Source: Melampsora larici-populina 98AG31
Taxonomy: Eukaryota > Basidiomycota > Pucciniomycetes > Pucciniales > Melampsoraceae
NCBI RefSeq assembly: GCF_000204055.1
Contig: NW_006768795.1
Span: 195,605-259,604 of the forward strand
Direction of reading: 5' to 3'
Length of the DNA stretch: 64,000 nt
In this document: piece by piece, positions 1 to 64,000 of the stretch
Numbering within the stretch: position 1 is the first letter of the stretch
Layout: each line of letters starts with the position of its first letter
Notes under the pieces: model-generated
What the model was told of the DNA's origin: nothing
What the model saw: the letters and a program-made list of their open reading frames with translations, nothing else
The model's database searches: none
Position numbers and translations under genes: made by a program

Positions 1-72
1 GATTCTAGGCATGTTTGAGGGGAATAGGACAGTAGCGGACAGTGGGGCTCTCAAATATTTCATGGGTATCCA

Positions 73-121
73 CATGAAAAACCCGCATGAAAAAACCAAA
101 AAACCATGCGGGTTTTTCATG
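73..121. repeat. Perfect 17-bp inverted repeat (hairpin)
   Basis: CATGAAAAACCCGCATG at 73-89 is the exact reverse complement of 105-121, with a 15-bp A-rich spacer. A third partial arm (TTTTTCATGCGGGTTT) follows at about 125-140. It lies just upstream of the decayed gene at 0.3-2.1 kb. It could be the end of a foldback element or a chance hairpin; no target duplication was recognised. Confidence 0.6.
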
Positions 122-278
122 TGGTTTTTCATGCGGGTTTGCCTGTGGGTTTTAATATTTGTGTACCGCTATTGAAAACACAGGTGGAGGTCTTTTTGGG
201 GTAAGTCTTTTTACGTCTCGTTATCCAGATGAGCGCTATTCCACTTTTACTGATTAAATCTTCTTCTTGAGTGATTAG

Positions 279-2128
279 GAAGCCACCCGTGACAGTGTCT
301 CAACTGAGAAGATTCTCGCTGGCATTGCGAACTTGTCTAAGAAGATTGACTCTGATATCGCCAATCTGTCTGCCAAGGTGGTTGACGAAATTGCGGCTTT
401 GTCCAACACCATTGTGGATCCTTTTCATGCGGTAACTAACAAGGTGGACCAAGTGACCGAGAAAGTTGATCAAATCGAGGATCTCTTGCTTACACCTGGA
501 CCAAATCCAGCCAATCAAGCGCATGCGGGTGCACCAGTTGCTCAAGCTCAAGCACCACCCGCTCAAACTTGGAACTATTCCACGCAGCTCAAAGTAAGTT
601 GTCAATCCCTTGTGATGGTTGTTTCTCTTGCTCAAATATTGGTTACCCAGGACCGTGTGTATGCTGCTGCATACGGAAGGGTTTCCACCCCCGAGATCGA
701 AGCGTACACTAAACGAGAGTCACCCAACGGTGACTTATTAGTGGGTTTGCTTTTTAACACTATCAGAGTGAGTTTCATTGACTGGTTGTGGCGGTTCACC
801 ACTTTCTTCTGCTTGCTCTGCCTTTATATGATTTCTCATATGTGGTTAATCTTCCAGCAAGAGATAAGCAACATCCCGGCCCCTTGGCCCAAACCAATAC
901 CGCAACCGCTCCGCTCGAATGAGCGTGAGCGGAGCGGTTTTGGCATCCGCTCAAACCTCCGCTACCCAGAGCGGAGGCTGCGCACCGCGCTCCGAGGAGA
1001 GGAAAGTCCTGAGCGGAGCATCTCGCTCCGCTCAGAGCCAGGGCTCGAGTCTCTTTTTTATGGCTTTTTTTAGACTTTTCAGGTCTTTTGTAGTGATGAG
1101 CGCCGCACACTGGTGTTGCACTACGCACACCAAAGTAAGAAAAAAAATAAAAAAGAGCAATATTGTGCGTAGTGAGATTGAGCGCAGCACTGCGCTCCGC
1201 TCCCAAAATAGGTCGAAAACCTGAGCGGAGCGTAGCGGTTGCGGTGTTGCCCAAACAACAGCTGCCTCCCCAAATCAACGGGGTAACTGACGTCGCGGCC
1301 ATCAGGAACTACCATAAGCTAGTCAAGACTGCTGGCAAACATGCTCGAGAACGAATGCACCACTTAGTGAGTCTCTTCATTCATTCTTTGGACTCTCATT
1401 TGGGTTTGCATCTTCTCCTCTGTCTTCAATACTCTGACCAATCACTTGATAAGGTGTTACACAATGTTCGAAACCCATGCGAACCAAATGTCCCGCCTGA
1501 GGGCACGATACCCAGTATCAAGAGGCTGATCTATCGGGTAAGTTTTCAAGTTTTTGGTTGATCACTTTGCACAATCACGATCTGACAGTTCTTTTATAGA
1601 TTGCCAATCATTGTGGAGAGGAAACTGATAATCGCAACATTGAAACACTATGAGATCAAACCGAATGGGCTCATCGCTTAAGGATCACGTATTTAGTCAG
1701 TCTCATTCCCACATTGCTCAATTGAGTACCAAATAGTAATGCTAATTGGCACAATCTGAACAGCGTCGTGAAGCCATGCGAATTTTCCAAGTGGTTCGCC
1801 AGGGCGAAGGGAGACCTGACATATGGGCTCGGGTGGACAGACAGCTCCACAAGTTGCGTGTCGAGGGCCCTGTGTACACTACGGCGTAAGTGTTTACCAT
1901 CAGCTACCCTTCTCATTCCCTCTTTTTGCAATCGAGCTAACTTCAATTATCACTTTTGGCTGCTAGCTTTTATAGGCTTGTCTACAATGACGATTTGGCC
2001 AGTCTTGATGGCAATGGCCACATCACCCAAATCAATCCTATGTTGACGTTTGATCTGCCTTCCGAAGAGGCTATACAAGAGGAGATGGAGAGGTTTCAAG
2101 CAGAGGGAATCGGAGCTGGAAATGTATG
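279..2128 (+). pseudogene. Decayed multi-exon hypothetical gene, interrupted by a foldback element
   Basis: Several consecutive exon-like segments on the plus strand are separated by short GT-AG introns: 279-591 (heptad-like stretch with VDQVTEKVDQIEDLL, then Pro/Ala-rich), about 652-768, about 861 to 1366 (contains INGVTDVAAIRNYHKLVKTA after the insertion), and pieces up to about 2128 ending in ...EEMERFQAEGIGAGNV and a stop. The segment at 861-1366 is split by a 355-bp insertion at 895-1249. I could not build one uninterrupted reading frame or find a convincing start. It resembles anonymous multicopy rust genes or transposon-associated genes; no function can be named. The coiled-coil-like N-terminal part is the only visible domain. 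Confidence 0.35.
895..1249. mobile_element. GC-rich foldback/MITE-like insertion with 7-bp target duplication
   Basis: The 355-bp insert starts CAATACCGCAACCGCT and ends with the near reverse complement (...AGCGGTTGCGGTGTTG). It is flanked by the direct repeat CCCAAAC at 888-894 and 1250-1256. The interior is full of GAGCGGAGCG-type words in both orientations, so it can fold on itself, and it is much richer in GC than its surroundings. It has no coding capacity; open frames across it are by-products of composition. It interrupts exon-like sequence of the flanking decayed gene. The superfamily is unknown; a 7-8 bp duplication would suit hAT- or Mutator-like mobilisation. Confidence 0.6.
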
Positions 2129-2434
2129 AAGGACTCTTTGCAGCCGCCAAACAAGCTGAAAGAAATGGATGTTGCTCTTCTCATCAGCGATCAAACAAAA
2201 AAACCTTTGTAAACAAATCATCTACCCTTACTCTCTTCTTGGTTGTTCTACTCGCCCATTTGTTACAGCCTCTTTTTACACCCGTCTGGTGAAGCAATGC
2301 ACTACGCTTTAGGCCTTTTCACCAGCTATGTGCTTCATTTGATTGAGCCACCTGCTCATGCCATGTCCAGATCAGTCCGCCCGGAATAGGCAGTTTTTTT
2401 TGGCCCCGAGAGATGTCCCTCGAAATGGCCTGCT

Positions 2435-2447
2435 GACCGCCTGCAGG
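2435..2447. repeat. Left target-site duplication of the non-LTR element
   Basis: GACCGCCTGCAGG here is repeated exactly at 8341-8353, directly after the poly(A) tail. The pair brackets the retrotransposon and fixes its 5' end at 2448. Confidence 0.85.
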
Positions 2448-2536
2448 GTCAAGAGCCATCAAGGAGGATCATTAGTAACATCGCTTTTGAACGTTCAAGG
2501 TTTTATAATCAATCAAATCACCTCCTTCTAATCATC

Positions 2537-3742
2537 ATGCCGTCGAAACGCCCTCCGGGGACTGACAAAGACAATCCATCTCCCCCGTTGAAAAATCCCA
2601 AACCGAATCAAGTTCCAATGGACCCGAACGCTATGGAAGATGTACTAACTTCATTAGCAAATAACAATTCAAACACAAACGATGTCCTTCTTAAAACGGT
2701 CATCCAAATGATGTCAATGTTCATGGACACAATCAAGAAATTAAATGAGAAAATTGATCGACTTGAAGCAGAACGAAACAAGGAGACCCAGCCGAATTCA
2801 AGTACGCCCATTGAATCCCAACGGACCCCGCCAACTAGACCACAAGCCTGGACGAATCCTTATCCCAAACGTAACCAGCCACAGACTCCGAGACCACCTC
2901 CTGCTAACTCTGAAATCAATAAATTCAAAACTACCTCCTTGATTATTCACAAGACTCCGGGGCTAGAGCCATTCAAGGGTATGAAGAATTCGGAAATTGT
3001 TAAAAGCATCAACGATGCACTTACTAAGGTTGACGCAAAGGTAAATGGCTCACCGATCAAGATAAGAGGAGCCTCAATCCTTACATCCGGCGATATCATC
3101 ATGAATATGGATAATCGATTCATCAAAAATTGGCTCCTTGAAAATAAACACATTTGGACGAAGATCGCACATAAAGACTTCGAAACCTCACAAACCCGAT
3201 ATCCTGTGCTATTCAACTATGTTCCAGCCGATCTCGATGTAGACAGTGCAGATTTCCCTCAACAACTCAGTGCTGAAAACGATATCCCTATCGAGGCGAT
3301 TCACTCAGTCAAATGGCTCAAACACCCTAAAGACACTCAAAAGAAACATGGAACGATCATTCTTAACCTACTCGATAAGGACCTCGCTCACAAAATAGGG
3401 AAAGGTGGCCTTTTTGCGGATTGTAACAGGTTGACGAGTAAACAGTACATTCAGGGTCCCACAATGTGCTTTAACTGTCTTGATTTGTATCACACTCACT
3501 CATCCTGCAATAATATACCTTATTGCTCCAAATGCGGTGACCCACATAACTCCAAGGACTGTGCAAACAATGAGTCTAGTCAAGTATGCGCAAGATGCTA
3601 TCACTACGATTGTCAAAAATCAAAGGATAAGATTGACCGCTTCTCACCTAAATATGAACACTCCCCTAAGAGCCTAAGCTGCCCTCTCAGAAACACAAAA
3701 TTTAAAATTGTTCCCCCATCACTAACCGAAAATGAGTCATAA
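2537..3742 (+). CDS. Non-LTR retrotransposon ORF1 (gag-like, CCHC zinc knuckles)
   Basis: A 401-residue nucleic-acid chaperone-type protein expected to coat element RNA. The N-terminus is Pro/Asn/Lys-rich and includes a predicted coiled coil (about residues 55-80, FMDTIKKLNEKIDRLEAER). A central folded region follows. C-terminal zinc knuckles are CFNC...H....C (CX2CX4HX4C, about residue 312), a CX2CX3HX4C knuckle (about 331) and a further Cys cluster CARC. The stop codon overlaps the start of ORF2 by 11 nt (ATGAGTCATAA), so ORF2 is probably made by termination-reinitiation or a related mechanism. The ATG at 2537 is the first in frame after the presumed 5' end. No disruption was seen. Confidence 0.88.
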   Translation: MPSKRPPGTDKDNPSPPLKNPKPNQVPMDPNAMEDVLTSLANNNSNTNDVLLKTVIQMMSMFMDTIKKLNEKIDRLEAERNKETQPNSSTPIESQRTPPTRPQAWTNPYPKRNQPQTPRPPPANSEINKFKTTSLIIHKTPGLEPFKGMKNSEIVKSINDALTKVDAKVNGSPIKIRGASILTSGDIIMNMDNRFIKNWLLENKHIWTKIAHKDFETSQTRYPVLFNYVPADLDVDSADFPQQLSAENDIPIEAIHSVKWLKHPKDTQKKHGTIILNLLDKDLAHKIGKGGLFADCNRLTSKQYIQGPTMCFNCLDLYHTHSSCNNIPYCSKCGDPHNSKDCANNESSQVCARCYHYDCQKSKDKIDRFSPKYEHSPKSLSCPLRNTKFKIVPPSLTENES

Positions 3743-6700
3743 CAACCTTCTGTTTTCTCCAAACAGCTCACCTATGCCCCAAATTCCCAATTTCGAAGAT
3801 GACCTATCCTCAAATAACGACTCAGTACTCGACATCCCAATTTCACTCACCTATTTTTCGATTTTACACTTTAATTGTCAAAACTCGATCCAAAACACTC
3901 ACGAGGCTCTCACTCACACCCAATATTCAGTTCTATCTCTTCAAGAACCGTGGTTTAATTCCAATTCAATTACTTTCCCTCACCACGAAGCCTGGCACCT
4001 ATTAACAGCCTACGATTATCAACCCACCTCCTGGACAGACAGACCTAGAGTCTGTATATATATCACTAAATTGATTCCAACATGTCAAATCACAGTTTTA
4101 CCAAGCTCGACTGACCTTATACTGGCCGTCGAGATTTCCGACCCGGTCACTCAACAAGTCAAAATTAGGATAATATCGTGGTATAATCCCCCCGGTTCCC
4201 TGAGAGGATTTATTACCCTTGAACACTGGCTCAAGAAAAATCATAAACGCCAAACTCCTACGATACTACTAACCGATTCCAACCTCCACCATCCTATTTG
4301 GAACCCCCCAATGTACCAAACAACCGACACTCAAGCCAAGAAGCTCATCACCCTACTCAGCTCTGCCGGACTTAAACTCACATCACCAAAGGGGGTTCCT
4401 ACCCGCTTCTCGACGGGCACACAACCAACAACTATTGATCTTATATGGGCAAGCTGGAACTTGACAAGCAAGGTCCTGAGCTGTAAAGTACTAACAAACA
4501 GCTTATCCTCTGATCACTTTCCAATAGAAACCCTCCTTGATTTTTCAATTTTTCCTCCTGTTACATCACATTGGGCATTCAAAGTTACTGACATCCAAAT
4601 CCCGTTATTCCACAGTAAAATAACATCCAAACTCCACCTCCTCCCGCCTGAATACATAAATCAAACAGATATCAACTCAGCAGTCAATACCCTCTCAGAA
4701 ATTATATTAACAGCGGCTCAAGATCAAGGAAAAAAAGTCAAGACCAACCTCAACAAACACAAAGCCTGGTGGGATAAAGATAAGTTGAATCCCATTCTTA
4801 AAAATCGTAATCGAGCAAGAAGATGGATGTTACTATCGAACCTACCCGAAGCTCGAAACTGCTATAACGAATGGCAGAAGTTTTTTAAGGACCAAGTACT
4901 CAAGGCAAAAGTCAACCATTGGAAAACCTACCTGGTGTCTTGCTCAGGCAACGACTTGTTCAAAGCATTTAGATATGTTAAACCAAACGCGACAGGCGAC
5001 ATAGCCCCTCTCAAGAAACCAGATGGGTTGGTAGCAACGACAAAAGAAGAACAAGCTCACCTCTTATACTATGGGACATCGGTGGCCCACGCTGAAGCAA
5101 ATCTCTCTGACATCCCCACGGACCTTTGGAATCAAATCCTGACAACTCCTTCCCACTATCCAAAACTAGAGACTCACGAACTTAGGAAGATTGTAGAAAA
5201 TCTACCAAATCGCCGAGCTAAAGGGGGCGACGCCTTGTCCAACGAACTAATCAAATTATCGCTGCCAGCTATCGAAGATGAACTGTGCCGACTCATCAAC
5301 GCATGCTTTTCCAAAGGATTTTTCCCAAACGCTTGGCGTACAGCGGTCACAATTATCATCAGGAAAAGTGGAAAGGACAACTATTCCAATCCCAATTCTT
5401 ACCAACCAATTGCTCTACTAAGCTGCCTTGGTAAAATACTAGAAAAGATTATCACCAGCAGAATCACGTTTTGGGCCGAGTCAAGGAAAATCATAGCAAC
5501 AGGCCACATGGGTGGACGCCGACAACACCCGACAGATGATGCTCTCTTAATACTGTCATCATGGATCAAGGAGAAATGGAGAAACAAAGAAGTTGTCACG
5601 GCCTTATTTCTGGACGTTAAGTCAGCCTATCCGTCTGTCCACCGAGAGAGACTCTGGTCCATCCTACACAAACATCAATGCCCACACTATCTCCTACGAA
5701 TGATCCACGGTTTCCTATCGGAAAGAACAACGAACCTACGCCTACAGGATTATCTCTCTAATACCTTTGATGTAGAAAATGGACTGCCACAAGGCTCACC
5801 ACTGTCAGTTATTCTTTACATCATTTACAATTCTTCCCTCCTCAACACATCCACCATCACCCCCTACTCAACAGACCTTTCAATTGGGTTCATCGATGAC
5901 GTAGTCCATGTGGTCTCCTCACCATCCTTTGAAGAAAATCTAACAAAACTTAGTGTCCACGCTCACAGATCGCTGGAATGGGCTAACACACATGGGGCCA
6001 TCTTCGATAAAAAGAAAGCACAACTAATTCATTTCACCAACAGGAAAAATCCTAATCCGCCCAACTTTCAATTTGGTGAAGTACTACTGAAAGCTCAACA
6101 AGAGGTCAAGTGGCTAGGGGTTTGGTTTGATTCAAAACTTTTGTTCAATACTCACATCCAACACGTGAAAAGAGCCGGGGAATTTACTCTACATCAACTT
6201 CAACGATTGAATAAATGCTATTCAGGTCTCTCACCAGGCGAGGTTAAAAAACTGGTTGTCTCAATCCTAATGCCTAGAATCCTATATGGCAGCTTAATCT
6301 GGCTGACGACAAGAAATTTTAATAAAGCAAACAAAGTGCTAGTTAGCTTACAAAACGCAGCACAACGGCTAATTATTGGTGCGTTCAGAGGAACATCAAC
6401 AGAGATGTTAAATCACGATACATATATGCTACCTTTTCATATCACAGCAACTAAACGACACCATAATTTCCTACTCAAAAGACTCACCTCGCCGGATACT
6501 CACCCAACACATGGATTCATAAATCATGAACTTCGTTTGAAATCTTCCAATCATAAAGGCCCCATTCAAGATTTATTACGACTAGAGGATCTCCGAGAAC
6601 TTACGAAAGAAAAAATTGAAACAATTTATGCTCATTCTTTACCTCCATGGACGAAAGTGTTAGGCTGCCTACATAACCTAGAACTGTCCAAAGAAGAGGC

Positions 6701-7661
6701 CACTGAACTAGTTCCCCAACAAGTCAGTAAAGAAGAAGAGGAAAATGCAATCATTATCTTCACAGACGGCTCAGTTTCAACCGAGGGAGGTGATGCAGCA
6801 GCGGTCACCAAATCAAATACCAAATCTATCTCAATTGGCCAATCCAAAAACTTCTCCAATCACGAAGCCGAATTATTGGGTATTAAACTAGCAGCCCAAC
6901 TAGCTAAGGAACAGCTCAGAAGCAGAGGATCTCCTTCTTTAGACATAGCTATCTTTTGTGATAATCAAGGTGTACTAAGACTAATTCACGATGTTCCCAG
7001 AGCATCTTCAGGTCAACATCTTGTAATCGCGATTCGTACAAACTTCAAATTATTACCAATTGATGCAAACATCCGATTTTACTGGACACCGGGACATAAA
7101 GGTATTGAACTCAATGAGAAAGCAGATGTTGTAGCTAAGGAAGCGTCCACAAAGCAAGCTGAAAACATTAATTTACATGCAAGTTTAGGCAGTTTAAAGA
7201 AACGCACAAGAGAAAATTTTAATATCAAACAGTTAACATTTAGACCAGGTAAGAACACATACTCAACTAATCCGAAGGACATCTCGAAGGCATTAATGTA
7301 TCTGGAAAAAGGCCGAGCAGGGTCAATTTTCCAACTCAGAGCGGGCCACAGCCCACTCAATGATCACCTTTTTAAACGAAAATTAACTGACAGCCCTCTT
7401 TGCAGTACCTGTAGATTAAAAGAGACGACAGAACATTTTCTCTTATATTGCAGCCGATACAAAAAAGCAAGAAAGAACCTAAGAACCAAACTTCGAAAGG
7501 AAGAAATAAGAGTTAATTGGAACAATGCTCAAAAATTATTGGATACACCTCAAGCTTTTTTCCTTTTATCTGAATTTATTCTGAAGACACACAGATTTGT
7601 TCATTTTCATTCTTATTTACAGGACCAAAACCAAGAAAAACGATCGCGGGACAAGAATTAG
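3732..7661 (+). CDS. Non-LTR retrotransposon ORF2: endonuclease, reverse transcriptase, RNase H
   Basis: A 1309-residue intact polyprotein. Residues about 38-260 form an APE-type endonuclease (N of FNCQN, E of LQEPW, a TDSN/H motif, and SSDHFP near the end). Residues about 490-780 form the reverse transcriptase (fingers YQPIALLS, LFLDVKSAYPSV, NGLPQGSPLS, and FIDDV as the active-site box). Residues about 1005-1140 form RNase H (FTDGS, E of HEAELLGI, D of FCDNQ, and the TPGHKGIELNEKAD box). A C-terminal CX2CX7HX4C knuckle lies near residue 1225. It performs target-primed reverse transcription of its own RNA. FIDD in place of the usual YADD/FADD is common in fungal LINEs. Confidence 0.93.
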   Translation: MSHNNLLFSPNSSPMPQIPNFEDDLSSNNDSVLDIPISLTYFSILHFNCQNSIQNTHEALTHTQYSVLSLQEPWFNSNSITFPHHEAWHLLTAYDYQPTSWTDRPRVCIYITKLIPTCQITVLPSSTDLILAVEISDPVTQQVKIRIISWYNPPGSLRGFITLEHWLKKNHKRQTPTILLTDSNLHHPIWNPPMYQTTDTQAKKLITLLSSAGLKLTSPKGVPTRFSTGTQPTTIDLIWASWNLTSKVLSCKVLTNSLSSDHFPIETLLDFSIFPPVTSHWAFKVTDIQIPLFHSKITSKLHLLPPEYINQTDINSAVNTLSEIILTAAQDQGKKVKTNLNKHKAWWDKDKLNPILKNRNRARRWMLLSNLPEARNCYNEWQKFFKDQVLKAKVNHWKTYLVSCSGNDLFKAFRYVKPNATGDIAPLKKPDGLVATTKEEQAHLLYYGTSVAHAEANLSDIPTDLWNQILTTPSHYPKLETHELRKIVENLPNRRAKGGDALSNELIKLSLPAIEDELCRLINACFSKGFFPNAWRTAVTIIIRKSGKDNYSNPNSYQPIALLSCLGKILEKIITSRITFWAESRKIIATGHMGGRRQHPTDDALLILSSWIKEKWRNKEVVTALFLDVKSAYPSVHRERLWSILHKHQCPHYLLRMIHGFLSERTTNLRLQDYLSNTFDVENGLPQGSPLSVILYIIYNSSLLNTSTITPYSTDLSIGFIDDVVHVVSSPSFEENLTKLSVHAHRSLEWANTHGAIFDKKKAQLIHFTNRKNPNPPNFQFGEVLLKAQQEVKWLGVWFDSKLLFNTHIQHVKRAGEFTLHQLQRLNKCYSGLSPGEVKKLVVSILMPRILYGSLIWLTTRNFNKANKVLVSLQNAAQRLIIGAFRGTSTEMLNHDTYMLPFHITATKRHHNFLLKRLTSPDTHPTHGFINHELRLKSSNHKGPIQDLLRLEDLRELTKEKIETIYAHSLPPWTKVLGCLHNLELSKEEATELVPQQVSKEEEENAIIIFTDGSVSTEGGDAAAVTKSNTKSISIGQSKNFSNHEAELLGIKLAAQLAKEQLRSRGSPSLDIAIFCDNQGVLRLIHDVPRASSGQHLVIAIRTNFKLLPIDANIRFYWTPGHKGIELNEKADVVAKEASTKQAENINLHASLGSLKKRTRENFNIKQLTFRPGKNTYSTNPKDISKALMYLEKGRAGSIFQLRAGHSPLNDHLFKRKLTDSPLCSTCRLKETTEHFLLYCSRYKKARKNLRTKLRKEEIRVNWNNAQKLLDTPQAFFLLSEFILKTHRFVHFHSYLQDQNQEKRSRDKN

Positions 7662-7734
7662 AGGAGTTGGAATCCGCATTAATCACAAAGTCTTATCATC
7701 ACACAACTATCGACCCGACAGACTAGGCGCCCCA

Positions 7735-8141
7735 CCTCCTTCCTTAGAATGGGGGACGAGTGGTAAGCAATCAGTGGGCTAGAAAACTGGATCCTCTAAC
7801 ATACATAGATGTCGAAACCACCATCGAAAAACAAGATGGAAAAGGTTTTTCAATAGACTATATGTCACTGTTAATGCATATAAGAGCGGTGTCAAGATTG
7901 GTAAACAATCTACGACGGTACAAACACATTTTAGCTTTCCTTTCCTTCCACCTTAGATTGGGGATGAGTCTGTGGAGCTTAACTGTCACTGTTGCTCAAA
8001 TCCCTGCATTTGTAGGTAACTCCAAGAGAAACGTCGCGAATGGTAAACATCCCCGACAGAACAAACAATCCCTGGGCTCCTTACCTTCCACCTTAGATTG
8101 GGGATGAGTATGTGAACTAAATTGTCACTGTTACTCTCTGT
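7735..8141 (+). repeat. Degenerate tandem repeat in the LINE 3' UTR
   Basis: A unit with the core CCTTCCACCTTAGATTGGGG followed by ATGAGT..TGTG and TGTCACTGTT occurs at 7944 and 8084 (spacing 140 bp), and a more diverged version (CTTCCTTAGAATGGGGGACG) at about 7739. GGTAAACAATC/GGTAAGCAATC words accompany each. Repeated 3' ends of this sort can serve as template-recognition elements for the cognate reverse transcriptase; that role is inference. Confidence 0.6.
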
Positions 8142-8302
8142 TTTCAAAAAAAAAAAAAGAGAAGAAGATAACTTTGCAATTGCGTAACGATATACAGACA
8201 AATCTAATTCTTGTTCCGACTAGATGATCGTATTTTCAGGTGTACTAGTCCCCTACTATGTAATTGTTTAGTTAGTGTAATATGCAATCAAGCAAAATCG
8301 CA

Positions 8303-8337
<35 letters not shown>

Positions 8338-8340
8338 AAA

Positions 8341-8353
8341 GACCGCCTGCAGG
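8341..8353. repeat. Right target-site duplication of the non-LTR element
   Basis: Exact second copy of GACCGCCTGCAGG immediately 3' of the A-rich tail, pairing with 2435-2447. Confidence 0.85.
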
Positions 8354-9651
8354 TTGCACCACGCCTCGCCCTTGGCGCCTCAAGGACGCTCTGTGGCTGG
8401 GCAGTCAGGCCATCTAATTTTGGGAACATGGTCGTCGCCAAACTGACTACCTGCCGGCGGTCAGTCACTCCGCACAGAGCGACCGCCTGGTGGTGGCCGG
8501 CGAGGATGACCTATTGGCGGTCAGGACCCCCCCGTGGTGTACCTGCCATCGGACCACATGTCATGAAACAAGGATGCGATATCAGACTCATCGGTAGTCT
8601 CTGTCTATCTTGAGAGCCTCTACGGAAGTGTTTCTTTGAGGATGCGAGGATTGGTAGCGAGCCACATGCAGCTACGACCTGATCATCGCGCGCATCTTGC
8701 GTTTCCGAAATCTCTCGGAACCAGAAAAGTCAACCAGATCAACTTACCTGATGCACTTCACGCTGGTAAATGATTTTTTTTTCTCGTTCATATTTTGTTT
8801 ATTTCTGTATACATACCAATTTGATATCATTCTTTTTTAACTTTTATTTTGTCAACTTAAAAGAATTGTTTGTTGTGATAATTTCCAAACTGAATGACCA
8901 GATTATCGAGAGTATATGAACCTACCTATGTTTATTTCTATCTAACTGATACAAAAGTTGTTTCTTTGATTGTTTTGAAATTTGTCAACGAATATTTGTT
9001 TTTAGTTTCAAGTTTTTTGCCGACAAATTCCTCTTCTAATGGCCTTTGGTGAATCTTTGTTCAACCCTTTTTAGGAATGTATTGCTAAAGAGTCTCTTTT
9101 CATGATCTCTCAGCCTTTTCATTGGTGGTCTAGATTGTTTCTCGTTGTGCCATGTTTGAATGTTTCAAACAATAGTTATGTTTTCTTTCAAGGAGCTCAA
9201 TGTCTTGAAACGGGACAGTTGAGCAGGGTTCAAAGAAGCATGGTCCGCGAGAAGCCAATACCCTCTGCAAACTCTGCAAGACTTTGATTGGCAAATCTTT
9301 AGTCTTGAAGTTGAAGTGCTTATCAAAATTCCACTCCTATGGAGATAGAGAGTACTGAGGTCTCAAAGTCAAGATGGACAACTTCAAGAAATGTCACGTG
9401 GCTAAAGACTGCTGAGCCCACAAGAGAGACACAATGATCAGAATCACGACGCGTCGAGCCATCAGGCGGCTCACCTGGGGTCATGCCACCGTTGACACGC
9501 GGATCCGAATTTTTAGAATGTGGCCTGTGCTATCCGGTACCTGTATGGTACCGACCTCTGTAGCCACCCGATCTGTCTCAAGTTTCTTTCAGATTTTTCT
9601 TCTTTGAGGGAACTGAGCTCAGCATACCAATCACTCCACCATCCATCCATC
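8354..9651. other. No gene seen; GC-rich repeat then AT-rich spacer
   Basis: Positions 8354-8560 are GC-rich and contain several GGCGGTC/GACCGCC words in both orientations, continuing the repeat into which the LINE inserted. From about 8760 to 9100 the DNA is T-rich without a usable reading frame. The part just before 9652 should hold the promoter of the uL24m gene; I see no clear TATA box. Confidence 0.5.
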
Positions 9652-11492
9652 ATGAAGCCAACCTCATCACTCGCTTATCTACGACCGCCTAAACCAAAAC
9701 CAATCAGATCACCCTTCACTAAACCTCAAACCTACAAACCACCCACCCTAGCATCAGCACATCAAAGAATATCAAAACAAACCGATTTTAATCATTTAAT
9801 TCATCATGCAATACCTGCAAGTGTAAAAGGTACAAGTTCTAGACCAGCACCTGGAATCCGTAAAGAACATTATTTTGTACATTTTTCAGATCGAATCAAG
9901 TTTTGGAATCTTACAGCTGGTGATCGAGTGATGATTGCTGATTGTACAAAAGAGTTTAGGGGTAAGATTGGTACGGTTTATTCGGTTGATAGAACTACTA
10001 ATCGGATCGTTTTACTTGAACCTGAGTTTTGGGTTAGTTTTGAATTTATCATTCAATTTTTTTTTGACTAAACTTTTCAGTGATTTATGCTTTTTTTATG
10101 TTTGATTTACTGATGTGGATTTTTATGAATTTTCTTTAGACTGATAAATCTGAAAAAGCTCATCCTGAATTACCTGAATATGTTAGAAGTGTTCCAATCG
10201 AATTCGAGTATAGTACCGTCAGACTGATGAGTCCAGGTTCAGACGAGTTAAGTGTCTATCATGAGTTTTTTTCTTTGAAAACCCATACTCTGGAGAAAGA
10301 TCCAAGTTTTTGATTCGGTTTAACAAATTCAACAGGATTTACTATGAAAACTTACGAGAAGTTCAACATGAGTGTGTCAGAAATGGTCGAAGGAAAGAGA
10401 TTCATTGGACAAGGATTGGTACACCACATTCAATACGACAACTTGAACCATTAAGAGAATCGGAGGACATCATTCCTTGGCCTCTTGAACCTCAATGGAT
10501 GATAGGACTTCAAGATTCTGAGAAACGAATCGAGGCTCGCGAGCGTTATCAAAAACTCATGGAAGCTGAATGGGCTAAGGAGTTGCGTAGAAGGGATGGA
10601 GAGATCGTTGGTATGTCTGTTTGATACTTTCAAGAAATACATGTCTTGTGTATTCCTAAACTTCATGCTTTATACGGTTCTCACAGATCAACGTGTTATT
10701 GAGGTCTCGCACGTTCAACCGAGAGAAAGTAAGCCCTTCAGTCTCATGAGCCACTATCAGCCCACGATCGTCGGATCTCTTATCATGCCCAAGACCAGTG
10801 TGCCTCGCCACCTCCACAAAACCACGGGCTGACGCAATTCCATTGATTTTCACTTCTGTTCAGATCGCAAAGACCTATTCGCATCACCTCTAGATACTTG
10901 GAAATCTACACTAGATCCAGAAGAATATGAAGATTACCATCTTTGGTTATCAAGTTCACCAGAACTAAGAAACCGATTCCCAGATTATTTTCACAATCCG
11001 ACCAAAAAGATCCCAATGATACCCGAATTATTAGTAGCAGATTGGGAATTATCAGCTGGACGTCATACAAGACGTTATAAAACAAAAGAATGGGAAACTA
11101 AATTAAATGAAAAGGTTGATAAACAGATTGAAGAAGAACTTGAATGGATGATGGAAAAATCTAAAGTATTAGGAATCGAATTAGATGTTAATCAAACCAG
11201 AAAAGAATTAGAAATTTCAACTGAACGTAGACCATCAGTATTAGAAGTATCAAAGAAACCAAAGATGAACAAATCAGAAGTTAAAATGGTCAAGAATCGA
11301 ATTAAACAATTGAGGGCTAAATTCTCAAAAGTTGAAGTTAAAGCTACACTTGATCTTTTACCTGCTTTAGAAAATTTCAATTCTGATAGAATGAGGGATG
11401 TATTAAGTAAACCTGCTGGAAATGTACTCGGACCTGTACTTGATTCACTTGATGCTCAATCTAATAGTAGTAGTACTTCTTCTACATTATGA
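9652..11492 (+). CDS. MRPL40: Mitochondrial large-subunit ribosomal protein uL24m (KOW domain)
   Basis: Model: 9652-10032, 10140-10246, 10336-10610, 10687-10728 and 10864-11492, which joins to 1434 nt (477 residues). Residues about 85-127 carry a KOW/L24-type motif (IKFWNLTAGDRVMIADCTKE, then GKIGTVYSVD) that binds the large-subunit rRNA near the exit tunnel. The N-terminus is basic, Pro/Ser-rich and low in acidic residues, as in a mitochondrial targeting sequence. The protein is far longer than bacterial L24, with Glu/Lys-rich helical extensions (KLNEKVDKQIEEELEWMMEK) typical of fungal mitoribosomal proteins. The chosen ATG opens the frame after a TC-rich leader. It is convergent with USB1. 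The GTTAAG and GTATGT donors are non-consensus but the phases agree throughout. Confidence 0.82.
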
Positions 11493-11997
11493 AATGTGAT
11501 TTATCATTCAAATACTGTGATCTAATCTTGTGTCAAACAATATGGTGGGCACATCATTTTGAGTCAAGGATCAAAGGATGGGTTAATTTTTTACGTGAGT
11601 GGATCTCGGGATTCACAGCAGTTTGCATTGGACTACTTTGCTGTCTTATAGGAAAGGAGAGTATAAAGGTTACCACTCTTGAGAACATAAGAAAATTGGT
11701 TGAGCCGTTGTAAACTTGTGGGCAATTTTTCATTTAATGCTCTACTATGTTTATGATATATTGGTATATGGCTTGCTTGACAAAGGGAGTGAGTGTAGAC
11801 TTGCACCTAATTACAGTGTAGTCCTGGAGAACTTAATACATATGGCTTTGACGGCCACTCCTTCTCATTAGCTTTCGAGAACTTTTATAATTACAAGTTT
11901 TTCCATTATTGATCCTAAAGCTAAAGTTTGAAAATTATGAGTGACTGATATTGATAAAGAAGTGAAAATCCCAAGAATAAACAAAAGTTAAAATGTT

Positions 11998-13133
11998 TTA
12001 TGCATCTTTTAATGGCAATGACCATACAAATTTTCCAATAGTTAATTCTACTTTGTTTATTGAAACTTCAAATGATCTAATCTTATTCAATTCTTCATTT
12101 TGATTTAATTTCTTTTCGATTTCTTTGATTTCGTGTTCTTCTGAATCTGATTTTTCAGAATTTATTAAATTCCATAAGATTGATGAATGAAAAATTGGAT
12201 TTTCATAATATTCTTCTAACCCAAATTGTTTTAAGATTTCATTGATCTTTTCAACTAAATTCTTTAACTTTTCAAAAAACAAAAAAAACCTTTATAAGTT
12301 TTTAATGAAAAAGTGAATTGGATTATTAAAAGACGTACAGAAGAATGACCATTTCCAACTTCTAAAGCTAAAAAAGATCTGCTTCGATCATCATTTGTAA
12401 GATAACAAAATCGAGCAAAATGGAACGAAATGGAATCCATTTGGTTCATAGCATGTGTTAAAGCTATTCTAAAAGTTTTTAGTTGAGGAGATTTTAGAGC
12501 TAATGGACGTGAAAGTGATAAATGTAATCGATCATCTAGAATGAACAAAAAAATAGCTTAAGAATCACAAATGATAATAATGGAGAAGACTAGATTTTTT
12601 CGCTTACTTTGACTTGTGATCATATTATGCCATTTTAAAGAACTTTCTTGACAAGTATCGTCAATGATTTTCAGTAGAATCGACTTGATTTCTTTCGGTA
12701 AATCAACTTTATTCATAACCAAATCAATCAAAATTAGTTTTTCTTTACTGTTTGTAAGACAAGAATGAAAATGACTGACTTGAAAGGTATATATGAGTAG
12801 GCCAATCACCTTCTACATGTTCTTTTATTCTTTTCCTTCCTTGATGTAATTCAGGATCATCTATCGGAGCAGGTTTAGCATCTGTTTTGACAATTTATTA
12901 GTTCTTTAATTTAAAAAAACCATCACAAAGGAAAATGATCATCAAAATACTAACTTGGTTTAGAGGAAAAACTAGGTGGAGGTAGTACACGTCTGTTCGA
13001 TCAAAAATTAAAATAGTTTGGTATTGTTAGTTGTTTGAATTAGGTTCTTTAGCTTGATAAAAAAGAAGTAAAGCTTACAACAAGCTGACCTTCGTTTAGG
13101 TTGGCTTTCGTTCTTGGGTTCTTCGTTCTTCAT
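11998..13133 (-). CDS. USB1: U6 snRNA phosphodiesterase USB1/Mpn1
   Basis: Model on the minus strand: 13133-13090, 12992-12955, 12881-12780, 12742-12608, 12535-12339 and 12267-11998, joined 786 nt (261 residues, close to the usual USB1 length). USB1 is a 2H-family 3'-to-5' exonuclease that trims the U6 snRNA oligo(U) tail. The two catalytic H-x-S/T signatures are visible: HLSLSRP and FHSSILW. The family block EGDWPTHIYLS precedes them. The N-terminus is basic with KRRR, which suits nuclear location. Introns are 49-80 bp; the acceptor at 12742/12743 (TAAAG) is weak but keeps frame. The poly(T)/GC-rich putative SINE starts only about 26 bp upstream of the ATG and may replace part of the promoter. 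Confidence 0.82.
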
Positions 13134-13158
13134 CGTGTTTTGTTAAATTCGTTTGACT

Positions 13159-13331
13159 TTTTTTTTTTTTTTTTCTTTCGCGCGCCGTACCGAGACGACT
13201 CGACGACACAACGTCGGCATTGCGAGCAGGTACTGGGCGCGCTACCCGGCGCCGACCCGGGTTTACATCTGCACCTTGGTAAGCTGGTGTGCGCCCAGCG
13301 TGGTAGCGCCGTGTTGGAACCACATGCGCAG
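13159..13331 (-). mobile_element. Putative SINE (poly(A)-tailed GC-rich element)
   Basis: On the minus strand a block of about 155 bp of strikingly GC-rich sequence (about 13178-13331) ends in an A tract of about 18 (13159-13176 as T on the plus strand). The block contains GTGGTTCCAAC, loosely like a pol III B box, and several CGCGC words foreign to the AT-rich surroundings. No clear target duplication was found, and no A box could be assigned. Alternative: a fragment of a GC-rich rust repeat next to a T tract. Confidence 0.35.
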
Positions 13332-13525
13332 ACACCCTAAAAAGGTTTAAATGTTCACTTTGTCTTAGACATTCATCCTTGCATCCTTGTTTGGAATTGT
13401 ATTGGCGCAAATGGCTTTGAGAAGGCTAAGATGAATGTTTGAAAAACTGATAAGTTAACGCAGGACGGCTCTGGAGGATCTGACTCCAAATTGCAAAAAC
13501 TGGAAAACCCTTCCACCCACTATAA

Positions 13526-13666
13526 TAGGGGGTTTCAAGTCAGAAATTTCTTGTGAAACTTTTTAAAAAAACGGACAAGTTTTTTAAAATTTACGGTATA
13601 TCTTGCAACATTGGACAACTTGTTGGATTGTAAAATATTGTAAATCTCTTGACTTGAAACCCCCTA
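13526..13666. mobile_element. MITE-like element, 17-bp perfect terminal inverted repeats
   Basis: TAGGGGGTTTCAAGTCA at 13526-13542 is the exact reverse complement of 13650-13666. The 141-bp element is AT-rich and non-coding and starts after TATAA. A related element begins 22 bp further on, also after TATAA. Confidence 0.6.
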
Positions 13667-13688
13667 ACAATGACCAGATGATGGTATA

Positions 13689-13888
13689 ATAGGGGGTTTC
13701 AAGTTGCATTTTTTACAGTATTTTTACAAGTGCAACAACTTGCCTGTTTGTTGTTGTAAAAATTACAGTAAACTTACAAATTTGGGACACCTTTTTTAGG
13801 TGTCCCAAATGCTGTCGACTGTAGAAGTTTACAAACTTATCCGTTTTGTAAAAGTTTTACACAGAAATTTCTCAAGTTGAGATCCCCA
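13689..13888. mobile_element. Second MITE-like element of the same family
   Basis: The left end (TAGGGGGTTTCAAGTTG) matches the left end of the element at 13526. The right end, read in reverse, matches the subterminal part of that element (GAAATTTCT, then GTGAAACTTTT-like and AAAACGGA words) with more divergence. A perfect internal hairpin sits at 13781-13792 and 13798-13809 (TTTGGGACACCT arms, 5-T loop). The right boundary is approximate. Confidence 0.5.
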
Positions 13889-15155
13889 AACAAAGACCTC
13901 TTTGACGGGGAGAGTGGCTCCATTGAGACACAGAAAAAAGGTGTGTCTCCACTTTAAGGGTAATCAAACTTTGAAAACCAGCAAGGGTGACGTAGTCAGA
14001 CTCAGCACATGAAACATCATGGCATGAACATCTTACTGGCTGGAACAAACAACATGCTAGTGGAGCTAGAAGGTCTGCCAGACGTAAGGACTTGAGAGCT
14101 ATCAGAACTGAGGACAACATGAGTCAGCAAGACATTTTAAAGGAAAGAGAGCAGAGCTATTGTACCAAACACTGGTATATTAGGTGTAAACCAGAATATA
14201 AAGCACCTTTAAGTCAGAGGGACTAGTTCAGGGAAAAACAGAGTGAGCAACTCCAGATCAGAAGAAAACTTCAAGAAGTTCCTTGGACTGGACTCACAAG
14301 AGATAAGCCAGGAAAAGTAATCTCCTCTCCAATTGTAGCACCAGACAAGACCACATGTTGATGGGACACAAGCAGATTCAAAACAGGGTGACCTCCAATA
14401 TAAGGGCAATAAGCATCCAAAGACCATCTACCCATTGTTTGAATAAAGTTCTAAGGTATTCCCTTTTGAGCTAAGGCCATCACACCTCCCAATCAAAGTG
14501 AATGACCGGAACAAGCACCCTAAAAGATAAGGTCAAGGCAATTGATGAACCGGGAGAAAGTGGGGAGAGAGCTGTTTGCATGGATTAACCAGTAAGGATT
14601 GATGGGAAAGCTTAGGTCTCTGTTGATGGTGTAGGACATGAGAAAGTTGACAGGGCAGGTGTATTTGCCTTTCCAATACAAAATCACCACTGTGGAACTT
14701 CTGTACTTTTGGTCACCCTTGTAATATGGAAGAGTATAAGTTGCAATGGTGCCAGAATTTGAGATGAGGAAGGAAGATCAATGAATGTATTTGTGAGGGT
14801 TGTGGCAAGAGATATTGTTGGGGTCAATTAATTCCCCCAAGCAATGAAGGCCAGCTAATCCTAAATCAATAATCGTATTGAACAATGGATTTCAAATGTA
14901 GTGTTGAACACAGAGGCACATAACACAATATCACAAAGGGTCATAGGCAAAGCTTGACAAGTTGGAAGAGAGAAGAGATTTTTGATGGCTTGTAAAGAGC
15001 AACAAACCTGGTCGGAGGATCTAGCTTTGACCACAAAGGGGAAGCTGTCTTGGAGGAGTTGGGAAAGGCCAGTAAGGTAGACACTTACCTAAATTGGAGC
15101 AATTTGGTGGCCAACAATTGAGACAAAGTGGGAAAGGTTTGCTTCATCTGGGTAG
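13889..15155. other. Unrecognised decayed sequence, probably transposon-derived
   Basis: No open gene. The minus strand has short open stretches broken by stops (for example near 14640-14560), which suggests an old coding relic. No motif could be recognised. It borders the LTR at 15156. Confidence 0.3.
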
Positions 15156-15345
15156 TGTTATGGCCTGCGTCAGGGGGCCTTGATGTTGGGGGACAGAGAG
15201 AGGGAGAAGGATGAGAACTACTATATATGATCATTGTAGCATGAGGGAAAAGTGTAAAACAATTGGAGTGCTGTCTAGTAAGAGGTTGAGGTTCCCATTT
15301 GTCACAAGTTGTGACACCTAAGTTATCTGTGATAGGATTATAACA
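15156..15345 (-). repeat. LTR of a Ty3/gypsy element (3' LTR)
   Basis: This 190-bp block begins TGTTATGG and ends ATTATAACA, so it has TG...CA ends with TGTTAT/ATAACA inverted tips. On the minus strand it directly follows a polypurine tract (AAGGGGGATAG, about 15346-15357) that comes after the chromodomain-coding frame, which is where the 3' LTR of a chromovirus belongs. No matching 5' LTR was seen within the window. Confidence 0.6.
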
Positions 15346-15659
15346 CTATCCCCCTTGGGAAAAAACCTCACCCCTCTCACATACGCCAGATCTTCTGTAT
15401 TCTTCCACTGCCTGCAGATATTTTGAATTGAACTTGTCCATCAGTACATTAGGGTTTGTGACATTTGCCTCTGGCTCCCACAAATCTTCTGATATTCCAT
15501 ACCCTTTCCAACTACTCAAGTACTCAATCTTCTTATTTTGTATCTGTTCATCTAGGACAGCCTTGACTTTGTACTCCTCCTCACCATCTATTTCAACAGG
15601 ATATGGCAGTGCCTGATGTCTCTCTTCAATAAGGTCAGGTAATTCAGGATGAGCCCTGT

Positions 15660-15795
15660 CTCCGGAGGAGACCACTGATACGGTAGTCGGGCAAAGGCTG
15701 TATAGTCCCCAACCCCCAACCGACTCTGTCAAGTTGGTAGCCGGGCTGGGGTAGGCAGATCCCCAACTTTTCTCGGAGAACCGGCACCTAGGCAC
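15660..15795. repeat. GC-rich repeat fragment in the chromovirus relic
   Basis: A block with CCCCAACCCCCAACCGACTC and GCCGGGCTGGGGTAGGCAGATCC, compositionally unlike its neighbours. It shares the words GCCGGGCTGGGGT and GGGGTCGG-type strings with 16160-16320. Probably two copies of one dispersed repeat. Confidence 0.4.
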
Positions 15796-16129
15796 CTAAG
15801 TAATGAACCATATTTGAAGAGGGAGTATATACTAAGGGAGGTCGGTATGAGAAAAATGATGTGATCAATTGGTGGAAAAATTTACAACCATGAATAATGT
15901 TTAACAAGAGTTTAGACAGCAAGGTTGAAAAAAAACAAGAAAACAAGTAAAGGTAAAATCAATATAAGATACCAAAATAATTGATCTTTTTTTTTCTTAA
16001 AGCATTTTAGCATATTTGCATACTACACTGAAAAACATTTCAAACAAGAAGACTTTTGCCTTAGAAGGATGGCCAGTAAGTCAGAGCTTAAGAAACATTT
16101 TGGTTTTGCACATTGGGAACTTGCAGGTA

Positions 16130-16320
16130 CTCGGCGGAAAACTGGCATTTTGGTGGGACACCAATTTTTTGGTGTCGGGGACCAGGCTGAGGGTCTTGGT
16201 ATAGATCCCCACCGGGGCGGGGTCGGCTCAGAAGCCGGGCTGGGGTTTGGCTTTTTGCTTGGGGGTCGGTTTGGGAGGTCTCCAAGCCCAACAGGCCAGG
16301 TATCGTCCTGACCGGTAAGT
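16130..16320. repeat. GC-rich repeat fragment, related to 15660-15795
   Basis: It contains GTCGGGGACCAGG, ACCGGGGCGGGGTCGG, AGCCGGGCTGGGGT and a short palindrome (TTGGTGGGACACCAA). It interrupts the chromovirus relic between the integrase and the chromodomain. No coding sense. Confidence 0.4.
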
Positions 16321-17560
16321 TCTTTCTTAATACTAACATGTGAAACACAGGGTGTACTTTACTTGTGCTTGTTGGTAATCATAGTTTGTAGGCCAGAATC
16401 AAGACTTTCTTTTAAATATTGAACAGTCCTAATCGACAGTGATCTAATTTGGCTGAGGGTCTTGTCCTTGAGATGTGGCAACTGTTGAGCCAAACCTCAT
16501 CACCTATTCAGCTCATGTTGAATTTCTTCAATATTTTTCAATCTTTCTTCCCCTTTGGGTTTACAGCATTCTGTAGACAGGATTCTTCCAAACAAAAGGT
16601 CATACCCCATGTTTGCTTTGAACAGCAAGACTCCAGTAGATGTGTGTGTGTGCTGTTGTTATATGTAAACTCCGCCAATGGTAAGTGGTCAGTCTAATTG
16701 TCTTGGCGGTAACTCCTTAAATGGTGCAGGTATTGTTCAACTGGTTTATTGAAAATTTTGGTTTGGCCATTGGACTGTGGATGGTAAGCAGTTGACGGGT
16801 GGATGTCAATACCTAATTGCTTATTCAGAGATTTGGTTAGTTTTGAAATTAAAACACTTCCTCTATCTGAAACTATTGACTTAGGTGCGCCATGCAGCTT
16901 CCACATGTTAGCTAACATCAGATTTGCTAATTCACCTGATGACATCTCTGTTGTGCATGCAATGAAGTGGCTCATATTTGTTAGCTGGTTGACCACTGTA
17001 AAAATACAATTCATCCCTTGGGACAATGGCAAATTTAATCAGATCATAACTTCTGTTGGTCCATGGTTGGGCCGGTATTGTTAGTGGTTTGAGAGATCAA
17101 GCTTGAAGGTTTGACTTGTGTGCATGGATCACAACCGTCTACAAAGCTCTTCACATAAGTCTTCATCAGTTTCCATTTGTGCTGTCTTTGCACTAAGCTT
17201 AATGTTTTTGCTCTTCCAGGGTGGCCCGCCAATACACTGTCATGTTGACTTCTTATAAAGATTTCAAACTTGCATGTCTTATCATCTGGCACTTCAACAA
17301 TACCTCTATGGTACAACACCCCATCATGCACTTCATACCCTTGCAACACGTCTTTGATCTCTGGTATTGACAGTGTATCCAGTGTGCTGATCAGACCCTG
17401 AATTCAAGTGTCTGTCTTTGACTTCTCTCAAATCTGGTCCATGATCATGTCATCTGTCCATATTGGTAATTGTGCTTCCATCCCCAATGTGTTGATTTCT
17501 AGGGCTTCTGTCAGTGCATGCTGACAAATGTCATTTTCAAACCATTCTTCTACATCACTA

Positions 17561-18092
17561 TGCTCTATTGACTTGTCTACAATGTTTCTCAAATGTCACA
17601 CCACAGGAATCATCAAGTGTGAACCACAATTGGTCAAAGTTGTGGTGACTAGGTCTGTGACTTTCTTCAATTGTACATCTTGTTTGCTCCAGGTTTACCA
17701 TAGGTTTGCTAGCTTGCCTCGAGTTGCCCTTGAGTCATCCACTACATATGTAACTACAATACCACATTTGTAGTGAAGCTCATGGTGAAAGACAACTCAC
17801 AAGAAGTTGTCAGAGACATCCTCTTCAGTAGACCTACTTAGTTGGTAGTGCGATATGTGAAAGCAAAAGCACTTTGAAATGAAAACTGAATAAATAAAAC
17901 AAAAGAGCAGCTCAAGGGAAGCAAGCAAACCCATAGCAAACCTATGGCAAACAAGATCCACGCTTAAAGAAAGTCGCAGACTCAGTCACCGCGACTTTGC
18001 TCACACACTTAATAAATCCCGTGATACTGGGCATGTTTTGAACACATGGTTGAGCATGGTTGCCCTTAAAGTTTGGACCGTAGTGTATGTAA
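17561..18092. other. No gene recognised
   Basis: AT-rich, without a coding frame of interest. It lies upstream of the chromovirus integrase and may contain unrecognisable pol remnants. Confidence 0.4.
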
Positions 18093-18170
18093 CTTAACAA
18101 AGTCCCTGTCATCTGTCAGACTTCGGAGGCAAGTTCGGAGCTGTTCGGAGATGAGGGACTTTGTTGAGTT
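18093..18170. repeat. Imperfect inverted repeat (small hairpin element)
   Basis: CTTAACAAAGTCCCTGTCAT at the left pairs with GATGAGGGACTTTGTTGAG at the right around a core with two GTTCGGAG/CTTCGGAG words. About 80 bp in total. Possibly a tiny MITE; no target duplication is clear. Confidence 0.4.
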
Positions 18171-19238
18171 AGGGTATCCTGATAGATCCATATCTATACA
18201 TATGCTTCTTTCTTCAACATTGTGCAGGGAATGGAGAAATCCTATCTACATACATATGTCTACGTATCATGATACTTCAGATGATATGAGAGCTGCGACG
18301 CGTAAAGAGCAAGGATGTAAACCATACTGGATAAATTCGATAAAGCAACTGATACTGACCTTATATGCGATCATATACGTGCTATGTGACGCACTTGTGT
18401 TTCCATATATGATATACCCTTGGAACATTCTGTGTGAGAGAGGCGCGGTACCCTTGATTTCGCAACCACCACGAGAGGCTCGATGACCGACAGCGCCCAT
18501 CATTGCACCTCTCTATACTCAGTAACAACGCCCAGGAAACCTGGGGCAATCTGGTGCAGTGCCCCGAGAGGAAACCACCGAAGACCACCCATGCAGGAGC
18601 TGCCAAATCTGTGCAATTTAAATCATATTACTCATGATGATTCTCTAGAGTTGGCATTCAGGTTTGTACGGCCAATCAGAACTCGGATTACACATCTCGA
18701 TGAATTGGGTCATCTGACGGATTTCCAAGAAGGCTTCGGGATCATGTAGGACCACGTCCACTGTATGTGGCGGCCAAGTCTTCTTGATTGGTGCTTTGTT
18801 GGCTGAATTCTGAGACTGCGATCGCCGTGCGTAAAATTCCTTTGATCTTGCATGAAAGATACATCCCCACACAGCCAATGTATTAGGGGTTGGGCGAAGC
18901 GCTGCAATAATTCAATTCAACTGTAGTTCAATTTTACTCGCACTCGAGTAAGCCACTGTTGAATCCTGTTGGAAACAATATCAAATATCACTATTATTTT
19001 TGTCCACTTTATTGCAGTAAAAAAAATAGCGTGGCGCAGCACCCTGACCGACCGTTGGTTGGGTTGGCTGTTCAAATAATCCTACCACTCGCCAGCCAAA
19101 AGCCCCTGGTAGTACGCTAGATGTTAGCGTGATCCACCTTTCACAGATGGAACTGTGGCCCCGGTGGTTCCCGTGGTGGCTTCCGCGGGGGAGCCCGATG
19201 AAGACGTTCCTGATGTTTGATGTTCCTACACCTGTGAC
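18171..19238. other. No gene recognised
   Basis: Mixed-composition spacer with only short chance frames. GC-rich words appear around 18440-18600 and 19030-19200 (CCCCGGTGGTTCCCGTGG). Confidence 0.35.
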
Positions 19239-19815
19239 ACCAGTACCATCTGTTCCTACTATGACTTCTACACCTGAAAAGAATTCGACTACTGAAAGCT
19301 CAGATACAAGACCAACAAGTCTGGAAGTACAAAGAACGAAGCTTTATCCAAAAAGAAACCATCAGATTCAAAATCTGGTGAGTCAGAAAAACTTTACTAT
19401 TCACATTTCGAATTGTTTACAAACTGAAAATCATTGCTTTGCTTCTTAGAACCTTCTACTTCCACCAACTCTGATACCAATACTGATACTGATAAAGAAG
19501 ACTCTTCAACCACTAATAGTTGATCATTCCTTTATGAAAGACTTTTTCTTATAATCCTTATATTTTTTTTGGTTTTTTTATTAGGTACTTTATCAGATAC
19601 AAGTGATGATACAACAATCAAAGATAAATCAAATCCAACTCATTTCAAGAAGAATGGAACTGAAAAATATGATGGCACTTCTAGTGCCTCGCAAAGTAAG
19701 TAATTGTTTTTCTGAATACAAAACCATCAATTCTAGAAACCTTTTTATTAAAACATTCATTTATCACTTTCTTTTAGGTTTGGTTTCAATCACTATGATC
19801 TTATCGAGTTTTTAA
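19239..19815 (+). pseudogene. 3' exons of an Asp/Ser/Thr-rich gene with hydrophobic tail
   Basis: Three short exon-like pieces share phase-1 splices. One ends at about 19378 (...KPSDSKS), one covers 19450-19521 (EPSTSTNSDTNTDTDKEDSS), and one covers about 19586-19693 (TLSDTSDDTTIKDKSN...). A last exon after 19778 encodes LVSITMILSSF and a stop at 19815. The Ser/Thr/Asp-rich body with a short hydrophobic C-terminus resembles a GPI-anchored or secreted wall protein, but there is no upstream exon with a signal peptide and the first piece changes frame. Treat as a truncated gene fragment. Confidence 0.28.
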
Positions 19816-20322
19816 CTTGGTTCTTTTCTTGAGAAGTCCACTTTCTTTTTTCTTCTGTGCACATTTTATTCAAGCTTTTCTTTATGGAATTTTGCGTATG
19901 GAAATCTTTGTATCAGGTTGTAAATAGTCAAAATAAACATGTAAATCAAGTCATCTCACTTTAACCCAGATTCATATATGTATTTCTTATCTTGTCTTTT
20001 GAACTTTGATCTCAATCATCATGAGGTCGGAGTTCACCCACTCTTGGAGACTCCAAAAGAAATCATCCAGACTCTCAATTTTCCCAAATTTCAAAAAGTT
20101 TATTCTCTCTTGACAATGCAAAAGAGAAAATATCTAAATAAAGATTATATATAACCAAAGATTATATCTTTCAAAAAAGTCATTAATGATACATGATTCA
20201 AACCAATCCAAAAAAAAACCATCCCAATTGCAACCTCTTAAAAAGAATACGTAATAAACACTTACTAAATATTCACATCCACAACCAAACAAATCCCGTT
20301 TTTTGAGCTTCGTCCACCCACA

Positions 20323-21125
20323 TCACCCTGCCACCAAGAAAATGATTAAAGCATACAAGTATATCCGCTCCCTCGACCCCAAAATTTCAAAAAAAAGAAC
20401 AGAAAATTCAAAAACAGATCTACCTCTTGTTTCCAAAGGGAAACCAGGTAAAGCTAAACCAGCCACAATAGCACCACCACCAGCTGAATAAAGTACAGTA
20501 TTAGTTGATCTATCTATGACTGAACTGACTGCAATTGGTGCAATGATTGATGATAATCTTCCTAAAGTTGAAGTTAATCCACATGCTGATCCTTGGACTA
20601 TTAAAGCGAACAAAAAACAATCAGTTTGGATGATGAAACAATCAAGATAGAAATAATTATTTACTTGGGCCTGGAAATGCTTCGGGTGTAAAAGCATAAA
20701 GGATAGCATTCAATAAAGTTTGAATTGAAGATTTCAAAGGAAAAGAAATCAATCAAATGATCTTGAAGTCTTTTCGGAGATAATGAAAAGAGAAAAACTC
20801 ACAAAAATATTCCGATGCGTTCATAGCCACTTCAGTAGTTAAATCATCTACAATTGCACATAAACATAATGAAATTCCCATTCCAAAAGCTGAAAGGACC
20901 ATTCCCCATTTCCTTCCTACATTTGGTATATCGATTAAAACATTTGCACAGAGAGCTTCTGGAATTCCAACCGAGTAGATGATAATATAATTCTACAGGA
21001 ATATGAATATGCAAACATCAGTGAATTAATTGATTGAGTGAAAGAAAGACTCAGTTGCTTACTATGTAGTCGACGAAGGATTGCTTCAATTTGAGTGTGC
21101 TGGACTGTGGAGCATAGCCTGATCG
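20323..21125 (-). pseudogene. MFS transporter, 5'-truncated (C-terminal half)
   Basis: Minus-strand exons read SFVDYI (before 21060), then NYIIIYSVGIPEALCANVL and IDIPNVGRKWGMVLSAFGMG (20995-20810), LLNAILYAFTPEAFPGP (about 20729-20670), and a last part VQGSACGLTSTLGRLSSIIA through LPGFPLETRG (20612-20420). The blocks GRKWGM, YAFTPEAFPGP and ETRG are the second-half signature of sugar/SV2-like major facilitator transporters (TM7-TM12). The first six helices are missing: homology stops abruptly at about 21125, where unrelated DNA begins. The C-terminal exon end is not certain. A deletion or insertion breakpoint is inferred. Confidence 0.6.
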
Positions 21126-22550
21126 TGTTGCCTCGGTCATTCAACTCTGGACGGGGCCCGAGTATTTAAAAAATTGGGATGGATCGGGGCAGCTGGACTC
21201 GGGGAAAATCTGTGATATCTCTGGCCCAAAGTATTCGGGCGACTTCGATGGTATTCGAGTGGCGGAATCCTCTGTCGCTGAAAGATGAATTGAAAAATTG
21301 CAGCGCGTCGCCCAACCCCTATTACATAGTCAAGGGGCAGAATATAGGCATCCATTATTCATTCCGCCTACACGCCCCTTTCGAGATTCAACATATTCGA
21401 TCTCGGAATTTGCCAAACGATGATCGCGTTCTTCCAATCGCATTCCTGTCCCTGACCTGCCAATTGAAAGGGAGTCCTACTCTAGCACCTTCATTTGCAA
21501 TTCCGCCTATGATAGTTGATCGACAACTACATATTATACTAAATATCAAGAGTCTGGACCAACATCTTCAAAGAGGCTAGAAATTTGCTGGGGTCGCCCC
21601 GTTTCTCATGTAGATTGGCTGGACCAACAAAGAACTGGGTCAAATAAGCGAGATGACCTCTACTTGGCGATTATGAAACTACATTTGGCTCATTTTTTCT
21701 AGGGCCCAACATCTGACTCAGTGATGCTCTTCATGATCATCATCACGGCACATTAGATGTTGACACGACTCTGATCAACTTATCCAAATTCGCTCCACTC
21801 CTATCTGCATTATGAAAATTGTCCTTTTTTCGCTGTACTTCACGCCAGACCCGAGGTTCCTTCGATGTTGGTCAAAGCCATCAAAAAGCTTTTGCATCTC
21901 ATTTTTTTAGAGATGCCCCCGCCTCGCGTCCGCAGAGCCAGGTGTCAAACCACAGAAGCCCCATTCCTGTAGGCTGTATTGCATCTGTTGTGCCAAATAC
22001 TCAAGTTAAAGATCTAAAGACAATAAATGATCAGGAAGTCAGAAAGAGAAAGAAGCCTTCGTTCGTAAATTATTGTCAAACAATCTTCGCCCGATATTCC
22101 TCTTTCAAACTATCTACATACACGACAATCTTAGAGTTCAAGAAGAAAGTCAAAGATCTCCCCTTCATTTAAGGTTTCTGCTAGATTCGTGTTTATTTCT
22201 AGTTGAACCACCACCACACCTTTGTGTATCTGATCCAGTAATCGTGCAGTCATAGACGACTTCTCCGTTTTCAGGAAATTCTCTGACTTTGTCACCGCTT
22301 CAAAAATATCATTAATTTGCGCTTCGGTGTACATCTTGTTCATCTTTCCGGTTTGTAAAAGTACTCCTGGGGCGGCTTACCCTGGCCTCGCTTCGCTTCA
22401 TAGATTCCTCAGTATATAGTTCAAGTGATACCTTCAATTCGTCCCTGGATCGGTAATTGGTGACCAGCGGGTCTAACCCCGCTTCGATTTGTCATAAGTA
22501 CCTTCAGTCCTTCTGAGTGCTTGGTTCTCGACCGACGGCAAACCTCATCA
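21126..22550. other. No gene recognised; sequence replacing the missing MFS half
   Basis: Frames up to about 130 codons are open on both strands, but none shows a motif, splice-consistent extension or codon pattern I trust. The TCGGGG/CGGGGCCC-rich start at 21150-21200 differs from the AT-rich MFS remnant. Confidence 0.3.
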
Positions 22551-24509
22551 ATGGAAGGAACAGATACCCGGCTCCACAGTCGTATTGCAAGTCAACTTGT
22601 TACGTGTCATTTTGTCGTCAACAGCTGACATCAATATTTATCTCTTGATCTTACAGTTGGTTGCAGTTGCGGCATCGGTTTGTTACTCCTTTACATCTCC
22701 TAGCGGTTTAGCAAGGCGATGAATATCTTTCAAGCTGATCTCTCTGGATTGGATACAATTCTTAGCTCTCCTTAGTTGCCACATGCTTTTTGTTTTTATA
22801 TGTTTTTGTGCTCTTTATTCTATCAAGTCACAAACTTCGCTATCTTCTTCCCGACGCTCTAACTCAACCAGACAACTATAACCGTCGAGCTCACCGATTG
22901 AATGAGCTTCAGTCATGGGCACACAAAAAACTTTTGTTCATTCAAACCCCATTTGGAATCATGTTCATGAACCTTGTCTTCGTACGTATATCTTCTTTTC
23001 GACATCTATGTCTGGCCACAAAACTCCCTGCTGACGTATGAGGGAGCGTGATATAGGCCGACTTCATACAAGCCCTTGGTTTTGGTATGAACTGTAAGTG
23101 TCTGATACCTCATCACTCCAAGTACATCAGAGCGTGGCTCATATGATAAATCAAATAGATGTGTGGATCAAACAACCGGACGTGAGCTGTGTGGCGCATG
23201 AATGTGCTACAATGTGCACATTTCAGGGTGTACTCATCCAATTGGGAGACCTTGCTTCGGCTTATTCAGTTGAGCTTTTCTTTCGTTCTCCATGGTTCCC
23301 ATCGGCTTACTGAGATTCGTCCGAAATGATTTAGAACCTAATGATCGCCATCCAAACCTACGTCATATTAATATTTTCTTGGCATTTACCACTATGGTCT
23401 GCTTGGGTCTCCATACCGGCCCTTTGGGTCATCGTCGGAGCATTTTCCTTTATACCGCCAACAGTCAATGGAACATGGACAGGCTCGCGTCCATTCTACA
23501 CATGGACTGGTATGTGTTTTTGAAACAAGCGAGTTGGAATATCCCATATCTGTAGATTACTGAGATCCATCATAACACTAGGCGCGTGGTGTTGGATCAA
23601 TGAAGACTACGGACCTTTACGACTCTATCTGCATTACTTCTGGATCTTTGTGGCCGCCTTCGCCTCCATTGCGCTTTATGGACATATTTTTTTCAGTCTA
23701 CGACTACATTTACGTTCTTCACGCGCTGGATCACATGGAATAATCCCTGTCGCTGATCCTCATCGTAAAAAACTCGAGCGTAAGGCCGAAGGGATGCTCA
23801 TGTAGGTTGTTCTCTCAGGTTTGCAAAATTCGTTGAAAGATTCATTTGAGAACTGACCGAGGCATCTCATCTAGGTATCCTACCGGCTTCATTGTCATGA
23901 TTCTTCCTCTCTCAGCTTACCGTCTAGCTGCTCTGGCTGGTCACGATTGGGGAATCACTGCAGCTGGAGTTGCAGGTTCAATGTATTGTCTCAGTTGAGT
24001 TTGATTACAGGTTCTCTCACCATATGTGATTCACATCGATTCTAAACCCATTTCAATATGTTTACTTCAGGTGGATTCGTCGATGTATTGCTGTTCGGGG
24101 TCAGTTTGGATAACATTTTTCATATCTCCGATTGGCATTATTCTGCATCACTAATCTGATTTTGACATGTCGCTATATCCAGCTTACTCGGAGTATCATT
24201 GCTTGGCCAGTTTTCGGCGGCACCAAATCAACGCATACCACAATGGCAATGAGGAACTCGGATGTAAGTTCAGGGGGTCCGGCCGCTGCAACTCGCTCTG
24301 CGTTCCGAGTTCAAGTTGTACAAGAGACTGTCATCAACTTAGATACACCAACACTCAAGGATCATCCTAGGGACTTTGTCTCTGGTAAAGGAAGAGTACC
24401 ACGCCCAGACGGGGATGCTGGATCTTGGCCTGTTTTGCAGAGACCTGCTCAGACTCCATGGTATCATCCTGGAGGCCAATCTATTGACTTACCCGTCTTG
24501 GATCGATAA
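22551..24509 (+). CDS. Seven-TM receptor, Git3/cAMP-receptor-like GPCR
   Basis: A multi-exon gene. Recognisable parts: TM2 (LLFIQTPFGIMFMNLVF, ending 22980, joined to ADFIQALGFGMN at 23058); an extracellular/TM3 part (CATMCTFQGVLIQLGDLASAYS to about 23265, joined to NLMIAIQTYVILIFSWHLP from about 23333); TM4-5 (GAWCWINEDYGPLRLYLHYF, 23580-23645, then WIFVAAFASIALYGHIFFSL); a basic third loop; TM6 (YPTGFIVMILPLSAYRLAAL); TM7 (GFVDVLLFG, then LTRSIIAWPVF); and a Ser/Pro-rich tail to 24509. The WCWI..Y..LR and YP..Y..PLS.YR blocks are those of fungal glucose/cAMP-type receptors acting through G-alpha and cAMP. The start at 22551 (MEGTDTRLH) and the first intron are tentative. Confidence 0.65.
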
Positions 24510-25312
24510 GTTGAATCAAGCTCCAGGTATTGTTCCTTACTACCCTGGGTGGGTATATTTACAAGTCAATCGATCACCACTGTTCATTTATGTGGATTGT
24601 TCTAGCAAATTTTATTACATGTTTTTTCTCATCCTAAAACGATCAACCTTTCAACGCTTTTCTTACATGATTATTGACCTCATTATTTGAAGATTAAGTG
24701 AATGTGTAATTTTAATATCAAATCAATTTTGTCTCTGTGATTTGTGGGTTCCTTTTTCTGGCGTGTACAGCGTTCTGAAAAACTTGGAAGTACTGAATGT
24801 TTTAATCGTGGATATTATGTTTGATTGAGGGTTGTAGTTGCTACATTATTTCATCAGGTCTCTTGAACTATTTACACGTTATTTTAGTGGTCAGACATGA
24901 AATCGAAATACGAAAAAGATGCTGACGAGGCAGTTGATGATTGTTTTTCCATCGTCGTTGGAGTCAACGCTTGCCTACATGAAACATCTTGTGAGCCTCG
25001 TGTAAGACAAACTTAAGTCCCTCGCTGACCTGTACTGGCCAGCTCAGGTGAATCAGGTGAATCTCGGTACAAGTGAATTACTGGGATATTGACAGGGTCA
25101 AAGTCTGAAAAGCCTTCCTCCGTCCGCCATCCTTGGCAGTTTCTTTCGAATTTATACAGTTTGTCGCAACATGGGTGCCTCATGCCCCCATGTACGTCGA
25201 GTACTCGTCGCGGCGGTGCGGTGAAATTGGAAACACGATATTTCAGGAGTTCACCATACACACATCGCCAGGGTAAAGATCGATGACCGCTACAACAGTC
25301 GAAGCGAATAGA
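24510..25312. other. No gene seen; 3' flank of the receptor gene
   Basis: AT-rich to about 25000, then moderate GC up to the transposon insertion point. No convincing frame. Confidence 0.4.
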
Positions 25313-25318
25313 CGAGTC
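25313..25318. repeat. Left target-site duplication of outer element B
   Basis: CGAGTC here is repeated at 37277-37282, immediately outside the TATGGAG...CTCCATA ends of element B. Confidence 0.8.
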
Positions 25319-25319
25319 T

Positions 25320-25325
25320 ATGGAG
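25320..25325. repeat. Left target-site duplication of inner element A
   Basis: ATGGAG, repeated at 31078-31083. These bases are also the terminal bases of element B, which shows that A jumped into the very end of B. Confidence 0.85.
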
Positions 25326-25435
25326 TATGGTGTCCCTGATGAGCGACCGAGGACCACCTTATGCGTTATGCGTTATGCGCTATGCGCTATGTGTGTGTAC
25401 TATGCGCTATGCGCTACATGCACTATGCGTTGAAC
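25326..25435. repeat. Left terminal repeat of A with heptamer array
   Basis: The inverted terminal repeat is followed by head-to-tail ATGCGTT/ATGCGCT heptamers (four in a row from about 25360, then two more after ATGTGTGTGTACT, then one after ACATGCACT). The heptamers are good candidates for transposase binding sites; this is inference from position and repetition. Confidence 0.8.
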
Positions 25436-25457
25436 TTGTACTGTGCCAAAATCGCAA

Positions 25458-25481
25458 CCGGTCAATTTTAGAATTGACCGG
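25458..25481. repeat. Subterminal 24-bp palindrome of element A
   Basis: Arms CCGGTCAATT and AATTGACCGG around TTAG, with one mismatch. A weaker counterpart (GGGTCAATTCTGAAATTGAT) lies at about 30893-30912 near the right end, so it is a shared subterminal structure. Confidence 0.55.
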
Positions 25482-25694
25482 AATTTTGATTTCATCGATC
25501 GACTCCCCAGCACAACCACCATCCTGAATTTTCTTTATCTCATCAAACATGTTATATGAGTTGTATCCGACTCGGTGGAAAACGGGGCCTGACCGAGATT
25601 TTCTCGATATTTTTCATCGGTCATTGTCTTGTTTTGCTCAAATTTGTCAATCTTGTATTCTTCTCCTTCACCGATTAAAAATTCCATTTCCAAA

Positions 25695-27321
25695 ATGCAG
25701 CATCAAAATATCGCTCAAAATTACTCTGATTGTGAATCTGAAGACAACGACAATCCTGTGTATCATCAAGAGATTGAAGAGCACACTATACACCAGTGTG
25801 TTGCAGCTGCGATTCAAAGAGATGAGATACTCTCACATCTTGATGGCATGGGGATCAAAATCTCACGTACGACTCTTACTCGCCGCCTTCAAACGTTTGG
25901 CCTCAGTACTGCCTACAATAAATTTTCACCTCAAGATAAAGCACGAGTAGAAGGACTCCTCATAGAATTCAATAAACGTGGCTATCAAAGGAAAGAAGCC
26001 ATTGATCAGATCAAGGGAGATACAGGTATTATGATCAATATGTATGATGTGCGCAAGATGTCCCCAGACTTGTCACTTAGCTGGAAGAAAGATGATCTCC
26101 AAACTGGACTAGTAGTCCCAGAGCTGCTGATTGAACAAATGGAATTCATAATACATGGTTCACATCGTGATACTGGGATACAACGCATGAAGAACGCATT
26201 GGCTGTATTACATAATATTCGAGTCAACCGGAACACAGTCCAAACTTTACTTCAACAAATTGACCCAGAGGGTGTTGCTGCACGACATCAAGGGCGATTG
26301 AAGAGGCGGGTATTTCATGTTGATGGTCCAAATCATGTCTGGTCTAGTGATGGTCATGATAAACTCAAGCCTTTTGGAATTACAATTTATGGTTTCATTG
26401 ATGCTTGGTCTAGAAAGGTCTTGGGATTATATGTGGGTGTTAATAACAATGATCCACGAAGAATTGGATATCACTATCTGGATATTGTTGAAAAACTTGG
26501 AGGAATTCCTCAAAAGACTTGCACAGATCATGGAACTGAGACCATCAAGATGGCTGGCTTTCAAATGTCATTAGCTCAAATTTATGGTAGTTTTACTCCT
26601 GAAGAAGCTGAGTCAGCTCATCTCTATACAACCTCTCAACGCAATCAGAAGATTGAAAGTCTTTGGTCACTTCTACGCAAAGCAATTGGTTTTGTGATTC
26701 ATGATGAGATAGAGGCAGCTATACATATGGGAATCTATGATCAATGTGATCCTCTACAGAAGTAAGTTTGTCCCCTTCTTTCATGATGTTTTTTTGCTTA
26801 CCAAGCATTCAATTTTTAGGATGCTCTTCCTGTATCTTTGGATCCCAATAGTACAAAAACTCTTGGATGACTACACTCAAATAAAGAATACTTCCCGGAC
26901 TCGAAAAAATAAGCAATCAGTTCTTCCAACAGGTACAATTCCTAATGTAGTCTACTACTCGCCTGAAGGGTTGAATGGTATAGATGGCCTGATTCCAGTG
27001 CCCAAATCAACAATTCAAGCTCTCAGACAGGAACATTTCCCGGATTCAGATATACTATTTCAAGTCACGCCAAAAGCCTTCCAAGAACAAGTTGCCAGTG
27101 CAATTAGATGCTTAGAAATTCCACCTGATTATATCTCAATCAAAACTGTCTGGCATGTCTTTCCTGCTATTTTGGCTGTTCTCAGGCGGCTCAATGTGGA
27201 TGTAAATGAAGCAAGATTGATGTATAAACATCATAGAAACTTTGTCCCTCAGGTAGAGATTGGGGATGGAGATAGATTAGCACCTATGATTGATATAGCT
27301 CATCCAAATGTGCTAAACTAA
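25695..27321 (+). CDS. DDE integrase-core transposase of element A (open)
   Basis: Exons 25695-26761 and 26820-27321 with a 58-bp GTAAGT...TAG intron; joined 1569 nt, 522 residues. The N-terminal third has helix-turn-helix-like segments (EIEEHTIHQC, SRTTLTRRLQTFGLST). The retroviral-type catalytic core spans about residues 200-345, with the first Asp in HVWSSDGHDKLKPF, the second in KTCTDHGTETIKM and Glu in QRNQKIESLW. A C-terminal region (PTGTIPNVVYYSPEG...) follows the intron. The ATG is supported by the element B homologue, which starts MQPQN against MQHQN. No stop interrupts it, so it could still be active. The core resembles fungal integrase-core proteins of IS3EU-like transposons. Confidence 0.88.
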
Positions 27322-27567
27322 TGTTTTTTTGTTGTTCTCTGTAGTTTGCATAGTTTGTTGCTTGATTTTTGAACTCCTGAACTCAACATTTTTGATCAAT
27401 CAGAATGTATTTCTTGGCTCAAGCAACAAGTTTTTATATGATGATGAAATTCATAAGAGACCAAATTTACACAGAGTTTCTTATTCTTTGAATGAAGGTA
27501 TATATGAGGCATATATATTAGGATGTACAAGTCGAGGTAAATTTATTTCATAAGAATAATTTTCAAC

Positions 27568-30240
27568 TCAATTCTCACCATCATCCACATGATCAATCAC
27601 ACCTGATTCTTCTTCCGATTCAGAGGTGCCACTTCTAGACTCTTTGTTTTGAATGTTAATATTGTTATGTTTCAATGTAATCTGCTTGAGTGTCTTGTCA
27701 TACTTGAAAGATGCTGGATTCAAATCCAGTGCAAAGCAAGCAGTCCCACAGATATGACTTGAGATAAATGCGTCGATTCCATCTTGACGTGGGTTATCCC
27801 ATGACCACTTGTGCCTAAATAACCATTCTTATGTCTAAGTTTGTTATGTGAATGAATATACCAAACAAAATCAAAAACTTACCTGAGGTCTATCATCCGC
27901 ATTCCAGTCAGTAATCCATCTTTGAATTTGATGTTTGAAACCAGTGCTTGACCTCGGAAGTAGTCATAGGTGAAATGCACAAATGCGCTCAAACAATCTG
28001 ATGATATAGATTCCGGCTGTGAAGGGCTGAAATCTCGTGTGGTACATATCACTTCTAGTGGATGATACAATACTTCTTCAATAAGATAAGTGATATATTG
28101 TGCATGCGTCCCAGATGGCTAAAGAATCATATTAAAAACAACCTGCAAAGATACATGTATCAGCTAGAGTAAGAACCACCAACGAGAAAAGCACATACAC
28201 GTAGAGTGTTTAATAACAACTTTTGATCGTTTGTCACATGTGTAGAGAAAAACATTGCAATCTTGAATCTTTCAAGTAGGCAAGAGGTCAGATGATACAC
28301 TGCTAATTCTGTCAAGTAAGCTTCCTCATCCTGATGTTCTTCATTCAGGATCTCCTTTACCACCACACTTTGAGATTTTCCATCGATGAGCAAGGTTCCC
28401 TTGTAGCTATATCGCCTTGTTCCCTTACCAATCAAGTAATCTTTTTCAATATCCTGCATTGCGTACCATCGGCCAAATACGAGGTCCTTGAGAGATGGAT
28501 CAAGACTTGAATCGTCTGATTGAGCAACAAGTGAAATTAAAACTCCGTTTGACCAAGGTAATGGTTTTTGCTCATCGCGAATAAAATCTTCAACTTCAGG
28601 GAGGACATCCCCAAAACTTCGAATCCATGAAGGCTCCATCAAAGATAAACGTCGTCCTACATAGTTGGGAAGTGTTAATCCTTTATCTTAATGAACTGAA
28701 ATACAAAAGAAACACTTCTCACCTATCTTCAAACGCAGTTGTAGAGCGTCACTCCATGAAATCAAAGTGATTGTCTGATCTGGACCGGCAGGATGATTTT
28801 CAGGGAGAGGAATTGCGTATTCCTGAGGAAAACTGGCAGTCGAAGTATCATATGTTGCATGTGCTGCTACAGTCGACTCTATAGAGATGTTGAGAGGGTC
28901 AATACCTTGATTTGCAAGTTGATATATACGTCTGATAGCAAGTTTTACAGAGTTTGAGAGATCAGCTGTCCACAAAGATGGTGTATCAATATCTGACAAG
29001 ATCATCAAAGTATTATCAGTGTCAGTAAAGGTAGATTGATGGTGAGAGAAAGTAATGTACCTTTGGCAGCCTGAAATCCCACCTGATTGATGGCTGGAAC
29101 CGGTTTTGGAAAGTCAACATATTCTTCCAATTCCATGCTTTCCTCACTTTCTTCACCTTCTTTGCTTTGGTCTCCTTTTTTGCTTTCCTCGCTTTCTGAA
29201 TTTGTATCGGATTGAGAACTTGTTGCCAAGATGGAAGCTTAGTAGGTTGCAGCCGCAAATGAAAGGGTGATGACTAGTGGGCCTTGTTTGCGTTTACCAG
29301 GCTGTGGAGTGTCGTAAGTTATGATCTGGTCCTTGAGGTGATCTCCAGAAAGCTTTGCGTTATTGACACCAAGGGAATAGAAGGTGCTATCATAGGGTGG
29401 GAGATCAGGATATAGAAGTCGGTCGGTCTTGCGAGATTTGGTCAAGGGTTGAAAGAACCCTACTGAATTTTTGCAAAAGTGTTCGGTCGCAGATTGAGCA
29501 ATTTCAAACTCCCAGTGATGATCTGAGAAGTCGATATCATGAGTATAGTCCTGGACTCCATGCCTTCTTGCGCCACATTGAGTGTTGTATCAAAGCTTGA
29601 CCACAACTCGATGCTTAACAGGGCCTGCTGGTGGGTTTTTTTTCTTAGTAGTTCGTCCTATGGCAGTTGATCAAGGAGTGTTCTTCTCATTTTTCACATC
29701 AATACGATCCATACGGACTCTCTTTGCTGTGCTTTCACCATGTCTGTAAACCTCAGCGTGCTCCAGTAGAGTTGGAGTTGATCCTGATGACTTTGGTGGA
29801 TTTGGTGCAGATTGTTTAATAGGTCGAGAGACTGGGCTTGGGGTGGGGACAATCCGATTGCTGAGGATTTGAGCTGGTGTTTGAAATCGGCTTGTGTTGG
29901 TAGCTAGACGGTGAGGTAGGTTGATTGTGGCCCTGATAGTGTTGATCGAGGCAGGGCTAAGCTCTTCAGCTCGAAGGGGTGTGTTGGGTAGGGGAGGGGG
30001 CTGTTGAGTTGATTGGCCTGACTTTCGCTTGCAAGGTCCACACATATCTGTTGCATTCCGTGGGAGAGTTTTCCCACAGCCATCCTTTCAGAACTTGAGT
30101 GGAGGGACACTGCTCGGATTTTCTGCAGCCTGAAGAGCATCGTTGTATAAGCACGATCCACAAATGGGAGTTTTAATTGTATCCATGAAAGGGTACTCCT
30201 CTGTGCAGGTGGCACATGTTGGAAAATCAGTAGAATCCAT
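27568..30240 (-). pseudogene. Alpha-kinase-like cargo gene of element A (decayed)
   Basis: Starts MDSTDFPTCATCTEEYPF at 30240. N-terminal CxxC pairs (CATC, CGSC, CGPC) suggest zinc-binding modules. After a Pro/Ser linker come an ordered middle region (STFYSLGV, VITLSFAAATY) and a kinase-like C-terminal half: VVVKE (candidate ATP-site Lys), EEAYLTELAVYH, SAFVHFTYDYFRGQALVSNI and the zinc signature SHICGTACFALDL, ending at 27568. The AF.HFTY, H-x-C-x3-C and VKE blocks are those of alpha-kinases (MHCK/eEF2K/TRPM7 type). The Asp of the family's DLQG motif is Asn here. Stops lie at 30088-30090, 29671-29673, 29590-29592 (TGA) and 29239-29241 (TAA). Introns are shared with the copy in element B. Confidence 0.78.
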
Positions 30241-30934
30241 TCTATCAATCAAAAGAAACATATGGAGGTCAGCCTGATAATATTATATTATAGAACAAAA
30301 ACAAACAAAATGTGTGCAATAAAAAATACATACTTGAGAACAGGTGGTATTTTTTCTGATTGATTACTTCTCTGAAGAGTCAATTTCAGAAATAATTGAG
30401 TGAATCAGAATGATAATAGAATTTTTTCATCTTCAAATGGCCTCTTCAACCACTGGTTAGGTTAAAGCTCAAGCACAGAGATTGATGAAAGAGCTGCGGC
30501 GCAAGTTAGGGTGTGAGGAGGGGTGTTCAGACTCATGAGTAAAAGGTGATGGGCTGGTTTTTGCATGGAGAGCAAATGAATAGCGGGTGGGGTGTTTGTT
30601 TGTATTGGTATTGAAAAAATGCTGTATTGGATTTTGTAGGACATCAATCTAAACGCCAAATTTGCTGAGGTTCCCATTTCTAACCGAATTGGGATCCTCA
30701 ATTTAACAAGGTTCTCATTTCTGACCAAATTGAGATCCTCGAAAATTTGACACTAAGAGTTGACTTGAAAGATACTGTGATGTTGATATGAGATCGATTG
30801 TTGATGATGTTGATATGAGATCGATTGTTGATGAGGTAATTGTGAGGTGAGGTGAGTATGAGGAGTTGATCGATGATTACATTTGAAAATCGGGTCAATT
30901 CTGAAATTGATCAGTCGCGGACGACATCAGTACA

Positions 30935-31077
30935 ACTACATATGTGTGCACAATGCATAGCACATAAGCACACAGCGCATAGTACACACACATAGCGCAT
31001 AGCGCATAGCGCATAACGCATAGCGCATAACGCATAACGCATAAGGTGGTCCTCGGTCGCTCATCAGGGACACCATA
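30935..31077. repeat. Right terminal repeat of A with longer heptamer array
   Basis: Reverse complement of the left end over 61 bp, but the heptamer run is longer (seven in a row against four on the left) before the GTGTGTGTAC spacer. The difference points to slippage or unequal growth of the array. Confidence 0.8.
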
Positions 31078-31083
31078 ATGGAG
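31078..31083. repeat. Right target-site duplication of element A
   Basis: ATGGAG, second copy. Reading on from here (ATGGAGGACGAG...) resumes the left terminus of element B. Confidence 0.85.
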
Positions 31084-31145
31084 GACGAGAGTTGTGACCA
31101 AGGACCATGTCTGAATCCTTATGCATTATGTGTTGTGCTTATGCC
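31084..31145. repeat. Left terminal inverted repeat of element B (continued)
   Basis: GACGAGAGTTGTGACC, then AGGACCA and TCTGAATCCTTATGCATTAT. It matches the reverse complement of the right end (about 37214-37269) with a few C/T differences (for example ATG[T/C]GTTGTGC). The heptamer-like TTATGCA/TTATGCC words are fewer and more decayed than in A. Confidence 0.75.
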
Positions 31146-31995
31146 TTAAGCACTGTGCTTGCCAAGTGTGAGAAATTCTGTACAGGTGTGGCACCACCGT
31201 ACGAAATCCCACCCTTTCCATTTTGAACATCGCTCCTGGATTCCACCAGCTCCGACTCCGACCTCAACAAACTACTCCAGCCAGGGATGCCAGCACCTGA
31301 CCGGATTCAGGGTTGTCTCTCTGGTGGCCTTTTGATGCGTACAACCGGACTTGTAACATCATCGGGTTAGGCAGAACTTCGATTTCATCAACAGAACCTC
31401 AACCCTCAAGTTGATTGGATCCGCATCTTGGTCGATTCCAAGGATAAATGGATTGACACCATCCATTTCTGAACACAGTAAGTACAACTTTTATCGGTGT
31501 TCCTTGATCCAGCTGACCCAATTATGTTTACAACTTTTGTAGCATGTGTCTTTGAAGGCATCTTCTTCAATCGAATATTCTCTTAGCTCGAGTTTTAAGC
31601 CTCCTTCATTAGGAATGGTGTCCTTTGTTTTTAGTGTGATTTGATGATAGGCGACGACATTCCAATCCCTGGCTTCATATCAAGGGAGTCGGTTATGGTA
31701 GATTAATGTAAGGTTATGAGAGGCTTTTGCGTTTCTTATATACTTGGACTTGCCTTCAATTCATTTGAAAACTTTCCCCCACCTGGAAAAACACATTGAG
31801 GTAAGTTTTCATCTCATCCATGCTTCGAGCGTTCATTGGATCATATTCGTATAACTCATCTTTACATTTGTTTTCTTGGGCCTATCCATTCACTTCTTAT
31901 CTCTTTCCCATTCTATCATCTCTATCTTTACAAACTTATCGCAAACAAACTTTCAGACATCTCAAGTTATCACCACCTTTGGGTTTTATCTCAAC

Positions 31996-34516
31996 ATGTC
32001 AACACCACTTCCGATGTGTGACACTTGTACTGAAGAATATCCTTACATGGATACCAAAACTCTTCCAACATGTGGAGCCTGCCTACATGATAACGCTCTA
32101 GATTCAGCCGAGGATCGTTCAACAGTACCACCTTTGAATTACTGCAAGGATGGGTGTGGAATGACATTACCTGCCAAATTTCATGAAGGCATGTGTCGCC
32201 CCTGCCAGCGAAAAATACAACAGTATCAAGAAAATCAGCAGACATCTCATTCAACCAAGCTGCCTGTCCTTGTTGATGAGGTTGACCCAGCACGATTATC
32301 AGCGATCCAATCAAGCTTCACCCTACCTCAGCTTCCATCACGGTCTCGTAATCCAGTCATGCCTGTTCCCCCTGTCGCTGGCTCCTCTAGACCAAACAAA
32401 CGCCCAGCTCAAAACCCACCACCATCCCAAACCTCCTTGCTAGGACCGGATCGTGAAGAAGCTTATCAACACGGAGAATCAGCAGCTAAGAAGATCTGCT
32501 TGGATAGGATTCAGGAAAACAAGAAGAAATCACGTCCAACCGCAATTGGACGCATGCATAAGAAGAAGATTGAAACTCTGATTGCCCCAGCTTTGAAATC
32601 AGTTGCAGTTAAACTCAAGTATAATTTACAAAGTGGTTCAAAGTCACACAGTCTCCCACAGCATATGCACGACATCGATTTCACTGATCCAGATTGGGAG
32701 ATCAAGATCATGGAAGCAGCCATCAAACACTTCCAGAAAACCTCATTGGGAATATTTCCCCCTACAAAAAGAGACGTAGATCGATTACCTGCTCTTCCCG
32801 ATTTCAATTCTTCATTTTATTCTCTTGGTGTCCTTGGCACCATGATGTCAGGAGATCGTCTTCAACAAGCTATTATATCTCCCAATCGTAATCCACGTCA
32901 GCAATCGGTCCCAGGGCCTCTAGTGGTCACTCTTTTTTTTGCCGCTGCAACCTACTTGTCTTTCATGAATCCACCCAGCTCAAACTTTGGCAGTGATTCC
33001 GAAACAAAAGATTCTGAACCCAAAAATGATAGTAGTCAATCGGAGTCAACTCACAGTAAGTCGTTTTGTTAGATCGTCTTCTTGGGGTTCTACTATGGAC
33101 TGATTGATTTTCTTTTCCATTCAATCAAGTTCAACCAACCAACACATCTTCAATTGTTGCTCTTCCCACACCAAAGTGGCCCACTATCATAGCAACAAGT
33201 GTATCACTGGCAGTTAAGCGGATACATCAGCTTGCTGATCGAGGCATTGACCCTCTCAAAGTTCCAAATTCCTTGGTCGTGGCTGCTGAAGATCAATATG
33301 ATATTGCAAATACACCTTTCCCTTGAGAAATCGGAACTCCTCTCCCAGATGGTCATCCTGCTAGTGATGGTCAAATTATCACAACCATCTCATGGAGTGA
33401 TGCTTTACAATCGCAACTTGGGATAGGTCAGTTCAGATATATTTTGTTTCATTAATCTTCAATCAAAATTAACAACTTGGTTTTGATATCATAGGACACC
33501 AGATCGCCTTATTTTCCAGTTTTTCAATTCGATCATTTGGTGGTGTCTTGCCAAGTGTTGAAGATTTGGCAAGACCATTGAGATATAGCATCCCTTGGAG
33601 CAACGCTATACTTATGGCCCTTACAAACTCAAACACTCGGTCTTCCCTGGAAGAAAACTCTCAACCTCTTGTTTTTGGTCAGTGGGGGACTTTAGCAGCA
33701 GTCGAAGATCAGTTCTTTGGTGAGGGGAAAAGGCATCGCTCTTTTAGGACAACCTTGTATATTGATGGAGGATGTCGTAAAGTCGTGGCTAAGGAGATAA
33801 TCACTGAAGGATGTGGTGATCAAGCCGCCTACCTTAAGGACTCAGTGGTTTACCATCAAACTTCATGCCTGCTTGAAGATTGCAAACTGGATATGTTTGT
33901 GCAATACGATGTCACCATTGCTCAAAAGAGAATCTTGAACTCTTTACAGGTGGGTCTTGCATATATATCACAATCCTTTAAAATATTGATACTGATCATA
34001 TAATTATTGTAGGTTGTTTTCAATATGGTCATGATTCAAGAAGACAATTATTATAAAGTCGAAGAGCTCCTTGATCATTCACCAGAAACAATCCCTACGA
34101 TGATCGATGATACCCTGAAAGCACCGATTTCATTATTATCTGATGCTTTGAATGCGTTTGGACATTACATATATGATTACTTCAAAGGCCAAGCACTTAT
34201 TTTCAATATCAAGACAGTCAATGGTCGCTTGACTGGCATGCGTATGGTTGATCGAAGGTTAGTCTTATATCACTATCCCATGATAAGATAAATTTTTGAC
34301 ATACATTCTAACAGGTTTCAGTGGTCCACAAGCAACAAGCTTCCAGATGAGATCCACACTTTTAAGCTGGAGCATTTATGTGGAGAATGCTGCAAGGTTC
34401 TCAAATTGAAATCAGCCGACTTTGAGTATCCCACAAGTGATGATAGGGCTGATAGTGGAATACAAGCGGCTATTGATCCAGTTCTTGAAACAATTGAACA
34501 CACCAGATTGAATTAA
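31996..34516 (+). pseudogene. Alpha-kinase-like cargo gene of element B (one visible stop)
   Basis: Exons: 31996-33055, about 33130-33426, about 33495-33950, about 34014-34258 and about 34315-34516. The N-terminus (MSTPLPMCDTCTEEYPYMD) has CxxC pairs CDTC, CGAC, CKDGC and CRPC. It is followed by a Pro-rich linker, KSVAVKLKYN and SSFYSLGVLG...VVTLFFAAATYLS, then the kinase-like half: RKVVAKEII, AAYLKDSVVYHQTSCLLE, NAFGHYIYDYFKGQALIFNI, GMRMVDRRFQW and LEHLCGECCKVLKL. The His and H-x-C-x3-C zinc ligands are kept; the DLQG Asp is Asn, as in A. The only disruption I see is TGA at 33324-33326 (A has CAG-Glu there). If the stop is avoided by an intron or readthrough the gene could be nearly intact. 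Confidence 0.78.
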
Positions 34517-34939
34517 AGAAAAGGGCAGGAAAGTCGCATTCAGGGACAACACCCCTGATAACCCTTCATTTGACGCTTTTGAAACTCACTCATGATTGAT
34601 CTTTTGTCCAAAATTTATTCCCTGATGTTTGTAGACTAATATCTACTCCAAAAGACAAAAAAACAAAACTTGTTTCTACTATTCTTGTACTTCAGTCGAG
34701 ATGAAGACAATACAAATAAATGAGCTTGTGATAAAGAATCTTATGAAAAAGGAAGATTGAAAAGTGCGGAATTCAAATACAATTGATGTGAGTTTTTGTG
34801 CAACAACTAACATCAATTGGGACAGATGAAATGTCATCCACAATATCTTTTCTTCTTTAAACACATCTGGAGTAGAAGTACAGATACACTGAAAATAAAT
34901 CCTCCAAAACAACACCCTGAATTGAAACTTTCCTTGAAA

Positions 34940-36566
34940 TTATGCATCCGGTTGATGCCCAACAATAATTGGTGCCAGTCGATGTTCAACCCCATCATCA
35001 ATGTTGGGAACAAATTCTTCTTGATGCCTACAAACTAATCGCGCTTCATTCACATCAACATCAACCAGTTTCAAAGCCTCTAATATTGGTTGAAAAACAA
35101 TCCAGACAGTTTCAAATGTGATGCTTTCGCGTGGGATACCCAAGCATCGAAGAGCACTGTCAACTTGTTGTTCAAAGCGCTTTGGAGAGATTTGAAACAG
35201 AAGTTCGGCATCAGGAAAATGTCTTTGTCTGAGAGCTTGGATGGTTTCTTTTGGTACAGGAATTAGGCCTTGTATGCCATTGTATTCCTCAGGTGACGAG
35301 TAAATGGCATTAAGAATAACTCCAGTTGGAAGACTCGAATTTTGATTTTTTCAAGTGCGTGAGGTGTTCTTGATTTCAGTGTAGTCGTCCAGGAGTTTTT
35401 GCACAATGGGGATCCAAAGATGCAAGAAAAGCATCCTAAAAGAGCAGGTTGCACATAAGTATCAAAGAAAATGAAAAGTAAGATTGACTGACTCACTTCT
35501 GCAGGGGATCACACTCATCATAAATTCCCCTCTTTACACCGTCCTCTATCTCATCATGAATATTGAAACCAATTGCTTTGCGTAGCAGAGACCAAAGACT
35601 TTCAATCTTCTGATTGCGCTGAGAGGTTGTATAGAGATGAGCTGATTCTGCTTCTTCAGGAGTAAAACCACCATAAATTTGAGCCAATGACATTTGAAAC
35701 CCAGCCATCTTGATGGTCTCAGTTCCATGATCTGTGCAAGTCTTTTGAGGAATTCCTCCAAGTTTTTCAACAATATCCAGATAGTGATATCCAATTCTTC
35801 GCGGATCATTATTGTTGACACCAACATACAAACCCAAAACCTTTCAAGACCATGCATCAATGAATCCGTAAACTGTAATTCCCAAAGGTTTGAGCTTGTC
35901 ATGACCATCAGTAGACCAGACATGATTTGGACCATCAACATGAAATCGTCGCCTCTTCAATTTCCCTTTACGTCGTGCCTCTACCCCTTCAGGATCAATT
36001 TGATGGAGTAAAGATCTAACGGTGTCTCTGTTGACTCGGATGTTATGTATGACCGCCAAGGCATTCTGCATGCGGCGGTAACCAGTGTCGCGATGAGAAC
36101 CCGCCACTATGAATTGCATTTGTTCAATGAGATATTCTGGAACTACCAGCCCTTGTTGAATACCGTCTTTTTGCCAACTAATAGATAATTCTTCAGATAT
36201 TGTGCGCAGATCATACATGTTGATTGAAATCCCCGTATCTCCCATGATCTGAGTAATGGCTTCCTTCCTTTGATACCCTAGTTTGTTGAATTTTATCAAG
36301 TGTGCTTGAACTACTGATTTATCTTGCGGTGAAAATTTACTGTAGGCAGTACTGAGACCATACGTCTTAAGACGGCGAGTCAGAGTAGTCCGGGATGTAG
36401 TGATACCCATGCCTTCAAGATGCGAGCAGATCTCTACTCTTTGCATCCCAGCAGCAACACATCGGCGAATGGCCTCTTCTTCGATCTCTTGAAGATATGT
36501 TGGATGATTGTGATTATCGTCGAATTCCTGATCGGAGCTGGTTGGATCTTCGTTTTGAGGTTGCAT
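34940..36566 (-). pseudogene. DDE transposase of element B, two premature TGA stops
   Basis: Homologue of the element A transposase, clearly related along its whole length, with the same intron position (donor GTGAGT after CAGAA, about 35494). It starts MQPQNEDPTSSDQEF at 36566 and ends HRLAPIIVGHQPDA at 34940. DDE residues are present (TDGHDKL, CTDHGTE, NQKIESLW). TGA at 35844-35846 follows FIDAWS where A has AGA-Lys. TGA at 35351-35353 follows NTSRT where A has CGA. No frameshift was found, so inactivation looks like point mutation only. It must have been mobilised by another copy or decayed after insertion. Confidence 0.85.
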
Positions 36567-37204
36567 TGTATGTGTAGAAAGACCAAAGAAGGAGACAATT
36601 ACACAACATAGGATATTTGGAGTAACAATCAAACCACTACGGCAGAAGAACAAATATCCAAGGACAAAATATTGGATGACTGGGAAAACAGATAAATGAG
36701 CACTTGGCAACACATTTTATACAAAAAATGATGTCTCAAACTGCGAAGAAAGTGGAATGAAACTCCTGATGAGATTGTGCAGCAATTTTTTGCCGGACCG
36801 AAGAAGGAGTTACTGCGTCAACCGGTTAGAGTCTGCAAGCAACAAGTCAAGCCTGCAAGAAAAATTCATTAAAAGGCGGCGAGTCAACCGATTCTTAATC
36901 TTCAAACGAGGTAGAGCAATCAATCGATTGTTTGTCTCGATCGATTGTTTGTCTAAATTTAAAAGCTATTAAACGGTCGGCTGGTCTAGTGATAGATTTG
37001 CTCGCCCACCAAGGCTTATCGGCTTATATTTTGATACCTCACTAGATAGATCGCTCATAGAGATTTTTAGGAGGTCAAACAATGCCAACTCAATCGATCA
37101 ATGCTGTTGCTTCAGCAGAGATGCGACTAGTTCCAGATGGGTCTGGGAGGACAGCACATCGGGTATGTAGTGCATATGCATATGTCGCGCCGTTACATAG
37201 TGCA

Positions 37205-37276
37205 AAAGGCATAAGCACAACGCATAATGCATAAGGATTCAGACGTGGTCCTCGGTCACAACTCTCGTCCTCCATA
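37205..37276. repeat. Right terminal inverted repeat of element B
   Basis: Ends ...GGTCACAACTCTCGTCCTCC then ATA at 37276. Reverse complement of the left end split between 25319-25325 and 31084 onward. Confidence 0.8.
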
Positions 37277-37282
37277 CGAGTC
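37277..37282. repeat. Right target-site duplication of element B
   Basis: CGAGTC, matching 25313-25318. Confidence 0.8.
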
Positions 37283-37468
37283 AGAGAAAGAATCAAGACG
37301 CGACTGCAGAAGGAATTCGAACTTGAGGGTTCACCATGGTAAATTTCGCGTGTTGAGGTTGACGCCACCAAACCACACTGGTTCTTATTCGAACTTTGAG
37401 CTTCCAAAAATTCGATCAAGTCACGCCTTGGAAAGTTTGTGTCTAGTTACGGACCCATGATCCGAAGA

Positions 37469-37476
37469 TATAAAAG
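37469..37476 (+). promoter_or_regulatory. Candidate TATA box of the GH131 gene
   Basis: TATAAAAG lies 161 bp upstream of the ATG at 37637 and only about 190 bp from the right end of element B, so the transposon ends just outside the presumed core promoter. Confidence 0.5.
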
Positions 37477-37636
37477 CTCATCACGAGAGCATCATCCCTC
37501 GTCCCACTGCTATTCCCAATACGTCATCAAGCATTAGATTTACTTTCTTGCCTTGCTTTTCGAACGCTTTGATAGCGTTCATATTTTTTGGTTATTCTTC
37601 AGCTTATCACTTGATTTAGTCGTTTTCTTTTGAGTC

Positions 37637-39074
37637 ATGCATAACTTCAATTCCCTGTTCCTTCATGTAGCATTGGTTCTGTCTTGCTGTGGGACAATCA
37701 CAGCAGCAGGATCAACAGCAGAAAATCATCTATTCGATTTCAGTTTGACAGCTGATATGAAAGGATCAGATGCCGATAACCCTTCATCAGCTTTATCAAA
37801 GTTAATCAAATTCGTTGTGAAAGGACAGAAGAACAAACGGGGAGATTACTTATCGATCAACTCTAAGGGAAAAGATGTTGAACTTGGAATCGAGATCAAA
37901 GATTCTTCAATCTTTTGCCCGGGTGATAAAACTGAGAACTGTCAGCATGGTTTCAGGTGTGTAGACATATTTCTATTTCTTTAAAAGATTGATCTGATGA
38001 TGTTTTGACGATTTTTATAGACGGACGGATGTCTTACCAGCCATTGATAGTACCAAGACCCTTGATGGCGTGACTGTCTTCCACCAGGTAAGAGAAGAAA
38101 CAAAACGGGGAAGTATAACAGACTGACTCAAATGTGATTTTGATGCTCCTAGAGTTTCCGTATGAACCCACAACTTCCGCTGAATCTTACACATGGTTAT
38201 TTGCTAGCTAGTATCGAATTGCCAGTGAGTTTGCTACCTTTGTTCCTGTAGTCAAAACATAATAGGATTTCTGGCTCTGACTTGAATTATCTAACACTTA
38301 CAAATCAAATCAAAACCTGTAGAATGGTAAGTCATCATGTCATGGGGGTTCAATCAAAGAAGCTCTTAAACTGACAGTCTTTGCTTGTACCCTAGGTGAT
38401 CACGTATTCGATATCTTTGCTGGGTCTGACTTCAGCTCGAATCTAACTCAAAAGAGTCCGAGTGATCCTAAGACAATCAGAATCAGGGATTTGAATTCAA
38501 AAGTACTTTATAGTATGCCTATCAAAAACGATACACTTTACAATACCGCGATTACCGTAGATTGGGTAGGAAAGTAAGCGCACCAGGATTTCTTGAATTT
38601 TTTTTTTTGCAATCCACAATTCATATGTTGCCTCGATAACTCTACTGACATTAGGCTTGCTTTGTTCCTTGATAGTTCGCTTATGGTTTCTGCCTCGGAG
38701 GGTGATGACGAATTGAAGATAGTAGCTGGACCTTTAGAGAATTCTCCCAAAGTCGTTGATCCTGCTAATAAGCTAACTGGAGAATGGCACGTTCAACTGA
38801 TTAAATTGTGAGCCACGGTCATTTCTCATCTGACAAATGATTGCAGAAGGCTTACCTGGTGATGTCTAATCGGTTCAGTCCCCTTCCTAACCCTGCCGAT
38901 CCATATGACAAAAGAAGTGATGTGGTACACAAAGGTCTTCAAGAGTCAAATTTACACGAGGGAGTCTTCTTCTCAAATATGTATGTTGAAGACGGTAGAC
39001 TGGGCAAAGTCAAATCTTCGGGTCCACCTCAAGGTTCAGCACCGCATAGGGTACCCGAAAGAGCTAGATCTTAA
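37637..39074 (+). CDS. Secreted glycoside hydrolase family 131 (beta-glucanase)
   Basis: Exons 37637-37956, 38021-38087, 38153-38224, 38323-38326, 38396-38573, 38655-38807 and 38879-39074; joined 990 nt, 329 residues. A signal peptide (about 1-23, FLHVALVLSCCGTITAA) is followed by the GH131 fold. FRRTDVLPAID corresponds to the conserved FRRSELLP block; FHQSFRMNPQLPLNLTHGY, NGDHVFDIFAGSDF, WHVQLIKFPLPNP and GVFFSNMYVED match later blocks. GH131 enzymes cut beta-1,3/1,6- and beta-1,4-glucans; in a plant pathogen this suits plant or own cell-wall remodelling outside the cell. Exon 4 is only four nucleotides (AATG); without it the frame is lost. The expanded Asp/Lys-rich N-terminal part is typical of rust orthologues only by inference. 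Confidence 0.82.
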
Positions 39075-39808
39075 TTTGGTCTTTGCAATTCTAGAGTATA
39101 GCATTTAGCGCAAACTTCATAGACTTCGATTTGTGAGACTCCTATGTGCTTCTTTTATTCTTAGTACTCTTTTTTCAACTCTGAAAGATATCTAGTTTAA
39201 AAAGATTCATGTGATACGCTTCTGGGTGACTTTCGGACTAATAAGTTTATTGCATGGCAGAGAGAAAAGTGACTATGTGCTAAGCTTTTGGAACTGTTGG
39301 GAATAAATCCATATAGGTTATTTCCGCATGGTGTCCCTCTCGAGGGATTAGGACATGATTATTGGGGTTAACTGAGCCTAACTGAACACATACTACCTTC
39401 AATATACACTTTCTGTTCGAGGTTGTGTTGAAACCATCTTTTTAGATTACTATGAGACTGGCAATTTGACAAAGCAATGCACTTTTATCGCAAGTCAATA
39501 GTTCGTCGTATTTGCTTGAAAATTGGTTTGGGAAGGTGTGGAAAATGGGTTCGAGGAAACACATGAGAATAGTCAAAGCACGGGTAGATTTTGGCGAGGG
39601 CGTCTGGAAATTAATTGCAACGAAATACTGACGAGAATATGTGAAATATAGATGTAGAAGATTGCAGCATACATTTGAAATAGATGACATATTTTTAACA
39701 AGGTACATGTATATATATCGCATAAGTATGAAGAAATATTTGCAAGAGAAGATGACATCAACCATGAAGGACATATTAACCTGATATTGTTTCATCAGTG
39801 GATAAGCT
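39075..39808. other. Intergenic, no gene seen
   Basis: 3' flanks of the convergent GH131 and PA28 genes. AT-rich, no repeat or RNA gene recognised. Confidence 0.5.
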
Positions 39809-41121
39809 CTAATACATGCCAACAGAGGAGGCACCACCTCGAGAGAGTCCTTTGGGATCATCAACCTGAAGTATAAAAAAATTAGTTAGGACGTTATGAC
39901 GATGTACAACCTGCTTGGAAAAAAATGAAAGCTGCGAACCTTCTCGAAGTTCTTGTGTAAGACATCGACGACGGCTAGACATTGAAGCCTAAGTCGTACC
40001 AATAAGTAACGGCAGTCTCGGCACTCTTCATGGTCACGCTCAGTCTGATCGAGATTTCAGTCAGTTTACATCATGTCATGCATATTGAAGAATGAAAGCT
40101 CACCAAGGCCCTTTGATAATCTTCTAATTGGGGGTATTTAAGGCATTTGGACGCCAACTTGGCTCTTTGGGTATGGTACAACTTCAAGTAATTTTCACAC
40201 TGGATTGACATCAAGTCAGTTGGGATCATTGTGATGGTGTGATGTTATGTCAAGAATCCACTTACTCCTACCACAAATCTTCGGGCGTCAGCGAGAGTTC
40301 TAGCGCATTCTATTGATAAAACAATTGTCAGCAATTTGTTTGGTTCAGGATGACGTGGAAGGGCATACGTTGTTGGATCTCGACACCGGTGTTGTTTCCC
40401 TCCTCGGCCACCGGAGTCTTCAAAATCAGGTAAGTTTGCACCAAATCGAACTGCGAAGGGGAGAAACGTAAGTCAAGCTTGCAGACGGGGGGTTTCGAAG
40501 GGCGAGACTAACAAAGTCAATGATCTGTCGGGTGTGGGCTTCAAGCACTTCCCAAAGTTGAACAATGTGAGTTGGGGGTCGGACAACTACAAGGGATTCA
40601 AAAGGAAGGTCTCAGTGAATATGACATGGTGGTGAAAAGCTTGACACGCACCAGAAACTGAGAACGCAGTTTCGACTGGGCTACATTGTTGGGTGATGCT
40701 GAACCGACGCGTGTGGGTCTTTTGATCCCCATTGGACATGTTGGTGTGGCCAATGACCGAGAAGCTGTTGATTAAGGCGGGGGATTTGGGCACCATTGCA
40801 TTGGTGTTGATCCAGCGGCTGTCCCATTTGGAGTGGAAAATCGAGGTCTCGTCCGTCTCGGATCGACAGATCATGTCTGTCAACTCGAGGATCTTGCGAG
40901 GTAAGGACACCTTGATAGCCAGGGAAGCACGGGCCAAGACCTAAAGGGAGAGAGTGACACGTTCATATAGCGTTTGAGTAGAAAGTTGATCAAGTAAAAC
41001 TAACATCATCTGAAACAGCGCGCAGCGCCACTCTAGTCTTCTTGTCCGATGTCTCAGTCCAAAGGTCACCAGAAATTGCAGGTGGCGGAGCGCTTTTGTC
41101 GAAGGTGATTGTAGGGCTCAT
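39809..41121 (-). CDS. PSME3: Proteasome activator PA28 (REG/PSME3-type)
   Basis: A spliced minus-strand gene starting MSPTITFDKSAPPP at 41121 and ending GGASSVGMY at 39809. The N-terminal helix region includes LARASLAIKVSLPRKILELT. After a variable loop with TNAMVPKSP and NGDQKTHTRR comes the PA28 C-terminal domain: THIVQLWEVLEAHTRQIIDF, LILKTPVAEEGNNTGVEIQQ, LYHTQRAKLASKCLKYPQLE and RALTERDHEECRDCRYLL. These align with human PSME3 (RAKLVSKIAKYPHVEDYRR and EDGNNFGVSIQEE). The heptameric ring caps the 20S core and opens its gate; the free C-terminal Tyr agrees with docking into the alpha ring. Introns are short; the terminal exon encodes only about 18 residues. Confidence 0.85.
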
Positions 41122-41983
41122 AGTGAAGTATACAAGTTGTTATAAGCAGGAAAAATTCAATAAGTTTGTAGATTGGTAAGTGAGAACTATATAAATGGAT
41201 GAGGGTACGTATGTTAGACTAGAGAATGAGAAATGTCTGAAGATGAAGGATGGGTTAATATATCTTGGTAAATGAATGCGGTCGTGTTGATTGGGTGGTG
41301 CCAAATTTGAGATCGTCTGTGATCGTCTAGCTGGGCTGGTCGAGTTGAGATATGATTAAGAAATGTAAGCGGAAGCGCAGAGTATAACAAAGCCTTAATC
41401 TGGTCAAGGCTGCTCAAAGGGTATGTCTGGATGGCTAATCGGGCAAGAGTGCTTTGATGAAGGATTCCTCGCCGACTCTAGCGCTTGTGGCTTCCGGTCA
41501 GCTCAGACTTTCTATCCATACACGGACATGACCAGCGTCGCACGCGCCACGCACGGAGGAACGATTTGGACCGTGTGTTTGATTGGATAATCATGATTTT
41601 AGTCGTGATTGATCATTAATGAGGTACACGGCAACTCCTGATGACTCACCCTTCTTCACATGCCGATGAGTGAGTACATATGATAATATGAAAAAGTTCG
41701 ATCAGATCACTTTGCTGAGCCGTTTCTTTGACCGCCCCGGCACGACTCGGCACTTTGAATTACCGTCTCGGCTGCAAATTTCGCCCCAGCTATTGTCTTG
41801 CACTCCGTCAGAAGTTCTCCTACAGCGATGGCCCTGTGTCAGAGTGATGCCAGTGAAATTCGTTCTTCACATCGAGTTGCGTATTGCGCGTCACAGTGAA
41901 CCATATATGATCGCAAGAGTTATACAAATAATCAGTCTCCTGCGTAGAACACATATCAGGAGGTGTCTCATGTTGGAATGTAG
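41122..41983. other. Intergenic, no gene seen
   Basis: Likely holds the PA28 promoter. Only chance frames are present. Confidence 0.45.
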
Positions 41984-43440
41984 TTGTCTATAAGTTTAGC
42001 CCAGGGGCGTCATTTCGAAACTTGTTGTCCGAATCAAGACCATTCCATCAAACACAAGAGTAAGAGGTCCCTGTTCTCTCACGCTGACATAACATCTTCG
42101 GCTGTCAAAGTCAAGATCGAACAACTAAACACCCTTGAGATGCCCGAGGCGCAAGAACTCGTCGGGTACATCCATCCTCTTGGTAACAATCTTGGCAACA
42201 CTCTCGATGATACAGTATCATACGATCAAGAAATAGACTCACTCCCTGTTGATCTTCGACCTAGCTGTCCGAATGGTAAGAGTTTAACCCCCACAACACT
42301 ATTTCACCGCACGACCCACCTAGCATTAAACATGCCTGCACTGAGCGCTTTACATCGACTGGCGACAAATGCTCATCAAACGAAAAGGAGGCTAGACGCC
42401 CGCAGAGAGCTCAAAGTCTACTCGAGCCGGTTTCAAACGATGTTCTTGGTTGATGACAGTGAATCAATGTCCAGAAATGACTTGTGGAGTGAAGTAACGA
42501 CTCCACTAAGTACCTTTCTACTGCATGTGATTCGATTCAAGTCCAGTGAGTCTTCCATCCCATTATCAACAATACAAAGTGCTTTCATAGTCCATTGGTA
42601 TAATCCGCTGATGCCTTGGTCGCATCTCATCCCTAAGATATCGACATATATTTTTTGAAGTGAGCAAACTTTTTCAGCTTGTGATGTGAAAACCGACTAG
42701 CGCACGTTTGCTTCCTGGCCATACGTACTCATGGTGCTTGGCCCCGTATGCGGCGCTACAGTACAGACTCTCATCTGAGTGGCATCCGGGCAGTTCACGA
42801 AGTAGAGACTTTGTTCCGGACTGTTCAGCCGACTGGAAAATCAACGTCAATCGGCCTTCGCGTCCAACATCTTCTTACCCAATAGTCAGTCCCACTGTTT
42901 CATCATCAAAAGAAACGAGAAAAAGCTAAGATCTGAAAAAGTTAGACTGACAGAATTTATCGAAAACGAAGCCTTGACCGATTAGAGTATGAGAAAGCAC
43001 ACGGACTCAAGCCGCTCAAGCCGCTCAACTTGGTAATCCTGACAAACGGAGTTGCAGATGACTCAGACATATTAGACTCAAGTATCTCACATGCGGCACA
43101 GCGACTGAACGATGGGCATTTCCCCTTTGATCAGGTAGGCTTACACTTCATTCAAATCGGTCGAGAAAGGTAAGTCAACCACATAGGTTTTACTCATCAG
43201 AATTACCTTAACACAAACTAAGATCAAGCGGTACCATGATGAACAGATACGCTACAACCATTTTTAACAAACTGGATCTTGACACCAAAGCTCGATGCGC
43301 TAAGACAAGAGATATAGTGGTTTGTGAAGACTTCTTTGAAACTCAATTTATGCCCTTCTCTGATAAATCACGAACAACGTATCCATTATCATCATCCAAT
43401 AGAATACCGTACTTTACAGAGGCAGAATAAACGGAGACTT
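41984..43440 (+). pseudogene. vWA-domain gene, decayed copy
   Basis: The MIDAS-containing start of a von Willebrand factor A domain is clear at 42420-42540 (SSRFQTMFLVDDSESMSRND, DxSxS kept). The end is clear at 42990-43440 (KPLNLVILTNGVADDSD, FDQVGLHFIQIGRE, DIVVCEDFF). The middle, about 42560-42980, changes frame and contains stops (for example before EYEKAHGLKPL), so a single gene cannot be read. It is related to the intact gene at 44153-46084 on the other strand. The N-terminal extension differs. Confidence 0.65.
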
Positions 43441-44152
43441 CATCTGGAGGTCTATTTTGAGGGGCTTGAAAAAGGTGAGACTTGCAATCTTTCTTCATGC
43501 GCGAACCCTCCTAACCTTTTATATTCGAACTTCTTCATATCTAGCCAATTGAGCGTGAATACGTCTATGCATAACTTTCTTGAATTCTTTCAGCATTTCA
43601 TTTTTTGAGTTTTCCACCTGATATACCCATAAATTTATTGGCTCTGTATATGTTGCGAGATCAGAAGTATCAACATAATGATACCATAGGGATACTCTTC
43701 ATGTTTTCCTCTGTCCTTTTCGCCTTTTCTCAAATTTGTTCTTGGTAAAAAACATGCTTTCATTCAATTGAAGCTCCCGGAATCATACTAAATGGCTTCT
43801 ACACCACCGGAAGCATTATCACATGCATCTTTGAGAGGCCAACCCTTAGAGGCTGATTTAACAGACTCGTGTATATCTATAGCTTGAACCGCTGCAGACA
43901 TATAATCGTTCATAGTACAAATTGAAGCACAACGCCGTGCTGGTACAAAAAGCGCTTGTTTTATGCTAGTACACGGTTTCGAGAGTATGACACCCCCATC
44001 ACCTAACGTTACATGGAATAGATGTACTCAAAAAGTACACCACACAGTTGAATTGTTTTCAGGAGCCCCTCAAGATGTTATTAGGGATGACATTGAGTTA
44101 TCCTTCAAGTTCTTGCAAATCAATCCTCTGTTTACAAGGATAAACCCCAAAT
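43441..44152. other. Spacer between the two vWA genes
   Basis: Minus strand around 43920-43795 has a short open stretch (AVQAIDIHESVKSASKGWPL) of unknown meaning. Nothing else was seen. Confidence 0.3.
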
Positions 44153-46084
44153 TCAGTATCCCAACCTATGGGAATTAGATGAAAAAACGTGAATTGAACA
44201 TACCCGGTTAATTCCACCTAGCAGTGTTTTGAGGATAAAGTGATTTGAACAATTTCCTTTGTACTGTATTGTGTCCTGAGGTATGGTATGCATCTCATCA
44301 ACACAAGAAGGATCAATCATTGATTATTTTTTTGTCTTCAACTTACTACGATATCCCGTTTGATCCCATACACACTTATAAGATCATCATCCAATATCTT
44401 AAGAAATTCGGTTGCCTCACTACAAACCCCCCCAATCATATCAGATTTATGTGTCTATATTTCAGCTTTGGAAGATAAATATTTTACCTATTATCTCCAA
44501 TTTGTAAGAATTGTATACCGATTTGAGTTGAAGGAGCTTTTAATTCTTCTAATCTATTTGTAACAGATGTGATAATAGATATCAAAGTATGTATATCATC
44601 TGTTGAACCATCACTGATAATAATCAAGTTGATTGGCTTTGGAATTGGGATTTTATTCAATTTGTTGTATTCAAGTAAATCCAGACTTTATTCATGTCAA
44701 GATAAACACAGATCAGATTGTCGTAAGAAGGGAAAGAACTTCGACCATGTTTGCGATCAAACCACTCACTATTCACTCAGGAGGCTTTCTATCTTGAACT
44801 CAGTAGGAGAGCTTCTTCCTACAGGCTGAACGGACTGAAAAAGGTCTTCAACTTCTTTCCACGTCCTAGTCTTCTTCAATCCTTTTGGAGAGCTTTTGAG
44901 AAATCAAATTAGACGAATGGAATCATTTCCTTTACACAGGTCATCTTAGAACTCACTTCAAGAAAAAGACATCAACTCCATCTAGAATGTGGTTTGGAAA
45001 TCAAGATCAGCTTCGTCTTGAAAATTCATCCTGATTTATTGAAATACTTACTAGACCCATACCGGATAGCTTTACTAGCAAGAGCTTTTAAAACTTCACC
45101 AGTCTCTTTCCACATATCACCTTTAGACATTGAAACACTATCATCAATCAAGAAAATCGTATCAAATCTCTTTAAAATCACTAATAAGTTTTCTTCCTTT
45201 TTCTTTTTTCGATTTCTATCCTTCAATGCTGTCACTGAACTTTGATGACTAGTATCATTATCTGTTGTGGTAGAAAGTTCTACTTCGCTAAGATCTCGTG
45301 TAGGTTGTGATGAACTTTTGGAAGATGAGATCACGCTTTCATTTCTCGTCTTCTTTCCAGAAGAGCTTGAACTAACTGGTAACGAAGTTTCAATCATTTT
45401 GGGTCGCTCGGAAACTGTTTCCAAACCCGATGGAGAAAGTGGTGGTGGAAGACTTCTAGCTGGTATAGAACTGATAGGCACTGATGGATAAAGGAAATCT
45501 TCAAATTCTTCTTCCCTTGCTGTTCCTTCATTAATCTTCATCCCTATCATATCTTCATGTAAACTTTTAGAACTTAATCGTTTAGCTAAAAACCTTTGAG
45601 ATCGATTAATTTGTCGTATACTATACTCTGATAATTTCTTTTTAAGCTCTCCACTATTACTTCCTAAGACTGAAAGTTTTGATCCAATGACTTGATTATA
45701 ACTTTTGTTCCTGAAAGATTCTTCATTCTGACCATCACAACTAGGTAAATTGTTCGTTCGACTCCTACTAGTACTACTAGAAGTGGGTACGCTAACTAAA
45801 TCTTTCTTTATTCCAGACGCTTTCGAACTTGCTGAATTTGATGTCATCTTTTTCGTGTTTTCAATTTGACTTCCTTGATCACATTTCCTTTTACAATTCT
45901 CACCACGCTTTTCAATACCTAAACTTGTTTCTGGAACAATTTCTTCATCTTTGCCTTTCAGTTTTCCTCTTTCTTTTTCTTTTGACTTGGTTTTGGAATC
46001 CTTAGTTGGGAATTTGAAATCATGATGAAGACTTGTTGGACCTGGAAGCTCTGAGTATGATAGGATATTCCTTGGATCTGGCAT
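44153..46084 (-). CDS. vWA-domain protein with long low-complexity N-terminus
   Basis: Exon 1 is 46084-45052 (about 344 residues: Ser/Lys/Thr-rich and probably disordered, ending in the vWA start RFDTIFLIDDSVSMSKGDMW with an intact DxSxS MIDAS motif). A 25-nt exon 44981-44957 encodes NGVDVFFL. Further exons encode SPKGLKKTRTWKEVEDLFQS (44916-44791 region), LNKIPIPKPINLIIISDGST and QIGIQFLQIGDNR (about 44670-44478), SEATEFLKILDDDLISVYGI (about 44410-44350), and a last one ending ILKTLLGGINR and a stop at 44153. Such vWA proteins are common in basidiomycetes; they bind a metal ion and protein partners, but the role is unknown. The C-terminal exon is the least certain. Confidence 0.72.
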
Positions 46085-46179
46085 CTTGCGTTAATGTTGC
46101 TATATGCGAAGTCAGAGAAAGAAAGATTCAATGATACTTGAAGATATGTTAGAGAAAGAAGATTTCATGACGTACAATC

Positions 46180-46531
46180 TCCCTGAAAAGCAGGAGTCTC
46201 GTCCAAGTCTTTAAAATTGTCAAACACCAAATGGCATTGGCAGCAGTTGCGTAGTCTCAAGGCGCTGTAGTCTGTATTGCTTTGATATGTATCATTCAAC
46301 TTGATGTCTCCACAAAGTCTCCTCACCGCAGACCTCAACTAAAAGTGCAACAAGATCACATCTTTTACTTACACCTTGATCATCATGAATAGTATTTAAT
46401 ACTTCCTCACACAAGAGTTTGTTCATGAAACGGCATCCAAATTCAAAATCCCTACGTAAAGAAAATAAGGATTTATACTCAACTACCTTGTTGAGATAAG
46501 AGGTACATCCACAAGCACCTTCATGAAACAA
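46180..46531 (-). other. Unrecognised Cys-rich exon-like segments
   Basis: Two neighbouring open pieces on the minus strand: GCTSYLNKVVEYKSLFSLRR...CRFMNKLLCEEV (46531-46370) and, after a possible intron, LRSAVRRLCGDIK...LRLRNCCQCHLVFDNF (46338-46180). They have conserved-looking Cys pairs but match no family I know. They may be 3' exons of a small gene or a relic. Confidence 0.25.
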
Positions 46532-47671
46532 ACTTTAAAACCCCAAGAATTCCAAAACCAAAAAAGAAAAGAAACCCTCACCGAAGTAGATCTAACACAA
46601 CTTGAAACCTTTCCATAGTCTTTCTATCTACAAATTGGCATCCTCCCAAACGATGAAAAAGTCTCAGTGTACTCCCAACCTAAAGCCTACAATGTACAAT
46701 TCTTTCATAAAGCTTGGTTATCAAACTGTCCTGGACCTAAGCCTTTAACCAAATACATCAAAAAAGGCCGAGTTATGTTTCAGCCTTAAGTTGATCTTAC
46801 TCAGAAACCTTATGATCCATTAACCTATAACCAATTTATTTTTAAGAAAGTTTTGTTTACCTTGTAAAACTTCAAAAATGAATAATGAAATTGATTTCCA
46901 TACAAGTTTACCTATGAAAAAACAACCTTCCACATCTCTTGAAATTCCTTTGAATTCTTTCATTCATGTTCATTCATGTTCACATAAAAAAATATGAAAA
47001 AAAACAATTTTTGATTCTTATGTATCCTACAAAACCAAAACCAAAACCAAAAAACCAAAATGCCTTTTGAAGAACAAACAAGGTTTCAATTCCAAACTAA
47101 GAAACCTCCATTTTGTTTAGACTTGCTCAACTTCCTCTTTACTAATCCATGAGCAAAGACCATCCATTTTTATCCATTTTTCTAAATTTTCCCATGTATG
47201 AATCACAATAAACCACTCAAAGAAAAAAACACACAACCCCCATGCGTTTAAAATTAAATATATCTCTTATAATATATATATCTTTCATTTAATCATTCAT
47301 TCATTCAAAAGAAAAATAACTTAATATCTGAAAATCGAAAAATAAATATATAAAAGTATATGAAGATAAAGATAAAGATAAAGATAAAGATAAAGAATAT
47401 AAAGATAAAAAAAATATAAACCGTAAGGAAATATAAAAATATAACAAAAACCAAAAAAAAAAATGCAAAAACCAAAAAAGAGCCCATAATCAAATCCCAA
47501 CCCCAAAAAAGTAGATCCACAAAAAAATGAAACCCCAGCCAAAGACCCTAAAATCAGAAAAAAAAACTACAACAAAAGAAAAAAGAAACAGGCCAAAGAG
47601 AAAAACCAAAAAAAAACAATGATCAAAAACCTCCTTCAAAAATCACAACCAACCCTGAACCTAATCATCAT
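46532..47671. other. AT-rich intergenic region with microsatellite
   Basis: No gene. A GATAAA hexanucleotide array (about 5.5 units) lies at 47363-47395, and A-rich low-complexity DNA runs from 47220 to 47630. It probably contains the 3' UTR of the forkhead gene. Confidence 0.5.
47363..47395. repeat. (GATAAA)n microsatellite
   Basis: Five to six perfect AAGATA/GATAAA units. The apparent reading frame through it (Phe/Ile-rich on the minus strand) is an artefact of the repeat. Confidence 0.9.
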
Positions 47672-50600
47672 TCATTCTTCCTTTCGTTTTTTCCTTTCTC
47701 TTTCTTCTAATTCTTCAACTTCTTGAAGTACCCCATCATCCATCTCATTCATCTTCCGTTTCCCATCTTCTTCATTCCTTACTCCTTCATTCACACTCAC
47801 ACTTATACTGTTCACATTCCCATTAGGTTGAACACCAACTCCAAGCTGACCAAAAAGTGCAGGATCTCGATTATTTTGATCTCCACTCCCATTTTTCTCA
47901 ACTCCATTCCCACTTTTCTCCATTCCACTCCCATTCCCATTCCCACTCCCACTTTTCTCCACTCCACTGCCAGCCACAACACCCTTCTTCTTCCGATTCT
48001 TCTTCATAACCTCCTTATAATGTTCAATAATATAACTCTGCAAAATCTTAATAGCTTGCACAGATCCCAATCTTTCCAGGGAAACCCTTTGGTTTTCCGT
48101 AAGTTTTCCAAACACCTTTGGATTTAAGATCAATTGATTAGATTTAGATATCATCGGAGGATCTTTCAACATCATCTCACTTAATGATTCATTCTTATTC
48201 GACGGATTTTTCGTTGATTGGAATGTACTTGAAGTGGGAGGTAAGGGTTCAATAATAATCTGAAATTTCGTTGAAGATGTTGTTGAAGGTGGTGGTACAT
48301 GTACAGAAGGTGCTGGTAATGGTTCACATTGATCAACCATCGGTCTTGTGTTCGGTTCAGAAACTAAAGCAGGGTTCAACCGATCCACTCGATTTGACGA
48401 AAAACTACCCAGAGTAGGTAAAGAATGATAAACCGATTGAGGTGTCGAAGGTGGTGGTCTGATCCCATTCAACACATCAATAGGTGTTGGAGGTGGTGGT
48501 CTGATCCCTTGATTGAAATTAGATATCGGTGTACTAGGTACTAAGATCGATTGACGTTCATCATGATAAGAAGAAATCGGATGAGTTGGATGGTTTCCAG
48601 ATCTTCGATAAGTGGTAATCCCTCCTCTAACCAAATTAGCAATCGAAGCACTAGGTTTATGTTCCATACTACTCTGTACATTACTTGTGGTTGTGCTTGT
48701 GGTGCTTGTGCTTGTGGTTGTTAAAGGTTGAACTTTTATCGGTTTCGAAATCGGTTCAGGTTTAGGTCTTCTTAATTCAAGTCCATCAAAATTCACTCTT
48801 TCTTCTTCTTTCAATGTCCAAAAATTCCCTTTACCTCCATCTGTCGGTTGTCTTTCAATCCTTTTAAATCGTTTATCTGCATTTAAATTATGTCGTACAG
48901 CTGACTATATCAAAAAGCAAACCAAGAAAAATCCAATCAGAAAATCACATGAATGAATCGTCATTTCAAAAGGATATTTATCAATGATTCTATTTACCTG
49001 CCAATCTGTACCTTTTGGTTTAATTCCATAAAACGGATAAACTCCTGCAATCCATTCACACATCTCATTCACCAACATCTTTCCATCTTCATCAGCTTGA
49101 GCGGTTAAAGCTTGAGCAATCAATGATGCATATGTATAAGGTGGTTTTCTAGTTTCAGTTCCAATCTCCGCTCCAGGTGGTGCCACACAGATAATCTTTC
49201 TACGTTCTTTTAAAATGATTGGATGTTCATCTTTGGCTTTAGGTTTACTTTTCCCTTTACCTCCTCTTCCTACAGTTGATTCTTTTTGAGGTGAAAGGGG
49301 CTCATTAGGATTGACTGGGATTGAAACTTGTAGATCATGAACCACACTCTTGGATCCTGCCTTCTTCCCACCACCTTTACCACCACCACCTTTGCCACCT
49401 CCACCTTTGCCACCTCCACCTTTCCCTCCGCCACCTTTGCCACCACCACCTTTCCCACCACCCCCTTTGCCTCCTCCCATTTTACCACCCCCACTCCCAA
49501 AGGCAAGCCAAGCCTGTTTAGGTACCTTTGCAGACGTTTTCTTTGGCATCTTAGAAGGAACCAAATGATCATCTGCACAAGTTTCCGAGCTGAGCATCAC
49601 TTCTTCATCCGAATCTGAATCATCATCTTCATACTGATCATTTGTATATTGAGGATGAATAGGAATATGACGTGGTGGTGAAGGAGGACGAGGTTCATCA
49701 TCTGATCCATCTTCACTCATACTCTCTTGCATATGATGGGATTGGAATTCATCTAATTCTGAATCTGAATCGTCTGCTGAACTTAATGAGCTTTCTACTT
49801 CGATGTCTTGTGCTTCGGTCTTCTTGGGTTGTAGTGAAAGAGGTTGTAGTTTAGGTCGCATAGGAAGTTGAAGAGGTGGTGGTGAGGTGGGTCTGCTGGG
49901 AAGTGCGAGAGGAGGAGCAACAGGTCGAGTTCTTGATTTGGGTGATTGGTTTGGCGGTTTAGGAGGATGTGAAGGAAGTCGATGATTAGGAAGTTGGAGT
50001 GGATGCGATCGAGGAATGGATAATGATTCATGCAGAGAAGTTGAGGGCTCTGGTGTGGGTTGCACAGGTTCAGATGAAGGTGGAGACAAATCGAATAATT
50101 CAGTGGGTGGATGAGTATGTTCAATCTCATGATCTGAAGCTGAATCAGATGGTAAGATATCAAGAGGTTTAGACGAGGCTAGAGGCACATCTTCGGTCCC
50201 ACGCTCAGAGCTTGTGTCAGATCGAGATGGGTGTTGTTCAAGTTGAGGTGGCTGTGAGACCGGAGGAGGAGGTGAAGCCGCTTGAGGTAAGATGAAGTAA
50301 AAGATTCGTTCTGCAATTTGAATTTTAGTCCTATTTGATAGATCAAAAGATAAGTGATGTGATAACCAAGAAAGAAGGGAAAGAAGAAGGTTTAAACCTA
50401 CCTAGGACCGAGTGCAAGGACCTCACCCTTTGCTCTCCAACGTCCATCCACCACACAACCATTCCGACCACCCACCGAAAGAGTCCAACGACCATGAGCC
50501 CAATCAAAATAAATTCTAGCATGACGACGAGAGACAGCTCTGATTGGACCCAAATCGACATCGATCGGTTCATCTTCATCTTGATCATCTTGGGTAAGAT

Positions 50601-50991
50601 TTGATGAATGAGAAGGAGGTCGTCTACCAATGGTAAGCGTAAGTTTTCGAATAAAGAAATCGTGTTGAGGGAATTCAAGTTTAGCATAAGCTTGTACTCT
50701 TCCATCATCTGATTCTGATTCAGTTGTGATTTGAAGAGTTGATTGGGTTTGATGAGATAAATCGAGTTTAGGAAGTTGAGTGGTTGAAACATAAGCGAGT
50801 GCATCCAAACGAGGACTGATAAGATTTGATGATGAAGATGATTGAATTTGATTAGCTGAGATAACATTAAGTCTTGAATCAGATTGAAAGGATGGATCGA
50901 TTTGATGATTTGATTGTAAAGTAGTAGTTGATGATTGATTGAGAATAGGAGAAGGAATGAGTTTAGTATTTGAGTTAGATTGAAGTTGCAT
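47672..50991 (-). CDS. FHA-forkhead transcription factor (Fkh1/Fkh2-type)
   Basis: Exons 50991-50402, 50330-48998 and 48904-47672; joined 3156 nt, 1051 residues. Residues about 100-215 form an FHA domain (FIRKLTLTIGRR, VDLGPIRAVSRRHARIYFD, GRNGCVV, TKIQIAERIFYFILP) that binds phosphothreonine. A long Pro/Ser/acidic linker includes a GGGGK array (about 49360-49490). Residues about 590-680 form the forkhead winged helix (RKPPYTYASLIAQALTAQ, YPFYGIKPKGTDWQ, SAVRHNLNADKRFKRIERQ, KGNFWTL), with the SAVRHNL recognition helix beginning exon 3. The tail is Pro- and Gly/Asn-rich. FHA plus forkhead is the architecture of yeast Fkh1/2, regulators of G2/M genes. A nuclear role is expected. Confidence 0.9.
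49365..49495 (-). repeat. GGGGK-coding minisatellite in the forkhead gene
   Basis: Minus strand encodes GGGKMGGGKGGGGKGGGGK and further units, about eight in total, in a 15-bp tandem DNA repeat. It lies between the acidic linker and the DNA-binding domain. Repeat number is likely to vary between strains. Confidence 0.85.
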
Positions 50992-53399
50992 GAGAAGTAA
51001 GAATTCAAAAACCGGTCAACAGGAATTAACTTGAATTACTAAACTCTTGATGACTGATGATGATGATTGATGATGAGTAAGCTATGAATCTGATGATTGA
51101 TGGTTGAATGCTTCTTGTTAAAAGTCGATTTTGGCTTACAGAGTGGTATTTCTTCAAGTCTTTTAAAATTCTTAATTCTATTTCTACCCTCGGCCCCGGT
51201 TTTCTCCACTTCATCGGATTCGGATGTTTGGTCTCAATTCAAACAATTAAAACAAGCCTTATTCTGTTTCTAATTCTAATTCCTCTTGCCCTTCACCACT
51301 TCATCACACACACACTCATTTGTTAATCAAAGTACAAAAATTAACCATCCATAAACTCACCAAAGCTTATTCTAACGATCGTGATCTCTAGTCACTTGAA
51401 TCTCAGTACCGAGCATATTTGCTACAGAAAATCATCCATATTTGAGTAACACTTTATGAGAAGAGAGTGTGATTCGGAACTTCAGATTGACTCTTTACAC
51501 GTTCTTGCTGTATAAACTTACAATTGATGGCTTTGTGATCAAAAGAAAAGGAACTCAGAACTGTGAGGCTTGCTTTAGCTTCACAAAAGGCTTGCTCTAC
51601 ATCCATATCTGCATACATCCAGAAATCAGGGTGGTATGTACAACATAAATAACTCAATTTTGTATTCCACACAAATTATAAAAGATGGTTTGCAAATTTA
51701 TACTGGATTCACTCCTAGGGCTTAACCGACTGTTTTCCTTTACAAAGTTTCAATTCTGAGTTCTTGGCCTGCTCCTCTCTACTCAGATCTCAACTTTCAC
51801 TACACCTTACCCATCTTGATCTCAATCAACAATTTATGACTATTGTATTTTACTTCAACCAATTCATGGTTGTTGACTGGTTTTGTGAATCTCAATATTT
51901 AGGTCTTTCTTTTGAATGTTGTTGTGGAAGAGATGGACAAAAGTTTAAAGTTGTATTAACAAAAGATTAGATATGTTGTAATGAACTAATAAGAAGACTT
52001 TAGAATCAAAACAAGTCAAACATCATAGCATAAGACACAAATAATACAGATAAAAGGGTTATAAGAGAATTTTTGTTGAAATTCAAGAGGCTGGAAGCTG
52101 GTTACTAATTTTATAAAGTTGTATGATGATTGTATAAAGAATTATGTGCTCTTTGATGTGATTATGTTTCATATTTTTTCTTCATCTTTTACAATCTGTA
52201 GTTTTATTCATTGCCATTAGTTTACTAAATTAGTACCAGGTCAGTTAAATCCACACCTTTGAAATAATGAGATATTTAGTTAGTATTGTAGCTTTGGGAA
52301 TAATACTTATATTACAGTACTTCTATAGTTTTGTTCTCTTAAATTGACAGGAATAATACTCAAGCCTAAGGTGTTGAGGCTGGTAATTAAAATCAGACAC
52401 TCAGTTCTCTTCTACCAGTTGCTTTCAGGGTTGAGTATTGTTGAGTAATACTTTGACATGTGTCCTCTGAGTGATTCAAAACAAATACAAGTAATCTTAC
52501 AATAAGATATTTATTGTGGGCTCTAGAAGAGAAGTCTTCAGACATTTCTACTATTTATTTATTAGTAGCTATACTTTTCACACTCTATATCACACCTGTT
52601 GGATAATTAGCTCTACAACAGTGGATGTAGAAATATGGGAGTTAGCAAGAGCACAGGTACTTGAGGTAGTGTAAAGGCACATCTCCATTTTTTGGAACAT
52701 ACTTGAATTTGGGTCAATTGGTTGCACTTGGAGGTGTTGTCTTATTGACACCAGGCTGTTTTGTCATCTGGGATGAACAAATTTAATCTTAATCAAATAA
52801 ATTAGACATGAGTTTTTCTTTCAATATCATCAGTTCACAACTCAAACATCATGTGGGGCATCTTGGTGATCAAGACTGGGATTTCAGGGTGATAAAATGT
52901 CATCCCTTCACGGTTACCATCCTATCATTGCTGTAGGCACTGAATAGTGCATTATAAACCATTGTTTGATCAGGAAGAGCATTGATTTTTGAGAACAACA
53001 GTACCTTGACATCAATTATCTACGTTTGCTTCTGGGTTATCAGCATGCATTGATTGGGCAAATTTTGGCTCCTGTAACAGAAAGTAAAGAGAGAGAAGAT
53101 CAGAGACATGCAATCAAGAAGGTTTAGATGTTGCTCACATTGATCTGCTTTTTATTTTTCTTGGGTGACTTTGAATGTTGGATTTTTGCCCAAGATCTTA
53201 TTTCTTTATTTCCTCCGCTCATTCCTAGCCATTCCTTGTCCAAACTCCTTGTAAACTTCACTATCATTGATACTTTTGGGGCAAGTCTTCCCAAACTCAT
53301 AACTGCCAAGAATTTAACCATCATAAATTCATCTTCCCCTCTCTTTCAGCCTCTTCAAAAAGATCTTGACAGCTTGGATAGTTCTTCTTGGCATTGATA

Positions 53400-53488
53400 C
53401 AATCAATTTCAGAAAGCTTGGAAACATTTGCCCGCCAAATTTGAGTAAATTGGCGCGGAATTCTTTCCAAGCTTTGTGCAATTGACTG
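53400..53488. mobile_element. 89-bp palindromic MITE, TA-flanked (copy 1)
   Basis: Ends CAATCAATTTCAGAAAGCTT and the near reverse complement AAGCTTTGTGCAATTGACTG, flanked by TA on both sides. The core contains TTGCCCGCCAAATTTGAG and AAATTGGCGCGGAATT. Same length and core as the copy at 54949. TA target and CAGTCAA ends suggest Tc1/mariner-type mobilisation. Confidence 0.75.
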
Positions 53489-54948
53489 TACCAATGGAAA
53501 CCTTCAGCTCACTGATTTCAACATTCTTGAGCTCAAAATTGAATCATCAAGTCTAAAGTGTGAGAAACCAATTGAGTCAGCAGATCAATCTTGTGTCAAA
53601 GTTGACAGATTCTTTTTGTAAAGCAGGCATAGTGAATGTGGTTGGAGTTGTGTTGGTGGAAACTTGGGAATGAACTATTGTTGTGAGGCTGTGGAGATGT
53701 GCTGCATTGACAAGGAGGGAGAGATGTTGCAGGTAGATTGTGAGCTTGTTGCAGTGATTGCAATTTGAGAATGTATTCTTGATCTTGACTGGTGCAGGGA
53801 TCTGAACATCATTCCTCAGGGCAATTACCCAAATTTGGAGGTTTATCTGGGAAAAACACACCTATATGGAAAAGCTGTTTGTTTCCTTCATGACCATATT
53901 TTCTTCTAATACATGTACTCCTTCTTTTGTAGATCCATCAATTTGAGTGTGTGTGTATCAAAGGATGAAGATTTTAAAAGAGTTGGAACTCTTCAAGCCT
54001 CTAGTCACTAGTGTGTGTGTCTATTTGAAGCAAATAGAAAAATACGCGGGAAGAAATGGGTGAGACAGTACAAAGGGTTTATGGAGATATCTTTGATTGA
54101 AAAGTGTCATCAACGTGCACCTCAAACGTGGCACTGGTATTCTTTCCGATCTCCGGAAATTCCTCCACATCCTTTTCTCACGTCCATAGCTTTGCATCAT
54201 GATCATCTCTCTACTGAGCTTATACATACATGTCAATGTGGATTTTTCGCTATAGAATTAGATTTGTTATAGTCACCGGTTTAAGTGAAAGGCTGTGAAA
54301 AGGCTTTGAAGCTTGAGGTTATGGTACTTATGCTCTCCATACTGATACAGCTGAGGATGAAAAAAGTATCGCCTGGTGTTATTCTTTGTTTTTAGTCAAA
54401 CAAATATCCGCATCTTTGAATGTTGGATTAATCGGACGGAACAGCTATCAACTAGCAGCTCAGCTCACTTTTGCGGCTACGTATGGCCGCCAAAGGAGTT
54501 TCGAATCAAGTTATGGAGCCATGAATCTCCAAGTATGTAAACACCTTCAAATGCCCCTTGACTAACAGGGGCTACTTGTAGTCAGTCGATAAGAGATATA
54601 TGTGTAAAACTCCGCAAATTGCTCAGCTACATGACTGATCGGTAGATCTCTTGCTATATTTGCTCGAATAAAGCTGATGAATTGTTGTAAACACTCGACA
54701 AGCATCGATCAGTCGATGATGGAGATTGAGCATTACCGCACAGAAACCATTCGGGATAGCAGTCTTTTTCAGAGATGCTGAGGTTGAGTGTTTGAAGTCA
54801 TAGAACTTGAGATCACCTATAGATGCGTAGATCCCTGATCACCCTATCTTGGCGTCAGGGAAGAGGGATATCATTGGCGCTCGTCGGATTCTTACGCTTG
54901 TCGATCATTCTCTTCATCACTGACACCGAGCTGTCCTCATTCAAACTA

Positions 54949-55037
54949 CAGTCAAACCGGAAAAGCTTGACCGATTTTGCCCGCAAAACTCGAGCAAATT
55001 GGCGAGGAATTGGTGGCAAGCTTTTCCGGTTTGACTG
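54949..55037. mobile_element. 89-bp palindromic MITE, TA-flanked (copy 2)
   Basis: CAGTCAAACCGGAAAAGCTT at the left is the exact reverse complement of the right end, and TA dinucleotides flank it. The core TTGCCCGCAAAACTCGAG and AAATTGGCGAGGAATT is about three-quarters identical to copy 1. Its better-preserved ends suggest it is younger. Confidence 0.8.
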
Positions 55038-55737
55038 TAACTTGTAATGCTGAAGAAACCTCACGGTGGGAGTATGAGGCAGTGTTGTTGACACGCAAAG
55101 CAACGAATCAGCTGCATACTTTTTGCTGTACACGAGAAACTAAGGCCCAAGTTGCAAAAGTCCTTGATGACCGAACTCTTAGTTTTCGCAGCAATCTTTC
55201 TGCCTGAGCCGATTGGGTATGTAAGCTTGAATAGGTATTGCTGGTATTTATTGTGAAAGATGTTTCCTTTGTTAAAAAAAAAGAGAGCTTGTGACCAAGA
55301 TTCCCCGACTTAACCCTACATGCAACGTCAGGAAGATTGCTGAGGAAGCGCGGCTGAGCGATGCCCCGTAACAAGACGTCATGTAACACGGACCACCTTG
55401 ATCCGCAATGCTGATGCTGATGCTGATGCTGAGTGATTTCCTCCTCACCTCACCGATCAACCTTTCCCTTGTCCCTAGGCTTCAACCCCTATATATCAAC
55501 CTGATTCTCAACCGTTTCAATCTACTACTTTCCAATCACACACTCGTATCATCCTATACTCACTCATCTTGACAAATCTTCAACTATCAACATCTTTAGT
55601 CTCATTCATCCTCCCCGTCATTCCCTGTCGTTCTCCTTGATCGAAGTTAACCCCTTTCTTACTTCTTTCATAACGAGTCGGTCTGGTGATATTTCTCATT
55701 CTTGTCTGTCAACCATCAACCATCTCTTGTCTTAAAA

Positions 55738-56951
55738 ATGCCCCATCCAAGTGCAGCTAATGCAGAAGAAGAGGGCTATGTTCTAGTACCCGTGATGTAC
55801 TACACAGTTCATTTGTTGACCGATGACGACGGTAAACCTTTGCTATGGGATCCGAAACATGCTGCTGAGTACACTGCTAGAGGAACACAACTAGAGGCAG
55901 CTTACCGTGCAGCCGCCAACCGATCATCGAGTAAGGCTACGGAGTATTATCATAGCGGAACACGATTCCGATTCGAGGGAGCCCAACGTGTGCCTGCCCA
56001 TCAATCATCGAGTAGGGCTGCTGAACACAATATTAGCGCAATGCGACTCGACGAAGTCCAACGTGCAGCCAGCAATCGATCATCGAATCAGTCTGCTGAG
56101 CAAGGTGTTAGCGCCATGCAACTCGACAACCAACCTCCAACCGCCACTCGATCATTGAGTAAGTAAACTGATTCTTTCTGATATGCGAAACAAATTTTGA
56201 CACATCCTTTCTATCCATAGTTTCAAATGATCGACAACACCAAATCGATCAACCACTACGTGAGTGATATGATCTCTTCGATCGATGTCTTTCAAGCTCA
56301 ACTCTCTGACTTTCTTTCTCTTTGTGGGGTTCGTTCACAGCTCTGTCATATACCTTCGAACAAATCTCTTCCTGTGCTTCACAACCCACACCACAACATC
56401 TGAAGATACCCTCTCCATCAGATAGCACAAGAGTCATCAAAGAAGAAGAAATCCTTGTTTACTGTCCGCAATGTCATAAAGGCTTTACTAAAGTTTATAA
56501 TCTCAAACGACATCTTACTACCGTACATAGATCTAAGAAAGAACTTGGAGAGGCCGGTAAACTGTGTAAGTACTCTTTAAGTCTCAATTTCGATGGATAT
56601 CGCTTTTGACTGACTGGCTCTTGCTCCGATCAGCAGATTTGTGCAAGTTGAACGGATGTACAAAGGCTTATAAGAACCCATCGGATGCAGCACGTCATCG
56701 TAAAGTGTGCACAACAAGCAAAGAAGATGCTGAGTATATCCAAACGTCAGTATTTATCAAAGTGTTATATTTCAATTATATCTGTTCTAGTCGTGTTCTT
56801 CTTGCTTACCTTGACTTTTCGGGACCTGTTTCGTAGCTATCTGGCATCAGCGGGTTCTGCTTCAGTGGGTCCGCCCTCAATGGGTTCGCCATCAGCGAGT
56901 TCGTCTTCAGACTACTCATCAGATATACAGTTTTCTTATACAAGATCCTGA
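55738..56951 (+). CDS. Two-finger C2H2 zinc-finger protein
   Basis: Exons 55738-56158, 56221-56259, 56341-56565, 56634-56745 and 56837-56951; joined 912 nt, 303 residues (exon 4 could start at 56637 instead). The N-terminal half has three imperfect repeats of about 27 residues (AANRSSSKATEYYHSG, HQSSSRAAEHNISAMRLDE, SNRSSNQSAEQGVSAMQLD). Finger 1 is YCPQCHKGFTKVYNLKRHL...H; finger 2 is LCKLNGCTKAYKNPSDAARH...C, with Cys as last ligand. The Ser/Gly/Pro-rich tail ends SDIQFSYTRS. A DNA-binding role is expected; targets are unknown. It is preceded by a TC-rich leader typical of fungal promoters. Confidence 0.8.
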
Positions 56952-57882
56952 ACTGTATGCGGAATCATCAAAATCAGTCCAATATATTAATTATTATCAT
57001 CATCATCATCAAGAGAAGGCAACTACCCACTCCCAGTGATTATTGTTTATACGATCACCTTTCAAAAAGACATGTAGCCTTTCTATGCCTCTGTAGCTGC
57101 CTTGTGTTTACCATTTCTTTCTGCTTACGGTTTGCTCTGCTTAGCTTCTACTGTGATATCATCTCCCCTCTTCTGAACTTAGCTTGTTGAGTTTCTTTAA
57201 CTCGATTGATATCTGAAGTATTCTACTTTATTAGTTTTAATGTCTTCTAGATTTGTACTCAAAAAAAGGACAATTTCAAGTTCTGTGTAAGAAATCTTAT
57301 GGTTTAATATCTTGTGTTTTTTTTGGCCGAGTTTATTTGATCACTTGAAGTTGTACAAGTAATATTGAATGTGTTTTGAATTCCGCAATGTATTGCCTTC
57401 CCCTGACATTCTGATGGGAGAAGAATGGCTAAAACCACAATATAGAGGAAAATTAAACAATCCAACTCTTCCATGCAAGCAGTCTCCTGCTGAAATGGCT
57501 TTAGATCTTGTACCAGGTGATGTTAGCCCTGGTCCTGGATGGGATGAACATATACACATTCACTTTAGTATCACCCACTCGGTCTAACACGCAACACGGT
57601 AAAGTGTGTACGCAAATGGCCTCAACAAATTTTGGCTCAGGGTTTTTCCTCAGCTTTCTGAGAAGCCAACCTTTAAGCTGAAAAGAAACAAGACATCATT
57701 TTTTTTGGCAAATCTCACTTGGTCCAACATTCATGTGATCAAACAATTTTTTTCTGCATCATATAGAATTATATACCAATAAAATGAATGAACTTTTCTC
57801 ATCATTACAAACAAAAACTTGAATCTTTTAATTATAAACGAAAATAAAGAAAAAACTACAAATAGATATCTATCAACCTATA
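56952..57882. other. Intergenic, no gene seen
   Basis: Shared 3' flank of the convergent C2H2 and secreted-protein genes. An ATT/ATC microsatellite lies at about 56985-57010. Confidence 0.5.
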
Positions 57883-60566
57883 TTAAATCTCATCACCTGA
57901 ATCATCTTTCAGAAGAGGTCGTCTAGATGAAGATCCCTCATCTGAATTTACCTTTTTATCTGATAGATTTGATCCTTTTTTCCAAGATTTCCAACTTGAA
58001 AGTTTTCCAAGGCCAAGGTCAGTTTTACTACGTGAAAGAAAGGTTGAAGTTAAGCCGATTTTATCTTCATTTGATACAACAATCGGAGCTTTGGTATTTA
58101 TGTGAAGCAAGTTAAACTTCTGAATCTTAGGCATAGGTAAAGGTAAAGGTTTAATTTTGTATGGTCCTTCTCCTCTTGAAATCTTCGCTACTGCTTCATT
58201 CATCCATTCTTCTTCAATAGAACCTTGCCAATCGACTAATTTTTCCGCTGGTATGTCTAGTGTACTTAGCTTGGCGCGACCCGCTCCATCTACTTTGAGG
58301 TATTTTGTAAACTCAGTAAGCATCTCAAAGTTCATACCATAGTAAAGCCAACTTTTCGGTTCATTGTTTTTCCATTTCTTTAAAAGTTGTCCATCTTTAC
58401 TTGTTGCAAACTTCAATCTCCTTCCTGCTTGTTTTATATAATCGTTGGGTCCTCTTGACTCTTCACCTTCAATAGGGCTTCTACCTAACAAATTCTCCAA
58501 TTCGTCCAAGTGTTTTGGTGATAATGCTGCATATGAGGAAAGCATTTCGTTTCGATCGACATCTTTTGATGTACTGAAGGTAGGAAAGACTTCATGTAAT
58601 TTTAAAAAAGATCCAAATCGAAACATATTCAAAACTTCATGACCGTTCTCTGGAGACGCGAAAAATCTCCTAAGAAGAACTTCTTGATGCTCTTTCCATC
58701 TATTAACTAGCATTGTATGAACTTCAGCACGTTTGATGGCCTTTGATTTGATGTCAAACATTTCGGGTCCCAATTGTCTTGAAATTTTGAAAATCGCATT
58801 ATCAATCAATTTAGGCTTTACACTTTTTACAATCTTCATTGTTTCTTGAAGCTTGGCCACTTGATCGAAACTTGGATGATCATATTTATCAAACGTTTTC
58901 AACGAATGAAGACCAAAAGCCTTATAACAATCATGTTCGATTAATTTTTCAATATGCTGTATTTGCGTTTGAGTGACGTAATTGCCAGCATGATAAATTC
59001 CGGCTTCCCAGCCCTGTACCGAGCTTTTAACCCTCCAATGTTCGTTTTTGGCTTGTTGAATTGTAATCCAGGCAAGTAAGTGTTCCTCTCCTACGAATCC
59101 TACACCACTAACAATCTTGGCAGCTTCATCTATTTCTCTTTCTCGCTTTTGAAGCTCATTTCCAAGGTCAAAGTGTTTGATATCCTCTTCAACTTTAGAA
59201 AGAGCGGCGCCGAAAGCAGAAGATTGCATGTCCTCCCAAGTTGAAGGTGATACGTTATGGAGTTCTTGAGAAAAGCCTCGTACTCGATTCGCATATTCAT
59301 CATTCATCAGAGGTAGAGCCGCCCAGGAAACTGGGCGCTTATATGATAACCACTGAGGCAGCATAGCTTCCAATTTGTTCGTGTTTGATTTGATCTTCTC
59401 AATCACATCTTGATTGAATCCTCGAGGGAGACTCCTAAGTTCGGAAAACCTAGCTTGCGCGCTGAGTGCATCAATAATTTCGTGACTAGAAGCCTCATTT
59501 CCTTTCTCTACAGCTAGATTCAGAGCTTCCTGTACGTGTTCTATTTCAAGGACCTCTTTCTTGGATTTGAGAAGAGACGCGACGTTTTGGCGACGAAGTC
59601 TTCCTTGAAGGTGCTGGATGGCAGCGAGAGAGCTGGGTCCAAAGTTTTTTTCTAGGTAGTTGTGTATCAAAAGAGCTTCTCCTGGTTTATAATTAGAGAT
59701 TTTTTGGTAGGCTTCGGATGAGATGGATTCAGATTTGGTACCCAGAGCTTGATGTTGAAAGAAAGCTGAGATCCATGAATGAAATTCACCATACCCTTTC
59801 TTCAAAAGTTCATATCTATGTCCAGCTTCGTCTGGAGTAAGATACTTGGTGATAAGGCTTTGTGATTTTGAAAATTGAACTTTATCAAACTTTTGAAGAG
59901 ATGAGAGTACACGCCAAGATTTATAACTTCTTTCTAAACTCCAAGTATTCTTGTCACCCATCACATCAAATATTTCGGCCAGAGCTCGAGTATAAACTCC
60001 TTGATAACTTCCGTCAATACCAAAAGTTGACATCAAACCCTTTTGGTACCAATCTGCGGGATCTAGATTCGGATCATATTTAGAGGCTTCTGGGTGATCA
60101 GTTACGAGCTCGCCGATAGTCGGTTCGGCTTTGATATGAGTAATCGATGATTCAGATGACCCGGCAGTAGAAGTCGACGGCGCATGTTCATATATATCAC
60201 GGCCTCCTGGCTTCATGTCGGGCACTATGTAAGAATCATTCGTCAGTGCCTTGGACATTCGCCAATGAAAATGTATACACAAAAAATAGAGACAGTACCA
60301 TCAGAGGACGGGCCATCGAATATTTTCGGCCCCATCATCGACCTGGTATCGGCCGATGAACCCGGTAAACTCATAGATCGTTCAATCTCATCCACGTCCT
60401 TCGAACCACCAGCATCATCTCTAACGAAATCAGATGCCTTCCGGAATGACTCGACAGGAATGCTTCGCTTGACCCATTTGTTAGCATCAAGTTGTTGAGC
60501 TTGCCAGAGTGGAGGGTGAAAGACCAAAAGGAGAGGAATTATACTGGAGGAAAATAATAAATGCAT
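57883..60566 (-). CDS. Large secreted protein of unknown function
   Basis: Exons 60566-60299 and 60224-57883; joined 2610 nt, 869 residues. A clear signal peptide (MHLLFSSSIIPLLLVFHPPL, cleavage near AQQ) is followed by a polar, acidic linker and a long, largely helical body with regularly spaced Trp/Tyr/Leu (WYQKGLMSTFGIDGSYQGVY, YELLKKGYGEFHSWISAFF, GEALLIHNYLEKNFGPSSLA). The tail is basic then Ser-rich (KLSSWKSWKKGSN, SSSRRPLLKDD). No Cys-rich modules, enzyme motif or membrane helix was seen. It resembles large helical effector-like or secreted proteins of rusts, but no family could be assigned. One 74-bp intron separates the secretion module from the body. Confidence 0.75.
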
Positions 60567-62323
60567 CCTTGATATGATCCTCGCGGATTAAATCAAATGC
60601 TCTATCAGAGCAGCCGGTATGAAGAAGAGCACACGAAGTATTTTTGTGAACAGAGCGAAAAGGATGAAGGAAACTGGTTGTTCCAAGTCGCCTGAGTTTT
60701 AGCTTACCACCATTTGTCAATCCTTCAGTTAATCCTTCTGTGTGATGCGTTTTAAGATCATACAGCTTAGTGGAGTGAAACCAAAACTGAATGTCTGAGC
60801 TATTCCAAAGGTCACATTTTTTCTCTTACCACTCGAAGATCACGATTATGCCGAATGATGAAGCAGAACATCAAGCGCAACAAGACAATTTAGTTCCAAA
60901 ATAAAGAATCGATTGAATTACTCAAGTTAACCCCTGGTATTGCGCACGTCGTTAAGATTATTATCAGCTCACCGGATCAAACATACCTTTTCCAGGCCCA
61001 ATCCTTTTCTCTCGGGGTCATAGAACGCAGTGGGTGCATAGTGCAAGACGGTCCACGTTTTAAATGGCTAAATGAATGTTCAAAGACTAATCGACATCGC
61101 CTTCTGATACATACTTGGATTAGGCAGTTAGGATGGGTGCAATTGATCTCCAACAGGTTTGACGATGATCTCTAGGATGTCGTCTCAGAGGTGGACCGAT
61201 TGACACGAGTAAGTCTTGACTCTTCATGACTCAGCAAGCGTGGGGGTTTGTTTATATGTAATCACCCGAGTCTGATCCATCCCACCAGACAGAACGCAGG
61301 AGCCCAGCTGGCCTCAAACCACTTCTTTGCTCACTGCAGCTTGTTGATGAACCTCTCCACGATGGGCATCCGGACGTTCTTTAGACTGGAGGAACATCTT
61401 AAGTTTCAAACCCAGGACCGATACCAATTTTTAAAGTGATTAAGTATCTCCTCAAAGGACCTTCAACTTCAACTCCTCAAAAAACCACTTTCCTCATCTC
61501 TCTCCTTCCTATCTAACACCGTACATTCTTATATAATACTCTTTGGAAATCTCTTTCAATCAACTATCTTGTATAATGAAAATTTCAATTGAAATTCATC
61601 ATTATCATCATTATCATCATGATCATCCAGAGAGAAAAAAACACTTTGCTTTATAAAGAAAGAAAATGAGGAAAAAAAGAGAGAAAAGTAAAAAAAAGGA
61701 ATTGCTGTGGGAAATATTATGAAAAAAAAAGATGCATACAAAAAAATAAATAAAAAAATTTCATAAAAAAACCATTCATTACAAAAAAATAAATAAAAAC
61801 AAAACAAAAAAGGTAGAAAAGAATGCGAGATTTTTTTTTCTTTAAAGATTATGTAAAAGAAAAAAAGAACCAAAAAAGAAAAAAGAGAAAGAAAAGAATG
61901 TTTGCTCAAGTGATTTAATTTTTTTGTTGAAAAAAAAAAGAAAACCAAAACAAATTAAATACAAAACCAAAACGAAACCGAAAACCCACACGCGAACACA
62001 CTTATATACCCTCCATTTAAAATTTTCTTATATTGATTATTTTTTTGAAAAAACTCTATGTAAACATCCATGACTGAAAAATCCTATCCACTAAAAAATC
62101 CTCATCAACTAAACCTTCGTAGTAAACCTTCTCTACATGAAAAAACCTCTTCAAAGACGTTCAAACCCAAACCCAATAAACCATCCTCCCTCCCGTCCTT
62201 CTTCCAAACCGCTCCAAAAAACCCAAACCCAAAAGTGAAGAACAATTCATCATATATCCACTTTTTATCCACAAACCAAAAAAAGTCCATCACAAAAACC
62301 CCATTCCATTCCGATGAATTAAT
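60567..62323. other. Intergenic; A-rich low-complexity tract
   Basis: 60567-61250 should hold the promoter of the secreted-protein gene. 61580-61620 is an ATC/ATT microsatellite, and 61640-61990 is an A-rich tract with GAAAAAA words; long frames there are artefacts. 62040-62320 is probably the 3' UTR of the RasGAP gene. Confidence 0.5.
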
Positions 62324-64000
62324 TCATTCACCCCCAATCCCAACCCCAACGGTTCCAGCTCTTCTTCTACTAACCAAGAACCCAGCATTCATCCTACTTC
62401 TTTCATTCTTTTCTCCATTCTGTTGATACAAATGATTTGAATGAAGATGATTTCCAATCAGATTCGAATTATGACTTGAAATCGTATTCTCATTTCCAAT
62501 AATCTTGGAATACCTTCTTTGAGATTTAGCCCTTAATTCTTTACAAATCTTTATAAACTTAACTTTACTTTCTAAATGAGTTCCATTTCCATTCCCATTT
62601 CCGCTCCCATTATTTCCAGTTCCAGTTCCAAGTCCAGTTCCAAGTGCATAATGTTTATTCGAATTTGAATTACTAGAATGTTGATCGTTTTCAATACATT
62701 TACCCACCAAAGTAGCCAACAAAGAACAATCCTTAACCGGATCCAATAAATGAGGTAAGATAGGAATCCCATCTCTAACTTGTTGAGGTAATGAACTTCT
62801 CAAAGCGATCGGTAAAGCATAACCTTCGAATTCTTGATTAGTCCATTCAATCTTCCCACCGCCACCTCCTCCTGTACCACACACTAAAGCAGAACTTCCT
62901 AATCCTTCATCCGATTCGTTTGTCGAAATAAACTTAATATAATCTCGAAACGATTCAAGATGAGTCTTGATGAACGGATTCATGATCGCCATAAAAGGTT
63001 CTTTGATCCCAAACAACGTTAAGTTTCCTAAACCTTGTAAAGTTTTGGCTAAGAGTGTTAAAGTTCTTTGGGATTTAGGTTCAGGTTGAACTTGAATTAA
63101 ATTAAACAATCTTGGATTCAAGATCGAAGGAACAAAAAACCTCAAAAAGATAAATGCCGAAACTGATGTTAATCTCATCTCTGGATCTTCATAACTTATG
63201 GTCACAAGTGATTGGATTCTTCCAAACAAACTTTTCAATTTTCCAGGACACTGTGATCGATTCGAATAAATCGATTCCCATATCTCTTTTGCCAACGATT
63301 CTAATGCTTTTCCATTCTCATTCACATTCTTGGGGTTCTTCATCTTACCCGGATCAATCTCTAGTTCAAGTTTCGAATGACAAATCCTTCGGATGATCGG
63401 TCCAATCGAAGATTCCAAAAACGCTCCTCCAATCATCCTCATATATCCTTCTAACATCTTCGTTAATAATGTATTCCCTCTAAATAGGATCGATGCACTT
63501 GATTCATCTCCATCTACTTCGATCGCTGCCATTTGGGCTAATCTTAATAATAATCTTCCAGATGATTGATATAATTTCATTAATAATTCGGATAATCTAT
63601 CTAATTCTCCTATGGCTAAATGAGCTAAAGCATAAGGTAAATCGATATCTTCATCATCATTCAACATCTACAAACCACCCTCAAAATCAATCAGTTACTT
63701 CATCCTCTTAACAAAACTAGAAGAAAGATCCCCCAAAAAACACTCACATCCATCATTCTCTTATACTCTCCTTCAGCCAAAACGATTTGTTCAAAGACGA
63801 TAATCGAAATATTCAATTCACCTAAAACTCCAGATCTACCATTGATAGGTTTAACAGGTACCCAAATCTCATGTATCACATCTTTCTTTAAAGTTTTAAA
63901 ATCAAGTTCACCACTACCAATCAACCACATTGGAGCTTTAGTTGATTTTTTAATTTGATAAACATTTAAGGTCATCGGAGTTTTAAATGAACCAAGATCT
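62324..64000 (-). CDS. Ras GTPase-activating protein, partial (5' end beyond window)
   Basis: Exons seen: 64000-63747 (continuing off the window) and 63667-62324, with a 79-bp intron. The upstream piece (MTLNVYQIKKSTKAPMWLIG, VIHEIWVPVKPINGR) is C2-like. The RasGAP domain covers most of the second exon: SILFRGNTLLTKMLEGYMRM with the arginine finger of LFRGN, SAFIFLRFFVPSILNPRLFN (the FLR..PAI block), and TLTLLAKTLQGLGNLTLFGI. The tail is Gly/Asn-rich and ends RRRAGTVGVGIGGE. It should stimulate GTP hydrolysis on a Ras-family GTPase. The C2 plus RasGAP order suggests a BUD2/CLA2-type regulator of polarity, not proven here. Confidence 0.85.

Follow-up and report, generated by a model that had tools for sequence, protein, structure and literature searches.

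IS3EU DNA transposons are defined by TA..TA termini and terminal inverted repeats (TIRs) longer than 30 bp; in rust fungi, they begin and end with TAYGG..CCRTA (PMC12730594, PMC10045372). A pairing of transposase and alpha-kinase genes in IS3EU has already been published, and Melampsora larici-populina is among the hosts of the 'TET+' IS3EU elements of that study (Kojima 2025, PMC12730594). A sequence-only reading of the locus described here had known of no such description and is superseded on this point. Expansion of alpha-kinases has been noted in rust genomes (PMC4469406), and in these enzymes the catalytic Asp766 and Lys645 are both invariant (PMC4876393). The locus combines the known layout of transposase and alpha-kinase genes with a kinase domain that looks catalytically dead.

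Two nested IS3EU elements and their genes

We analyzed a window of 64,000 nucleotides of M. larici-populina 98AG31 (contig NW_006768795.1), which contains two IS3EU elements, E1 and E2 (Table 1). Both have TATGG..CCATA ends, in agreement with the TAYGG..CCRTA termini and TIRs above 30 bp of the superfamily, and both are flanked by perfect 6-bp target duplications (ATGGAG for E1 and CGAGTC for E2), as in IS3EU. In a 60-bp comparison, the TIRs match at 60 of 60 positions in E1 and at 57 of 60 in E2, E1 and one duplication copy being left out of the latter. The sequence-only reading had seen two diverged elements: both are real, and more precisely E1 is nested in E2, 7 bp within its left terminal repeat. 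Simple adjacency of the two was rejected in view of this nesting. Over window positions 25324-30961, E1 shares 98.3% identity with a sister copy on contig C82; the similarity stops on the left at the element end, and the right end of the copy lies outside the alignment.

Table 1. Features of the nested elements E1 and E2 (window positions)
Feature	Position	Strand	Remarks
E2, IS3EU transposon TATGGAG..CTCCATA	25319..37276	n/a	left TIR split by E1
E2 target duplication CGAGTC, left	25313..25318
E2 target duplication CGAGTC, right	37277..37282
E1, 5752-bp IS3EU transposon TATGGTGTCCC..GGGACACCATA, inside E2	25326..31077	n/a	TIR match
E1 target duplication ATGGAG, left	25320..25325		also bases 2-7 of E2
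E1 target duplication ATGGAG, right	31078..31083
E1 transposase	25674..27321	+	integrase-core exon 25674-26765 and 3' exon in frame 26713-27321
E1 alpha-kinase-like gene	27568..30240	-	Cys-rich N-terminus, pseudokinase domain, in-frame stops
E2 alpha-kinase-like gene	31996..34516	+	Cys-rich N-terminus, pseudokinase domain, at least one in-frame stop
E2 transposase	34940..36716	-	pieces 36716-35844, 35843-35493 and 35350-34940, from ORFs and Pfam

The E1 transposase matches the Pfam integrase core rva_4 (PF24764) with 51.7 bits, and on this profile match it is a putative DDE transposase akin to IS3/IS481 integrases. The E2 transposase is 78% identical to it, with one TGA inside, and the dN/dS between the two is 0.20 (0.12-0.28).

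In each element, the kinase-like gene is convergent with the transposase. The ends proposed earlier for both genes were confirmed by direct reading. The blocks AF.H..YDYF.GQAL and V(V/A)KE and the zinc motif H-x-C-x3-C (HICGTAC in E1, HLCGECC in E2) were also confirmed; the C-lobe blocks can be aligned to MHCK-A and TRPM7. A profile search also upheld the proposed relationship to alpha-kinases. The public gene model MELLADRAFT_65055 (P0007), which spans the 3' part of the E1 gene, matches all 185 positions of Pfam Alpha_kinase (PF02816) with 90.3 bits (E 2.1e-25), a full-length match that led us to reject a gene unrelated to kinases. Exon by exon, the same profile scores 28.3 bits in E1 and 23.8 bits in E2 (cut-off 21.3). 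Predicted structures were uninformative, with a pLDDT of 34 for P0007 (AlphaFold, 6 sequences) and of 44 for the canonical relative P0003, whose model had weak Foldseek matches led by two alpha-kinases (E values of 0.02 and 0.23, with no match reaching 0.001); assignment to the alpha-kinase fold therefore rests on sequence profiles. Homologue searches returned 1, 3 and 4 proteins, too few for a deep alignment.

Both window copies are broken: the E1 gene has five in-frame stops when aligned to the E2 pieces, and at least one was read directly in the E2 gene. Since, in addition, one in-frame stop is common to E1 and its C82 sister, E1 may have transposed without an intact kinase-like copy of its own.

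Pairing and co-divergence across the genome

Among the 144 alpha-kinase loci listed in the M. larici-populina genome, at least 42 have a convergent IS3EU-type transposase within 12 kb; at least five have one on the same strand and at least one has a divergent one, where about three loci are expected by chance in any layout. These counts are lower bounds, the best 150 of 243 and the best 112 of 137 candidates having been scored. The concern that most homologues might be found outside such elements was also examined. Most homologues of the window's own gene type lie beside a transposase, convergent and within 9 kb in at least seven of the eight loci listed; for alpha-kinases as a whole, 100 of the 144 listed loci have no transposase detected within 12 kb, which gives a minimum for the pairing.

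In a Mantel test over 19 loci, kinase and transposase sequences diverge together (r 0.90, matched by 0 of 5000 permutations); the test omits L014, with too few transposase columns, and includes the near-duplicate pairs L009/L010, L017/L018 and L019/L020, which raise r. Given the fixed convergent layout, the co-divergence, and the ends and target duplications, the alpha-kinase-like gene is a core gene of the IS3EU element, as the sequence-only reading had proposed from two elements. That such elements explain the growth in alpha-kinase copy number is likewise borne out in part: our data support that a share of the M. larici-populina expansion is carried by IS3EU elements.

A strict scan found element ends at 4 of 20 loci, against 0 of 100 for the null. 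A relaxed scan, which gave ends at 9 of 20 loci and also in 15 of 100 shuffles, was not used. Inverted repeats flanking the transposase and kinase gene were present in 10 of 20 cuts, a count made without a null.

Sister elements also encode an SNF2 helicase, and one 17.1-kb copy could be delimited. For TET_JBP (PF12851), we found no match in the window elements, where a diverged one could be missed, and two weak matches elsewhere in the genome, both below cut-off; the window elements do not display the TET+ arrangement, in which a TET/JBP gene lies between transposase and alpha-kinase.

A putative pseudokinase sublineage

The E1 active site could be aligned to those of MHCK-A (E 0.0014-0.0051) and TRPM7 (E 0.0075), VVDIQGVDDLYTDPQ corresponding across it to VSNIKFKDGLLTGMR in E1. 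Three active-site residues of alpha-kinases are changed in the window type, where Asn takes the place of the catalytic Asp, Lys that of the neighboring Gln and Gly that of the second Asp: neither the DxQG of an active enzyme nor its second Asp (LTD, Asp766 of MHCK-A) is present, and the resulting NIK and LTGM are common to seven of seven scorable loci (eight loci in all). The N-lobe Lys (Lys645 of MHCK-A, nucleotide-binding) is kept in all eight, and the glycine-rich loop in most copies. The window-type kinase looks catalytically dead; loss of these residues predicts inactivity and is no proof of it. The earlier suggestion that the protein phosphorylates host factors or the transposase is unlikely to apply to these two copies, with their phosphotransfer residues replaced and stops present.

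A likelihood tree of transposases places the dead types B (the window type) and C, the latter as one long branch, on one side of a branch (94/92, below the star limit). This grouping fits a single old loss of the residues followed by diversification. A UPGMA tree separating B from C was set aside in favor of the likelihood tree.

In window-type comparisons, in which several dS values are close to saturation, the N-lobe exon gives dN/dS values of 0.25 (0.12-0.43) and 0.45 (0.25-0.74), and the C-lobe exon gives 0.20 (0.07-0.46) and 0.42 (0.22-0.80). Some ranges extend to 1 or beyond, as for E2 versus L030 in the N-lobe (0.51, 0.24-1.14) and for L014 versus L034 (0.52, 0.26-0.99). Exon cuts are stop-to-stop reads whose margins include a few residues from introns, and this pushes dN/dS towards 1; C-lobe rows E1 and L014 and N-lobe row L025, which were out of frame, were left out, with L018 standing in for E1. 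Purifying selection on the window-type kinase thus appears to persist in most pairs (dN/dS below 1). What seems to be new here is a transposon-borne pseudokinase sublineage, apparently kept by selection.

With moderate confidence, we take the gene to have long belonged to rust IS3EU elements as their second gene and to have become a pseudokinase in the E1/E2 sublineage. Its ancestor was most likely a catalytically active alpha-kinase. The window-type protein would serve as a scaffold or regulator that does not rely on phosphotransfer. Its Cys-rich N-terminus may anchor it to DNA, chromatin or the transposase, and the dead kinase domain may hold a partner or compete with the active alpha-kinase of a related element.

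A less probable view is that most IS3EU elements use a working alpha-kinase to phosphorylate the transposase, chromatin or silencing factors, the window type being a faded relic. Consistent with this, D-x-Q and LTD are retained in 14 of 20 transposase-linked kinase loci (a count where types B and C are over-represented because one search used a type B query), and the kinase of the 17.1-kb SNF2 element has a canonical active site. However, a relic should hardly retain dN/dS below 1 in most pairs although the loss is common to all members, nor is it expected to have split, as the window type has, into E1-like and E2-like branches that both keep the Lys. An altered active site with which the window-type protein could still transfer phosphate, or another group, is improbable: the retained Lys and glycine-rich loop would be compatible with it, and folds related to the alpha-kinase include unusual enzymes, but the catalytic segment has lost its Gln and both of its acidic residues. 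Least probable is a host alpha-kinase gene captured and passively carried with no role for the element: alpha-kinases are indeed numerous, many of them with no detected transposase nearby, but passive cargo is at odds with the constant order and orientation across diverged elements, the co-divergence, the dN/dS of the window-type exons, and the same layout reported from other rusts for TET+ IS3EU families (PMC12730594).

Building on the pseudokinase reading, we may speculate, with considerable doubt, that rust IS3EU elements consist of a modular transposase and alpha-kinase core with an exchangeable third gene, either TET/JBP, as already published, or SNF2, as in the 17-kb element and its relatives, and that the selected pseudokinase of the old sublineage counters the active kinases encoded by competing elements of the same genome, acting as a decoy or as a dominant regulator.

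Comparison with known systems

The window elements share with the TET+ IS3EU of rusts an alpha-kinase gene that runs opposite to the transposase gene, as well as TAYGG..CCRTA ends and 6-bp target duplications (Kojima 2025, PMC12730594). They differ in the TET/JBP gene, which those elements carry and for which the window elements have no TET_JBP match. Loss of catalytic residues, as in the window kinase, is not discussed in the available text of Kojima 2025 (PMC12730594), nor is SNF2, found in the window's sister group, mentioned there. With the alpha-kinase family (MHCK-A, TRPM7, eEF2K; PF02816), the window type shares the full-length profile, the N-lobe Lys, the His/Cys zinc motif and the HFTY block, but not the catalytic Asp, the Gln or the second Asp.

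ALPK3, a functional alpha-pseudokinase, can be likened to the window type as an alpha-kinase domain protein, in its own case functioning without detectable catalysis; unlike it, ALPK3 is a human muscle protein outside mobile elements, and its four named variant residues are arranged otherwise (PMC9698156). KDZ and other fungal TET/JBP transposons are also DNA transposons with a conserved accessory gene, thought to help them escape silencing, but their transposase lineages and accessory enzyme are not those of the window (PMC12730594).

Part of the rust alpha-kinase expansion is transposon gene content, not host kinases. This origin matters because such genes are publicly annotated as 'Alpha-type...' kinases and an alpha-kinase gene of wheat stem rust is listed as being under diversifying selection (PMC4150398). 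To the known systems, the window adds an apparently selected pseudokinase within a transposon, together with SNF2-carrying relatives, and with these cases the role of the accessory protein, whether to counter silencing or to steer transposition, becomes testable.

Two nested elements and their kinase-like genes

Both alpha-kinase-like genes of the window lie in IS3EU DNA transposons, E1 and E2, and E1 starts 7 bases inside E2 (see table). The target of E1, ATGGAG at window 25320-25325, corresponds to bases 2-7 of E2, a related element into whose terminal repeat E1 inserted. In both elements the transposase, whose integrase core matches Pfam rva_4, faces the kinase-like gene. That gene has a cysteine-rich start with CxxC pairs, as read directly, and an alpha-kinase-like domain at its end; a relative gave only a sub-threshold score for the Pfam double zinc ribbon. 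Arrays of TATGCGT/TATGCGC-like units are found in inverted orientation near both ends of E1 (window 25359-25415 and 30967-31044) and are possibly transposase-binding repeats.

Features of the IS3EU elements (window positions for E1 and E2)
Feature	Location	Length	Description
E1	25326-31077		IS3EU; 60-base terminal repeats identical; duplication ATGGAG
E2	25319-37276		IS3EU; terminal repeats 57/60 alike; duplication CGAGTC (ends found by hand)
SNF2-carrying IS3EU element	contig C28:349476-366574 (L061, L039, L040, L041, L062)	17,099 bp	ends 21/25 alike; TGTGAC duplicated on both sides, perfect 6 bp
Third gene of C28 element	L040:5661-8525	frames of 152, 336, 124 and 389 aa	between SNF2 and alpha-kinase genes

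The Pfam Alpha_kinase profile was matched exon by exon in E1 and E2. The public model of the E1 gene (P0007, MELLADRAFT_65055), identical in sequence to that gene, covers the entire profile at 90.3 bits, and its search against solved structures retrieved MHCK-A (E 0.0014-0.0051) and TRPM7 (E 0.0075). For P0003, a canonical relative, the predicted model is weak for want of relatives, and its top Foldseek matches, two alpha-kinases at E 0.02 and 0.23 with none reaching 0.001, carry little weight. The sequence-only reading was right in observing an alpha-kinase-like gene opposite the transposase in two elements.

The E1 kinase-like gene holds four in-frame stops in its N-terminal exon and one in its C-lobe exon; the E2 gene has at least one. 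In the E1 transposase, the core exon is open. Contig C82 carries a sister copy of E1, 98.3% identical across window 25324-30961; similarity ends on the left at the element boundary, and the alignment lacks the right end. The N-terminal exon of this copy holds two stops. As one E1 stop is common to both copies, E1 may have moved with its kinase-like gene already damaged, either aided in trans or using a later start.

Kinase and transposase across the genome

A search of the whole genome (98.3 Mb, 243 contigs) returned at least 147 Pfam alpha-kinase matches, merged into at least 144 loci, and at least 91 transposase loci. Twenty-one of these kinase loci have a transposase relative within 3 kb, convergent in all 21 cases. 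Within 12 kb we counted 42 convergent, 5 same-strand and 1 divergent arrangements, in overlapping classes as one locus may fall in several; 44 of 144 listed loci have a transposase in any orientation, versus about 3 expected under uniform placement. Of the eight loci of the window type, the kind of gene found in E1 and E2, seven are accompanied by a convergent transposase no more than 9 kb away; for the eighth, on contig C38, none was present among the transposase matches listed. Kinase and transposase protein distances are correlated (r 0.90, 19 loci; 0 of 5000 permutations as high). Of 20 fetched cuts, four, including E1, proved in an automatic scan to have clean ends flanked by a complete 6-base duplication (shuffles, 0/100). 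Bracketing inverted repeats were present in 10 of the 20. The convergent layout, the co-divergence and the ends with duplications uphold the proposal that the kinase-like gene is a component of the element and no chance capture.

Active-site loss and selection

The first two active-site positions correspond to residues Asp756 and Gln758. Among 20 fetched transposase-linked loci, D-x-Q and LTD are canonical in 14, while five (E1, E2 and three others) have N-I-K and LTGM, and one, L027, has EIS and LSQ. The canonical residues are lost in all seven scorable loci of the eight of window type; the N-lobe Lys is present in all eight, and the H-x-C-x3-C zinc motif is intact in E1 and E2. Asp766 and Lys645 (MHCK-A numbering) are termed invariant among alpha-kinases in passages of PMC4876393. 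With N-I-K and LTGM in place of the canonical segments, phosphorylation of host factors or of the transposase, the role first suggested for this gene, is unlikely for the window branch.

In the transposase tree a branch (94/92, not starred) separates the window type and the L027 type from all others, and a single loss therefore suffices for the linked set. Of a further 20 alpha-kinase loci, 19 without a transposase within 30 kb, ten retain D-x-Q (one of them, L051, without LTD), nine have no aligned Asp and one is unscorable; active-site decay therefore also occurs outside the window-type branch. The nine (L049, L050, L052-L057 and L059) have no transposase within 30 kb, and their sequences differ from the window type.

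In the N-lobe exon, window-type pairs gave dN/dS values (bootstrap ranges over codons in brackets) of 0.25 (0.12-0.43), 0.45 (0.25-0.74), 0.52 (0.26-0.99) and 0.51 (0.24-1.14); in the C-lobe exon the values were 0.20 (0.07-0.46), 0.42 (0.22-0.80) and 0.33 (0.15-0.56). Six canonical kinase pairs range from 0.20 to 0.51, and one nearly identical pair stands at 0.89 (0.09-2.04). For the transposase, E1 against E2 gave 0.20, and E1 against its near-identical C82 copy gave 1.37 (0.18-2.03) on very few changes. Pairs at greater distances approach saturation.

SNF2-bearing elements and published rust IS3EU families

We compared 24 transposase loci more than 60% identical to the contig C28 transposase with 67 others. 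A SNF2-family helicase lies within 12 kb at 17 of the 24, convergent in all 17, versus 1 of the 67; two C28 pieces score 94.8 and 98.8 bits with Pfam PF00176 (SNF2). At least 11 of the 24 have a convergent alpha-kinase within 35 kb downstream, among the matches listed. The one copy that could be delimited, on C28, contains a transposase, a SNF2 gene, a gene without assigned family and a canonical alpha-kinase. The two longer frames of the third gene have no Pfam match; this may be a diverged TET/JBP gene or a gene of another kind.

Kojima 2025 (PMC12730594) reports rust IS3EU families with TAYGG..CCRTA ends and 6-bp duplications, lists M. larici-populina as one host, and already describes the transposase/alpha-kinase pairing. 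The pairing is therefore not new, and the earlier suggestion of its novelty was wrong. Alpha-kinases are expanded in rusts and absent from Microbotryomycetes, according to PMC4469406. Kojima 2025 does not mention SNF2 in its main text. In a search of main texts, largely outside the subscription literature, IS3EU and SNF2 were nowhere found together, and no fungal transposon alpha-pseudokinase was found among the papers listed; IS3EU and alpha-kinase were co-mentioned in Kojima 2025 only, and SNF2 and alpha-kinase in PMC5295586 only, as separate domains in one wheat-rust table. What remains new is a pseudokinase branch that selection appears to have kept, the measured share of the genome's alpha-kinases beside IS3EU transposases, and the SNF2-bearing IS3EU elements.
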